40,324 nucleotides of DNA from positions 1-40,324 of IMG/VR virus record IMGVR_UViG_3300017989_000211. The stretch is one strand, 5' to 3'. Shown in pieces: positions 1 to 40,324 of this stretch (positions are counted from its first letter, which is position 1; each line of letters opens with the position of its first letter). A program made the position numbers and the translations under genes. Origin of the DNA: a virus. The notes under the pieces are model-generated. The model was not told the DNA's origin. It was given only the letters and a program-made list of their open reading frames with translations, and ran no database searches.

Positions 1-150
1 GAGGTCCAGTCCGCGACCTACATCGGTTCGAGCTATTGGATCAGCAACAAGAAGACCAAGGACTGGGGATTCACCTACAGGTACTGGGACGTGCGCGAAG
101 GGCTGCGCGACACGATCCAGTGGTTTCACAAGGTCGGCTGGATCAACTGA
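1..150 (+). CDS. NAD-dependent epimerase/dehydratase, C-terminal end (partial)
   Basis: The window opens inside a plus-strand frame that ends at TGA 148-150, leaving the last 49 residues. The tail has a lysine-rich turn, then REGLRDTIQWFHKVGWIN before the stop. This resembles the last helices of extended short-chain dehydrogenase/epimerases of the dihydroflavonol-reductase or HpnA type, where a final helix of the form LRDTxxWF is common. The NAD-binding and catalytic parts lie outside the window, so the substrate cannot be named. It is GC-rich and differs sharply from the AT-rich DNA that follows, so I take it as host DNA left of the prophage. Confidence 0.6.
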   Translation, partial: EVQSATYIGSSYWISNKKTKDWGFTYRYWDVREGLRDTIQWFHKVGWIN

Positions 151-700
151 CCGGGATCGGACCCGCAACACGCGCCTCCGGCCGCTGATCAAAAACACTA
201 CCGATTGCTAACTCTATTGTAGAATGACAAATGGTGTGGCATAAGCGGGAATGCGCGGGAAATGGCGTTAAGTGCTTGAAATATAATAAAACATAAAAAG
301 GAGCCCCGATTATTATCTTGGCTGCCAGAGGCGTAAAACAGGCGTTTAAAGCAAGGCAATTACCAGATGGTTTGTCATTGTGAATTGATAATTGGAGGTG
401 AAAAAGTCTTTTAAATATAAAACAAAACACAAAAAAAAGGGATCGCTGAGGTTCCCCGATCGAAAAATTAATGGGGAACTTTATGGGGAACCAGGGCGAT
501 TAATGGGGAACCATGGAAAACTCATTATAATATAAGGATAATTTACAGTGTAGGGTGAAAACTGAAACATGATTATTGGGGAACCAAAAAGCCAGGGCGA
601 TGCGGAAGCGGGTAAGAGCCCTTGACACCGATTCACCGCCCTCTACGGGCATACTATATATAGTGTTGCGCCAAGTCCGGGATGAGCCGCCCCTGAGACC
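151..700. other. AT-rich non-coding region, probable left end of the prophage
   Basis: No convincing gene. Base composition changes abruptly at about 186, where GC-rich DNA turns into A/T-rich DNA beginning TGATCAAAAACAC. A TG start is expected for Mu-type ends, so 186 is a candidate left terminus, but no matching 5-bp target duplication was found at the right. The stretch holds the TGGGGAACC repeats (separate entry), a TATAAT hexamer at 526-531 with no good -35, and a 12-bp palindrome, actatatatagt, near 652-663 just beyond the end of the minus-strand operon. Confidence 0.5.
450..601. repeat. Cluster of TGGGGAACC direct repeats with one inverted copy
   Basis: Four direct copies of a T(T)AATGGGGAACC-type motif occur at about 468-480, 481-492, 500-512 and 574-585. 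An inverted copy, ggttcccc, lies at 450-457. A second motif, CCAGGGCGAT, is repeated at 491-500 and 592-601. The position at the repressor end of a Mu-like prophage suggests transposase end-binding sites or repressor operators. No similar copies were seen near the right end, which weakens the end-binding reading. Confidence 0.5.
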
Positions 701-1165
701 CTACTCCCGACACAACGTCAACCAGGTATGAGCCTCCTGATTCAGAGACTCGACCCGGCCCGCCGTCACGTCGACAAAAAAATGTATTTCCTTATAAGTG
801 TCCCGCTCGACAAAACCGAAAAGCACCTTACGGCACTCGTGACCACGTTCACACCTCCCAAGAAGAACGCTCCCGTCATAGACCGAGGCCCAACCCTTCG
901 GCTCCACATAGGTGCCGGTATAGCTTGCGGTTACAAACCCAACCTTCATGACGTTGATCAGATCCGAACCGAGACACGGGTACTGCTGCACCAATTCAAT
1001 CGAACGATCCTCAATCGATCTAGGCTTCTCGGCAGCCCCTGCAACGCCGGAGGGTTGGTCGACGGGATAGACCACGGCCCCCTCATTATTATAAATTCCA
1101 GTGACAAGGGCCACGACCACAACAACCCCCATCCCAATTAAAACAAAGACAGCGCTCCTGGGCAT
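701..1165 (-). CDS. Small membrane-anchored protein of the immunity operon, unknown function
   Basis: This 154-residue protein has one N-terminal membrane segment (about residues 5-24, rich in V, G and L) followed by a soluble domain of about 125 residues on the outer side. The soluble part has three cysteines in a short span (RCERGHEC) and ends TLCRE. I do not recognise the family. The start is chosen as ATG 1165: the last codons of the upstream nuclease gene, GGA GGT, form its Shine-Dalgarno, with one base between the TGA and this ATG. A GTG nine bases earlier is a possible alternative. It is third in a minus-strand set after the repressor and nuclease lipoprotein, so it is probably expressed in the lysogen. 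A lysogenic-conversion or exclusion role is inference only. Confidence 0.65.
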   Translation of the reverse strand: MPRSAVFVLIGMGVVVVVALVTGIYNNEGAVVYPVDQPSGVAGAAEKPRSIEDRSIELVQQYPCLGSDLINVMKVGFVTASYTGTYVEPKGWASVYDGSVLLGRCERGHECRKVLFGFVERDTYKEIHFFVDVTAGRVESLNQEAHTWLTLCRE

Positions 1166-1166
1166 T

Positions 1167-1634
1167 TCAATCACCTCCCCTCAGATTTTGATAAAGATCA
1201 TGCCTCGGTGACGGGAACCGCTCACTCGGACTACAAAGGCCGGCGCGGATCATCTCCGCGCCGAAATCGATGAACGATCCAGGCTCCTCGTCCAGGAGAT
1301 CCACGAACGCCAGGTGTCTTTTGTGCTTATCGGTCACGCGGCCCTTGTCCGGATATACCAGGCGCGCCTTCCTCCCGGCAACAAGCTCCCGAGCGAACTC
1401 AGATGCCTCCCTACCCCCAGGCTCATTCCACTCAGGACAATCCACCCCACGAATCCGAACCTCGAACTGGAGCTGGCCATAGGCGACGATCAGCGTGTCG
1501 CCATCTACGGGCCTCACGATCGTGACAAGCTCGGGGCATCCGTACTCGACGCATCCAGCCAAAACAACAGCGGCCAGAGCCGCGACGATGCTAACCAGCA
1601 GACTCCTTTGAATTATTATCCATGACTTCACCAT
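1167..1634 (-). CDS. Secreted thermonuclease-like (SNase-fold) lipoprotein
   Basis: This 155-residue protein has a signal peptide with lipobox LAGC (lipidated Cys28), then an SNase-like OB-fold domain. Visible motifs are DGDT at 44-47, R60, then GVDCPE with D65 and E68, and R106 in HKRHLAF. These match the catalytic Arg35, Asp40, Glu43 and Arg87 of staphylococcal nuclease in order and spacing. It would be a calcium-dependent nuclease acting on DNA or RNA outside the inner membrane. The start at 1634 is fixed by a GGAGG upstream; a 41-residue extension in the same frame is rejected because it hides the signal peptide. The gene overlaps the repressor 3' end by 44 bases, suggesting co-expression with immunity. 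Degradation of incoming phage DNA is a plausible inferred role. Confidence 0.8.
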   Translation of the reverse strand: MVKSWIIIQRSLLVSIVAALAAVVLAGCVEYGCPELVTIVRPVDGDTLIVAYGQLQFEVRIRGVDCPEWNEPGGREASEFARELVAGRKARLVYPDKGRVTDKHKRHLAFVDLLDEEPGSFIDFGAEMIRAGLCSPSERFPSPRHDLYQNLRGGD

Positions 1635-2169
1635 TTGTTTCCTCCATGACCAAGTCCGACATCGGAACTCCAAAGATCCGCGCGACCTCCAATACAAGTA
1701 GGGTTGGAAGGGTGTCGTGTCCGGTATCCGCAAGCGACCGCACGACCGCAGCCGCAAAGCTCTGAATCGGGCTAGGAGACTGACCGCTGGCTTGAAGCTC
1801 GCGGATTAAAAGCTCGACGCGCTCCCGTATTCGGCCCGGAACGATACCGTGCGTGACATTGCGACGACCGGCAACAGCCTCCTCCAGTTCGAGCACCCGT
1901 CTTTTTAATGAATAAACGTCATTCGAAAGCATGGGAGGACTCTGTTGCAAGATATCATCGACGGAACATCCAAAGATCACGGCCATCGCCCCAACGGTGA
2001 GCACATCAGGCACCCGACGGCCCGTCTCCCAGCGCATGACGGTTTGCTTTGTTACGCCAAGCAAAACAGCAAGTTCCTGCTGCGTCAGCTTACATTTTTT
2101 CCGATACCCACGTATATTATTAGAAAAAGAGGCCAAACGGTCGTTTTTTTTCTTGACAGGGGTATCCAT
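1591..2169 (-). CDS. XRE-family phage repressor (Mu c-like position)
   Basis: This 192-residue protein has an XRE/Cro-type helix-turn-helix at about residues 18-73, with the typical run KLTQQELAVLLGVTKQTVMR and the following RWETGRRVPD. A short coiled linker (about 85-100) and a C-terminal all-helical region of about 80 residues follow; no peptidase motif is visible, so it is not a LexA-like self-cleaving repressor. It lies divergent to the transposition genes, as in Mu-like phages, and its first codons overlap the early promoter spacer, so it probably represses that promoter and may autoregulate. No Shine-Dalgarno is visible before ATG 2169, so its mRNA may be leaderless or weakly translated. 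The nuclease lipoprotein gene starts inside its 3' end. Confidence 0.8.
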   Translation of the reverse strand: MDTPVKKKNDRLASFSNNIRGYRKKCKLTQQELAVLLGVTKQTVMRWETGRRVPDVLTVGAMAVIFGCSVDDILQQSPPMLSNDVYSLKRRVLELEEAVAGRRNVTHGIVPGRIRERVELLIRELQASGQSPSPIQSFAAAVVRSLADTGHDTLPTLLVLEVARIFGVPMSDLVMEETNGEVMDNNSKESAG

Positions 2170-2181
2170 TTGGTTTATTTT
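2153..2181 (+). promoter_or_regulatory. Early promoter (sigma-70-like), divergent from the repressor
   Basis: TTGACA at 2153-2158, a 17-bp spacer, then TATTTT at 2176-2181: a perfect -35 with optimal spacing and a fair -10. Transcription would start near 2188. The repressor start codon (2167-2169) lies inside the spacer, so repressor bound at its own gene start would block this promoter. It would drive the leader, transposase and early genes. Confidence 0.7.
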
Positions 2182-2187
2182 TGCCGA

Positions 2188-2335
2188 TAGAGTCTACTGA
2201 AGGAGGCTCGATGATCTATCCACAAACAAACAGCTTCGCCGTCGGAGGGCAGACTCGCAAACCTGCGGGGCCTCCTTCAGCCTCCATCGGCGAATCAAAG
2301 GGGGGCGCGGCGGGCGCCAATAATCGCCGCGCCCC
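2188..2335 (+). promoter_or_regulatory. Structured early leader with sequestered Shine-Dalgarno and competing stems
   Basis: Stem 1 pairs 2197-2207 (ctgaaggaggc) with 2270-2280 (gcctccttcag), 11 perfect pairs, extendable by a G-U and a C-G; it buries the AAGGAGG that precedes ATG 2211. Stem 2 pairs 2235-2248 with 2281-2294 (12 of 14). The two stems cross, so they are mutually exclusive or form a pseudoknot. Stem 3 is a perfect 11-bp hairpin, 2302-2312 with 2325-2335, not followed by a T run. The arrangement resembles an attenuator or translational switch. Confidence 0.55.
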
Positions 2336-2393
2336 TCTCCTTCCTGAATTCGATTGCATTCTATCCATTAGGGGGTCCGAGGTCAATGTCTAA
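2211..2393 (+). CDS. Possible 60-residue leader peptide
   Basis: ATG 2211 has an ideal AAGGAGG four bases upstream and lies about 23 bases after the predicted early transcription start. The 60-residue product starts MIYPQTNSFAVGG, matches no family I know, and its frame overlaps the start of the next gene by eight bases. The position corresponds to ner in Mu, but there is no helix-turn-helix. Because the Shine-Dalgarno and much of the frame lie inside the competing stems of the leader, translation itself may set the RNA fold. It may be a regulatory leader rather than a functional protein. Confidence 0.45.
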   Translation: MIYPQTNSFAVGGQTRKPAGPPSASIGESKGGAAGANNRRAPLLPEFDCILSIRGSEVNV

Positions 2394-2808
2394 AGCGAAA
2401 TCAGATTCGACACAATTCGAACTGCCGTTCGATGTGGGGTTAGGCACCATCGGGGAGCGCCTGGCCATCGCGGCCGGAGACCTGGCCGCCGCGATCCGCA
2501 AGTCCCCGCTCTCCAGAGAGCAGGTTATCGACGACCTGGCCCTGCTTCTCGGGCGCCAGGTTTCCCGCGCACAGTTCGACGCATGGACGGCCGAATCAAA
2601 CCGCAACCGGATGCCGGCGGACGTGCTGGTCGGCCTATCCTTTATCGTAGGCGCGCGCGCGTTGGACATCCTCCTGGAACCCCTCGGGCTCAGGACTGCG
2701 GATAGGCGCGACCAGGCCTACGCCGATCTCGGGCGCAAGGGCCTGGAGGCGGAGGACCTCCACGCGGAGATCTCCAAACTCAAGACCTACCTGCGGGGCG
2801 GACGATGA
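2386..2808 (+). CDS. Early protein upstream of transposase, unknown
   Basis: A 140-residue soluble protein with a mostly helical central part and a C-terminal helix rich in charged residues. A segment near residues 45-75 (LSREQVIDDLALLLG, then SRAQFDAW) reads like helices choosing between DNA or protein partners, but no helix-turn-helix is certain. The stop overlaps the transposase start by four bases (ATGA), so the two are translationally coupled. In Mu-like phages this position holds small early regulators, so a regulatory role is likely but inferred. Confidence 0.7.
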   Translation: MSKAKSDSTQFELPFDVGLGTIGERLAIAAGDLAAAIRKSPLSREQVIDDLALLLGRQVSRAQFDAWTAESNRNRMPADVLVGLSFIVGARALDILLEPLGLRTADRRDQAYADLGRKGLEAEDLHAEISKLKTYLRGGR

Positions 2809-4760
2809 CCGCGCCGGCGCGCGAGACCTGGCTGACCACGCAGGAGGCGGCGGACCTGCTGGAGGTGACGCCCCGCGCCGTCCGTAAATCCATTAGCAAC
2901 GGCAACTATCGATCCGAGCTACGGTCCGTAAACCAGCAGGGAGGCAAGGCCCTGAAGCTCGCGCTGTCGAGCTTGCCGACCGAGGCGCAGATCCGGCACG
3001 CCAGGGAGCGGCAGAGCCCGGCCAGCCCGGCTGCGGCGAGCATCCCCGACCTGGACTCGCTCCCGGCCTGGCAGCGCAGGACAGTCGGCGAGCGCTACCT
3101 GCTCCTTTCCGAATGGTTCAGCTTCGAGGCCGCCAACCGGCGGCACGCGGGAAAGGTGGAGCTCCGCGAGCTCTACTGCAAGCACAAGGACCTCGCCCCG
3201 CGCACCCTGGCCCGATGGGAGGCCTCGTACAAAAAACACGGCTGGCAGGGCCTTGCATCCGGCTACGGCAACCGGCGCGGAAACTCCAAGCTCGACGTGG
3301 AGGGTCTGTCTTTCATCGAGGCCAACTTCCTAAAGAGCGACCAGCCCTCGGCTCACGAGGTCTACAACGACTATGCGGCCGACTGCGCCAAGCGCGGCGT
3401 GATCCCATGTTCGTATCAAACCGTGCTCCGCTACATCAACAACACCATCCCGCGCGAGACCAAAGTGCTCTACCGCCTCGGGCCGGATGCGTTCAACGAC
3501 CTGTGCCTCCCCTATTTGGAGCGCGACTACACGGTACTCAAGCCGATGGAGGCAATCTGCGGAGACCACCACATCCTGGATCTGTTCGTGAAGGGGCCCA
3601 CGGGCAAGCTGCACCGCCCACACCTGACCATGTGGAGCGACATCCGGTCGCGCCGGCCGGTGGGCTGGGTCGTGAGCCTCCAGGGCTGCGGGGCGACGAT
3701 CCTGTACTCGCTTCGCCGCGCGATCGACCGATTCGGGAAACCCGAAGTTGGATACATCGATAACGGGATGGATTACAAGGGAGCGCAGATGACCGCCGGC
3801 GGCCGCCGCCGGTGGGTGATCGACGAGGATCAGCAGGCGGAGCTCGCCGGGATCTGGCTCCGGCTCGGGATCAAGCCCGTGTTCGCCGAGCCCTACCACG
3901 GGCAGAGCAAGCCGATCGAACGGCAGTTCAGGGACATCAAGGATCATTTTTCGCGCGAGTTGGACGCATTCTGCGGAGGCCGGCCGTCGGAGAGGCCCCA
4001 CGACATCAAAGAGCGCACGGAAACGGGCAGGGTATACACGCTGGCCGAGCTCGAGGAGCTGATCGGCCGGTTCATCGAGGAGGACCTGATCAATAGACCC
4101 CATACCGGCCACGGCATGGACGGACGTACTCCGGACGAGGTCTTTCACGACGGCTGGGTCAAGCGGCGCATGGACCGCGAGGAGCTGCGCCTGCTGCTGA
4201 TGAAGGCGCGGCCCGCCACGGTCGGCCGGCAGGGCGTGCGCTGGAATCACGCCTGGTACCGGTCCGACGAGCTCGCCCAGCTTCAGCTCCAGGGACAGAA
4301 GGTGATCGCGCGCTACGACCCGGCAGACGTGCGCGAGATTTACCTCTACGACGCCACCGACCGCTTTTTGTGCGCGGCCACGATCGCGGAGCGGTCCCCG
4401 TGGTTCGCCGGAGCGACGACCGAGCGGGACATCGGCGCGATCAAGCGCGAGAAGAAACTGGTCAAGGAGATCGCCAAGGCCGGAAAGGTCGCGGACGCGA
4501 TCCTGTACGAGCTCGACGAGGCCGCCCGCCTGGGCCTGAATCCGGACGGACCCCAGCCCGACGAAGGCCCGCGCGTGATCGAGCCGGTGAGGACCACGGC
4601 GGCGGGCGCGGTCAAGGCGCTGAATCAGCGCGGGCAAAAGGCAGTCAACCAGGACTTCAACCCCGAAGACCTCGAGGCCCTGGCCGATTCGGCCGCGCAG
4701 GCGGACGACCAAGGCGCGGTCGCCGAGGACGAGGAATACCTTGATTTATTCGATGAATGA
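2805..4760 (+). CDS. A: Mu-type DDE transposase A
   Basis: This 651-residue protein catalyses strand cleavage and transfer for integration and replicative transposition. Residues 8-70 are a Mu-type winged-helix DNA-binding domain (WLTTQEAADLLEVTPRAV). Residues 85-215 are further helical end-binding domains. The rve/RNase-H core carries D254 (ICGDHH), D319 (YIDNG) and E372 (KPIERQF), the expected DDE triad with Mu-like spacing. A Mu-type beta-barrel follows (about 465-525), and the acidic tail ends EEYLDLFDE, matching the part of MuA that contacts the B ATPase. The length is close to MuA (663). It overlaps the upstream gene by four bases, and the downstream ATPase follows directly. Confidence 0.95.
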   Translation: MTAPARETWLTTQEAADLLEVTPRAVRKSISNGNYRSELRSVNQQGGKALKLALSSLPTEAQIRHARERQSPASPAAASIPDLDSLPAWQRRTVGERYLLLSEWFSFEAANRRHAGKVELRELYCKHKDLAPRTLARWEASYKKHGWQGLASGYGNRRGNSKLDVEGLSFIEANFLKSDQPSAHEVYNDYAADCAKRGVIPCSYQTVLRYINNTIPRETKVLYRLGPDAFNDLCLPYLERDYTVLKPMEAICGDHHILDLFVKGPTGKLHRPHLTMWSDIRSRRPVGWVVSLQGCGATILYSLRRAIDRFGKPEVGYIDNGMDYKGAQMTAGGRRRWVIDEDQQAELAGIWLRLGIKPVFAEPYHGQSKPIERQFRDIKDHFSRELDAFCGGRPSERPHDIKERTETGRVYTLAELEELIGRFIEEDLINRPHTGHGMDGRTPDEVFHDGWVKRRMDREELRLLLMKARPATVGRQGVRWNHAWYRSDELAQLQLQGQKVIARYDPADVREIYLYDATDRFLCAATIAERSPWFAGATTERDIGAIKREKKLVKEIAKAGKVADAILYELDEAARLGLNPDGPQPDEGPRVIEPVRTTAAGAVKALNQRGQKAVNQDFNPEDLEALADSAAQADDQGAVAEDEEYLDLFDE

Positions 4761-4777
4761 ACCCAAAGGAGGATCCC

Positions 4778-5779
4778 ATGCCGGAACCAGTAAAGAGCGT
4801 TATCGCAATGGAGGAGAAGCGCAAAGGTAAAAGGGGCCGGAAGCCCAAGGTCGACCAGACGCCCGACGAGGCCGTAAGGGGCTGGCTCCGGGGATACAAG
4901 GAGCGCACCGGCTCGTCGTACCGCGACATCGCCGCCGCGACCGGGTGGAGCCAGGCGTACATTCATTGGTATCTGACCGATTCGAAAAAGGTTTACGACG
5001 TGGCCGGCGTGGAATCCAGCATCAAGCTGTTTCGCCAACGCCTCGAGGAGCGCGCCCGCCTCGGCGAGGACCTGCCCTACGTGCGGACCACCGCGTCGCG
5101 GGCCATCATCGCGGCCCTGAACAAAACCATGAAGCAGGGCATCATGTCCGTGATCACCTGCGAGTCGGGCGTGGGCAAGACCACCTCCGTCATGGAGTTC
5201 ATCCGGCGCAATCCGAAGACGGCCTACGTGGTCCCCTGCGACGTAAGCTACAGCCCGCAGGTGTTGTTCAAACGCATCCTGCGCCTGTTCGGCGACTACT
5301 CCCGGTGCACGCTGAACGACGGTCTGGACCGCGCGGTCGACCTGTTTGCCAAACACGCCAACTCGATCCTGATCGTGGACGACGCCCACTGTCTGACAAA
5401 CCCGCGCGGTCCCAACGCGCTGCGCACGCTGTGGGATCACACCGGCATCGGCATCGCCATGATCGGGCAGCCCGAGCTGCGCACCCGGATCCTCGGGCCC
5501 GGCAACGACACGACCGCCCAGGTCTACTCGCGAATCCGGCAGTGGCTGCACGTGACCACCATCAAGCCCGACGACGTGCGGTCGATCGTGGCCGGGGTCC
5601 GATCCGATCTCGACCCCAAGGTCGCCGACCGCCTGGTGCGCGCCGCCGACGCGTACGGCCACTACCGGTACGCGCTCAACCTGCTGCGCAACGCCCTGGA
5701 CGTGGCCAAGGCGGACGGCCGCGACGTCCTCGTCGAGGACGACGTGGTCAAGGGCCAGCGGCTCTACGGAAGGAGGTAG
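4778..5779 (+). CDS. B: MuB-like AAA+ ATPase, target-DNA activator
   Basis: This 333-residue ATPase forms filaments on target DNA and delivers it to the transposase. An N-terminal helix-turn-helix region (about 28-70, SSYRDIAAATGWSQAYIHWYL) is followed by the AAA+ domain with Walker A ESGVGKTT at 129-136, Walker B ILIVDD at 197-202 and the sensor-like IGIAMIGQPEL after it. A C-terminal helical domain completes the MuB architecture. I choose ATG 4778, five bases after a full AAAGGAGG; an ATG at 4757 overlapping the transposase stop is possible but has no ribosome site. Confidence 0.93.
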   Translation: MPEPVKSVIAMEEKRKGKRGRKPKVDQTPDEAVRGWLRGYKERTGSSYRDIAAATGWSQAYIHWYLTDSKKVYDVAGVESSIKLFRQRLEERARLGEDLPYVRTTASRAIIAALNKTMKQGIMSVITCESGVGKTTSVMEFIRRNPKTAYVVPCDVSYSPQVLFKRILRLFGDYSRCTLNDGLDRAVDLFAKHANSILIVDDAHCLTNPRGPNALRTLWDHTGIGIAMIGQPELRTRILGPGNDTTAQVYSRIRQWLHVTTIKPDDVRSIVAGVRSDLDPKVADRLVRAADAYGHYRYALNLLRNALDVAKADGRDVLVEDDVVKGQRLYGRR

Positions 5780-5782
5780 GCC

Positions 5783-6394
5783 ATGGACGAATTAATCGAC
5801 ACCACCCAACCGCCAATCATGTGTAGTGACGAACTGCGATTTAGGGGTGCTCCATTCTATCCGTACATGCTCGTCCAAATATCCGGAGACGTCCCCGGCG
5901 CGATTCCGCGGGTGGATCTGTCGAGACGCCCGTTCACGCTCAAGCCGGAGAAACCCCCGGTGAATGCATGCGCGAACCGCGCCGAGCGCTGGGCGGGGCG
6001 GATCATAGACATGCTCCTAGAGATCTACCCGAATTCCGCGACATCCCCGCCATATTTGAATGACGTCATAGAAACTATTGAGTCGTTCATTCAGAACGAG
6101 GCGGCGCTTGTCACAGGCAACGGCGCCGACTGCGCCACCCGGAACAAGAGCCCACGGTCGATTAGAACTTCGCTGCCGCTTGAGGACCTGGTCCACCTGA
6201 ACCGACGCATATCCGACCTGGTCGTGTCCGCGCAAGAGTCCATCGGAGAGCTGTTTGAAGAACTCGAAGAAATCAGCAACACCCTGTTCAGGCTCACAAA
6301 CAAGGCCCTGGCGCGCCGCACCGAGCAATCGGTCCGCCAACTGCAAAACCAAGGAGGCTCCAATGCCAAAAACAAAGACCCGGAAAAAGCCTGA
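5783..6394 (+). CDS. Early protein of unknown function
   Basis: A 203-residue protein starting three bases after the ATPase stop, with AAGGAGG at 5770-5776 inside the end of that gene. The N-terminal half has prolines and basic residues; residues 130-200 form a long helical, probably coiled-coil region (LNRRISDLVVSAQESIGELF). Its codon use is less GC-biased than the neighbours, suggesting separate acquisition. It overlaps the Gam start by 32 bases. I do not recognise a family. Confidence 0.65.
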   Translation: MDELIDTTQPPIMCSDELRFRGAPFYPYMLVQISGDVPGAIPRVDLSRRPFTLKPEKPPVNACANRAERWAGRIIDMLLEIYPNSATSPPYLNDVIETIESFIQNEAALVTGNGADCATRNKSPRSIRTSLPLEDLVHLNRRISDLVVSAQESIGELFEELEEISNTLFRLTNKALARRTEQSVRQLQNQGGSNAKNKDPEKA

Positions 6395-6899
6395 CGCCGT
6401 GTACGTCATCAGGGACTGGGCCGAGGCCGACGAGGGCCTGCGCGCCGTCGCCCTGCACGAGCGCCGAATCGGCCAGATCAACGCCATCCTCGACGCGAAG
6501 ATCGACGCGCTGCGCACCCAGGCGGCCGAGCAGATCGAACCGCACGCCTCGCACATCCGCTCGACCGAGGACGCGCTCCAGCACTTCGTCGCCTCCAAGA
6601 TCAAGGAGCTCGAGGATAAGGACGGCCGCCGGTCGCGCGAGCTCAACCACGGTGCGGTGGGATTCCGGAAGACCCCGCCTGCGGTCAGGGGCATCCCGCG
6701 CGATCGCGGCAAGCTCGCCGAGCTGATCGCAAACCTGCGCCGCCGCCGCCTGCACGAATGCATCGCGGTGGAGGAGAAGGTACTCAAAAGCCGCCTGGCC
6801 GAGCTCGACGACGGCCGCCTGTCCGCCCTGGGCCTGCGCCGCGTCCAGGACGACGAGTTCTACTACGAGCTGAGAGAGGACGGGGTGATCGATTCGTAG
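6363..6899 (+). CDS. gam: Mu Gam-like DNA-end-binding protein (host nuclease inhibitor)
   Basis: A 178-residue Gam family member, related to Ku, that binds DNA double-strand ends and blocks exonucleases during lytic growth. The N-terminal half is a long helical hairpin (about residues 25-80), then the core with NHGAVGFRKTPPAV (about 98-112), which matches the conserved Gam stretch (xGxxxFRxxPP). The C-terminal part contains ECIAVEEKVLKSRLAEL and LGLRRVQDDEFYYEL, also usual for the family. AAGGAGG precedes ATG 6363. The stop codon TAG is the TAG of a REP-like element at 6896. Confidence 0.9.
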   Translation: MPKTKTRKKPDAVYVIRDWAEADEGLRAVALHERRIGQINAILDAKIDALRTQAAEQIEPHASHIRSTEDALQHFVASKIKELEDKDGRRSRELNHGAVGFRKTPPAVRGIPRDRGKLAELIANLRRRRLHECIAVEEKVLKSRLAELDDGRLSALGLRRVQDDEFYYELREDGVIDS

Positions 6900-6918
6900 G
6901 GGCGTAAGGCCTTACTAC
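6896..6918 (+). repeat. GTAG-headed palindrome, degenerate TATGGCCATA-core type
   Basis: GTAG head, then gggc and the perfect palindrome gtaaggccttac, then ctac-like end. The TAG of the head is the stop codon of gam. Confidence 0.65.
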
Positions 6919-6935
6919 ACGGAACGGAGGACGAC

Positions 6936-7406
6936 ATGAAACGCTTTCGATTCGACTGCACATACGGCGAGGCGATCGCCCTGGCGATCTGCTTCGCCCT
7001 GATCTGGCTGGCCATGGCCGGGTGCGTGGACGTGAACGTGGATGCGCCCGAGCTCGACCCCGACGACCTGGCCGGCTATTTGGACGATGACGACGACGAC
7101 GCGGGGATCCCCGGCGACCACCTTGACGGACTGGACGCCGACGCCGGAGATTCCCCGGATGCGCGCGCGGACTGGGCGGACCTCTGCGCCGAGGGCTGGC
7201 TGCACCCCGGCGACTCAGGCCGCCTGGCCGCGCTGACCCAGACGCGCACCGGCGGGCAAACCCTCGCCCTGGTCGCCAAGGACGCCGTGTACGCGAACCT
7301 GGCCCCGCTGGTGGGCAAATACGTGGAGGTCTGCGGGTACGAGGTCTGCGGATGCTGCGAAGTCCCGGTCCTGGTGCCCGCGATCGCGCAGGAGATCGCG
7401 CATTGA
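6936..7406 (+). CDS. Acidic lipoprotein, unknown
   Basis: A 156-residue protein with a signal peptide ending in lipobox MAGC (Cys30), then a very acidic low-complexity linker (an Asp-rich run near residues 49-56). The C-terminal domain (about 105-156: KDAVYANLAPLVGKYVEVCG followed by a cysteine cluster) has the look of a small OB-like barrel. CGGAGG precedes ATG 6936. A lipoprotein in the early transposition region is unexpected; a role in superinfection exclusion or envelope change is possible but inferred. Confidence 0.7.
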   Translation: MKRFRFDCTYGEAIALAICFALIWLAMAGCVDVNVDAPELDPDDLAGYLDDDDDDAGIPGDHLDGLDADAGDSPDARADWADLCAEGWLHPGDSGRLAALTQTRTGGQTLALVAKDAVYANLAPLVGKYVEVCGYEVCGCCEVPVLVPAIAQEIAH

Positions 7407-7407
7407 C

Positions 7408-7433
7408 GTAGGGGCGGGTTTGTAACCCGCCCG
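7408..7433 (+). repeat. GTAG-headed REP-like palindrome (GGGTTT/AAACCC core)
   Basis: GTAG head followed by ggggcgggttt and the complementary aacccgccc. It fills the gap between a stop (7404-7406) and the next gene's ribosome site, which starts at its last base (GGAGG at 7433). Confidence 0.8.
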
Positions 7434-7441
7434 GAGGCAAT

Positions 7442-7840
7442 ATGACCGAGCAGCTCGCCATCGATTTCGAGACCGGCCGGCCCCTGACCGAGACCGAGGG
7501 CCGGGTGCTGCGCGCTATTCGTTGCTGCCGAGGCCGCGACAATGCCGTGTCCGTGGGTAGACTCGTGCTTGGGGTCTTTTCTTTATTCACCTACGAGGGC
7601 GCCTACGCCACCCGCGAGCGCGAAGTCCGGCGCATCGTCAAGCACCTGGTGGAGGTCCACGGGATCCCCATCGCCTCGTGCTCTGCCGGCTACTACGTGC
7701 CGGTCACCGCCGAGGAGACCGAGCGCGCGTGCAGGCAGTACCACCGCGCGGCCATGAGCCACCTGAAGCGCGAGGCCCGCCTTCGCCGCGTGTCCCTGCC
7801 CGACCTGCTCGGGCAGATGAGGCTGGAGGTTGAGGGGTGA
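7442..7840 (+). CDS. Probable winged-helix early protein
   Basis: A 132-residue protein. Residues 12-85 read like a winged helix: LTETEGRVLRAIRCC, then a turn and REVRRIVKHLVEVHGIPIAS followed by a strand pair SCSAGYYVPVT. This pattern is common in small phage DNA-binding or replication-initiation proteins in which the wing reads xGYYxP. The C-terminal helices are basic. GGAGG lies at the end of the preceding repeat. It overlaps the next gene by four bases (GTGA). Confidence 0.65.
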   Translation: MTEQLAIDFETGRPLTETEGRVLRAIRCCRGRDNAVSVGRLVLGVFSLFTYEGAYATREREVRRIVKHLVEVHGIPIASCSAGYYVPVTAEETERACRQYHRAAMSHLKREARLRRVSLPDLLGQMRLEVEG

Positions 7841-8154
7841 CCGGTCGACGGTCGACGGTTGCAGACAACGAGCGGCGAGAAACAATACTCGCCGTCCCGG
7901 CGTTCCTGGCAAAACGGCTGCCGGAAAACAAAAAGACCATCTGCATTGATTTGGAGATTGCGCATACGATCCATTTTTTGTGGACAAACGAAATCGAGAC
8001 CTTGGGCTGTTGCTCCGGGCATGGGAAGGAAGATCCAAGCGTCATCATCTCCGAGCATTACACAGACGAGGACGCGGGCCGAATACGGCGCTTGATCCGC
8101 ACGGTGGACCAGAGGCCGTGGCGCGTTCTGCAATGGCGCCTGGTTGAGGCGTAG
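7837..8154 (+). CDS. Small phage protein with CCSGHG motif
   Basis: A 105-residue protein starting at GTG 7837 inside the end of the upstream gene. Residues 3-9 are encoded by a heptanucleotide array (7844-7864), so the N-terminus has been rebuilt by repeats. The core TLGCCSGHGKEDPSVIIS is typical of a group of short phage proteins of unknown role with a Cys-Cys-x-Gly-His signature that may bind metal. The stop TAG is supplied by the GTAG head of the next repeat. Confidence 0.65.
   Translation: MTGRRSTVADNERRETILAVPAFLAKRLPENKKTICIDLEIAHTIHFLWTNEIETLGCCSGHGKEDPSVIISEHYTDEDAGRIRRLIRTVDQRPWRVLQWRLVEA
7844..7864 (+). repeat. Heptanucleotide array, GTCGACG type (3 units)
   Basis: Units gtcgacg, gtcgacg, gttgcag in tandem, inside the first codons of the 7837 gene. 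Confidence 0.6.
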
Positions 8155-8175
8155 GGGCGACGCATGCGTCGCCCG
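8151..8175 (+). repeat. GTAG-headed palindrome, GACGCATGCGTC core
   Basis: GTAG head, ggggc shell and a perfect inner palindrome gacgcatgcgtc. The TAG at 8152-8154 is the stop of the upstream gene; the ribosome site of the next gene (GGAAGGAGG) begins at its end. Confidence 0.8.
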
Positions 8176-8188
8176 GAAGGAGGATGCG

Positions 8189-8392
8189 ATGACATCAAAC
8201 CATAAACGGATCATGGAGATCTGCGGGGAGTATGAGCAGTACGTCGAGGCCCAGAATGCCCTGATCGAGCTGACCCACATCTTTAGCGTGCTCCCTATCG
8301 CGACCAATCAGCACCTGGAATTTTTTCGCAAACTGGAGGCTGAAATGAAAGCGGAGCAAACCCGCTTGGACGAAGAACGAAGGAGGCTGTGA
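8189..8392 (+). CDS. Small helical protein, unknown
   Basis: A 67-residue, all-helical protein with a C-terminal charged helix (LEAEMKAEQTRLDEERRRL) likely to form a coiled coil. GGAAGGAGG precedes ATG 8189. It overlaps the next start by one base. No family recognised. Confidence 0.65.
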   Translation: MTSNHKRIMEICGEYEQYVEAQNALIELTHIFSVLPIATNQHLEFFRKLEAEMKAEQTRLDEERRRL

Positions 8393-8952
8393 TGAAGGAT
8401 GACAAAAACCGATCCGGACCTGTCCGGAGGCAGGTGGCCATCAGCCACGATCCGACGATCGATAACATCGAGGTCGAAATCCACCCCGACGACGCGGCGC
8501 AGGACGTCGCGGACCGATTCAACCGGATTGCAGAGAAACACGGAGTCGAGTACCGCGCGTTCGCCTCCGCGCCAGACGATCCCCTCGTCGCGGCCATGGA
8601 CCTACCTCGCGAGGAGGCGGTCGCCGTTGTGGCCGAAATTACAGGCCCGCCCAGGCATTTTGGTTTCCGGTGCATCCTCGACCCGGTTGCCCGCAACAAA
8701 GGGCTCAAGCCCATTGTGGACGGCCCGGCAATGCCCGACGACTACGTCCCCTACGCGATCCCCGAGCCCGGCCCCGACAACACCATGCTCTACGCCTGCC
8801 CGGCCTGCGGGCGCGAGCGCGAGACCGTCGAGGAGGCCCTGGACTGCCTGGCCCGCTGCCGCAAGCGCCTGGCCGACGTGTCCGAGATCGTGCGCGGGAT
8901 CGAGATCGGGATGCTGGAGGACGAGATTGCAAGGTTGAGGGCGGGAGGATGA
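8392..8952 (+). CDS. Early protein with C-terminal zinc-finger-like motif, unknown
   Basis: A 186-residue protein. Residues 15-100 form an alpha/beta domain with an acidic start. The C-terminal region has CPACGRERETVEEALDC and a fourth cysteine four residues later, a zinc-finger-like arrangement often used for nucleic-acid contact. AAGGAGG lies five bases before ATG 8392; a GTG at 8389 in frame is an alternative. It overlaps the next gene by four bases (ATGA). Confidence 0.65.
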   Translation: MKDDKNRSGPVRRQVAISHDPTIDNIEVEIHPDDAAQDVADRFNRIAEKHGVEYRAFASAPDDPLVAAMDLPREEAVAVVAEITGPPRHFGFRCILDPVARNKGLKPIVDGPAMPDDYVPYAIPEPGPDNTMLYACPACGRERETVEEALDCLARCRKRLADVSEIVRGIEIGMLEDEIARLRAGG

Positions 8953-9425
8953 TTCCGTACCGCTCGGATCAGCTTGAACCCGTTCCAGGCGTGGATGCAG
9001 TGGAAGACGCCATCCGCGCCCTCGCAGACGTGCTTGAGTCCTGGATTGATGCGCACATGGCCAGGACCACGGTAGGGAGGGCTCAGCAGGAACAATGGAT
9101 GCACATCGCGGCGGGCAATCTACTTGAAGCCTACAACGCGGTGATGAAAGGACACGGCCGGGATGAGCGGGCGATAGGCATGTATCGCGAGGAGATGACC
9201 CGCTCATTCGGCCAAGCGCTCCTCGGCGTGGCCGCGTGCTGCATTTGCGGCAACTACGACCTGGGTGACGTGCTGGTCGCGGGCCTTGAGGTATACGAGG
9301 CGGCTCGTATCGAACGATACGGGACCACTGTTCGCGACCGCCTCCGGCGTGCACTGATGAAGGATATCCACAGGATTCAAAACGATGGATCGTACCGGGC
9401 AAAGCTGCTGTCCGGGAAGGAGTAG
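8949..9425 (+). CDS. Early protein of unknown function
   Basis: A 158-residue, mostly helical protein starting at ATG 8949 with GGGAGG directly upstream. It has a short cysteine group (ACCICG) near residue 98 and amphipathic helices on both sides. No known domain is visible. It sits in a tight early operon between the zinc-finger-like gene and the thymidylate-synthase-like gene; spacing to the latter is two bases. Confidence 0.6.
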   Translation: MIPYRSDQLEPVPGVDAVEDAIRALADVLESWIDAHMARTTVGRAQQEQWMHIAAGNLLEAYNAVMKGHGRDERAIGMYREEMTRSFGQALLGVAACCICGNYDLGDVLVAGLEVYEAARIERYGTTVRDRLRRALMKDIHRIQNDGSYRAKLLSGKE

Positions 9426-9427
9426 GG

Positions 9428-10159
9428 ATGATACCGACGATAATTCACGCGCGCGACCTACCGGAGGCGTGGTTCCTGGTGCTCGCCGGGCTTTACGACC
9501 CAAACAACGGACTGCACCGCTATCCCGTCCAGCATGGGTCTTACCAGGGGCAGCACCGCCTCGAATACGACGCACTCGTGGTGGACATCAGGCACCCGGA
9601 ATCAATGCCCATGGTGCCCGACATGCCGCCGGGCTGTCCGATACCGCCGCCCACGGACATGGAATACGTTCAACGATACTTCGAGCGCTACTTTCTCACC
9701 GACATCATCGAGCCCGGCGAAACCTACACCTACGGCTGCTGGATCGCGCCGAGAGTGGAAGCGATCATCCGGCTCTTGAAAAAAACGCCCAAGACGAATC
9801 AGGCCGTGATCAACATCGGCGGCTGGTTGGAGCTTCCGCTCGTCGGACTGGTCAACGTGGACGAGCGCGAAGACCCGCCGTGCCTCCGGACAATCCATTG
9901 GCGCGTGATGGACGACACCCTCCACGTGTCCGTGTTTTTACGCTCATGGGATCTGTGGGGTGGGTTCCCGGCGAACCTGGCGGCCGTGCAATTGTTAAAC
10001 GAGTTGGTCGCCGAGACGTGCGGTTATAAAACGGGCACGATAACCGCGTTCAGCACGGGCGCGCACCTGTACGACCACGCCTGGGAATTGGCCGAATCCC
10101 GAATCGGCCCGGTACTGGCGGGGAGGGGTGAAGGATGGGAAAGACCGACGAATGGCTGA
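9428..10159 (+). CDS. Thymidylate-synthase-fold enzyme
   Basis: This 243-residue protein is related to ThyA and the deoxypyrimidine hydroxymethylases. Counting from the start, C152 (DPPCLRT), R172-S173, D175, N183, H213 and Y215 keep exactly the spacing of E. coli ThyA Cys146, Arg166-Ser167, Asp169, Asn177, His207 and Tyr209, that is, the nucleophile and the dUMP-binding set. Asn at 183 favours a uracil base over cytosine (dCMP hydroxymethylases usually have Asp there). It is shorter than bacterial ThyA, with a reduced N-terminal part, so folate use is uncertain. It would make dTMP or 5-hydroxymethyl-dUMP in the cytoplasm. It overlaps the methyltransferase gene by 25 bases. Confidence 0.75.
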   Translation: MIPTIIHARDLPEAWFLVLAGLYDPNNGLHRYPVQHGSYQGQHRLEYDALVVDIRHPESMPMVPDMPPGCPIPPPTDMEYVQRYFERYFLTDIIEPGETYTYGCWIAPRVEAIIRLLKKTPKTNQAVINIGGWLELPLVGLVNVDEREDPPCLRTIHWRVMDDTLHVSVFLRSWDLWGGFPANLAAVQLLNELVAETCGYKTGTITAFSTGAHLYDHAWELAESRIGPVLAGRGEGWERPTNG

Positions 10160-10635
10160 CTCCACCTGAGGTCGTCGACCGCGTGGTCGAGCTCCTCGGC
10201 GAGATCGACCTGGACCCGTGCGCCGAGACCGACGTGAATCCGAACGTCCCGGCAAAGGCCCACGTCACCAAAAAAAATGACGGCCTTAATCAAATGTGGT
10301 GGGGCAGGGTGTTCATGAATCCCCCCTACGGCCGCCGGATCATCGAGTGGGTCGACCACCTGCTGGCCGAGTTTCGAAGCGACCCGACCATGGAGGCGAT
10401 TGCCCTGCTCCCGGCAAAGACGGATACGATCTACTTCAAGCTGCTCAGAGACTACCCGCGTTGCTTCGTCGATCACCGTCTCAGCTTCGACGGCAACGGA
10501 TGCGGGCGCTGCCCGTTCCCGAGCATGATCGTTTACCTGGGTCCGAGAACCGAGGAGTTCGCGAGCATATTCTCCGGCCTGGGAGACATCTACGTCCTGA
10601 AGGAGCCGGAGGAGGAAGACGCCGATGCAGGATGA
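10135..10635 (+). CDS. Phage DNA N6-adenine methyltransferase (Dam-like)
   Basis: A 166-residue member of the short phage Dam-like family. Signature pieces are DEWLTPPEV (5-13), DLDPCAE (25-31) and the catalytic NPPY (62-65) in VFMNPPYGR, then LLPAKTDTIYF and a C-terminal SMIVYLG strand. It methylates adenine using S-adenosylmethionine, probably to protect phage DNA from restriction or to mark it. ATG 10135 lies within the end of the thymidylate-synthase-like gene. The next gene overlaps its end by 11 bases. Confidence 0.9.
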   Translation: MGKTDEWLTPPEVVDRVVELLGEIDLDPCAETDVNPNVPAKAHVTKKNDGLNQMWWGRVFMNPPYGRRIIEWVDHLLAEFRSDPTMEAIALLPAKTDTIYFKLLRDYPRCFVDHRLSFDGNGCGRCPFPSMIVYLGPRTEEFASIFSGLGDIYVLKEPEEEDADAG

Positions 10636-10840
10636 ACGCTGGATACGGAAGGTGGTCTCGATCGAGGAATGCCTGCATTGGGTCGGCGACCGGCTGCTGT
10701 GTAGGGTCCGCCTCGATTGCGGCCACGTCGCCGAGGCGTTCGAGGACCAGGAGACGGCCCACTGTCCCCGCTGCGCCGAGGCCGAGGGCCAGATGGACCT
10801 GTTCGGTCCGCGCCCATGGGATCAGGAACCGGCGGCATGA
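10625..10840 (+). CDS. Small zinc-ribbon-like protein
   Basis: A 71-residue protein with a metal-binding pattern: CRVRLDCGHVAE in the centre and HCPRC about 20 residues later. Strands between them suggest a zinc ribbon that may touch nucleic acid. It starts within the methyltransferase 3' end (translational coupling). No named family. Confidence 0.65.
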   Translation: MQDERWIRKVVSIEECLHWVGDRLLCRVRLDCGHVAEAFEDQETAHCPRCAEAEGQMDLFGPRPWDQEPAA

Positions 10841-10856
10841 TCGAAAGGGGAGGTGC

Positions 10857-10967
10857 ATGATGGGTACACCAACAGCATTTTTGGCCGGTTATTTTTTGGG
10901 AATAGGCCTGAGCAGCTTGATTGAGCGCCTGATTTTTAAGCGCTGGCCGTGGGAGAGCGGGAAGTGA
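10857..10967 (+). CDS. 36-residue membrane peptide
   Basis: A short gene with GGGGAGG at 10846-10852 and ATG 10857 (or the adjacent ATG 10860). The product has a single hydrophobic stretch (TAFLAGYFLGIGLSSLIERL) then a basic end. Its stop overlaps the GTG of the next gene. It could be an inner-membrane peptide; function unknown. Confidence 0.5.
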   Translation: MMGTPTAFLAGYFLGIGLSSLIERLIFKRWPWESGK

Positions 10968-11161
10968 CGACCACCCGCAAACCCAGGCTTGACGGGCGTC
11001 TGCGGCTAGATTATGAAATCAGCCCGCGCGTGTTCGGGCGGGCGCTCGCGCTGTGGATCTACCTGCTCGGACCGCGCAACCGGCTGATCCGATTTTCGAT
11101 CAAGCGCGGCCCGAGCCTCGTTAAGAGGTTTTACACAGACACGTTCGAACCGCCGTTTTAA
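10964..11161 (+). CDS. Small basic protein, unknown
   Basis: A 65-residue basic protein starting at GTG 10964, which overlaps the preceding stop; a GTG at 10949 in frame is possible. It has a central hydrophobic part (FGRALALWIYLLG) and arginine-rich flanks. No family recognised. Confidence 0.5.
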   Translation: MTTTRKPRLDGRLRLDYEISPRVFGRALALWIYLLGPRNRLIRFSIKRGPSLVKRFYTDTFEPPF

Positions 11162-11170
11162 GGGCGAGGG

Positions 11171-11878
11171 ATGCAAACCATGAACGACCCGAAAGAAACC
11201 GTCCGTTGCGCGCGGCACCACGCGACACTGACCCGCGAGGCGTGCAACCGGTACCGGGAGCGCTGGCCCCTCAAGTGCGAGGGATGCGAAGGCCCGCGTC
11301 CGTTGTTGGCTCGTGAACGGGAGGCGGCAAATCGTGAACGGGGGGGCGTAAATCGTGAACGGGAGGGCGTAAACCGTGAACGGGCAAGGCCCGCCGGTCC
11401 CGAGGAGGCGGCCGACCCCTCGACTCCGCTCAGGGAATCGGCCGCCGCCTCGAAGGACAATCCGCAACCCGACTGTCCCGAGCGAAGTCGAAGGGCAATC
11501 CGCAATCCGCAATCCGAACCCAAGGAGGACCCCATGCCGAAAAAATCCAAACCGAAACCGATGACCTGCTCCACGCCCGGATGCAACGGACAGGTCCTGG
11601 CCAAGGGGATGTGCAGCGCATGCTATTACAAAGCGCGGCGCAAAAAAAAGAATAAACCCGCCCGCCCTGAGGAGCGCCGAAGGCGCGTCTCGAAGGGCGA
11701 GCCCACGCCAAGCAAGGCTTTGAAGTTCAGCGCGGACGCCACCGCCGCGCGCTTTGCGTCCCTGCCCGCCGACCTGATCGGGCGCCTGGCCGACGCAAAA
11801 AAAGGCCTCGACGCGGCCCAGGCCGATTACGACCAGGTCGTGGCCGAGGTTCTGGAGGTCGTAAACCGTGGCGCGTAA
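11171..11878 (+). CDS. Two zinc-motif modules joined by in-frame repeats
   Basis: A continuous 235-residue frame. The first module (1-41) has C13, C25, C36 and C39, a zinc-ribbon pattern. Residues about 48-122 are encoded almost entirely by repeats: three and a half copies of a 21-base unit (seven residues, RERxxxN), then a CCTTCGA/CTCAGG element and heptanucleotides. A second ribosome site (AAGGAGG at 11522-11528) and ATG 11534 begin the second module, with CSTPGC and GMCSACY (four more cysteines) and a helical C-terminus. I suspect two former genes fused by repeat insertion, with the second start still usable. A further repeat lies at 11665-11697. Confidence 0.55.
   Translation: MQTMNDPKETVRCARHHATLTREACNRYRERWPLKCEGCEGPRPLLAREREAANRERGGVNREREGVNRERARPAGPEEAADPSTPLRESAAASKDNPQPDCPERSRRAIRNPQSEPKEDPMPKKSKPKPMTCSTPGCNGQVLAKGMCSACYYKARRKKKNKPARPEERRRRVSKGEPTPSKALKFSADATAARFASLPADLIGRLADAKKGLDAAQADYDQVVAEVLEVVNRGA
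11312..11388 (+). repeat. Tandem 21-bp repeat (3.5 units) inside coding sequence
   Basis: Units begin at 11312, 11333, 11354 and 11375, each starting cgtgaacggg. Twenty-one bases is three heptamers and seven codons, so unit number can change without a frameshift. Confidence 0.75.
11416..11516 (+). repeat. Composite of CCTTCGA/CTCAGG elements and CAATCCG heptamers
   Basis: One cccctcgactccgctcaggg copy at 11416-11435. Heptamers caatccg, caacccg at 11458-11471, then an inverted element copy at 11472-11495, then three caatccg units at 11496-11516, directly followed by a ribosome site. Confidence 0.75.
11665..11697 (+). repeat. CCCTGAGGA...TCTCGAAGGG element with palindromic core
   Basis: Same ends as the CCTTCGA/CTCAGG element (opposite orientation) but a longer core, gcgccgaaggcgc. 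It is in frame in the 11171 gene. Confidence 0.65.
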
Positions 11879-12515
11879 ACGGACAACCATCCGCGTTTCG
11901 GTGACCGGCCTAGACGGCGCGGTGTACGAGGGGAGGCTGAGGCGGGTGGACGGTGAACGGTCGACGGTGGACGGTGAACAGGCAACAGTCAACAGTCAAC
12001 AGTCCACCGCCTGCCCCTACGCCGAGATCCGCGACCTGTACAATCGGATCTGCGCGCGCGCCGGCATGCGCGTCTGCCGCGAGCTCCGCCCCGAATATCC
12101 GCGCGGCAAGGCGGTCGCGCGCCTGTGGAAGGATCATCCGGACCTGAAATGGTGGCAGGATTACTTCATCCTGGCGGCCCGGTCCTCTTTCCTGTGCGGA
12201 AAGAACAAGCCGGGCAAGGGCTACGAACGCCCCTTCCGCGCGGACCTGGGCTACCTGGTCGAAAAGAGCACCGTGGAGGACGTGATCGATCACAAGTACA
12301 TCGACGAGGGATCGGTCGCGCCGAATGCATCGCGGATCCCCGTGGACGAACTGAAGGCCCGCTTGGAGCGGCTTCGCCAAATGCTGCGCAAGTACGAGGC
12401 GGATGGCGTGTGCGAGGGTGACGACAGGGTGATCGGCATCCGCAGGAGCATCGGCGACCTGGAGCGATCCATCGCCCTGCGAGAGGCAGTAAAGGATGTG
12501 AACAGTGGGCGGTGA
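11868..12515 (+). CDS. Phage replication-type protein with inserted heptamer peptide
   Basis: A 215-residue protein from GTG 11868. Residues about 27-47 are encoded by nine heptanucleotide units. The conserved part (about 52-145) reads DLYNRIC, then ARLWKDHPDLKWWQDYF, SSFLCG and RADLGYLVEKSTVEDVIDHKY. This is the C-terminal domain seen in many phage replication or replication-initiation-like proteins, where it follows a variable N-terminus. The last 60 residues are helical. The stop lies inside another heptamer array. Helicase loading or DNA binding is inferred from the family. Confidence 0.7.
   Translation: MARKRTTIRVSVTGLDGAVYEGRLRRVDGERSTVDGEQATVNSQQSTACPYAEIRDLYNRICARAGMRVCRELRPEYPRGKAVARLWKDHPDLKWWQDYFILAARSSFLCGKNKPGKGYERPFRADLGYLVEKSTVEDVIDHKYIDEGSVAPNASRIPVDELKARLERLRQMLRKYEADGVCEGDDRVIGIRRSIGDLERSIALREAVKDVNSGR
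11946..12020 (+). repeat. Heptanucleotide array (9 units) plus REP-like tail
   Basis: Units gtggacg, gtgaacg, gtcgacg, gtggacg, gtgaaca, ggcaaca, gtcaaca, gtcaaca, gtccacc, then gcctgcccctac, the reverse of a GTAGGGGCAGGC end. The array is 63 bases, 21 codons, in frame. Confidence 0.8.
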
Positions 12516-12546
12516 ACAGTCGACAGTCGACAGCCGACAGTCAACC
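12498..12546 (+). repeat. Heptanucleotide array (7 units) forming a stop/start junction
   Basis: Units gtgaaca, gtgggcg, gtgaaca, gtcgaca, gtcgaca, gccgaca, gtcaacc. The second unit provides GTG 12505 and the third provides the TGA (12513-12515) that ends the upstream gene. Confidence 0.8.
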
Positions 12547-12813
12547 GCAGGCCGCCGTTGCGGCATGCGCACCGAGGTGTACTCCCGCGTGGTCGGCTAC
12601 TACCGACCGGTCCAGCAGTGGAACCGGGGCAAGCGGGCGGAGCACAAAGATCGGAAGCTGTTCAAGTTGGACCCTTCGACTGCGCTCAGGGCAGGCGGTG
12701 GACGGTCCTTCGACTCCGCTCAGGACAATCGGACGGTTGACGGTGGACGGCCCCTGGCCGACAATCCGCAACCCGCAATCCGCAATCGGCAATCCGACCC
12801 GGAGGACCCCTGA
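12505..12813 (+). CDS. Stand-alone glycyl-radical peptide related to the class III ribonucleotide reductase C-terminus
   Basis: The conserved part begins at ATG 12565: MRTEVYSRVVGYYRPVQQWN followed by RGKRAEHKDRKLF. This matches the C-terminal glycyl-radical loop of anaerobic ribonucleotide reductase NrdD (consensus SRVxGYxRPVxxWNxGKxxEFxxR); the radical glycine would be G11 of this core (12595-12597). The catalytic barrel and the zinc Cys4 are missing. The 20 residues before the core (from GTG 12505) and about 48 after it are encoded by repeats. By analogy with GrcA/YfiD, which replaces the damaged radical domain of pyruvate formate-lyase, it could be a spare radical module for the host enzyme. 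Partner and activity are inference. Confidence 0.6.
   Translation: MGGEQSTVDSRQSTAGRRCGMRTEVYSRVVGYYRPVQQWNRGKRAEHKDRKLFKLDPSTALRAGGGRSFDSAQDNRTVDGGRPLADNPQPAIRNRQSDPEDP
12672..12796 (+). repeat. Composite: two CCTTCGA/CTCAGG elements, GTCGACG-type and CAATCCG heptamers
   Basis: Element copies at 12672-12690 and 12706-12724, GTTGACG-type units around 12728-12750, and five caatccg-type units at 12762-12796. They encode the C-terminus of the 12505 frame and end just before the ribosome site (GGAGG) of the next gene. Confidence 0.75.
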
Positions 12814-13502
12814 TGCCCACGAGCACAACCCTTCGCGCGATCTGGTCACGGGTAGGCGAGCTCGCAAAGGCGGCCGGGCTGCCCAGGGAGGACGCCGAGG
12901 ACGCGCTGTGCATCATCTGCCGCGAGATCTCCGGCCAGACCTCCACGCGCAAGCTGTCCGCGCGCCAGGCCGAGGCCGTGTGCACGCGGCTTCGCGAGCA
13001 GACCCAGCGCGCCAAGGCCAGCCGCGCGCCCGACCCGGAGGGCACGGTCACGCGCGGCCAGCTTGCGACCGTCGAGCACCTGTTCGACGATTTGGCCACC
13101 TTCCCGCAAAGCAAGAACAGGCGCGGGTTTGCCGAGACCGTGATAAAAAAGCCCTGGCCCCAGACCGTGGCAGAGGGCCGCAAGATGATCGAGGCGCTCT
13201 CCGCCATGTTCCTGCGCAAGATAGACGCGGCCGGAATGGTGGAGGGGTTGTTGCGGCCGGGTTTCGTACGGGCGGGTTTCAAACCCGCCCCTACGACGAC
13301 CGGACCCTGGACCGGCGGGTGTCCGCAGGCCGGGCGGGGGGTCGCGCGCGAGCGGACGCCCGCGCTGACCGACTGGGAGCGCGGCTTCCTGCTCGACGTG
13401 AAACGCAAGCTGGCCGGCGGCCGCAAGCTCAAGCCCGGCGCGGCCGCCAAACTGGTGGAGATATGGCGCAAGAAGGGTGGGCGGTCGGCGGTGGACGATT
13501 GA
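12813..13502 (+). CDS. gemA: GemA-like (Mu gp16, DUF1018) protein
   Basis: A 229-residue protein. The N-terminal region, LRAIWSRVGELAKAAGL then ISGQTSTRKLSARQAEAVCTRL, matches the GemA/DUF1018 layout of helices with the conserved GxxSxxxLS turn. In Mu, GemA alters host DNA topology and gene expression. Residues 151-161 come from a REP-like palindrome inserted in frame (FVRAGFKPAP), forming a linker to a second helical domain, LTDWERGFLLDV to LVEIWRKK, often found at the C-terminus of longer members. The start overlaps the previous stop (TGATG) and has GGAGG at 12801-12805. Confidence 0.75.
   Translation: MPTSTTLRAIWSRVGELAKAAGLPREDAEDALCIICREISGQTSTRKLSARQAEAVCTRLREQTQRAKASRAPDPEGTVTRGQLATVEHLFDDLATFPQSKNRRGFAETVIKKPWPQTVAEGRKMIEALSAMFLRKIDAAGMVEGLLRPGFVRAGFKPAPTTTGPWTGGCPQAGRGVARERTPALTDWERGFLLDVKRKLAGGRKLKPGAAAKLVEIWRKKGGRSAVDD
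13266..13294 (-). repeat. GTAG-headed palindrome (GGGTTT core) inside gemA-like gene
   Basis: The head is on the minus strand (ctac at 13291-13294). The other end is gtac. It is in frame and encodes a linker. Confidence 0.75.
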
Positions 13503-13504
13503 CC

Positions 13505-13530
13505 GTAGGGGCGGGTTACAAACCCGCCCG
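13505..13530 (+). repeat. GTAG-headed palindrome (GGGTTT core)
   Basis: gtaggggcgggttac...aacccgcccg two bases after the stop at 13500-13502. Confidence 0.75.
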
Positions 13531-13554
13531 ACATTGAATGAAGGGGAACGCGAC

Positions 13555-13767
13555 ATGAAAGGACTTCCGGACAAGACCTGGGTCACCGTCGGCGAGGTCG
13601 CCGATTATTGGCGGCTCAGCACGGATACAGTATATCGAATGATCGACGACGGCGAGCTGGTCGCCGTCAGGATTCGCGGGAGCCTACGCGTCCGCAGGGA
13701 GCAGATCATCGACCACGAGACAAAGAACATAATCAATCCGGCCGGCCCGTTTCCCCAAAGGATGTAA
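13555..13767 (+). CDS. Excisionase-type helix-turn-helix protein
   Basis: A 70-residue MerR/excisionase-like DNA-binding protein: WVTVGEVADYWRLSTDTVYR, then MIDDGELVAVRIRGSLRVRR, the typical helix-turn-helix plus wing. AAGGGG precedes ATG 13555. It is the last gene before the terminator and the late block, the place of the Mor/C middle and late regulators in Mu, although the fold differs. It may control late transcription (inferred). Confidence 0.8.
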   Translation: MKGLPDKTWVTVGEVADYWRLSTDTVYRMIDDGELVAVRIRGSLRVRREQIIDHETKNIINPAGPFPQRM

Positions 13768-13805
13768 TTTTCCAGTCGCATCTTCCGCAATCTCCGCATC
13801 TGTTT

Positions 13806-13834
13806 TTGGTTTCCGTTTGATTCCCTCCTAATCT
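13806..13834 (+). promoter_or_regulatory. Candidate sigma-70-like promoter
   Basis: TTGGTT at 13806-13811, 17-bp spacer, TAATCT at 13829-13834, in a locally A/T-rich gap. It would start a transcript near 13841 that meets the hairpin terminator at 13957. It could feed late genes if the terminator is bypassed, or make a small RNA. Confidence 0.35.
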
Positions 13835-13865
13835 AATCCGCAGACAGAGCCTTCTTTTGGTTAAA

Positions 13866-13957
13866 GGACGCGGACCGTGAACACAACAAGCCCATCCCTT
13901 CATGGCCTCCGACCGTGCCCCCGGTCGTTTCCTCTCGCGGTCCGCGTCCGTTTTTTT
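13866..13957 (+). terminator. Large hairpin with T run at the early/late boundary
   Basis: Perfect 12-bp inverted repeat ggacgcggaccg (13866-13877) and cggtccgcgtcc (13938-13949), followed by g and seven Ts (13951-13957). The loop of 60 bases holds a second small hairpin (gaccg/cggtc). It probably ends early/middle transcription or controls entry to the late genes. Confidence 0.65.
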
Positions 13958-13970
13958 GGAGGTCGTAAAT

Positions 13971-13996
13971 CAACAAGGGGCTTAAGCCCCTTGTTG
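13971..13996. repeat. Perfect 26-bp palindrome before the lysis genes
   Basis: caacaaggggctt and its exact complement. Same outer logic as the other palindromes (GGGGC/GCCCC) but without GTAG. Lies just upstream of the transglycosylase gene. Confidence 0.8.
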
Positions 13997-14013
13997 TCGG
14001 GGTGTTGGTTGTA

Positions 14014-14499
14014 ATGGACGAGTTGATCGAAAAGATCGCCTTCGAGTACGGCCTGGATCCGGACCTGGTCCGCGCGATCGTGAAAGTCGAATCCGGCGGG
14101 GACCCGTGGGCCGTGCGATACGAACCGGGATTCTACCGAACCTATGTTTTGCGCATGCTGTCCGGGCGGCTCGACCCGCCCAAACCCGCCGGGGTTTCCC
14201 GCGCGACCGAGGCGCGGCTTCGCTCGTGCTCCTTCGGCCTGATGCAGGTCATGGGCCAGGTCGCGCGCGAACGCGGATTCGAAAAACCGTTCCTCACCGA
14301 GCTGTGCGACCCGGCCACCGGGCTGCGCCACGGCTGCTTCCACCTCAAGTTCATGCTCGACCGCTACCTGGGCGAGACGCCCCGCGCGGTCGCGGCCTAC
14401 AACGCGGGAAGCGCGCGCGTGAAGGGCGGACGGCTGGTCAACCAGGACTACGTGGACAAGGTGCTCGTGACCCTGTCCGGATTGAAATCAAAACCGTAG
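14014..14499 (+). CDS. Lytic transglycosylase (SLT-type endolysin)
   Basis: A 161-residue peptidoglycan lytic transglycosylase. The catalytic Glu is E26 in IVKVESGGDPWAV; SFGLMQVM (73-80) and AAYNAGS (127-133) are the other family motifs. It has no signal peptide, so it must pass the membrane through a holin or act from the virion. The start is ATG 14014; a GTG at 14002 is in frame but no clear Shine-Dalgarno supports either. It begins the late block after the terminator. Its TAG stop (14497-14499) is in the GTAG head of the next repeat. Confidence 0.85.
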   Translation: MDELIEKIAFEYGLDPDLVRAIVKVESGGDPWAVRYEPGFYRTYVLRMLSGRLDPPKPAGVSRATEARLRSCSFGLMQVMGQVARERGFEKPFLTELCDPATGLRHGCFHLKFMLDRYLGETPRAVAAYNAGSARVKGGRLVNQDYVDKVLVTLSGLKSKP

Positions 14500-14530
14500 G
14501 GGCAACCCCCCGTGGTTGCCCAGGGCAGGC
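14496..14530 (+). repeat. GTAG-headed element, CAACC/GGTTG core
   Basis: GTAG, then stem gggcaacc/ggttgccc with a cccccgt-type loop, then agggcaggc. Copies recur at 15506, 35391 and 35436. It ends one base before the start of the 14532 gene. Confidence 0.8.
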
Positions 14531-14531
14531 G

Positions 14532-14738
14532 ATGACAAAAATTCTCGAATTCGTATCCGAACCTTCCGGACGACTCTCCCACACCAAGGCGCAGTCCTTG
14601 GGCGCGTGGATCGTGCTGACCTCCATGCTGATCCTGCACGTGGCCCGCGAGGGACTGTCGGTTGAAATGACGTTGGCCTACGGCGGCCTGTTCGTGATCG
14701 GACGCGCGGCCTCCAAATTCGCGGAGGTCCGCAAATGA
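14532..14738 (+). CDS. Holin-like small membrane protein
   Basis: A 68-residue protein with two hydrophobic helices (GAWIVLTSMLILHV and MTLAYGGLFVIGRAA) separated by a short charged loop and a basic C-terminus, typical of small phage holins. It follows the transglycosylase, so it probably makes the membrane lesion that releases it. No Shine-Dalgarno other than GGGCAGGCG of the repeat is visible. The holin call rests on topology and place only. Confidence 0.6.
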   Translation: MTKILEFVSEPSGRLSHTKAQSLGAWIVLTSMLILHVAREGLSVEMTLAYGGLFVIGRAASKFAEVRK

Positions 14739-14774
14739 TCCTGATTCGAAAACCCAGCGCCGCGCGTTTTGCGG

Positions 14775-14832
14775 ATGCCCGTTTGCCGGGCCGGGGCCGG
14801 TGTTCCCGGCCCGGGCAACCGGGCGCATTTTT
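14775..14832 (+). terminator. Imperfect long hairpin with T run in the lysis region
   Basis: About 20 bp of imperfect stem (tgcccgtttgccgggccggg pairs with cccggcccgggcaaccgggcgca-type complement, 14775-14796 with 14805-14827), followed by five Ts (14828-14832). It may attenuate transcription after the holin-like gene. Confidence 0.45.
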
Positions 14833-14833
14833 C

Positions 14834-14862
14834 GTAGGGGCGGGTTTGGAACCCGCCCATAC
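14834..14862 (+). repeat. GTAG-headed palindrome (GGGTTT core)
   Basis: gtaggggcgggttt...aacccgcccatac, directly after the T run of the hairpin at 14775 and before ATG 14875. Confidence 0.75.
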
Positions 14863-14874
14863 AGAGGCGCCCTC

Positions 14875-15240
14875 ATGATCCTCGCCCTCAAACGCTGGTG
14901 GCGGTGGATCGCGTTCGGGCTCGCGTGCGCGGCGGCCGTGCTGTTCTGGCGCGGGTCCGCCGAGCAGCTCTTCCGATTGAAGCAGGGCGCCAGGCAACGC
15001 GCCTATGAGGCCGACGCCGAGCGCCTGAAGGCCAGGCGCAAAAAGGCGGACGCGAAGATCCGGCGCAGCCTCGCGCGCTACACCGATCTGCTCGAACGCA
15101 AGCGAACGCTCATGGAGGACATCCGCGCGGCGAGCGCCAAGGCGGCCCCGGCGGATCCGGACGAGCTTGCAGGCCGCTTCGAGAAGGCGGGTTTCCATCC
15201 GCGCAAAAACGGCGGGGTCTCGAAGGAGGACGAGCAATGA
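14875..15240 (+). CDS. Membrane-anchored coiled-coil protein (spanin-like position)
   Basis: A 121-residue protein: N-terminal membrane segment (about 10-26, WIAFGLACAAAVLFW), then a long basic coiled coil (35-90). This is the layout of an i-spanin (Rz-like) that reaches across the periplasm, though no Rz motif is certain. Its end overlaps the next start (ATGA). A lysis role follows from position. Confidence 0.55.
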   Translation: MILALKRWWRWIAFGLACAAAVLFWRGSAEQLFRLKQGARQRAYEADAERLKARRKKADAKIRRSLARYTDLLERKRTLMEDIRAASAKAAPADPDELAGRFEKAGFHPRKNGGVSKEDEQ

Positions 15241-15407
15241 CGCGCGATAACCGGCCTTCAACCGGGCGGATCGAAAAACCGGCTTCGAACGCGGAGATGG
15301 CCAAGCGTTTTGCAAAATCAGCAAAAGAAGCAAGGGAGGACGCTGAAAATCTTGCACAGTCCCGGCGAACATCCCCCGAACAAAAGAGATTACAGGTGAC
15401 CAAATGA
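15237..15407 (+). CDS. Small charged protein, unknown
   Basis: A 56-residue hydrophilic protein (starts MTRDNRPSTGRIEKPAS) rich in K, E and A, likely one long helix. It overlaps both neighbours by four bases (ATGA at each end), which supports it as real despite its size. No family recognised. Confidence 0.55.
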   Translation: MTRDNRPSTGRIEKPASNAEMAKRFAKSAKEAREDAENLAQSRRTSPEQKRLQVTK

Positions 15408-15922
15408 GGATCGACCTCGTGCGCATCCTGTATCTGGTCCTCGGTCTCGGCTGCCTGCTGGCCGTCGCCATCGGCGCGGCCAGCGCGTTCGCGAGCGACG
15501 AAGCCGTAGGGACAACCCCCCGTGGTTGCCCAGGGCAGGCGCGTGGGCCTGAAGGGCAGGCACAGGGGCCTGCCCCTACATATTCGGATTCGACCGAATT
15601 GTGTTTTCCCCTCGACGAGGCCGCCGAGCTGCTGGCCTGCGTCGAGCAGCGCGCCGCGCGCGGCGAGCTCGATGCGATTAACGACGAGATCATCGACACG
15701 CTGATGGCGGCGAACCGGGCCCTGGCCGAGCAGGTCAGCGCCCTGGAGGAGGAGCTGAACCTCACCCGGATACGGGAGCACAAACTCGCGCAGCAGGTCC
15801 TCGGGGCCGACCGCCGGGCCGGGGCCTGGGACACCATCACAAACTGGCTGCGGTTCGGCGCGGGCGTCGCCGTGGGCGGCGGCGCGCTCTACCTGGGCGC
15901 GCAAATCGCACAGGAGGACTGA
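15404..15922 (+). CDS. Signal-peptide, coiled-coil, C-terminal membrane protein with in-frame repeat
   Basis: A 172-residue protein: hydrophobic N-terminus (7-30, probably a signal peptide or anchor ending near SAFAS), a repeat-encoded stretch at residues 35-59 (GTTPRGCPGQARGPEGQAQG), a helical coiled-coil region (about 85-130) and a C-terminal glycine-rich membrane helix (150-168). The repeat sits just after the signal, where extra residues would be tolerated. Two membrane segments with a periplasmic coil may fit a lysis or envelope role. Confidence 0.6.
   Translation: MRIDLVRILYLVLGLGCLLAVAIGAASAFASDEAVGTTPRGCPGQARGPEGQAQGPAPTYSDSTELCFPLDEAAELLACVEQRAARGELDAINDEIIDTLMAANRALAEQVSALEEELNLTRIREHKLAQQVLGADRRAGAWDTITNWLRFGAGVAVGGGALYLGAQIAQED
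15506..15579 (+). repeat. GTAG-headed CAACC/GGTTG element joined to a second CAGGC palindrome
   Basis: gtagggacaacc...ggttgccc agggcaggc, then gggcaggcacaggggcctgcccctac at 15555-15579. The whole is in frame (residues 35-59 of the 15404 gene). Confidence 0.75.
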
Positions 15923-16269
15923 TGCAGACGCTGCCGGCGCTCAGCCTGGGGCAGCTCGCGGTCATGTGGGGCCCGGGCGTTCTGATTTTGGGCGGACTTT
16001 TTGTTCTGGCCCGGAGCTGGCTCAAACAAAAGAAAAAGGAGCGGGAGGCCGCCATGAAGCTTGTGAACACCTTTGCCGAGCAGTTCCTGCAATCCTCCCG
16101 CGACCAGGCCGACGCGGTCAAGGACCTGGCGGGCGAGATCTCAAAACAAAACACCGAAAGCAGCGAGGACCGCGAACTGCTGAAGATCGGCATGCGCCGG
16201 ATCCACGAGGAGCTGTCGGACCAGACAAAGAAGCTCGACGACATCTGGAGGGCGACCAATGGACATTGA
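15922..16269 (+). CDS. Mu gp25-like membrane coiled-coil protein (DUF2730-type)
   Basis: A 115-residue protein with one membrane helix (16-31, GPGVLILGGLFVLARSW), a basic stop-transfer stretch (KQKKKER) and a long helix (45-108). Mu-like phages encode such a protein directly before the winged-helix gp26 and small terminase. It overlaps the next gene by 11 bases. Function is unknown in the family. Confidence 0.65.
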   Translation: MQTLPALSLGQLAVMWGPGVLILGGLFVLARSWLKQKKKEREAAMKLVNTFAEQFLQSSRDQADAVKDLAGEISKQNTESSEDRELLKIGMRRIHEELSDQTKKLDDIWRATNGH

Positions 16270-16549
16270 CTACCCGTTCGTGAAGGGCCGGGTCCTGAAG
16301 GTTCTCGTAGACCAGTACCCCGAGTTCCTGGCGCGGTCCCTGCTGATCCGCGCGCTGGACCTCGAGGGCATCCGCCTCGGGGACCACGAATTCAACGGCG
16401 TCGTGACCTACCTGCGCGACAAGGGCTACGTGGAGTTCCGAACCAAGCCGATTCCCGGCGGCAAGGACAAACTGTATTCCTTCCGGCTCACGCCCGCCGG
16501 CGTGGACCTTGTTGAGGGGATCGAAAGCGACGAGGCAATCGAGTTGTGA
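16259..16549 (+). CDS. Mu gp26-like winged-helix protein
   Basis: A 96-residue protein whose whole length reads as a winged helix (VLKVLVDQYPEFLARSLL, then GDHEFNGVVTYLRDKGYVEF and a wing to FRLTPAGVDLVEG). It precedes the small terminase in Mu-like phages and may help bind packaging sites (inferred). ATG 16259 lies within the end of the upstream gene; the stop overlaps the next GTG. Confidence 0.7.
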   Translation: MDIDYPFVKGRVLKVLVDQYPEFLARSLLIRALDLEGIRLGDHEFNGVVTYLRDKGYVEFRTKPIPGGKDKLYSFRLTPAGVDLVEGIESDEAIEL

Positions 16550-17094
16550 AAAACCGCAGGGCGCACGCCGTGGAAAAACTGTCCGAGAAGGGCCGGGCGA
16601 TCGTGGTCCGCATGCTCATGACCCGCGAGCGCCCCAGCTACGCGCAGATAGGCGACGCCCTGGCTTCGGCCACCGGAGAGACCGTTTCCGCCTCGTCCAT
16701 GTCGCGCTACTACCGCAACGTGCTGATGGAGGAGGAAAAGCTGAAGGCAGAGGAGCTGCGCGAGGCGCGCGTGGCCGCCGCCGAGATCGTGGGCGCGATC
16801 AAGGCCGCCGGCGACTCGGCGGACGCCGAGCAGATCGCCGAGGACCTGCTCATGGCCGGCCTGGTCCAGAACCAGGACGCGATCCGCAACGCGGACCCCA
16901 AGACGCTGCTCAAGGAGTCCCGGCTGCGCCGGCAGCTCGACCTCCAGGAGCGCCAGCTCGAGCTGGAGATCCGAAAGCTCCGCGCCGAGCGCGAGGCGGC
17001 CAAAGACGCGCTGAAAAAGGCCGAGGAAACCGGCAAGCCCATTTCCAAGGAGGCGCTGCGCCGCATCCGCGAGGAGGTTTACGGCATTGTCTGA
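16546..17094 (+). CDS. Small terminase subunit (Mu gp27-like, DUF3486)
   Basis: A 182-residue protein: N-terminal helix-turn-helix (about 9-60, SYAQIGDALASATGETVSAS then SSMSRYYRN), then long helices (65-180) for oligomerisation. This matches the DUF3486 family, the small terminase of Mu-like phages that recognises packaging DNA and gives it to the large subunit. Starts at GTG 16546, coupled to the upstream gene; its end overlaps the large subunit start by eight bases. Confidence 0.85.
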   Translation: MKNRRAHAVEKLSEKGRAIVVRMLMTRERPSYAQIGDALASATGETVSASSMSRYYRNVLMEEEKLKAEELREARVAAAEIVGAIKAAGDSADAEQIAEDLLMAGLVQNQDAIRNADPKTLLKESRLRRQLDLQERQLELEIRKLRAEREAAKDALKKAEETGKPISKEALRRIREEVYGIV

Positions 17095-18427
17095 AACCGG
17101 CGCAATCGAACTCTACCCGTACCAGAAGCGATGGGTGACCGACCGCTCACGGTTCAAGATCGGCCTGTGGCCCAGGCAGTCGGGAAAGAGCTTCGGCACC
17201 GGGTTGGAGGTCGCGCTGGACGCATCGGAGAACGCGCGCTCGCTTTGGGTCGTGCTCTCGCGGGGGGAGAGGCAGAGCCGCGAGAACATGGACAAGGTCC
17301 GAATGCACCTTCGCGCCATGAACGTGGCCGCCGCCGAGATCGAGGGCGAGTACGTCATCGACGACCGCTCATTCAGGCAGCTTGAATTTCGCCTCAACAA
17401 CGGCTCGCGGATCGTGGGCCTGCCCGCAAACCCGGACACCGCGCGCGGATTCACCGGCTCGGTGCTGCTCGACGAGTTCGCGTTCCATCAGGACTCGCGC
17501 AAGATCTGGACCGCGCTGTACCCCACGATCACGCGCGGCCACAAGATCCGGATCGTGTCCACGCCAAACGGCATGCAGAACAAGTTCTACGAGCTGTGGA
17601 CCGACCAGGGCAACGGCTTCTCGCGCCACAAGCTGGACGTTTACACGGCCGTGGCCGAGGGTTTGGAGGCCGACGTGGACGAGCTTCGGCGCGGCATCGG
17701 AGACCCCGACGCGTGGGCACAGGAGTACGAGTGCCGGTTCATCGACGAGGCGACCGCGTTTTTGACCTACGACATGATCGCCTCCTGCGAGGACCCGGAC
17801 CTGGTCCAGTGGGACGACCCGCCGGCCAAGCCCTCGCTGTTCGGAGGGATCGACATCGGGCGCAGGCGCGACCTCACCGTCGGCTGGTTCGACGAGCCGG
17901 TCGGGGACGTGCTGGTCACCCGCCGTTTGATCGTGATTGAGAAGGCGACCTTCGCCGAGCAAAAGAGAATCCTGTGGCCGTGGATCGCCGGCTGCCGGCG
18001 ATGCTGCATCGACGCGACCGGTCTTGGCATGCAGATCGCCGAGGAGGCCCAGGCCGCGTTTGGAGCCTACCGCGTGGAGCCGGTCACGTTCACCGCCAAG
18101 GTCAAGGAGGAGCTGGCCTACCCGCTTCGCCGCAAGTTCGAGGACCGCCTGCTCCGCAATCCCGCCGACAGGAAAATCCGGGACGACTTTCACTCGGTTC
18201 GCAAAACCACCACGCTCGCCGGCAACATCCGCTTCGACGCCGAGCGCTCGGATAAAAACGGCCACGCGGACCGGTTCTGGTCCCGCGCCCTTTGCACTCA
18301 CGCGGCAGGAAGCGGCGCGACGCTTACGACCGAGTACCGCCCGGTCGGTCGCCGCGACATGGACTGGAGCCACGCGGAGGCGCGCGACCCGTGGACCGGC
18401 AAGCGCGAACGGAGGACGGCGTTTTGA
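17087..18427 (+). CDS. Large terminase subunit (Mu gp28-like)
   Basis: A 446-residue packaging motor and nuclease. Walker A is WPRQSGKS (28-35), Walker B SVLLDEF (125-131) with catalytic E130, and the coupling motif STPNG (158-162). The nuclease domain starts at FGGIDIGRRRDLT (252-264, D256) and later has D in CCIDATGLG. Starts with TTG 17087 inside the small terminase gene. Mu-like phages pack by headful including flanking host DNA. Confidence 0.93.
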   Translation: MSETGAIELYPYQKRWVTDRSRFKIGLWPRQSGKSFGTGLEVALDASENARSLWVVLSRGERQSRENMDKVRMHLRAMNVAAAEIEGEYVIDDRSFRQLEFRLNNGSRIVGLPANPDTARGFTGSVLLDEFAFHQDSRKIWTALYPTITRGHKIRIVSTPNGMQNKFYELWTDQGNGFSRHKLDVYTAVAEGLEADVDELRRGIGDPDAWAQEYECRFIDEATAFLTYDMIASCEDPDLVQWDDPPAKPSLFGGIDIGRRRDLTVGWFDEPVGDVLVTRRLIVIEKATFAEQKRILWPWIAGCRRCCIDATGLGMQIAEEAQAAFGAYRVEPVTFTAKVKEELAYPLRRKFEDRLLRNPADRKIRDDFHSVRKTTTLAGNIRFDAERSDKNGHADRFWSRALCTHAAGSGATLTTEYRPVGRRDMDWSHAEARDPWTGKRERRTAF

Positions 18428-19926
18428 CCATATGGAGTTCCTTAAAAGGACTGATCTACGGTCCGGACAACAAGCCGGTCGCCATCACCAAGGCCGACGC
18501 CGGGCGGCCGCTGCACGAATGGACCACGTTCGATCGCTACCCGTCCGATCCGTCCAGCGGGCTCACGCCCGCGACCCTGGCGCGGATCATCTCCTCCGCG
18601 CTGTCCGGCGCGGGCATCGCCGAGCTCATGGACCTCTACGACGGCGTGGTCCTCAAGGACTGGAAAGTCCGATCGCAATACCGCACGCGCCGAATGGCCG
18701 TGAGCAGGCTGGGCTACGAGATCAACCCGGCCTCCGACGACCCCAAGGACGTGGAGATCGCAGACTACGTGCGCGAGCAGTTCGCGTACATCGACGACTA
18801 CTCCGGCGCGATCCACCACCTGATGGACGCGACCGGGCGCGGCTTCGCGGTGCTCGAGCCCAAATGGGAGTTCGAGGGATCCGAGCGCGTGTGCCGCCGC
18901 CTGGCGCCGGTGGAGGCGAGGCGCTTCGTTGTCGACGCCGAGGATCGGTGGGCGATCCGGCTCTACAGCCAGCAAAACCCGACCAAGGGCGAACAGATCC
19001 CGTTTGGACGCGCGATCGTGCACGTGCCCGACCGCGCGGGCAATCCGATTAAACACGGCGACCTGATGACCTGCCTGTGGCTGTGGCTGTTCAAGGCATT
19101 CGACATCAAATCCTGGCAGCAGTTTTTGGAGGTTTACGGCTGGCCGTTTCGGCTGGGGCGCTACGAGCCGGGCACGTCCGACGACGACATCAAGGCGCTG
19201 CTCTCCTCGGTGCTCAACCTGGGCAGAGACGCCGGCGCCGTGATCCCCAAATCCACCGAGATCGAGATGTTTTGGGCCCAGGGTCAGAAAAACTCGGACG
19301 CCTTTCAGGGACTCGTTGAATACTGCGACCGCATGCAGTCCGAGGTGATCACCGGCCAGAGCCTGGCCACCTCCGAGGGCACGCGCGGATCCGGATCCTA
19401 CGCCCAGGCCCAGGTGCACGACGACGTGAAGCACGAGCTCACCGAGTCCGACGGCCTCAAAATCGACCACACCATGGAAACCACGCTCATCGCCTGGCAG
19501 GTCGACTACAAGTTCGGCCCGCAGAAGCGCTACCCGCGCCACCACCTGCTGACCGAGCCGCCCGAGGACGTAAAGATGCTCTCGGGGGTCTACAAAGACG
19601 CGGTGGAGTCCGGGCAGCCGATCGGCCATAAACACTATTCCGAGCGGTTCAACATCCCGCTCCCCGAGGGCGACGAGCCGATCCTCGTGCCGCCCAAATA
19701 CGCGCAGGGAGGCGGACCAGGCTCCGCGCCCTTCGACTCCGCTCAGGAACGCGGAGGAGGGAACGGCAAAGCCGCTAAATTAAAGGACGAGCCCGCGCCG
19801 TCGGTCGGCGGGGCGCGCGTGGACCGCGACGTCCTGGCAGACGGCGGGGCGTCGGCCGCGCAGGCCGCCTACGACGCGTGGATCGCGCGGATCAAGGAGG
19901 CGCAGTCCTCCGGGAGGGATCTTTGA
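18424..19926 (+). CDS. Portal protein (Mu gp29-like, DUF935)
   Basis: A 500-residue portal of the DUF935 family: TTG start 18424 overlapping the terminase stop, then SYRTRRMAVSRLGYEI-type helical entry (about 75-100), MDATGRGFAVLEPKWE and VYGWPFRLGRYEPG, all characteristic. It forms the dodecameric DNA gate. Near the C-terminus (about residues 433-444) a CCTTCGA/CTCAGG element with a perfect outer stem is inserted in frame (APFDSAQERGG), in a tail that is poorly conserved in the family and so probably tolerant. Confidence 0.9.
   Translation: MTIWSSLKGLIYGPDNKPVAITKADAGRPLHEWTTFDRYPSDPSSGLTPATLARIISSALSGAGIAELMDLYDGVVLKDWKVRSQYRTRRMAVSRLGYEINPASDDPKDVEIADYVREQFAYIDDYSGAIHHLMDATGRGFAVLEPKWEFEGSERVCRRLAPVEARRFVVDAEDRWAIRLYSQQNPTKGEQIPFGRAIVHVPDRAGNPIKHGDLMTCLWLWLFKAFDIKSWQQFLEVYGWPFRLGRYEPGTSDDDIKALLSSVLNLGRDAGAVIPKSTEIEMFWAQGQKNSDAFQGLVEYCDRMQSEVITGQSLATSEGTRGSGSYAQAQVHDDVKHELTESDGLKIDHTMETTLIAWQVDYKFGPQKRYPRHHLLTEPPEDVKMLSGVYKDAVESGQPIGHKHYSERFNIPLPEGDEPILVPPKYAQGGGPGSAPFDSAQERGGGNGKAAKLKDEPAPSVGGARVDRDVLADGGASAAQAAYDAWIARIKEAQSSGRDL
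19722..19756 (+). repeat. CCTTCGA/CTCAGG element with CTCCGCG/CGCGGAG stem
   Basis: Element cccttcgactccgctcagg enclosed by perfect 7-bp arms at 19722-19728 and 19750-19756. In frame in the portal gene. A close copy lies at 20815-20845. Confidence 0.75.
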
Positions 19927-19927
19927 C

Positions 19928-20758
19928 GTGAAACTGCTCCGCGAACATACCGGACCGCTCGCCGTCGCGCTGATGTTGTCTTTCACGGCCGCCTCCCTGC
20001 TGGGCCTTTGGCAGGTCCGCGAACAGACCGGCATTGCCGTGCCCGTGGATTCGATTCTGCCGCAATTCGCAATCCCCAATCCGACTGTCCTGAGCGAAGT
20101 CGAAGGGCAATCCGCAATCCTCAAGGACGACTGGGCCTTCCTGCCGCCCGAGGAGGCCCTCGAGTTTTTCGAGAGCCTGATTCCGGTCACGCCGGCGCAG
20201 CTCTCGTCGTTGAACGCGTATGCCGCGCAGGCCGCGTGGACGATCGCGGGGGCCCAGGAGCAGCTCGTGGTCAAATCCGCGCAGGAGTCGATCGCCGCCT
20301 CGCTGGCCGAGGGCAAGGCGGGGCGCGCGGCAATCAAGGACCTGAGCGCGGCCATGGAAAAGGCGGGTTTTACGGCCGCCAACCCTCACCACCTAAAGCT
20401 CGTGTTCGACCAGGCGGTATCTCAGTCGCTGGGCGCCGGGCGCTACCGGGCGCAGCGATCCGAGGGCGCTATGCGCTACCTGCCGTGGTGGATCTACGAG
20501 ACCATGGGCGATGACCGCGTGCGCGCCGAGCACGCCATGCTCCACGGCTTCTCCGCGCGCGCGTCCGATCCGATCTGGGACACGCTCTATCCGCCAAACG
20601 GCTTCCGCTGCCGCTGCATGGTCACGGCCGACCGCAGGGCGTCGGCGCGCGGCGAGTTCCCGACGGCCCTGCGCGACCACGCGCACGAGATCGTGGATAC
20701 CGGATTCGACACCAACCCGGCGGCGCAAATGGACCGCTGGGCCCAGGGGGTGATTTGA
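19928..20758 (+). CDS. F: Mu F-like head morphogenesis protein (gp30)
   Basis: A 276-residue minor head protein with the SPP1 gp7/MuF domain at the C-terminus: VRAEHAMLHG, then DPIWDTLYPPNGFRCRCMV, where DxxWxxxxPPxxxxCRC is the family signature. It sits at the portal and may enter the cell. GTG start 19928. Residues 46-65 are encoded by CAATCCG heptamers with a CCTTCGA/CTCAGG element (FAIPNPTVLSEVEGQSA), in frame. Follows the portal by one base. Confidence 0.85.
   Translation: MKLLREHTGPLAVALMLSFTAASLLGLWQVREQTGIAVPVDSILPQFAIPNPTVLSEVEGQSAILKDDWAFLPPEEALEFFESLIPVTPAQLSSLNAYAAQAAWTIAGAQEQLVVKSAQESIAASLAEGKAGRAAIKDLSAAMEKAGFTAANPHHLKLVFDQAVSQSLGAGRYRAQRSEGAMRYLPWWIYETMGDDRVRAEHAMLHGFSARASDPIWDTLYPPNGFRCRCMVTADRRASARGEFPTALRDHAHEIVDTGFDTNPAAQMDRWAQGVI
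20063..20121 (+). repeat. CAATCCG heptamers split by a CCTTCGA/CTCAGG element
   Basis: caattcg, caatccc, caatccg (20063-20083), then actgtcctgagcgaagtcg aaggg (20084-20107), then caatccg, caatcct (20108-20121). Same junctions as at 11465-11502. Confidence 0.8.
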
Positions 20759-20759
20759 G

Positions 20760-22061
20760 ATGAGGACAGTCGACAGTCGACGGTCGACGGTTGACGGCGG
20801 ACGGGCAGGGCGCGCCGCGCCCTTCGACTCCGGTCAGGGACGCGGAGGAGAGAACGGCCAATCCGCAATCCGCAACCCGCAATCCGCAATGCTCAACGAC
20901 GAACCCGCCGGCGATCTCCACCAGGTGGACCTTACGCTCTCCCTGCCGGAGTTTGAGTCCGGACCGCTGCCGGACCTGCTCGAGGTCTTCCGCCTGGGCG
21001 AGGTCGTGCCGCTGACCAGCGGAGGGACGATCGTCGCGGACCAGACCCTGTTCGACGCCTGGATCCGCGCGCGCGACGAGGAGCTCGCACGCGGCAGAAA
21101 GCTGCCCGTGGACTACGAGCACCAGACCCGCGCCGTGCCCCCGCTTCGCGCGCCGGCGGCCGCTTGGATCGACCGCCTCGACCAGCAGGGAGACGCGCTG
21201 CTGGCCCACGTGGAGACCTGGACCGACATGGGCGCAGCCGACGTGCGAAACAAGCGCTACCGCTACATCTCGCCGTCGGGCCGGGTCCTGGCCGCGACCG
21301 ATCCCAAAACGAAAAAGGAGTACCCCGCCAGGCTCGATCACCTGGCGCTGACCAACACGCCGGGGCGGACGGTCAACCCGTCTCTCTGGCTCAAATCCAA
21401 CCAGGCCGAGGGCATCGGCCGAATCGAGGAGGAGGACGAGATGGATTGGAAAAAGAAGCTCGCCTCGGTCCTGAAGCTCAAGGCCGAGGCAACCGACGAG
21501 GACGTGCTGGAGGCCGTGAAGCTCAAGGTCGCGCTCGCCGACAAGGCGGTCGCCGATCTGAAGCTGACCGACCCGGGGCCCGAGGACCTGGAGGCCGCGA
21601 TCGAGAAGCTCTCCGAGCCGCCCGCCGTGGATCTCAAGCAGGTTCTGCCCCTGCTGGACCTGGATCCGGAAAAGGCGGTCACCGACGATGCGACCGGCGC
21701 GATCATCCGGCTCAAGGCCGGGCCCGACGGGAGCGACATGGCCGCGAGGCTCAAGGCCCTGGAGGACGAGACCACGTCGAACAAGGTCGCCTCCGAGCTG
21801 GACAAACACCAGCGTCGGGGCGCGATCAGCGCCAAGCAGCGCGATCAGTACGCGGTCATGCTCAAGGCCAACTTCAAAGCCGCGTCCGAGGCCATGGACG
21901 ATTTGCCCAAGGGCATCTTCCCGGCCGAGGGCGTGTCCCTCGGCGGCGACGAGCCAGCCGCAGGCGGGGAAACAGCGCCGGAAGTCAAGCTGAAGATGGA
22001 CGCCAAGCTGCCCCTGAGCGCGGACGAGCAAAAAATCTACGACGGACTCGCCAAGAGCTGA
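20760..22061 (+). CDS. I: Head maturation protease with scaffold region (Mu gpI-like)
   Basis: A 433-residue protein. The first 43 residues (from ATG 20760) are entirely repeat-encoded; ATG 20889 (MLNDEPAGDL) is likely the ancestral start and sits at the edge of the heptamer array. The protease domain follows, with LPVDYEHQT and its presumed catalytic His, RNKRYRYISPSG and LDHLALTNTPGR, the Mu I-type peptidase signatures. The C-terminal half is charged and helical, as in scaffolds, and has its own start at 21441. It cuts scaffold and possibly itself during capsid assembly. Confidence 0.85.
   Translation: MRTVDSRRSTVDGGRAGRAAPFDSGQGRGGENGQSAIRNPQSAMLNDEPAGDLHQVDLTLSLPEFESGPLPDLLEVFRLGEVVPLTSGGTIVADQTLFDAWIRARDEELARGRKLPVDYEHQTRAVPPLRAPAAAWIDRLDQQGDALLAHVETWTDMGAADVRNKRYRYISPSGRVLAATDPKTKKEYPARLDHLALTNTPGRTVNPSLWLKSNQAEGIGRIEEEDEMDWKKKLASVLKLKAEATDEDVLEAVKLKVALADKAVADLKLTDPGPEDLEAAIEKLSEPPAVDLKQVLPLLDLDPEKAVTDDATGAIIRLKAGPDGSDMAARLKALEDETTSNKVASELDKHQRRGAISAKQRDQYAVMLKANFKAASEAMDDLPKGIFPAEGVSLGGDEPAAGGETAPEVKLKMDAKLPLSADEQKIYDGLAKS
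20762..20886 (+). repeat. Composite array at the protease start: GTCGACG heptamers, CCTTCGA element, CAATCCG heptamers
   Basis: Six GTCGACA/G-type units (20762-20803), an element with ccgcg/cgcgg arms (20815-20845), and four caatccg-type units (20859-20886). ATG 20889 follows immediately. Confidence 0.8.
21441..22061 (+). CDS. Z: Nested scaffold protein (Mu gpZ-like) within the protease gene
   Basis: ATG 21441 is in frame with the protease and preceded by GAGGAGGAGG (21425-21434). The 206-residue product starts MDWKKKLASVLKLKAEATDE and is helical and highly charged, the form of a capsid scaffold. In Mu the scaffold Z is made the same way from within gene I. Expression from this start is inferred from the ribosome site. 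Confidence 0.65.
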   Translation: MDWKKKLASVLKLKAEATDEDVLEAVKLKVALADKAVADLKLTDPGPEDLEAAIEKLSEPPAVDLKQVLPLLDLDPEKAVTDDATGAIIRLKAGPDGSDMAARLKALEDETTSNKVASELDKHQRRGAISAKQRDQYAVMLKANFKAASEAMDDLPKGIFPAEGVSLGGDEPAAGGETAPEVKLKMDAKLPLSADEQKIYDGLAKS

Positions 22062-22087
22062 GCCCGGTCGGACAGGAGGATTAAATC

Positions 22088-22828
22088 ATGGCGATTACCG
22101 AAGATAGGAACACGGAGTGGACCGGCGGGGAGCTGGCGCACCAGCCCCTCGCCGCCTCCACCAAGGTATACGGGGGCGGCATGGCGCAGCTCGTAAGCGG
22201 GTATGCCAAGCCCGCCCTCGCAACCCAGGCCGGGCCGATCGTCGGCGCGTTCGACGAGCAGGTGGACAACTCCAGCGGGGCCGCCGCCGACGAGTACGTC
22301 CACATCAAAACCCGCATGCCGCTGAAGTGGGCCAACTCCGAGACCTCGGCGGTTACCCAGGCGTACGTGGGCAAGCCCTGCTACTGCGAGGACGACCAGA
22401 CCGTTTGCATCGACGCGTCCAAGCCCTTCGCGGGCATCGTGGAGCGCGTCGAATCCGACGGCGTCTGGGTGTTTATGTCCATCGACCTCATGCCCACCGG
22501 CGCGGCCGTGGGCGCGGGCTCGTGGGCGACCACGCAGACCCTGCTCGCCGCGACGGCCCTGGTATTCAACGTCAACCAAAAATACTACCCGGTCGCCGGG
22601 TCCGGCGGCGCGGTCACGCTGATCAGCGATTTTCCGGACGGGTCCCACGCCGGGCAGGAGATCGTGCTGGTGGGCACGCACGACGCCAACACGGTCGAGG
22701 TCACGACCGGAATCAATACCAAAACCGAGGGCGGCGCGAGCATTACCCTGGCCGCCGATTCGTACCTGCCTTTCGTGTGGAACGGATCGGACTGGGTGCA
22801 AAGCGGGCCGGCCATTCACAGCGCTTAA
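22088..22828 (+). CDS. Head decoration protein (DUF2190-like)
   Basis: A 246-residue, beta-rich protein with a hydrophilic N-terminus (GGELAHQPLAASTKVYGGGM) and SGYAKPALATQAGPIVGAFDEQVD, similar to the small cement proteins (DUF2190 type) next to capsid genes in transposable phages. The C-terminal 110 residues form an extra strand-rich domain (FPDGSHAGQEIVLVGTHDAN), possibly exposed on the capsid. GGAGG lies at 22076-22080. Confidence 0.65.
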   Translation: MAITEDRNTEWTGGELAHQPLAASTKVYGGGMAQLVSGYAKPALATQAGPIVGAFDEQVDNSSGAAADEYVHIKTRMPLKWANSETSAVTQAYVGKPCYCEDDQTVCIDASKPFAGIVERVESDGVWVFMSIDLMPTGAAVGAGSWATTQTLLAATALVFNVNQKYYPVAGSGGAVTLISDFPDGSHAGQEIVLVGTHDANTVEVTTGINTKTEGGASITLAADSYLPFVWNGSDWVQSGPAIHSA

Positions 22829-22837
22829 ACCATTGAC

Positions 22838-22863
22838 GCGGGCGAGGCATGCCTCGCCCCTAC
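22838..22863 (-). repeat. Palindrome with GAGGCATGCCTC core
   Basis: gcgggcgaggcatgcctcgcccctac; the GTAG head is on the minus strand. The next ribosome site (GGGAGGAG) follows it directly. Confidence 0.75.
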
Positions 22864-22876
22864 GGGAGGAGAAACG

Positions 22877-24319
22877 ATGAGAAGCAAAATCAAAACCGCG
22901 CTCGCGGTCCTGGGCATCTTGGTCCTGGCCGCGGCCCTGTTCGGAGGCGTTATGACCTCCAAGGACCTCGAGGAGTTCCTTACGGCGGTGCGCATCGGCG
23001 ACGACCTCAAATTTTATTTAGGCGCCGGCAACGACGCCTCCATGGAGTACGACGCGGACGGCACGGGCCGGACCCTGTTCGACGCGGCCGCCGGATCCGG
23101 ATTCAACATCACGACCGGCAACCTTTACGTGGGCAACGACACGCCGGACCAGACCATCGACGGAGAGGACGCCTACGTCGAGGGCGTCCTGGAAAACGAC
23201 GGCGGCATCTACGCCGACGGAGGCATCAGCCTCGGAACCGCCATGGCGGTCCCCGACGACACCCTGGTGATTTACGGCGACGACAACGACGTGAGCTTCG
23301 CCTACGACGAGGCGACCCATGACCGCGCCGCCATGACATTCGCCTCGGCGACCAGCGGCCTGGGCATTTTTTCCGGCAATCTATTTGTCGGCGACGAAAC
23401 GCCGGACCAGACCATCGACGGCGAGGACGCCTACGTGGAGGGCCTGGTCGAGATCGACGGCGTGATCTACTCCGACGGCGGGGCCCTGGTGCCCGACGAC
23501 ATCTCGATTACATTCGGCTCCGATTCGGACGTGACCGCGCAGTTCGACGAGGACGGCAACGACGAGCTGCAGATCACCGGCAACGTGGGCATCGACAACG
23601 ACCTGATCTGCCGCGAGGACGTGAACCTCGGCGGCGTGGACCACCAGGACACAATCAAGCTGTTCACCCGCGCGACCACGCGCAACGAGGCCGACTCCAG
23701 CGACTTTATGGACCTGGATTTTACCAGCGAGGACATCGGAGAGCTGCTGCGGATCGCGGCCGGGATCGACGACGACGGCGCTCGCGGACAGTTCCAGGCC
23801 GCGCAGTTCGCGGCCCAGGCCAAGGTGGACATGAACAAGGGCTCCGATTCGCTTCGGGGCTCGGAACTCAAGGCCACCTGCGGGACCGGCGAGGGCGCCG
23901 AGTGCGACGAGATCATGGGGGCCCTGAGCTGGGCCGTTCTCAAGGGCAGCGTCGCGGCGACCGCGGACGCGGCCTACGGGCTCAAGGCCGAGTTGGCCGG
24001 AAGCGGCGGGGGGACCTACACCTACACGACCGGGGCGGCGCTCTACGGATACGTCTCCAGCGCGGGGACGACAACAGACGGCGCGGTGCTCAAGCTCGAA
24101 TCCACGGTGGACGAGGATCTGCCGTTCATCAATTTCGACGGCGCGGCCGCCGCCGATAACTCTAAAAACGTCAGCACGGCCCAGGGCGACGGAACCGCCG
24201 AGTGTCCGCTCAAGTCCGACGGCGACCCGGCGGGGTGGGAGTTCGCGAAGATGATCAAGGTTCGCCTCGACGGCGACGCGGACTACTGGATCCCGATCTA
24301 CACCTACGACCCGAATTAA
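22877..24319 (+). CDS. Large acidic repeat-bearing protein in the head module, signal-anchored
   Basis: A 480-residue protein not expected in the Mu gene order. Residues 5-25 form a hydrophobic signal or anchor, unusual for a capsid protein. Two copies of a module GNLYVGNDTPDQTIDGEDAY and GNLFVGDETPDQTIDGEDAY begin about 86 residues apart, and other short copies (ITFGSDSD, IYGDDNDVS) suggest stacked beta repeats like those of fibres. The C-terminal part (290-480) is a beta-rich domain with WIPIYTYD at the end. It could be a capsid fibre or host-derived surface fibre. GGAGGAG precedes ATG 22877. Confidence 0.55.
   Translation: MRSKIKTALAVLGILVLAAALFGGVMTSKDLEEFLTAVRIGDDLKFYLGAGNDASMEYDADGTGRTLFDAAAGSGFNITTGNLYVGNDTPDQTIDGEDAYVEGVLENDGGIYADGGISLGTAMAVPDDTLVIYGDDNDVSFAYDEATHDRAAMTFASATSGLGIFSGNLFVGDETPDQTIDGEDAYVEGLVEIDGVIYSDGGALVPDDISITFGSDSDVTAQFDEDGNDELQITGNVGIDNDLICREDVNLGGVDHQDTIKLFTRATTRNEADSSDFMDLDFTSEDIGELLRIAAGIDDDGARGQFQAAQFAAQAKVDMNKGSDSLRGSELKATCGTGEGAECDEIMGALSWAVLKGSVAATADAAYGLKAELAGSGGGTYTYTTGAALYGYVSSAGTTTDGAVLKLESTVDEDLPFINFDGAAAADNSKNVSTAQGDGTAECPLKSDGDPAGWEFAKMIKVRLDGDADYWIPIYTYDPN
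23141..23444 (+). repeat. Internal duplication, 258-bp period
   Basis: Near-identical 46-base blocks at 23141-23186 and 23399-23444 (start acgccggaccagacc), inside the 22877 gene. Confidence 0.75.
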
Positions 24320-24389
24320 AGGCGAGGTAACAGGGGCTCGGCCGCGAGGGCCGCGCCCGAACGATAACCACGAAGTGGAGGGTTGAAAC

Positions 24390-25298
24390 ATGATTCAGGG
24401 AGCAGCGGAGCTCGGCGACCTTGGACTGCGCCTCAGGTCGATCTACGAGGCCGAGAAATCCAAGTACGAGCCAAGATACAAAAAGTTCGCCCTGGTCCTG
24501 CCAAGCGACCAGGAGACCGAAAACTACGCGTGGCTCGACGATGTCGAGGGCGTGCGGGAGTTCGTCGGCGAGAGGGTTTTCGAGACCCTGCGCATGACCA
24601 CGTGGGCAGTTAAAAACAAAAAGTGGGAGCGCTCGGTCGGGATCAAGTGGGAGGATCTCCGGTTCGACCGCCTCGGCCAGGTTAAGGTGCGCATCCAGCG
24701 CATGGCTTCCCTGGGCGCGAAGCACAAGGACAAGCTGTTCTACAACACGCTTTGGAGCGGGTTCTCCGCGTCGTGCTACGACGGGCAGTATTTTTTCGAC
24801 ACCGATCACCCCTACGACGGCGGGACCTGGTCCAACCTGATCACCTACGCTCTTTCCGCCGACGCCTTCGGGCTTGCCCTTCAACGGATGATGGAGGTCA
24901 TGACCTACGGCGGCGAGCCCTACGACGCGGACCGCACGCAACTGGTGTTGCACGTGGGCCCCTCCAACATGAAGGCCGCCATGGACATCCTCCAAAAAGA
25001 CCGTCTCGCCAACGGCGAGGACAACGTCTGGAAGGGGCGCGCGGAGTTGGACGTGAATCCCCGCATCACCGACTCGAAGTGGACTCTCGAGGACGTCTCC
25101 GACTCGGTCCTGCGCGCGGTTGTCGTGCAGGAGGTGGACATTCAGGAGCCGGAGTTCCTTTTCATCGACGACCCCAAGAGCCCGGACAAGTTCACCAAGG
25201 ACGCGGTGCTGGCCGGGTGCAAATACATGCACAACGCCGGCCTGCTCTTCCCGCAGGCGGCGGTGGGCAGCACCGGCGCGGACGCCTGGCCGTCCTGA
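24390..25298 (+). CDS. T: Major capsid protein (Mu gpT-like)
   Basis: A 302-residue major head subunit of the Mu gpT family (HK97 fold). Supporting stretches are YAWLDDVEGVREFVGER, FETLRMTTWAVKNKKWERSV, DGQYFFDTDHP and the C-terminal PEFLFIDDPKSPDKFTKDAV. No N-terminal propeptide of large size is seen, as in Mu. GGAGGG lies before ATG 24390. The 70-base gap upstream has a small GC-rich hairpin (ggctcggccgcgagggccgc) that may space capsid expression. Confidence 0.92.
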   Translation: MIQGAAELGDLGLRLRSIYEAEKSKYEPRYKKFALVLPSDQETENYAWLDDVEGVREFVGERVFETLRMTTWAVKNKKWERSVGIKWEDLRFDRLGQVKVRIQRMASLGAKHKDKLFYNTLWSGFSASCYDGQYFFDTDHPYDGGTWSNLITYALSADAFGLALQRMMEVMTYGGEPYDADRTQLVLHVGPSNMKAAMDILQKDRLANGEDNVWKGRAELDVNPRITDSKWTLEDVSDSVLRAVVVQEVDIQEPEFLFIDDPKSPDKFTKDAVLAGCKYMHNAGLLFPQAAVGSTGADAWPS

Positions 25299-25366
25299 CC
25301 GAATTGAACCACGCGGCGCGGGCCCGGTCCACCGGGCCGGGCCCGGCCGAATCGGAGGAGGAATAA

Positions 25367-25558
25367 ATGAGCAAGTTCAGAGTGATCGTCAAGCGCGAAA
25401 AGGGCCTGCATCGCGGCGGGCATTTTTTCGAGGGCGACAAGGTCTACGACGCGGGCCGCTTCAACGCAGAGCAACTCAAGCAGATCCGCGCCGAGCCCCT
25501 GTTCCACGTCGAGGACGTGGCGGATAAGCCCGAGCCCGAGCCCAAGGGCAAAAAGTAA
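25367..25558 (+). CDS. Mu gp35-like small protein
   Basis: A 63-residue protein (FRVIVKREKGLHRGGHFF, then AEQLKQIRAEPLFHVEDV), matching the short Mu gp35/FluMu N-terminal-type fold found after the capsid gene. Function unknown. GGAGGAGG precedes ATG 25367. The gap after the capsid gene has a strong GC hairpin (cgggcccgg/ccgggcccg) without T run. Confidence 0.7.
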   Translation: MSKFRVIVKREKGLHRGGHFFEGDKVYDAGRFNAEQLKQIRAEPLFHVEDVADKPEPEPKGKK

Positions 25559-25566
25559 CGTGATCT

Positions 25567-25594
25567 GTGGGGGCGAGGCATGCCTCGCCCCTGC
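25567..25594. repeat. Palindrome with GAGGCATGCCTC core
   Basis: gtgggggcgaggcatgcctcgcccctgc: head altered to GTGG/GCAG. Eight bases after the stop at 25556-25558. Confidence 0.75.
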
Positions 25595-25605
25595 GTGAGG
25601 CGCAA

Positions 25606-26034
25606 ATGGCTTACATCGACGAGACCGACCTGCTCACGCGAATGACCGAGACCGAGTTGGTCCAGTGCACAAACGACGACGGAACAGGCGACGTGGACGC
25701 CGACGTGCTCGCCGGGATCCTGACCGAGACCGACGCGCTCGTGGACAGCTACGTGGGCGTGCGCCACGGCGTGCCCATCGAGTCGCCGTCGAACCTGACC
25801 AAGGACATCGCCAAGTCCATCGCGGTCTACAAGCTGCTCTCCCGGCGCGGGCTCGCGCCCGAGCACGTGGAGAAAAACTACGACGACGCAATCAGGCTCC
25901 TGCGCCGCATCGGAGAGGGCAAGGCCGCATTTTCCGACGCGGCCCTGCTCCAGCCCCACGGCTCCCGCGTCACCGGCGTGCGCACCGAGGCCAAGCCCCG
26001 CGTGTTCAACGACGACGATATGGAGGGGTTCTGA
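25606..26034 (+). CDS. Mu gp36-like tail/head connector protein (DUF1320)
   Basis: A 142-residue DUF1320 protein: start MAYIDETDLLTRMTETELVQ, then ALVDSYVGVRHGVPIESPSN and DIAKSIAVYKLL, the family hallmarks. These proteins act at the head-tail junction in Mu-like phages. The start ATG 25606 follows a weak GTGAGG. The end overlaps the next gene by one base. Confidence 0.88.
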   Translation: MAYIDETDLLTRMTETELVQCTNDDGTGDVDADVLAGILTETDALVDSYVGVRHGVPIESPSNLTKDIAKSIAVYKLLSRRGLAPEHVEKNYDDAIRLLRRIGEGKAAFSDAALLQPHGSRVTGVRTEAKPRVFNDDDMEGF

Positions 26035-26597
26035 TGCCCGGTCCGATGCAGTTCGACTCGCGTTTCACCCTCGATGACCGCGCGTTTACCCGCGCGGTGC
26101 GCGGCGCGATCGCGAGGGGCCGCGACGAGCGGCCCGCGCTGGAGGCGATCGGCGAGTTGGGCCGAACCTCGATCGCACAAAACTTCGCCGAGCAGGGCCG
26201 TCCCGACGCGTGGAAGCCGCTGTCGGCCGCCACGCTCTACGAGCGCATCGGCGGCTCGCGCGGGCTGACCAAGGGCGCGCCCGGCAGGCCCGGAACGCGC
26301 AGGCTCACCAAGCGGGCCGAGCGGGGCCTGGCCGGCATGAAAATCCTGATCCGCACCGGACGGCTGCTGCGCTCGATCGCCTGGAAGATCGTCGGCCACG
26401 GCGTGGACATCGGCACGAACCTGATCTACGCGCGCATCCTGTCTCTGGGCGGAATGGCCGGGCGCGGGCGCAAGGTGAAGATCCCGGCGCGGCCCTACGC
26501 AATGTGGCAGGAATCCGACAAGCGCGAGATCCGCAGAATCCTGACCGAGCACTTTCTCGGCAAGGGCCTGTTCGACCTGGGAGGGATCCGGCTGTGA
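26034..26597 (+). CDS. G: Virion morphogenesis protein (Mu gpG-like)
   Basis: A 187-residue gpG/tail-completion family protein. Typical pieces are RTSIAQNFAEQGRPDAWKPL, KILIRTGRLLRSIAW and NLIYARILSLGG, then IPARPYAMW. It helps join tail and head. ATG 26034 overlaps the preceding stop; GGAGG at 26022-26026. Confidence 0.88.
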   Translation: MPGPMQFDSRFTLDDRAFTRAVRGAIARGRDERPALEAIGELGRTSIAQNFAEQGRPDAWKPLSAATLYERIGGSRGLTKGAPGRPGTRRLTKRAERGLAGMKILIRTGRLLRSIAWKIVGHGVDIGTNLIYARILSLGGMAGRGRKVKIPARPYAMWQESDKREIRRILTEHFLGKGLFDLGGIRL

Positions 26598-26612
26598 TGA
26601 CGGATGTTAGCC

Positions 26613-26640
26613 GTAGGGGCGTATGGCCATACGCCCCTAC
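26613..26640. repeat. Perfect 28-bp palindrome, GTAG head at both ends
   Basis: gtaggggcgtatgg and its exact complement. Lies 15 bases after the gpG stop. Confidence 0.85.
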
Positions 26641-26659
26641 ATCGCGAGGACATTAACAG

Positions 26660-27277
26660 ATGACCCTGCGCGGAATCAAATACGTCGACGACGGCGAGTC
26701 CGCCGGAGTGCTGGAAATCCAGGACGCGATCACGGCGCGGCTGGCCTCGCAGATCGGCTACCTCAAGACCTGCCGCGACTACCAGGGCGATTTCAATTCG
26801 ATCCTGGAAGACGAGTCGGTGCGCGCACGCGCGATCCCGCTATTCCCGGCGGCCCTGGTGATTTGGACCGGCGAGACGCCCGAGCCGCTGAGCTCCACAC
26901 GGATCAAGATGCGCCGCACGTTCGAGATTTTGACAGGCGTGAAAAACCTGCGCGGCGAGCGCGAGACCCGCGCGGGCACCGATTCCGAAAAGGGCGCCTA
27001 CGAGCTGTGCCGCGACGTGCGAAACGCGCTGTTCAAACAGGAGCTCGGACTGGACATGGACCCGATCCGCATCGAGGGGACGTACTCGGTGCTGCCGCCG
27101 ACCGCGCAGGGCGCGGGCCTGGCGATCTACTCGGTTCGCGTCTCCACGGCGGTCGTCGTCGGGCAGCCCACGCCGGCGGGCATCGAAATCATGACCGGCA
27201 TCGACACCAAACACTTCCCTCCGGACGGGCCGGGCGACGCGGATGATCCGGACTCCGAGGGAAAGATCGACTTTTAA
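26660..27277 (+). CDS. Mu gp37-like tail protein (DUF1834)
   Basis: A 205-residue DUF1834 protein: an N-terminal helix (VLEIQDAITARLASQIGYLK), then PAALVIWTGETPEP and TFEILTGVKNLRGE, then a C-terminal beta region. In Mu-like phages it lies before the sheath gene and is a probable tail-terminator type protein. The C-terminus has a longer acidic tail than usual. Confidence 0.85.
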   Translation: MTLRGIKYVDDGESAGVLEIQDAITARLASQIGYLKTCRDYQGDFNSILEDESVRARAIPLFPAALVIWTGETPEPLSSTRIKMRRTFEILTGVKNLRGERETRAGTDSEKGAYELCRDVRNALFKQELGLDMDPIRIEGTYSVLPPTAQGAGLAIYSVRVSTAVVVGQPTPAGIEIMTGIDTKHFPPDGPGDADDPDSEGKIDF

Positions 27278-27288
27278 CGGGAGGAGTC

Positions 27289-27663
27289 ATGAGACAGAAG
27301 CGAAACAACGCCGTCTACATCAGAAGCGCGCGCCCGCAGGCGCTCTGCCCGCACCCGACCAAGCCGCGCGACCGGCTGGCCTCGGCCGACGGGCCGGGGA
27401 GGCCCGAATCCCTGTACCCGGCGGGTTCGTGGTCAAAGGCCCAGTGGGGCTCGTTCGTCAAGCGCCTGTGGCGCTCCGGCGACATCGAGGCGTACGGCAT
27501 GCCCGCCCACGCGGACCTGGTCGAGGCGGGCCTGAACGACAAGGACGCCGGCAGGCGGGAAAAGGCCAGGGCCCGGCTGAGCGAGGCCAAGAAAAAGATG
27601 TACGCCGGGAAGCTCGTCCCCAGGCCCAGACCCGAGCCCAAGGGCCCGGAGAAAAAGGAGTAA
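27289..27663 (+). CDS. Small basic protein before the sheath (gp38-like position)
   Basis: A 124-residue protein. The first 70 residues contain LCPHPTKPRDRLASADG and YPAGSWSKAQWGSFVKRLWR; the C-terminus is lysine/arginine/proline rich. Mu gp38 (DUF2635) is at the same place but is shorter; similarity is only partial. GGAGG precedes ATG 27289. Confidence 0.55.
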   Translation: MRQKRNNAVYIRSARPQALCPHPTKPRDRLASADGPGRPESLYPAGSWSKAQWGSFVKRLWRSGDIEAYGMPAHADLVEAGLNDKDAGRREKARARLSEAKKKMYAGKLVPRPRPEPKGPEKKE

Positions 27664-27666
27664 GCC

Positions 27667-29115
27667 ATGTCAGACGTAGTTTTCAGAGAAATGGATGAGA
27701 CCTCGCGCGTGCCGGCGGTCCGTCTGGAAGTCGATTTCACCAGGGCGGCCACCCCTCCCGAGGAGCGGTACAAGGCGCTGGTCGTCGGGCAGATGCTCGC
27801 GGCCGGCTCGGCGACCGAGGGCGACGTGGACCTGGTCGACGACGACGACAAGCCCGACGCGCTCTACGGTTCGGGCTCGCCCCTGGCGTTGGCGCTCAAG
27901 GCGTACCGCAAGGTCTACAAGGGCTCGGAGCTCTACGGCCTGCCCCTGGACGACGCGGCCGCCGGGGTGCAGGCGACCGGCAACATCCTGTTCGCGGGAA
28001 CCGCCACGGCCACGCACACCCTGACCGTGCGCGTCAACGATCAGAAGATCCAGGTGCGCGTGGATTCGGGCGACGCGGCCGCCGACGTGGCCACGGCCGT
28101 GGTCGCGGCCTCCACCACGGCGCTTATGGGCGACCTGGAGGTCACCACGGCGGTCAACGGCGTGACCGCCGAGCAGGTGGACATCACCGCAAAAAACGAC
28201 GGGCCGCACGGCAACTTCATCCTGATCCGCTGCGAGTACTCGCTGGCCGGCGCGGGCATCACCGACACGGTGACCGCGCTTTCCGCCGGGGCGACCGAGC
28301 CGGACATCGACGACGTGAACGAACAGTACCTCGAGGACGACTACGACCAGATCGTGCCGTGCATGTACGCGGACACCAACCTGGACGAGGGCCTGCACAC
28401 CGACCTGGCCGTGCTCCAGGGGCCCATGACGCAGAACCCGGCGCTCGGGTTCTCGTGCTCGCCGGACACCTACGCCAACAGCGCCACGCTGAGCGCGGAC
28501 GTGAACAGCCCCTATGTGCTGATCGGCTGGTCCGAGAAGTTCCCGGTCGCGCCCTACAAGGTCGCGGCCATGATCGCGGCGGCCGAGGCCAGGCACTGCC
28601 AGAGCCAGCCCAACGCGCCGCTTGACGGCGTGGAGCTGCCCGGCGTGCCGCCGCCGTTCGACGAGAAGGACTACCCGAGCCACGAACAGCTCAACAACTG
28701 CCTGTACAACGGGCTGACCCCGCTGCACGTGGACAAGGCGGGAACCGTGCGCATCACGCGCGACATCGTCTCCTACCAGACCAACGCGCAGTCGGTCGCC
28801 GACGGCCGCTACCTGGACAGGGGTCCGATCCGCGCCATGTGGCACGTCCGCCGGTACATCGTCGCGCACCTGACCTCGGTGTATTCGGACCCGAAGGACC
28901 GGCTGATCGACAATACGAAGCTGCGCGCGATCGAGGCCCTGGTGGTCGGCGACCTGTACGTGCTCGAGGTCAAGAGCATCGTGCGCAACGTGGACGATTA
29001 CAAGGACCTGGTCAAGGCCGAGGAGTCCGAAACCGAGGGCCGCGTGGTGATCTCCATCCCCACCGACATCGTGCCCGGACTGCACCAGCTCTTCGGCCAG
29101 GTTCAAAAGCAGTAA
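27667..29115 (+). CDS. L: Contractile tail sheath protein (Mu gpL-like)
   Basis: A 482-residue sheath subunit. N-terminus SRVPAVRLEVDFTRA and ALVVGQMLAAGSATEG, an inserted beta domain (about 95-215), and the C-terminal sheath fold with LIDNTKLRAIEALVVGDLYVL and VVISIPTDIVPGLHQLF, as in Mu gpL. The sheath contracts to drive the tube. AAGGAG precedes ATG 27667. Confidence 0.92.
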   Translation: MSDVVFREMDETSRVPAVRLEVDFTRAATPPEERYKALVVGQMLAAGSATEGDVDLVDDDDKPDALYGSGSPLALALKAYRKVYKGSELYGLPLDDAAAGVQATGNILFAGTATATHTLTVRVNDQKIQVRVDSGDAAADVATAVVAASTTALMGDLEVTTAVNGVTAEQVDITAKNDGPHGNFILIRCEYSLAGAGITDTVTALSAGATEPDIDDVNEQYLEDDYDQIVPCMYADTNLDEGLHTDLAVLQGPMTQNPALGFSCSPDTYANSATLSADVNSPYVLIGWSEKFPVAPYKVAAMIAAAEARHCQSQPNAPLDGVELPGVPPPFDEKDYPSHEQLNNCLYNGLTPLHVDKAGTVRITRDIVSYQTNAQSVADGRYLDRGPIRAMWHVRRYIVAHLTSVYSDPKDRLIDNTKLRAIEALVVGDLYVLEVKSIVRNVDDYKDLVKAEESETEGRVVISIPTDIVPGLHQLFGQVQKQ

Positions 29116-29125
29116 GGAGGCTGAC

Positions 29126-29500
29126 ATGGCTGACTTTGAAGGACCGGCGTACATCGAGATCGAGGGCATTCCCTTCGACACCGAGACCTGCTCGGCCGAT
29201 CAGACCGGCGGTTTCAAATCCGTGCCCACGGCCAATCCGGCGGGCCAGGTTCGCGGCGGCGTGGAGACCGCCGAGATGTGGCAGGTGAGCTGCACCGTGG
29301 TCCTGCCCAAGGGCGTGTGGGTGGACTTCGGCAAATTGCGCGGCGCGACCGTGGTCATGCAGCCGGTCTCCACCGGAGGGACCTCGGTCGTCTTCGCCGA
29401 CGGCAACGGCCACGATCACAAGTACGCCACCACGCAGGACGGCCACTCCACGCACAGCGTGATCTTCGACTGCAAGCCGCCCAAGCCCCTGGGCTCGTAG
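29126..29500 (+). CDS. M: Tail tube protein (Mu gpM-like)
   Basis: A 124-residue tube protein, small and beta-rich: a start like YIEIEGIPFDTETCSADQTG and the centre ETAEMWQVSCTVVLP, then a C-terminal HKYATTQDGHSTHSVIFDC. It forms the inner channel. AAGGAGG precedes ATG 29126; it follows the sheath as expected. Confidence 0.85.
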   Translation: MADFEGPAYIEIEGIPFDTETCSADQTGGFKSVPTANPAGQVRGGVETAEMWQVSCTVVLPKGVWVDFGKLRGATVVMQPVSTGGTSVVFADGNGHDHKYATTQDGHSTHSVIFDCKPPKPLGS

Positions 29501-29509
29501 GAGGCGGTT

Positions 29510-30118
29510 GTGGCCGAGTCGAAAAAATCCGCAGGGGCGGGTTTGCAACCCGCCCGGTCAAAGCCCGAGCCCAACCTGCTTGATCCCGACGAGGGGGCCT
29601 TCGGCATCGGGCCGTACTTCGAGGGCGCGCACAGAAAGCGCTTCTTCGTTCGGCCGCTGAAGATGCGGGACCTCATCGAGCAGGATTCCTCGCAGCCCCC
29701 GCCCGGCCTGGACCTCGCGCCCGATGAGTGGCGCATGCTGAACCTGCTCTCGCGCCGCACGAGCATCGAGGGGATCCCCGACGAGTCGATCACGCCCGAG
29801 TTCATACTCGATCTGGATCCGGACGACCGCTACGACATCGACGAGGCCATCGAAAGGCAGGTGAAGCGCCTCAGGCCCTTTCGATCCGGAAGCCTCGAGC
29901 GATTCGTCAAGCGGCAGCTCGCCCAGCAGGCCGGGGCCGAGCGCGAAGAGGCCGAGGCCGCCAAGGCGCGGCTCGGCAAGATCGCTGACCGACGCCGCGA
30001 AAAACGCGCGGATGACGGTGCTGGTGCTGACCAAGCAGGGCCTGGCGATGGAGGCGGTCCTGGAGATGACCCTGCCCGAGGCGGACAAATGGATGGAGGC
30101 GACCAGGGCGCTGGATAA
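29510..30118 (+). CDS. Tail assembly chaperone (Mu gp41-like), zero-frame product
   Basis: A 202-residue frame from GTG 29510 (AGGAGG at 29499-29504). Residues about 8-16 are encoded by a REP-like palindrome. The conserved part runs from about 35 to 155 (RKRFFVRPLKMRDLIEQ, WRMLNLLSRRTSIEGIPDE, ERQVKRLRPFRSGSLERFV). After about residue 160 the frame becomes a low-complexity, G/D/A-rich run, which suggests that the ribosome normally changes frame or terminates. Tail chaperones of this kind coat the tape measure protein. Confidence 0.75.
   Translation: MAESKKSAGAGLQPARSKPEPNLLDPDEGAFGIGPYFEGAHRKRFFVRPLKMRDLIEQDSSQPPPGLDLAPDEWRMLNLLSRRTSIEGIPDESITPEFILDLDPDDRYDIDEAIERQVKRLRPFRSGSLERFVKRQLAQQAGAEREEAEAAKARLGKIADRRREKRADDGAGADQAGPGDGGGPGDDPARGGQMDGGDQGAG
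29531..29555 (+). repeat. REP-like palindrome (GCAG head, GGGTTT core) in the chaperone gene
   Basis: gcaggggcgggtttgcaacccgccc in frame seven codons after the start. Confidence 0.75.
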
Positions 30119-30128
30119 GATGAAGTAG
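29999..30128 (+). CDS. Frameshifted extension of the tail chaperone (gp41'-like)
   Basis: From about 29970 the frame +1/-2 relative to the 29510 gene carries normal protein: DAAKNARMTVLVLTKQGLAM then EAVLEMTLPEADKWMEATR and a TAG stop at 30126-30128. A run of five As (30000-30004, codons GAA AAA) lets tRNA-Lys re-pair after a -2 slip, giving a fused product of about 206 residues. Mu tail genes are known to use a -2 frameshift here. The stop is in the GTAG head of the next repeat. An alternative is a separate 38-residue gene from ATG 30012. Confidence 0.6.
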
Positions 30129-30150
30129 GGGCGGGTTTCAAACCCGCCCG
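30125..30150 (+). repeat. GTAG-headed palindrome (GGGTTT core)
   Basis: Its TAG (30126-30128) ends the frameshifted chaperone; the tape measure gene starts 17 bases later. Confidence 0.8.
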
Positions 30151-30167
30151 GATTGGATCGACCTGAA

Positions 30168-31964
30168 ATGTCCGACATGAAAATCGCCGCGCAGTTCAGC
30201 CTCAGGCAGAACGTGTCCTCCGAGTTTAGGCGCATCTCCGGAGATTTCCGCCGGCTGGTCGGCGAGTCCGAGGAGGCGCAGAAGCATTTCCGGGGCATGG
30301 GCCGCGACCTGGCCTACGCGGCAGGCTCGGCGGTGCTGTTCAAAAAATCCCTGGACGCGGCCCTTGGCGGGTACCGCGCGGCCAAACCGATCCAAACAGC
30401 CACGCTCCGCGTGGAGGCCGAGCTCTTCCGCAAGGACAAATCCCTCGAGGACCTCATGCACTGGACGCGCGAGGCCAGAAAGGGCGCGTTCACGGTGCAG
30501 GCCAAGGTGCCCGGGGACATGGCCGAGGCCCTGGAGCTGACCAGGCTCATGCTCAAGGCCGGCGCGCCGCGCGAGTCGGTCATCGGTCCCAAGGGCGGGG
30601 CCATGGCCGCCGCGTACCTCTCGGCCACCGAGGAGGCGGCCGGGCTCTCCAAGACCGAGGCCGGGAAGATCATGGTTTCGGTCGGCACGATCTTCGAGCG
30701 CCTCGACGACCTGGTCTCCGTGGCCGACTACATCTCCCGCGCCAGCCACACGGCCAACGCGGAGGTCTCGGACCTGTCCACGGCCCTGGCGTACGTGGGA
30801 TCGGACGCGCGCGAGGCCAAGCACGGCCTCGATGACGTGGTGCCCCTGTTCGTGTCCATGACCAAGTTCGGCGTGCCCTCCTCCATGATCGGCACGAGCC
30901 TGCGCCAGTTCTACGCGTCCATGCTCGGCCGCAGTTCAGACGCGACCAAGATGTTCGCCGAGCACGGCCTGAGCTTTTTCGAGGGCGGCAAATACAAGGG
31001 CATGCCCGCGATCGTCGAGATGCTGCGCGGGGCCTACGCGGGCATGAGCGACGAGGAGGCGGCCCGCTTTTCCGAGACCGTGTTCGGGATCCGGGGCAAA
31101 AAGGTGAAGTCGGTTTTCACGGCCACCGGCAGCGCGTCCATCGAGGCGATCAATCACGAGATCGAAACGCAGATGGATTTGTGGCAGCGGGTGGAGTATG
31201 CGCTTCGGGGCGCGGACATGCAGGCCGAGGCGCTAAAGGGCACCGCGCGCACGACCGTGGGCCTGCTCTTCGAGCCGGCCACAACGGGCGCGGCAAAGCT
31301 GCTGGGCGAGATCAACAAGATTCCGGCCGCGCTGGGCGAGGCGGCGCTGGAGCATCCGGGCATCGCGGCAGGGACCACGTGGGGCACCCTGGGCCTGACC
31401 GCGCTTGCAGGCGGGGCGGCCTCGTTCTTTTTGGGCCGCGCCGGGTACCGGGGGCTCTCCGGCCTGCGCGCGATCGGCGGTTGGCGAAGCCTGCTCTCGG
31501 GCGGCTCCCTTGCCGGGGGCGTGGCCACGGGCAAGGCCCTGGAAAAGACCGCCGGCGTGCAGCCGGTGTTCGTGACCAATTTCTCGGACATGCCCGCAGG
31601 GCTCGGGGCCGCCGGCGCGGTCGGCGCGGGCTCCATGCTCGGAAGCGCCGGCGGCGGCGCGGCCGCCGGAGTCGGGGCAAAGGCCCTGCTGGCCGGCGCG
31701 GGCAAGATCGCGCTGCCGGTCGCCGTGGTCGGCGGGCTGACCCTGCTCGCGGACCGCCTGGCCGACCGCATCTCGCAGACGGTGGGCGAGGCCCGCTCCG
31801 AGCGCGAGCGCGAGGGCCGCGAGTTGGGCCTGGAGGGAAAACAGCTTCAGATCTACGTGTACGACGGGCGCATCGAGACGCGCGCGACCGGCATAGACAA
31901 GCCGCGCGTGCAGATGAGGCGCATCTCCGGCGCGCAGTCCAGCTCCGGAACTTTTGCGAGGTAG
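30168..31964 (+). CDS. Tail tape measure protein
   Basis: A 598-residue protein that sets tail length and occupies the tail lumen. The TP901-type core spans about 85-340 (MAEALELTRLMLKAGAPRES, TALAYVGSDAREAKHGLDDV, FVSMTKFGVPSSMIG). The last third has Ala/Gly-rich hydrophobic stretches (about 395-425 and 470-530) typical of the membrane-crossing part. It is short for a contractile phage, so the tail should be short. ATG 30168 is chosen; TTG 30153 and ATG 30177 are possible. Confidence 0.88.
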   Translation: MSDMKIAAQFSLRQNVSSEFRRISGDFRRLVGESEEAQKHFRGMGRDLAYAAGSAVLFKKSLDAALGGYRAAKPIQTATLRVEAELFRKDKSLEDLMHWTREARKGAFTVQAKVPGDMAEALELTRLMLKAGAPRESVIGPKGGAMAAAYLSATEEAAGLSKTEAGKIMVSVGTIFERLDDLVSVADYISRASHTANAEVSDLSTALAYVGSDAREAKHGLDDVVPLFVSMTKFGVPSSMIGTSLRQFYASMLGRSSDATKMFAEHGLSFFEGGKYKGMPAIVEMLRGAYAGMSDEEAARFSETVFGIRGKKVKSVFTATGSASIEAINHEIETQMDLWQRVEYALRGADMQAEALKGTARTTVGLLFEPATTGAAKLLGEINKIPAALGEAALEHPGIAAGTTWGTLGLTALAGGAASFFLGRAGYRGLSGLRAIGGWRSLLSGGSLAGGVATGKALEKTAGVQPVFVTNFSDMPAGLGAAGAVGAGSMLGSAGGGAAAGVGAKALLAGAGKIALPVAVVGGLTLLADRLADRISQTVGEARSEREREGRELGLEGKQLQIYVYDGRIETRATGIDKPRVQMRRISGAQSSSGTFAR

Positions 31965-31967
31965 CTC

Positions 31968-33179
31968 ATGGCCGGGTGGAAAATCCAGACAGCCTCCTAC
32001 AAGGGCGTGGCGTTCGAGTGGATCCGCGCGTCCGGACGATGGGAGGAGCGCGCCCAGGTCACCGAGTATCCCGACCGCGACGGCGCGAGCATCCAGCGCC
32101 TGGGCTCGGCCCCGCTCGACGAGACCCTGACCATCATCGTTCGCAACGCCGAATATCCGGCGCGGTTCAACGCGCTGATGCGAGCGGTGCGCGACCGCGA
32201 GCCGGGGCGCTTCGTGCATCCGGCCTGGGGATCTTTCAGCAACGTGCACGCCCTGCTGGTCGAGTACGACGCGGGCGTCGAGGTGGGGATCAACGCGGTG
32301 GCCGCACGCGTGCGGTTTGTGCAGGCCGACAAGCCCGCTACGGTCGCGCCGGCGGCGGCATCGCCGACGGCCACGGCCGGCGAGGGCCGCGCCGAGGTCC
32401 AGGCCGCAATCGGCCAGAGCTACGACTACTCGCTTCCGACCTCGGCATGGTCCCGCGCGCAGAACTCGCTGCTTGCCGCGCTTCGCCAATTCACCAACTA
32501 CGGCCTGCTGACCAGCTACTACATCGAAACGTGCCTGGAGAACGTGGACGTGTGGTCCGGACGCCTGGCCGACGGGATCGACGCGTGGCTGGACGCGGCC
32601 CAGGACGTGTCGACCTCGGTGCCGGACCTGATCCAGGGGTTAAGCGACGGGCTCCGGGAGATCCTCGACGCGCTCAAGCGCGACCGGGGTCTCTCCCGCG
32701 ATTTGATGGACGGCCTCGAGGACGGCTCGGGCAGCGCGCCGTCGGACCCGGCCTACGCCGCGTACTACGCGACCGCGAGCTCGTGCCGCCTGGGCCTGTG
32801 CCGCCGCGCCTGCGAGCTGCTGGACCTGTACGCCCAGGACATGACCGCAAACGAGGTCGAGCGGACGGCGGCCATCGTGCGCCTGGGCCTTGGCCGCGCG
32901 GCCAATGCGATGCGCGTCCTGTTCGCGTCATCGGCCGCGAACCCGGCCGAGTCCCTGGAGGCCTCGGCCGCCGAGGTCCTGGTCTTTGCCGAGCGCGCCA
33001 AGGCCGCGCGCCCGCCGGTGATCCAAATCGAGGTCGCAACCGAGAGGCCCCTGGTCCTGATCGCGCACGAGCTCTACGGCGACCACTCGCGCGATCAGGA
33101 GCTGATGCGGCTAAACCCCGACATCGTCAACCCGGCCTTCGTGCCGGCGGGCGCGATGCTCCAGGCGTACGCGTCATGA
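31968..33179 (+). CDS. N: DNA circulation/tail protein N (Mu gpN-like)
   Basis: A 403-residue protein with an N-terminal DNA_circ_N domain (about 1-100: FEWIRASGRWEERAQVTEYP, DRDGASIQRLGSAPL). The centre is helical. The C-terminus (about 365-403) has a LysM-like piece, VLIAHELYGDHSRDQELM then LNPDIVNPAFVPAGAML, usual for this family. In Mu, N belongs to the tail/baseplate and to the injected DNA complex. Confidence 0.87.
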   Translation: MAGWKIQTASYKGVAFEWIRASGRWEERAQVTEYPDRDGASIQRLGSAPLDETLTIIVRNAEYPARFNALMRAVRDREPGRFVHPAWGSFSNVHALLVEYDAGVEVGINAVAARVRFVQADKPATVAPAAASPTATAGEGRAEVQAAIGQSYDYSLPTSAWSRAQNSLLAALRQFTNYGLLTSYYIETCLENVDVWSGRLADGIDAWLDAAQDVSTSVPDLIQGLSDGLREILDALKRDRGLSRDLMDGLEDGSGSAPSDPAYAAYYATASSCRLGLCRRACELLDLYAQDMTANEVERTAAIVRLGLGRAANAMRVLFASSAANPAESLEASAAEVLVFAERAKAARPPVIQIEVATERPLVLIAHELYGDHSRDQELMRLNPDIVNPAFVPAGAMLQAYAS

Positions 33180-33261
33180 CCCTTCGACTACGCTCAGGGT
33201 GGACGGACGGTCGACGGTTGACGGTGATTCCCGTAGGGGCGGGTTTAAAACCCGCCCGTAC
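33180..33261 (+). repeat. Composite in the N-P gap: CCTTCGA element, heptamers, GTAG palindrome
   Basis: cccttcgactacgctcaggg (33180-33199), starting directly after the stop, then GTCGACG-type units (33199-33230), then gtaggggcgggttt...cccgcccgtac (33233-33261). All three repeat classes lie in one 107-base gap. Confidence 0.8.
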
Positions 33262-33286
33262 AAAACCCGGCCGCGAGGGACAATAG

Positions 33287-34285
33287 ATGACCGATCCCGA
33301 CGCCATCACGATCCTGTGCTCCGGCCGCGAGCTGACCGGCTGGACGCGCTTCGAGGCCGAAAGCCACGTGCTGGTGCCCGCCGACGCGTTTTCCGTGGAG
33401 CTCGGCGCGCTGGCCGACGGCGACATGGCGCTGCTGCGCGAGCTTGGCGACGTCCAGATCCGCATAGGGTCCGAGACGATCTTCACCGGGCGAATCGACG
33501 AGGTCGCAGACTCCGGCGGCGCCGGGTACGCGGCCACGTCGATCGACGGCCGCGACAACGCGGCGGACCTGGTCGACGGCGAGATCCCGCCGGTCGACAT
33601 GGCCTCGGCCACGATCCTCCAGCTTGCACGCGCGGCCTGCTCGGGCTTCGGCGTGGCGGTTCTCTCCGAGACAGGCGCGGCCGAAAGCAGGACCGCCGCC
33701 CGCAAGTCCAACCCGGGCGAGACGGCCTGGGACCTGATCGACCGCTACGCGCGCAAGGCCGGCGCGTTCGCCCGCATGGACGCTCGCGGGCGCCTGGTGC
33801 TGTTTGAACCGGACTACGACCAAGGCCCGGCCTTCGAGATCGTGCGCCGGATCGCGCAGGATACATCGGGAAACAACGCCGTGTCCTGGGCCGCGCGCTT
33901 CTCGCGCGTGCGCTACTCGCACGTGACCGTGACCGGCCGCACCGAGGAGGTCTCCCATACCGCGACCGATTCGGAGCTGACGGCCGCCGGGATCTACCGG
34001 CCCCGCGCCATCGCCGACTACGAGATCGAGACGATCGCGGCCGCTCGCACGCGTGCGCAGCGGGAGATTGCGCTGGGCCGGGTGCGCGGCCTGTCTGTCC
34101 GCTACACGCTCGACGGGTTCCGCGACGGCTCGGGCAACCTGTTTGCGGCGGACACCGTCTGCCGCGTGACCGACGAGCGCCTGGGACTGGACGAGGATCT
34201 GTACGTGGTCTCGACCCGCTACGCATGCGACGAGACCGGGCGCAGCACGGAGGTGACGGTGTGCCGCAAGGGGTCCCTGTCGTGA
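33287..34285 (+). CDS. P: Baseplate hub protein (Mu gpP-like, gp44)
   Basis: A 332-residue hub protein of the Mu gp44 type (gp27-like fold): LCSGRELTGWTRFEAESHVL, IRIGSETIFTGRIDEV, NPGETAWDLIDRYARKAG and a C-terminal SVRYTLDGFRDGSGNLF. It links the tube to the spike. The end overlaps the spike gene by four bases. Confidence 0.9.
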   Translation: MTDPDAITILCSGRELTGWTRFEAESHVLVPADAFSVELGALADGDMALLRELGDVQIRIGSETIFTGRIDEVADSGGAGYAATSIDGRDNAADLVDGEIPPVDMASATILQLARAACSGFGVAVLSETGAAESRTAARKSNPGETAWDLIDRYARKAGAFARMDARGRLVLFEPDYDQGPAFEIVRRIAQDTSGNNAVSWAARFSRVRYSHVTVTGRTEEVSHTATDSELTAAGIYRPRAIADYEIETIAAARTRAQREIALGRVRGLSVRYTLDGFRDGSGNLFAADTVCRVTDERLGLDEDLYVVSTRYACDETGRSTEVTVCRKGSLS

Positions 34286-34875
34286 GCGCGCTGGTCGAGA
34301 TAATCCGGGCCGAGGCCGAGCGGGCCGTTCGCGCGATCAAGCGTTTTCCGGCGCGGGTCGCCCTGACCCTGGTCAAGGCCGCCGCGACCGAGCTGGTCGC
34401 CCAGGAGCGGGCATCGGGCGAAAGCGGCGGCGCGGCCAAGCCGGTGATCCAGCCCCTGGGCCTGTTCGTGCGCGCCAAGGCGGGGGACAAGGCGCTTCGC
34501 ATTTTCGAGGACGGCGAGCCCGGCGCGGTCGTGCTGCTGCCGATCGGCAATCCGCCGGCGGCCGTGATCGCGGCCATGGCCGAGCAGGACCTGGTCCTGT
34601 GGTCCGGCGAGCGCGTGCACTTTTCGGCCGACGCCTCGGGCAACGTGGAGGTGCCGGGAATCACGGTCAAGCTGACCGACACGGCAAACACCGGCGTCGC
34701 GCGGATCGGCGATACGGTGCAGTCGATCATGCCGCTCGACCCGGTGTTCTGGACCTGGGTTGCGGCGGTCCACGCCACGCTGGGTGGAGCGGTGTGGACG
34801 GCTCCGCCGCCGCCGACGACGCTCGGCGGCGAGATCACGACCGGCTCGACCAAGGTGGAGGCGGACCCGGTATGA
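34282..34875 (+). CDS. Baseplate spike protein (Mu gp45-like)
   Basis: A 197-residue protein in the gp45 position. The N-terminus is helical; residues 60-130 form the OB-like part (AKPVIQPLGLFVRAKAGDKA, then VLLPIGNPPAAVIA), and the rest a repetitive beta needle (FSADASGNVEVPGITVKLTD). No HxH iron site is obvious at the tip. It pierces the outer membrane. GTG start 34282. Confidence 0.8.
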   Translation: MSALVEIIRAEAERAVRAIKRFPARVALTLVKAAATELVAQERASGESGGAAKPVIQPLGLFVRAKAGDKALRIFEDGEPGAVVLLPIGNPPAAVIAAMAEQDLVLWSGERVHFSADASGNVEVPGITVKLTDTANTGVARIGDTVQSIMPLDPVFWTWVAAVHATLGGAVWTAPPPPTTLGGEITTGSTKVEADPV

Positions 34876-34910
34876 GATTGCGGATTGGAGATTGTGGATT
34901 GTGGATTGCG
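34876..34910 (-). repeat. CAATCCG heptamer array on the minus strand (5 units)
   Basis: gattgcg, gattgga, gattgtg, gattgtg, gattgcg fill the gap between the gp45 stop and the GAGGGG ribosome site of gp46. Confidence 0.8.
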
Positions 34911-34918
34911 GAGGGGCC

Positions 34919-35332
34919 ATGGGCTACCGGCACGTGATCGACCCGGCGACCGGCGACAACCTGCTCGACGCCACCGGCGCGCTGGTTCGCGATTCGGGAC
35001 CGGACCCGGCGATCGTGTTGAACATGCGCGTGGCGCGCGGCTCGTGGTGGGCGAATCCGGACATCGGCAACCGCCTGGCCGAGATCCGGCTGCTCGACGA
35101 CGAGGCGGTCACGAGGGCCGAGGACGCGGTGCACGAGGCCCTGGACTACCTGGTCGAATCCGGCGAGATCGAATCGCTCGGGGTCGAGGCCGTGGCGGTC
35201 GAGCCCGGCGACGCGATCAAGCTGCGAGGCCGCACCTGGACCGCGACCTCCAGCGGCCTGGTGGTCCGCGTCTGGTTTAACGAGGGCGAGGCGCGCCGCC
35301 TGGCCTGGGAGCAGTTCGTGAGGGTGGGATAG
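34919..35332 (+). CDS. Baseplate protein (Mu gp46-like)
   Basis: A 137-residue gp46-family protein (gp25-like wedge): NMRVARGSWWANPDIGNRLA, RAEDAVHEALDYLVESGEIE and the end LAWEQFVRV. ATG 34919 follows GAGGGG. It is a wedge component that starts sheath assembly. Confidence 0.85.
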   Translation: MGYRHVIDPATGDNLLDATGALVRDSGPDPAIVLNMRVARGSWWANPDIGNRLAEIRLLDDEAVTRAEDAVHEALDYLVESGEIESLGVEAVAVEPGDAIKLRGRTWTATSSGLVVRVWFNEGEARRLAWEQFVRVG

Positions 35333-35337
35333 CGATG

Positions 35338-35515
35338 GTGGACAGTCGACGGTTGACCCCTCGAATCCGCTCGGGCAGGCGGTGGATGGTGTAGGGGCAA
35401 CCCCCCGTGGTTGCCCAGGGCAGGCGGTGGACGGTGTAGGGGCAACCCCCCGTGGTTGCCCAGGGCAGGCGGTGGACGGTGATTTTCGTAGGGGCGTATG
35501 GCCATACGCCCCTAC
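35338..35515 (+). repeat. Large composite repeat between gp46 and gp47
   Basis: Heptamers (gtggaca, gtcgacg, gttgacc; 35338-35358), a CCCTCGA...CTCGGG element (35357-35375), two copies of the GTAG CAACC/GGTTG element (35391-35425 and 35436-35470, 45-base period), and a perfect palindrome with GTAG heads (35488-35515). The gp47 start lies 15 bases after it. Confidence 0.85.
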
Positions 35516-35530
35516 ATGGGCGGAAGGCGG

Positions 35531-36805
35531 ATGAAAAACTACGCTGAATTGTTGGACCTGGCCCTGACGGCGGCCAAAAACCTGATCGAGTCCGTGGACA
35601 CCAACACCGACTCGGACCTGTACGCGCGCCTGGCGGCGGCGGCCAAAATCGGCGAGTGCATGGGCAAGGAGATCGAATTCACCCGCCGGCAGATCCACCC
35701 GCAGGGCGCAACCTACGAGTATCTGCGCAAGCACGGCGTGCGCGTGAACCAGGCCCCGAACCCGGCCACCGGCAGCACGGGCACGGTCACCATCGAGGGC
35801 ACCCCGGCGTCCACCCAGGCTGCCGGGTCCGAATTCACCGACGCCGACGGTTTGCGCGGCCAGACCACGGCCATTGCGACCATCCCGGCCGGAGGCTCGG
35901 TGACGGTGGCGGCCGAATCCATCGACACCGGCGGCGACGTGAACTGGCCCGACGAGACCGCGTTCACGCTCACCAGCCCGGCTGCCGGGATCGACGCCGA
36001 GTGCGAGGCGGCCTCCGATTTTGCCGGCGGCATCGGCGAGGAGACCCAGCCCGAGTTTTTGGAGCGGCACCTGAACCGGCTGCAAAAGACGGCGATCGGC
36101 GACAACGCGCCGGCGTTCGAGGAGTGGGGCGGCGAGGTCGAGGGCGTGGACACCGCGACCGCCTTCGAGCTTCGGCGCGGCCTGGGCACCTGCGACCTGT
36201 GCCCGACCGCCGAGTACGGCGCGCACGTGGGCGCGGCCACCCTGACCGCCGTGCAGACCGCGATTGACGAGAACAGGACCGTGTGCGCAGCCGACTGCGA
36301 GGCGACCGATTTCGACGCCCTGGCCACCGACCTCACGTTCCAGGTGCAGTTCGACGAGGGGTACGAATTCTCCGACATCGGCGCAAACAAGACCGTGCAG
36401 GCCGGGTCCACGGTCAGCGAAGTGCTGGTGGACAGCGTCGCGGACCTGGACGCGGGCGACTACGTGGTGGTCAACGAGCAGTGCCGGGTGATCGAGTCGA
36501 TCGACGCGGTGGCGGTCTCGTTCACCGTCACCGAGCCGTTTACCTCCGCGCCCAACGCGGCGGACGTCGTCTACCCGGGCTCGCCCTCGTGGACCGAGGT
36601 CTACGACGCGGCGACCGGCTACGTCGACGGCCTCGCGCCCGGCGAGGACCTGGTGCTCAAAAAGCTGGACCGCGCCGTCGCCAACGTGGACTCCGTGGTC
36701 AACTTCACGACGGTCGCCCCGGCAGCCGACGTGTCGCCCACCGTGGACTCGGTCACCATCGAGCGGGTGACCTGCGGCGACGTGACCATCGAGGAGATGC
36801 CGTGA
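35531..36805 (+). CDS. Baseplate J-like protein (Mu gp47-like)
   Basis: A 424-residue wedge protein of the baseplate J family: LYARLAAAAKIGECMGKEIE, then AGSEFTDADGLRGQTTAIAT, PAGGSVTVAAESIDTGGDVN and GGIGEETQPEFLERHLNRLQ. The middle (about 200-330) contains an extra beta region. Start ATG 35531 (MKNYAELL) is preferred over a start inside the repeat at 35498. Confidence 0.85.
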   Translation: MKNYAELLDLALTAAKNLIESVDTNTDSDLYARLAAAAKIGECMGKEIEFTRRQIHPQGATYEYLRKHGVRVNQAPNPATGSTGTVTIEGTPASTQAAGSEFTDADGLRGQTTAIATIPAGGSVTVAAESIDTGGDVNWPDETAFTLTSPAAGIDAECEAASDFAGGIGEETQPEFLERHLNRLQKTAIGDNAPAFEEWGGEVEGVDTATAFELRRGLGTCDLCPTAEYGAHVGAATLTAVQTAIDENRTVCAADCEATDFDALATDLTFQVQFDEGYEFSDIGANKTVQAGSTVSEVLVDSVADLDAGDYVVVNEQCRVIESIDAVAVSFTVTEPFTSAPNAADVVYPGSPSWTEVYDAATGYVDGLAPGEDLVLKKLDRAVANVDSVVNFTTVAPAADVSPTVDSVTIERVTCGDVTIEEMP

Positions 36806-37926
36806 CCAGGCTCTACGGAGACAGGCGAACCTTCGACGACGAGACGATCGGCGCGGCCCCGCGCGGATGGTCGGTCTCCCCGGCGGGCTCGATTCTTGTC
36901 GCGGCGGATCCGGAGCCGGGCAGCCTGGGCGGCAACGTGGTCGAGCAATTTAACGCGGGCGCTTCGACCTACGCCAACCGGTATTTGCCCGAGACCTACG
37001 ACGGGCCGATCCTGCGCGTGCGCGCCCGCATGCGCGCCGAGATACTCAACCCGGCGGCGCACCACCACCATTTTTCGCTGAACGTGTCCAACGCGGCCCA
37101 CCGCGCGGCCTGTGTGAGCTTCGACTGCAACGGGGATCTGTACTACAACGACGCCGACGGCGACAACAATCTGATCCAGACCTTCGAATCGCTTAGATGG
37201 TACGACGTGGAGCTTTGGCTCTACATGGCCCGCCAGCGCTACGACGTGTGGATCGACGGCGCGCGGGTCGTAACCGGCGCGAGCTTCGAGGACCCGGCCG
37301 AGAACATCACCTACGTGCTGCTGTTTGCCTCCCCGAACCTGCGCGGCTGGTTCGACGACGTTCGGATCGACGCGTACCCGGGCCGCTACCACCGGGCCCT
37401 GGAGCAGCTCCACCCGCCGGGCGCGTACCCGTCCGACGATCCGGACTCCGTGCACTACAACGCGACCCTGGCCGAGTCGCTGATCTTCGAGGAGCTGTCC
37501 GAGGAGCTGGCCGAGGCGCGCCTGGACGCGTTCCCGCAGACCGCGCGGGACTCGATCCCGGACTGGGAGACGGCCTACGGCCTGGCGGCCGGCGCGGCCA
37601 TGACCCTGCAAAACCGGCGCGACCAGATCATCTCCAAGGAGCGCGAGACCCCGGAGATGACCGTGCAGGTCTTCAAGGACATCATCGAGCCGTACATGGG
37701 CTACGAACCCGACATTTACGAGCGCGCGGGTTACTCGGTGCACGGGGACAAAATCTGGAAGTTCTCGGTGATCGAGGACCCATTGCAGCTCAAGACCGGA
37801 TACGACCACGAGGCGTGCCTGCGCGCGGCGCTCAAAATCAAACCCGGATGGGCGGACCTGGCGATGGGCCGGTCCGGATTCATCCTGAACCAGAGCCAGC
37901 TCAACCGCGACCTGCTGGCCAAGTAG
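36802..37926 (+). CDS. Baseplate gp48-like protein fused to an N-terminal lectin-like domain
   Basis: A 374-residue protein from GTG 36802. Residues about 1-195 form a jelly-roll-like domain of the concanavalin/LamG type: SRVRARMRAEI-like strands (ILRVRARMRAEIL), HHHHFSLNVSN, RQRYDVWIDGARVVTG, LRGWFDDVRIDAY. Residues about 196-374 are the gp48/DUF2313 domain: YHRALEQLHPPGAYPSD, EELAEARLDAFPQTA, DSIPDWETAYGL. In Mu, gp48 is only the second half and links baseplate to fibres. The extra domain may bind sugar on the host surface (inferred). The TAG stop is in the next GTAG head. Confidence 0.8.
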   Translation: MTRLYGDRRTFDDETIGAAPRGWSVSPAGSILVAADPEPGSLGGNVVEQFNAGASTYANRYLPETYDGPILRVRARMRAEILNPAAHHHHFSLNVSNAAHRAACVSFDCNGDLYYNDADGDNNLIQTFESLRWYDVELWLYMARQRYDVWIDGARVVTGASFEDPAENITYVLLFASPNLRGWFDDVRIDAYPGRYHRALEQLHPPGAYPSDDPDSVHYNATLAESLIFEELSEELAEARLDAFPQTARDSIPDWETAYGLAAGAAMTLQNRRDQIISKERETPEMTVQVFKDIIEPYMGYEPDIYERAGYSVHGDKIWKFSVIEDPLQLKTGYDHEACLRAALKIKPGWADLAMGRSGFILNQSQLNRDLLAK

Positions 37927-37948
37927 GGGCGGGTTTGCGACCCGCCCG
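37923..37948 (+). repeat. GTAG-headed palindrome (GGGTTT core)
   Basis: gtaggggcgggtttgcgacccgcccg; the TAG is the stop of gp48. The ribosome site of the fibre gene follows. Confidence 0.8.
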
Positions 37949-37962
37949 AGAGAGGCTGCAAG

Positions 37963-39093
37963 ATGACCCTCCCGAATTGGAACGACAGTCAGTATCTGGA
38001 CGAGCTCTCGACCCTCGAGGTCGACCAGTTCCAGGCCGTGAGCAACGTGCCCAAGCTTCCGGGGATCCTCAACCCCGACGACGCCGACACCTGCAAGTGC
38101 GCGATCGTGGGAAACACGGCGGTCATGGAGGACCTGGCCAACGACGAGCTGATCTTCTCCTCCTACCGGCTTTTCGACGAGATGCACAATCTGAGCATCG
38201 ATTTCACGGCGCTTCCGACCGGGACCTACAACGTTTACGTCGACGCCTACGAGCCGACCGTGGACGCCGGCCATCCCAACGAGAAGTACACCGCGTTTCT
38301 CATGGCGCAGGTCGCGGCCGTTGACGAGAGCCGCTACCTCAAACTCTACGAGGTCGATTGGGACCTGCCCACCACCACGCTGAACAACCTGGTTGACTGC
38401 CGCGACGGGAAGTTCGGGATCATCGACGCCTCGCTCGGGCTGCGCGGGGACTACGACACCATCGAGATCGGCGCGGACTCGGGCAAAAAGATCATAAACA
38501 TCGCGGGCCAGGGCGAGATCAACTTCGTGGATCGGGGGACCATCAGCCTCCAGTGCGCGGGCGCGGCCGACGGGATCAAGATCGACTGCGACTCAAATTC
38601 GGGCATCGCAATCGACCTGGACGGGGGCTACGGGATCTACGCGGACCAGGACGGCGGGAACGCAATCTACATCGACAACGACGGGAACGCGGCCTCGATT
38701 TACATCGACACCTCCAGCACTGGCACGGCGTTGTCTATTAACACGGCCAGTGCTGTGGGCCTTTTTGTTTTAAACGGCGGAACGGCAAATTCAATCGAAA
38801 CGCACAACAACGGGGCATCGAGCGGCGACGGGATTTTCGTATCACATAGCGGTTCCGGCGACGGAATCCGCGTGGACCAGGACGGCGCTGGAAACGGCAT
38901 CGAGATCGACAACGCCGGGGCCAACGCGGACCTCACCTTCGTCAACGGCAGCGGCACCGGCCCGGACATTCAGCTACGGGACCGGGTCGCAAACCCGACC
39001 ACCGCATTCGTCGCCGGGGCCCTGGCCAGCGTGAACGGCAAGCTGATGTACTACACCGGCGCGGCGTGGGTCGTGGCCGGAACCCAGGTGTAG
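37963..39093 (+). CDS. Tail fibre / receptor-binding protein with beta-helix repeats
   Basis: A 376-residue protein. The first about 150 residues form the baseplate-attached part. Residues about 165-330 carry short repeated units of the form DGIxIDxDG or GNAIYIDNDG, which should stack as a beta helix. The C-terminus (ASVNGKLMYYTGAAWVVAG) resembles the end of many phage fibre proteins. A stretch at 38700-38850 is less GC-rich and has a terminator-like hairpin (38716-38754, then T run), which may mark segment exchange. There is no downstream fibre chaperone. The TAG stop is in the next repeat. Confidence 0.75.
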   Translation: MTLPNWNDSQYLDELSTLEVDQFQAVSNVPKLPGILNPDDADTCKCAIVGNTAVMEDLANDELIFSSYRLFDEMHNLSIDFTALPTGTYNVYVDAYEPTVDAGHPNEKYTAFLMAQVAAVDESRYLKLYEVDWDLPTTTLNNLVDCRDGKFGIIDASLGLRGDYDTIEIGADSGKKIINIAGQGEINFVDRGTISLQCAGAADGIKIDCDSNSGIAIDLDGGYGIYADQDGGNAIYIDNDGNAASIYIDTSSTGTALSINTASAVGLFVLNGGTANSIETHNNGASSGDGIFVSHSGSGDGIRVDQDGAGNGIEIDNAGANADLTFVNGSGTGPDIQLRDRVANPTTAFVAGALASVNGKLMYYTGAAWVVAGTQV

Positions 39094-39117
39094 GGGCGTA
39101 TGGCCAAAAGCCCCTAC
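39090..39117. repeat. GTAG-headed palindrome, degenerate TATGGCCATA core
   Basis: gtaggggcgtatggcc then aaaagcccctac. The TAG at 39091-39093 is the stop of the fibre gene. Confidence 0.75.
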
Positions 39118-39134
39118 AAATCAGGAGGGACGGG

Positions 39135-39461
39135 ATGAATCTGCGCGATCAAATCGCGGTCCGGATGACGGCGCTGAAAAAACGCTACGAGGAGCAGGAG
39201 GAAGAGCGGCGGGCGTTGCGCAAGCGACTGGAGGCCGTGACGCTGTCGATCGAACAGACGCGCGGCCGGTACACGGAGCTGGACGATCTGCTCAAGGAGG
39301 CAAGTGGCGGGCAGTCGGTGGAGGAGGGCAAAGGAAAGCCCGTATCCCTGAGGAATCCTGCGCAGCAGGGTGTCTCGAAGGGCGGGCTTGGCGAACCAAC
39401 GGAGGGCGGCGGCGGTGAGACGGTGGATGATTTACGCGGCGATAATGGCGATCGCGGTTAG
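39135..39461 (+). CDS. Small coiled-coil protein near the right end
   Basis: A 108-residue protein. The first 55 residues are a charged coiled coil (RYEEQEEERRALRKRLEAVT). The later part is repeat-encoded (SLRNPAQQGVSKGGLGEP from an element at 39346-39382) and then low complexity. AGGAGGG precedes ATG 39135. Function unknown. Confidence 0.6.
   Translation: MNLRDQIAVRMTALKKRYEEQEEERRALRKRLEAVTLSIEQTRGRYTELDDLLKEASGGQSVEEGKGKPVSLRNPAQQGVSKGGLGEPTEGGGGETVDDLRGDNGDRG
39346..39382 (+). repeat. CCCTGAGGA...TCTCGAAGGG element with CCTGCGCAGCAGG core
   Basis: Same ends as the element at 11665 but a different palindromic core. In frame in the 39135 gene. Confidence 0.7.
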
Positions 39462-39885
39462 CATCGCGCTCGCGGGGGCGTATGGCCATACGCCCCTACC
39501 GAAAACGGACGGGGCCAACTCAATCTCCTTCCTCTCCGGCTCGATCGGCGGGTCGGTGTGGGAGGATTGGGGCGCGGGCCTGGAGCTGCTCCTCGAGGCC
39601 GAGCTCTCGCGCGGTCTCGTCATCCATGTCCCGCGCCATCACAGGCACGTGCTCGAGGCCCTCGGCGCGGGCGGCGAGCAGGCGCCGCTTGCCGGCCACC
39701 ACCTCGAGGCCGTGGCCGTCTACCGGGCGCACGAGCAGGGGGCAGAGGATCCCGCGGGATCGGATCGAGGCGCGGAGCTCCTCGAGCTCGGTGGGGCTGG
39801 GATCCTTCCGAGGGTTGAGCGGGGAAACGGTGAGCTCGGAGAGCTCCACCAGAAAGGCACCCGGGGCGGGGGGTGCGTCGGATAG
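39415..39885 (+). CDS. Small membrane or secreted phage protein, running on into flanking DNA
   Basis: GTG 39415 (GGAGGG upstream) starts a product with a hydrophobic N-terminus (MIYAAIMAIAVSIALAGAYG) in which a palindrome at 39473-39499 encodes GAYGHTPLP. About the first 50 residues look like phage coding sequence. After about 39570 the frame is antisense to the ParB-like gene and has no protein-like character, so it probably runs over the phage end. Only the N-terminal part is likely biologically meaningful. Confidence 0.4.
   Translation: MRRWMIYAAIMAIAVSIALAGAYGHTPLPKTDGANSISFLSGSIGGSVWEDWGAGLELLLEAELSRGLVIHVPRHHRHVLEALGAGGEQAPLAGHHLEAVAVYRAHEQGAEDPAGSDRGAELLELGGAGILPRVERGNGELGELHQKGTRGGGCVG
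39473..39499 (-). repeat. Palindrome with TATGGCCATA core near the right end
   Basis: cgggggcgtatggccatacgcccctac with the GTAG head on the minus strand. Confidence 0.75.
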
Positions 39886-39894
39886 CAAGGTCAT
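39520..39894 (-). CDS. ParB N-terminal-domain protein, probably truncated
   Basis: A 124-residue protein, start at 39894 with GGGAGGT upstream. Residues 15-107 match the ParB/Spo0J nuclease-like N-domain: LSELTVSPLNPRK, IRSRGILCPLLVRP, EVVAGKRRLLAARAEGLEHVPV and ARELGLEEQLQA. In complete ParB proteins this last motif continues (ENLQRxxL...EEA) into a helix-turn-helix domain; here it stops and a short unrelated tail follows. This suggests truncation near 39574, perhaps by the phage insertion. Stand-alone N-domain proteins also exist in mobile elements. Confidence 0.65.
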   Translation of the reverse strand: MTLLSDAPPAPGAFLVELSELTVSPLNPRKDPSPTELEELRASIRSRGILCPLLVRPVDGHGLEVVAGKRRLLAARAEGLEHVPVMARDMDDETARELGLEEQLQARAPILPHRPADRAGEEGD

Positions 39895-40033
39895 GGGGTC
39901 ACCTCCCAATGGGGTCGAAGAGAACCGGGGCAAGGTAGCGCGCGCCGGCCCGGGGTGCACGTGGAAATGGGAGAGGCCGGGCAGGCGCTCGAGAGCACCC
40001 ACCCGGCCTCGGGACTACGTGGGCATTCGGGGC

Positions 40034-40324
40034 TTACGCCATGATCGCCGGGATGGCCTGCAGGGCGCCGAGCAGGATCTCGCGGAGGGAGCTCTGCACG
40101 GCCTCGGCCGTCTTGATCGCGCCGGCGGCCCGGAGATTCTGGATCCGCGCGGCCAGGATGCCGTGGTGCTTGTCGGTGGGCTTGGCGCCGGAGATCCCGG
40201 CCACGAGCAGCTCGGCCGCACTCAGGGCCACGTCGTGGATCCGGGCCACGAGCTCCTCCCCGGTCTCGCCGGCGTCCTCGGCCACGTCCCTGAGCTTGGC
40301 CTCGAGGAGCTCGCCCAGGCCGTA
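40034..40324 (-). CDS. Helical protein of unknown function (partial, runs off the window)
   Basis: The minus-strand frame is open to the window edge (96 residues visible) and ends at TAA 40034-40036. The product is helical with a central part KPTDKHHGILAARIQNLRAA, then AEAVQSSLREILLGALQAIP. It lies upstream of and in the same direction as the ParB-like gene, separated by 140 bases that contain an inverted repeat (gaggccggg/cccggcctc). I do not recognise the family. Confidence 0.55.
   Translation of the reverse strand, partial: YGLGELLEAKLRDVAEDAGETGEELVARIHDVALSAAELLVAGISGAKPTDKHHGILAARIQNLRAAGAIKTAEAVQSSLREILLGALQAIPAIMA

Follow-up and report, generated by a model that had tools for sequence, protein, structure and literature searches.

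The products of tailed-phage head genes are usually assumed to remain in the cytoplasm until lysis. One study counted it in favour of the phage origin of hypervariable phage proteins that these have neither signal peptides nor membrane segments (PMC6199706). Llp of phage T5 is described as a phage-coded envelope protein that stops re-adsorption; Llp and Cor are both small lipoproteins encoded beside a receptor-binding gene, and the other candidates discussed with T5 Llp also adjoin tail receptor-binding genes (PMC9586334). The mosaic adhesive trimers (MATs), exported phage-type fibres encoded by the predatory bacterium Bdellovibrio, carry a conserved domain of about 130 residues after the signal peptide (PMC10769870).

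The gene considered here, P0001, belongs to a virus record of 40,324 bases, the whole of which was analysed and is referred to as the window. It resembles the genes for Llp and Cor in being phage-coded and in lying in or next to structural genes, and its product would also act outside the cytoplasm. However, P0001 consists of 480 residues of beta repeats, whereas Llp and Cor are small, and it adjoins a capsid gene; its neighbours encode a decoration protein and the major head protein, not a receptor-binding tail protein. The lipobox cysteine that follows the hydrophobic core of Llp and Cor is also absent from P0001, although a lipobox-like one occurs in 14 of 44 relatives. Like the MATs, the family would consist of signal-bearing, phage-adhesin-like beta fibres with variable C-terminal tips, but P0001 is a phage gene in a head cluster with a repeat module of its own. 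The conserved N-terminal domain of the MATs is a beta domain; P0001 begins with a hydrophobic segment.

The P0001 locus and protein

The genes of the window that matter here are as follows.

17087, large terminase (PHROG match)
18292, portal (PHROG match)
20760, head maturation protease (PHROG match)
22088-22828, + strand, decoration-type head protein (phrog_1731, E 8.4e-35)
22877-24319, + strand, P0001, CDS of 480 aa from an ATG, putative signal-anchored repeat protein (ORF; relatives L163 and L150)
24390-25298, + strand, major head protein (phrog_371, E 1.2e-55)
27667, tail sheath (PHROG match)

Two further ORFs, at 2805-4760 and 4757-5779, are read as MuA-like and MuB-like from their translations by eye. 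A GGAGG stands shortly 5' of the P0001 ATG, and GC by codon position (0.62/0.44/0.89) is the same as that of its neighbours (0.61/0.50/0.89 and 0.60/0.39/0.87), which rules out a moron origin by base composition. The initial annotation had described an acidic ORF between decoration and capsid genes, and this description holds: the predicted pI is 4.05, with 88 D+E against 26 K+R, and the neighbours match phrog_1731 and phrog_371. Within P0001 the following segments can be distinguished.

22895..22960, + strand, hydrophobic segment, residues 7-28, behind the positive n-region MRSKIK
22988..23089, + strand, DD...G...D....YDxDG element, copy 1, residues 38-71 (by eye; aligns with L150 and L163)
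23102..23230, + strand, GNLxVGNxTPDQTIDGEDAYVEG module, copy 1, residues 76-118 (repeat comparison; alignment A2)
23249..23356, + strand, YDE element, copy 2, residues 125-160 (by eye; aligns with L150 and L163)
23360..23488, + strand, GNL..GEDAYVEG module, copy 2, residues 162-204 (repeat comparison)
23489..23584, + strand, element copy 3, FG.D.DV...FDEDGNDEL, residues 205-236 (weak P-SSM2 likeness)
23663..24316, + strand, orphan C-terminal region, residues 263-480 (without relatives in the searches)

The hydrophobic N-terminus claimed earlier was confirmed as the sole strong hydrophobic stretch of the protein, with a KD19 value of 2.56 at residue 8 and a maximum of 1.14 past residue 40. From the positive-inside rule an N-in/C-out topology is expected. 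P0001 has no lipobox, its first cysteine being residue 245, and appears by eye to lack a clear signal-peptidase site. The initial annotation's two modules of 258-bp period are borne out as a duplication (109-nt copies, 83% identical, spaced by 258 nt), but 'near-identical' was too strong for the protein, in which residues 76-118 and 162-204 share 29 of 43 positions; the best pair of 43-mers in 200 shuffles of P0001 shared only 15. The element ..DDxxxxxGxxxDxxxxYDxDG.. was found by eye three times, at residues of about 38-71, 125-160 and 205-236. Three of the four cysteines (335, 343 and 443) fall in the C-terminal region. The beta domain formerly proposed at this end is weakly supported by two strands at 454-477 (pLDDT about 60 there) in a single-sequence model of poor quality (mean pLDDT 34). 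For residues 263-480 no relative turned up in the ORFs searched or in the phage collection. The last 53 residues matched the phage collection at E 9 to 10 only.

Searches of Pfam, PHROGs, NCBIfam and PDB sequences with P0001 returned nothing credible and nothing above a curated cut-off. The sole enzyme-like match, to a head maturation protease (PHROG E 0.013), was set aside as chance, and the clear enzyme family that the initial annotation had named as evidence against its proposal did not turn up in these four collections. There was no match to phrog_1731 at E<=1, and with the whole protein as query nothing credible emerged from the viral, genome, phage or plasmid collections, the best phage match having a tblastn E of 0.4. 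The FDEDGNDEL stretch is weakly similar to a protein of cyanophage P-SSM2 (tblastn E 0.8 with the whole protein; phmmer 1.4e-05 in a small set).

Comparison with relatives of the window's capsid gene covered the best 80 of 598, some in short loci. An ORF matching P0001 was found in 0 of these 80, so that the gene is patchy among the window's own capsid relatives; this also fits the earlier remark that Mu has no gene here. A decoration homologue occurs in 75 of the 80 loci and, in 72 of these 75, overlaps the capsid ORF or lies at most 90 bp from it. The gap is larger in L018 (117 bp), L040 (121 bp) and L067 (1435 bp), the last holding an ORF (L067:3596-4747) that looks by eye like an aldo-keto reductase.

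Several other features of the window were noted. The perfect 20-nt palindrome GGGCGAGGCATGCCTCGCCC occurs at 22840-22859 and 25571-25590, with a third copy, bearing two mismatches, at 8155-8174; these are three matches in the window against 0.01 expected. The two perfect copies bracket P0001, the capsid gene and a 63-aa ORF, one lying 5' of P0001 and the other after the 63-aa ORF. We take the palindrome to resemble a dispersed repeat of host type. ORFs at 11171-13537 and 20760-22061 contain runs such as IRNPQSA and STPLRT, which sit within phage genes, the N-terminus of the head protease included, and presumably resemble translated host intergenic repeats. A small acidic ORF at 6936-7406 has a lipobox-like start (..LIWLAMAGCVDVN..) and is likely, on its sequence, to encode a second envelope protein of the phage.

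A family defined by the repeat module

An alignment of the two P0001 repeats (A1) retrieved 22 viral loci from 72 pattern matches. A second alignment, of 19 modules (A2), retrieved 53 viral loci from 118 matches, many of them on contigs already retrieved with A1, together with four CPR bacterial contigs from 17 matches. Removal of identical proteins left 50 rows, of which one is the window, 45 are viral and four CPR. Closest to P0001 are L163 (44% over 198 aa, BLASTP E 3e-45 in a single comparison) and L150 (48% identity to P0001), both of which keep the hydrophobic start and the two modules. The best match of the capsid protein that accompanies L150 (L160, same contig) is phrog_371, as in the window, while that of L163 matches phrog_4523 first (4.3e-13) and phrog_371 second (4.6e-12). 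Five relatives were scanned against Pfam. L089 gave an above-cut-off match to a phage depolymerase C-terminal beta-sandwich (E 7.7e-06) and a bactofilin match below cut-off, L104 gave a weak bactofilin match, and the other three gave none. In the CPR contigs L156, L157, L158 and L159 (Microgenomates, Kerfeldbacteria, Uhrbacteria) the module lies within very large proteins, those of L157 and L158 having signal-like starts.

In six contigs a small gene directly 3' of the family gene shows, by eye, an LH...C pattern:

L086:3719-4306, small LH...C gene
L089:8422-8982, small LH...C gene
L096:10475-11044, small LH...C gene
L101:10642-11178, small LH...C gene
L104:5199-5732, small LH...C gene
L125:6884-7405, small LH...C gene

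The pattern recalls, in our view, CHAT/caspase-type proteases; five of the six gave no Pfam match at E<=0.1, and the L125 gene matches that of L101 (2.8e-33).

The neighbourhood of the family gene was counted in 47 viral contigs, two near-duplicate pairs being kept. A capsid homologue on the same strand is present in the fetched stretch of 42 of the 47; its distance is at most 2 kb in 39 contigs and at most 300 bp in 23, and is 2.5 to 4.9 kb in three of the 42 (L086, L089 and L113). It lies upstream of the family gene in 36 of 42, and in the window just downstream. These capsid genes fall into 10 PHROG groups (371, 10, 1328, 133, 283, 3990, 1357, 1005, 212 and 3922), and the family gene thus tracks the capsid position across otherwise different phages. 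The calls rest on 18 capsid seeds, partly picked for being neighbours, with a PHROG head-type match in 18 of 18 stretches, and on phmmer comparison with these seeds in the remaining contigs. Group phrog_133 bears the name head maturation protease, but the proteins assigned to it here match phrog_4523 (major head and protease protein) as well. The PHROG match of L083 is modest (1.3e-07), and the call in L138 is weak (2.4e-05, no PHROG match at 0.01). No capsid gene was detected in the fetched stretches of L084, L087, L088, L107 and L116. A portal homologue lies three ORFs after the family gene in L107, and a head maturation protease two ORFs before it in L116, while L084, L087 and L088 look by eye like tail-spike regions.

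N-terminal starts were compared in 45 proteins, comprising the window, L163 and 43 others; the near-duplicates L132 and L152 and the four CPR loci were omitted, and the start of L099, whose automatic ORF ran upstream, was reset by hand to an internal ATG. A hydrophobic start is present in 44 of the 45. Net-positive residues precede the core in 42 of these 44, and in 42 of 44 the charge is more positive ahead of the core than after it. The proposal that the protein is membrane-targeted and made with the capsid genes gains support from these starts and from the nearby capsid homologues. The true exception, L126, lies directly behind its capsid gene. Under a strict common hydropathy cut-off, 44 of 46 family proteins passed, whereas of the 285 other plus-strand ORFs in these loci that encode 150 aa or more, 35 did so; this family count precedes the reset of L099, which with L126 makes up the two failures. 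A looser test gave 63 hydrophobic starts among 309 neighbouring ORFs, so that such a start is not unique to the family. A lipobox-like cysteine occurs in 14 of 44 family proteins against 7 of 63 hydrophobic-start neighbours, although that of L138 could equally be a signal-peptidase I site. L107 has a lipobox, and the start of L142 is signal-peptidase-like. Across the family the N-terminal pattern probably reflects Sec targeting, after which individual members would be anchored, cleaved or lipidated.

Some of the hydrophobic-start neighbours resemble, by eye, further exported spike or fibre proteins. In L087, L088, L132 and L154, three to six adjacent genes, the family gene included, have signal-like starts, and several of these look by eye like beta-helix spikes.

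Fold of the repeat body and the tip domain

An AlphaFold model of P0001 residues 35-270, built as a monomer from 49 sequences, is all-beta (mean pLDDT 79.1, pTM 0.59). Foldseek found no match in the PDB at E<=0.001; alongside phage fibres it listed plainly unrelated folds, SH3 domains and a proteasome ATPase among them. When 192 of Foldseek's best chains were re-ranked by VIA-align, Z was at least 2 in 41 and at least 5 in none; since Z < 8 may mean only a common arrangement, the matches were used to indicate a class, not membership. The best, with Z 3.8, is to an endosialidase stalk, and the 24 entries listed all belong to phages or phage-like machines, in which they are spikes, fibres or baseplate parts. 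The best-aligned are trimeric phage spikes and fibres, all of them weak matches. The trimeric fibres of the Bdellovibrio MATs stand at the bottom, with Z only 2.2 for Bd3182 and 2.0 for Bd2439. A search of viral predicted structures gave one match (4.8e-4), to an unnamed entry. Each match is weak, but the class points to a repeat body that is probably an elongated, trimeric beta-fibre, and the fibre-like beta-repeat protein of the initial annotation is to this extent strengthened by the model.

Many relatives end in a tip domain that is absent from P0001. When 12 family members were used to build a profile of this domain from their C-termini, it matched the window decoration protein at residues 166-237 (E 5.1e-07); this is a phrog_1731-type protein with an added C-terminal tip domain. 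Of the head decoration proteins of Mu-like phages (phrog_1731), the one in the window adjoins P0001 and bears the family tip, but P0001 does not itself match phrog_1731. Two homologues of the window decoration protein, L040:6477-7037 and L069:9264-9824, have a putative MK+hydrophobic N-terminal extension; the two extensions (41 and 46 residues) are alike, starting MK[RK][IT]LLIAAG, and are missing from the L059 and L072 decoration proteins, which are 75% and 73% identical to that of L040.

In annotated phage records the tip domain is shared by gp023, a tail protein of Escherichia phage alia, and the YDEDGNDEL element, weakly, by PSSM2_118 of P-SSM2. Both differ from the family in having no hydrophobic start and no capsid gene in the stretches examined. 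Six records matched the tip domain and 11 either the tip or YDEDGNDEL; the proteins examined had no hydrophobic start in 3 of 3 and 4 of 4 cases, respectively, so that the hydrophobic segment does not travel with these domains. Searches of the phage collection with L117 and L100 found no match, and with L142 its tip alone matched. A cysteine pair (N..C..W.C) was seen by eye in the tips of 5 of 12 aligned family members and 0 of 2 other matches, too few for a disulfide test of export, which was dropped.

A proposed envelope fibre or possible virion part

The reading that we favour, and put forward tentatively, is that P0001 is a late-made, Sec-exported, envelope-anchored beta-fibre, most likely acting at the envelope of the infected cell, where it would screen phage receptors. 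It would be made late, along with the capsid proteins, and sent out by the Sec pathway. Its N-terminus would then remain in the inner membrane or be cut there, or be lipidated in the lipobox relatives, and the acidic repeat body and C-terminal tip would lie outside the cytoplasm. At the end of the cycle the fibre could occupy or screen the cell-surface ligands used by phage adhesins, as T5 Llp is described to do by other means (PMC9586334), and this may spare the phage's own progeny, and rival phages, loss on the cell or its debris. What the sequences and the model show directly is the gene with its repeats, the N-terminal hydrophobic pattern, the retention of this pattern and of the capsid-gene surroundings in the family, and a beta-rich fold as modelled. 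We infer Sec export and the trimer, as well as late expression from gene order; the receptor-screening role is a guess. An envelope fibre is the best reading of the hydrophobic starts and positive n-regions of the family, the excess of lipobox-like cysteines, the place beside the capsid gene and the all-beta model. Against it stand L126, which has no hydrophobic start, the hydrophobic starts found among neighbouring ORFs, the missing lipobox and apparent lack of a clear signal-peptidase site in P0001, the weakness of the structural matches and the absence of the tip domain from P0001. It also counts against this reading that P0001 adjoins a capsid gene and genes of the T5 Llp type adjoin tail receptor-binding genes, which suggests the capsid as partner.

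The tie to capsid genes of 10 PHROG groups, together with the decoration proteins that have a hydrophobic start, makes a role in the virion nearly as likely. The initial annotation had named a capsid fibre and a surface protein that changes the host as its two options. In a virion role P0001 would be a fibre attached to the capsid, either because its hydrophobic or lipidated N-terminus tethers it to lipid of the head or because its subunits stay outside the cytoplasm until lysis and only then attach to the head. The match of the window decoration protein to the family tip, the signal-less L126 and the depolymerase-type beta-sandwich of L089, one of the five relatives scanned, are also in keeping with a capsid fibre. 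A lipid-bearing head is physically possible, since engineered T7 with its capsid protein fused to the PhoE signal peptide took up phospholipid (PMC5157022). However, 14 members are lipobox-like and most others have the look of an ordinary signal peptide with positive-inside charge, and such starts would place P0001 on the opposite side of the membrane from the assembling heads. A broader form of the idea is that virion parts are built outside the cytoplasm in many uncultured tailed phages whose capsid lineages are unrelated, their capsid-side fibre and even decoration subunits being exported or lipid-anchored and meeting the head at lysis only. This is unlikely; if it is true, such heads wear host lipid or fibres matured in the periplasm.

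It is also improbable that P0001 is a conversion gene, made in the lysogen to change the host surface and carried in the head region as mere cargo. Its patchiness, with no match in 80 of 80 loci related to the window's capsid gene, would suit this, as would the module in large proteins of four CPR contigs, two with signal-like starts, but the codon-position GC is that of the neighbours, and random cargo would not be expected so regularly beside the capsid gene. The hydrophobic start might also be an internal device of head assembly, for example one removed by the prohead protease, and not an export signal. Predicted signal peptides on major capsid proteins of Porphyromonas phages have been read as likely cleaved in this way (PMC10367356), but we consider this very improbable for the present family given that 14 of 44 members have a lipobox-like cysteine and that in 42 of 44 the n-region is the more positive side.

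There are known examples of fibre-like proteins in phages, of envelope lipoproteins encoded by phages and of exported fibres of phage type, each on its own. No account of the family was found in the published open-access literature, and as far as that literature goes their combination in a capsid-linked, widespread family is new. The sequences suggest that, while their heads are being built, some phages export a fibre from the host cytoplasm. With its export-type starts, kept beside the capsid gene across ten PHROG capsid groups, the family would break with the rule of thumb that head proteins are cytoplasmic. It offers a way into the question of how the host surface may be altered by phages late in infection, and it may link phage fibres to exported bacterial trimeric fibres such as the Bdellovibrio MATs.
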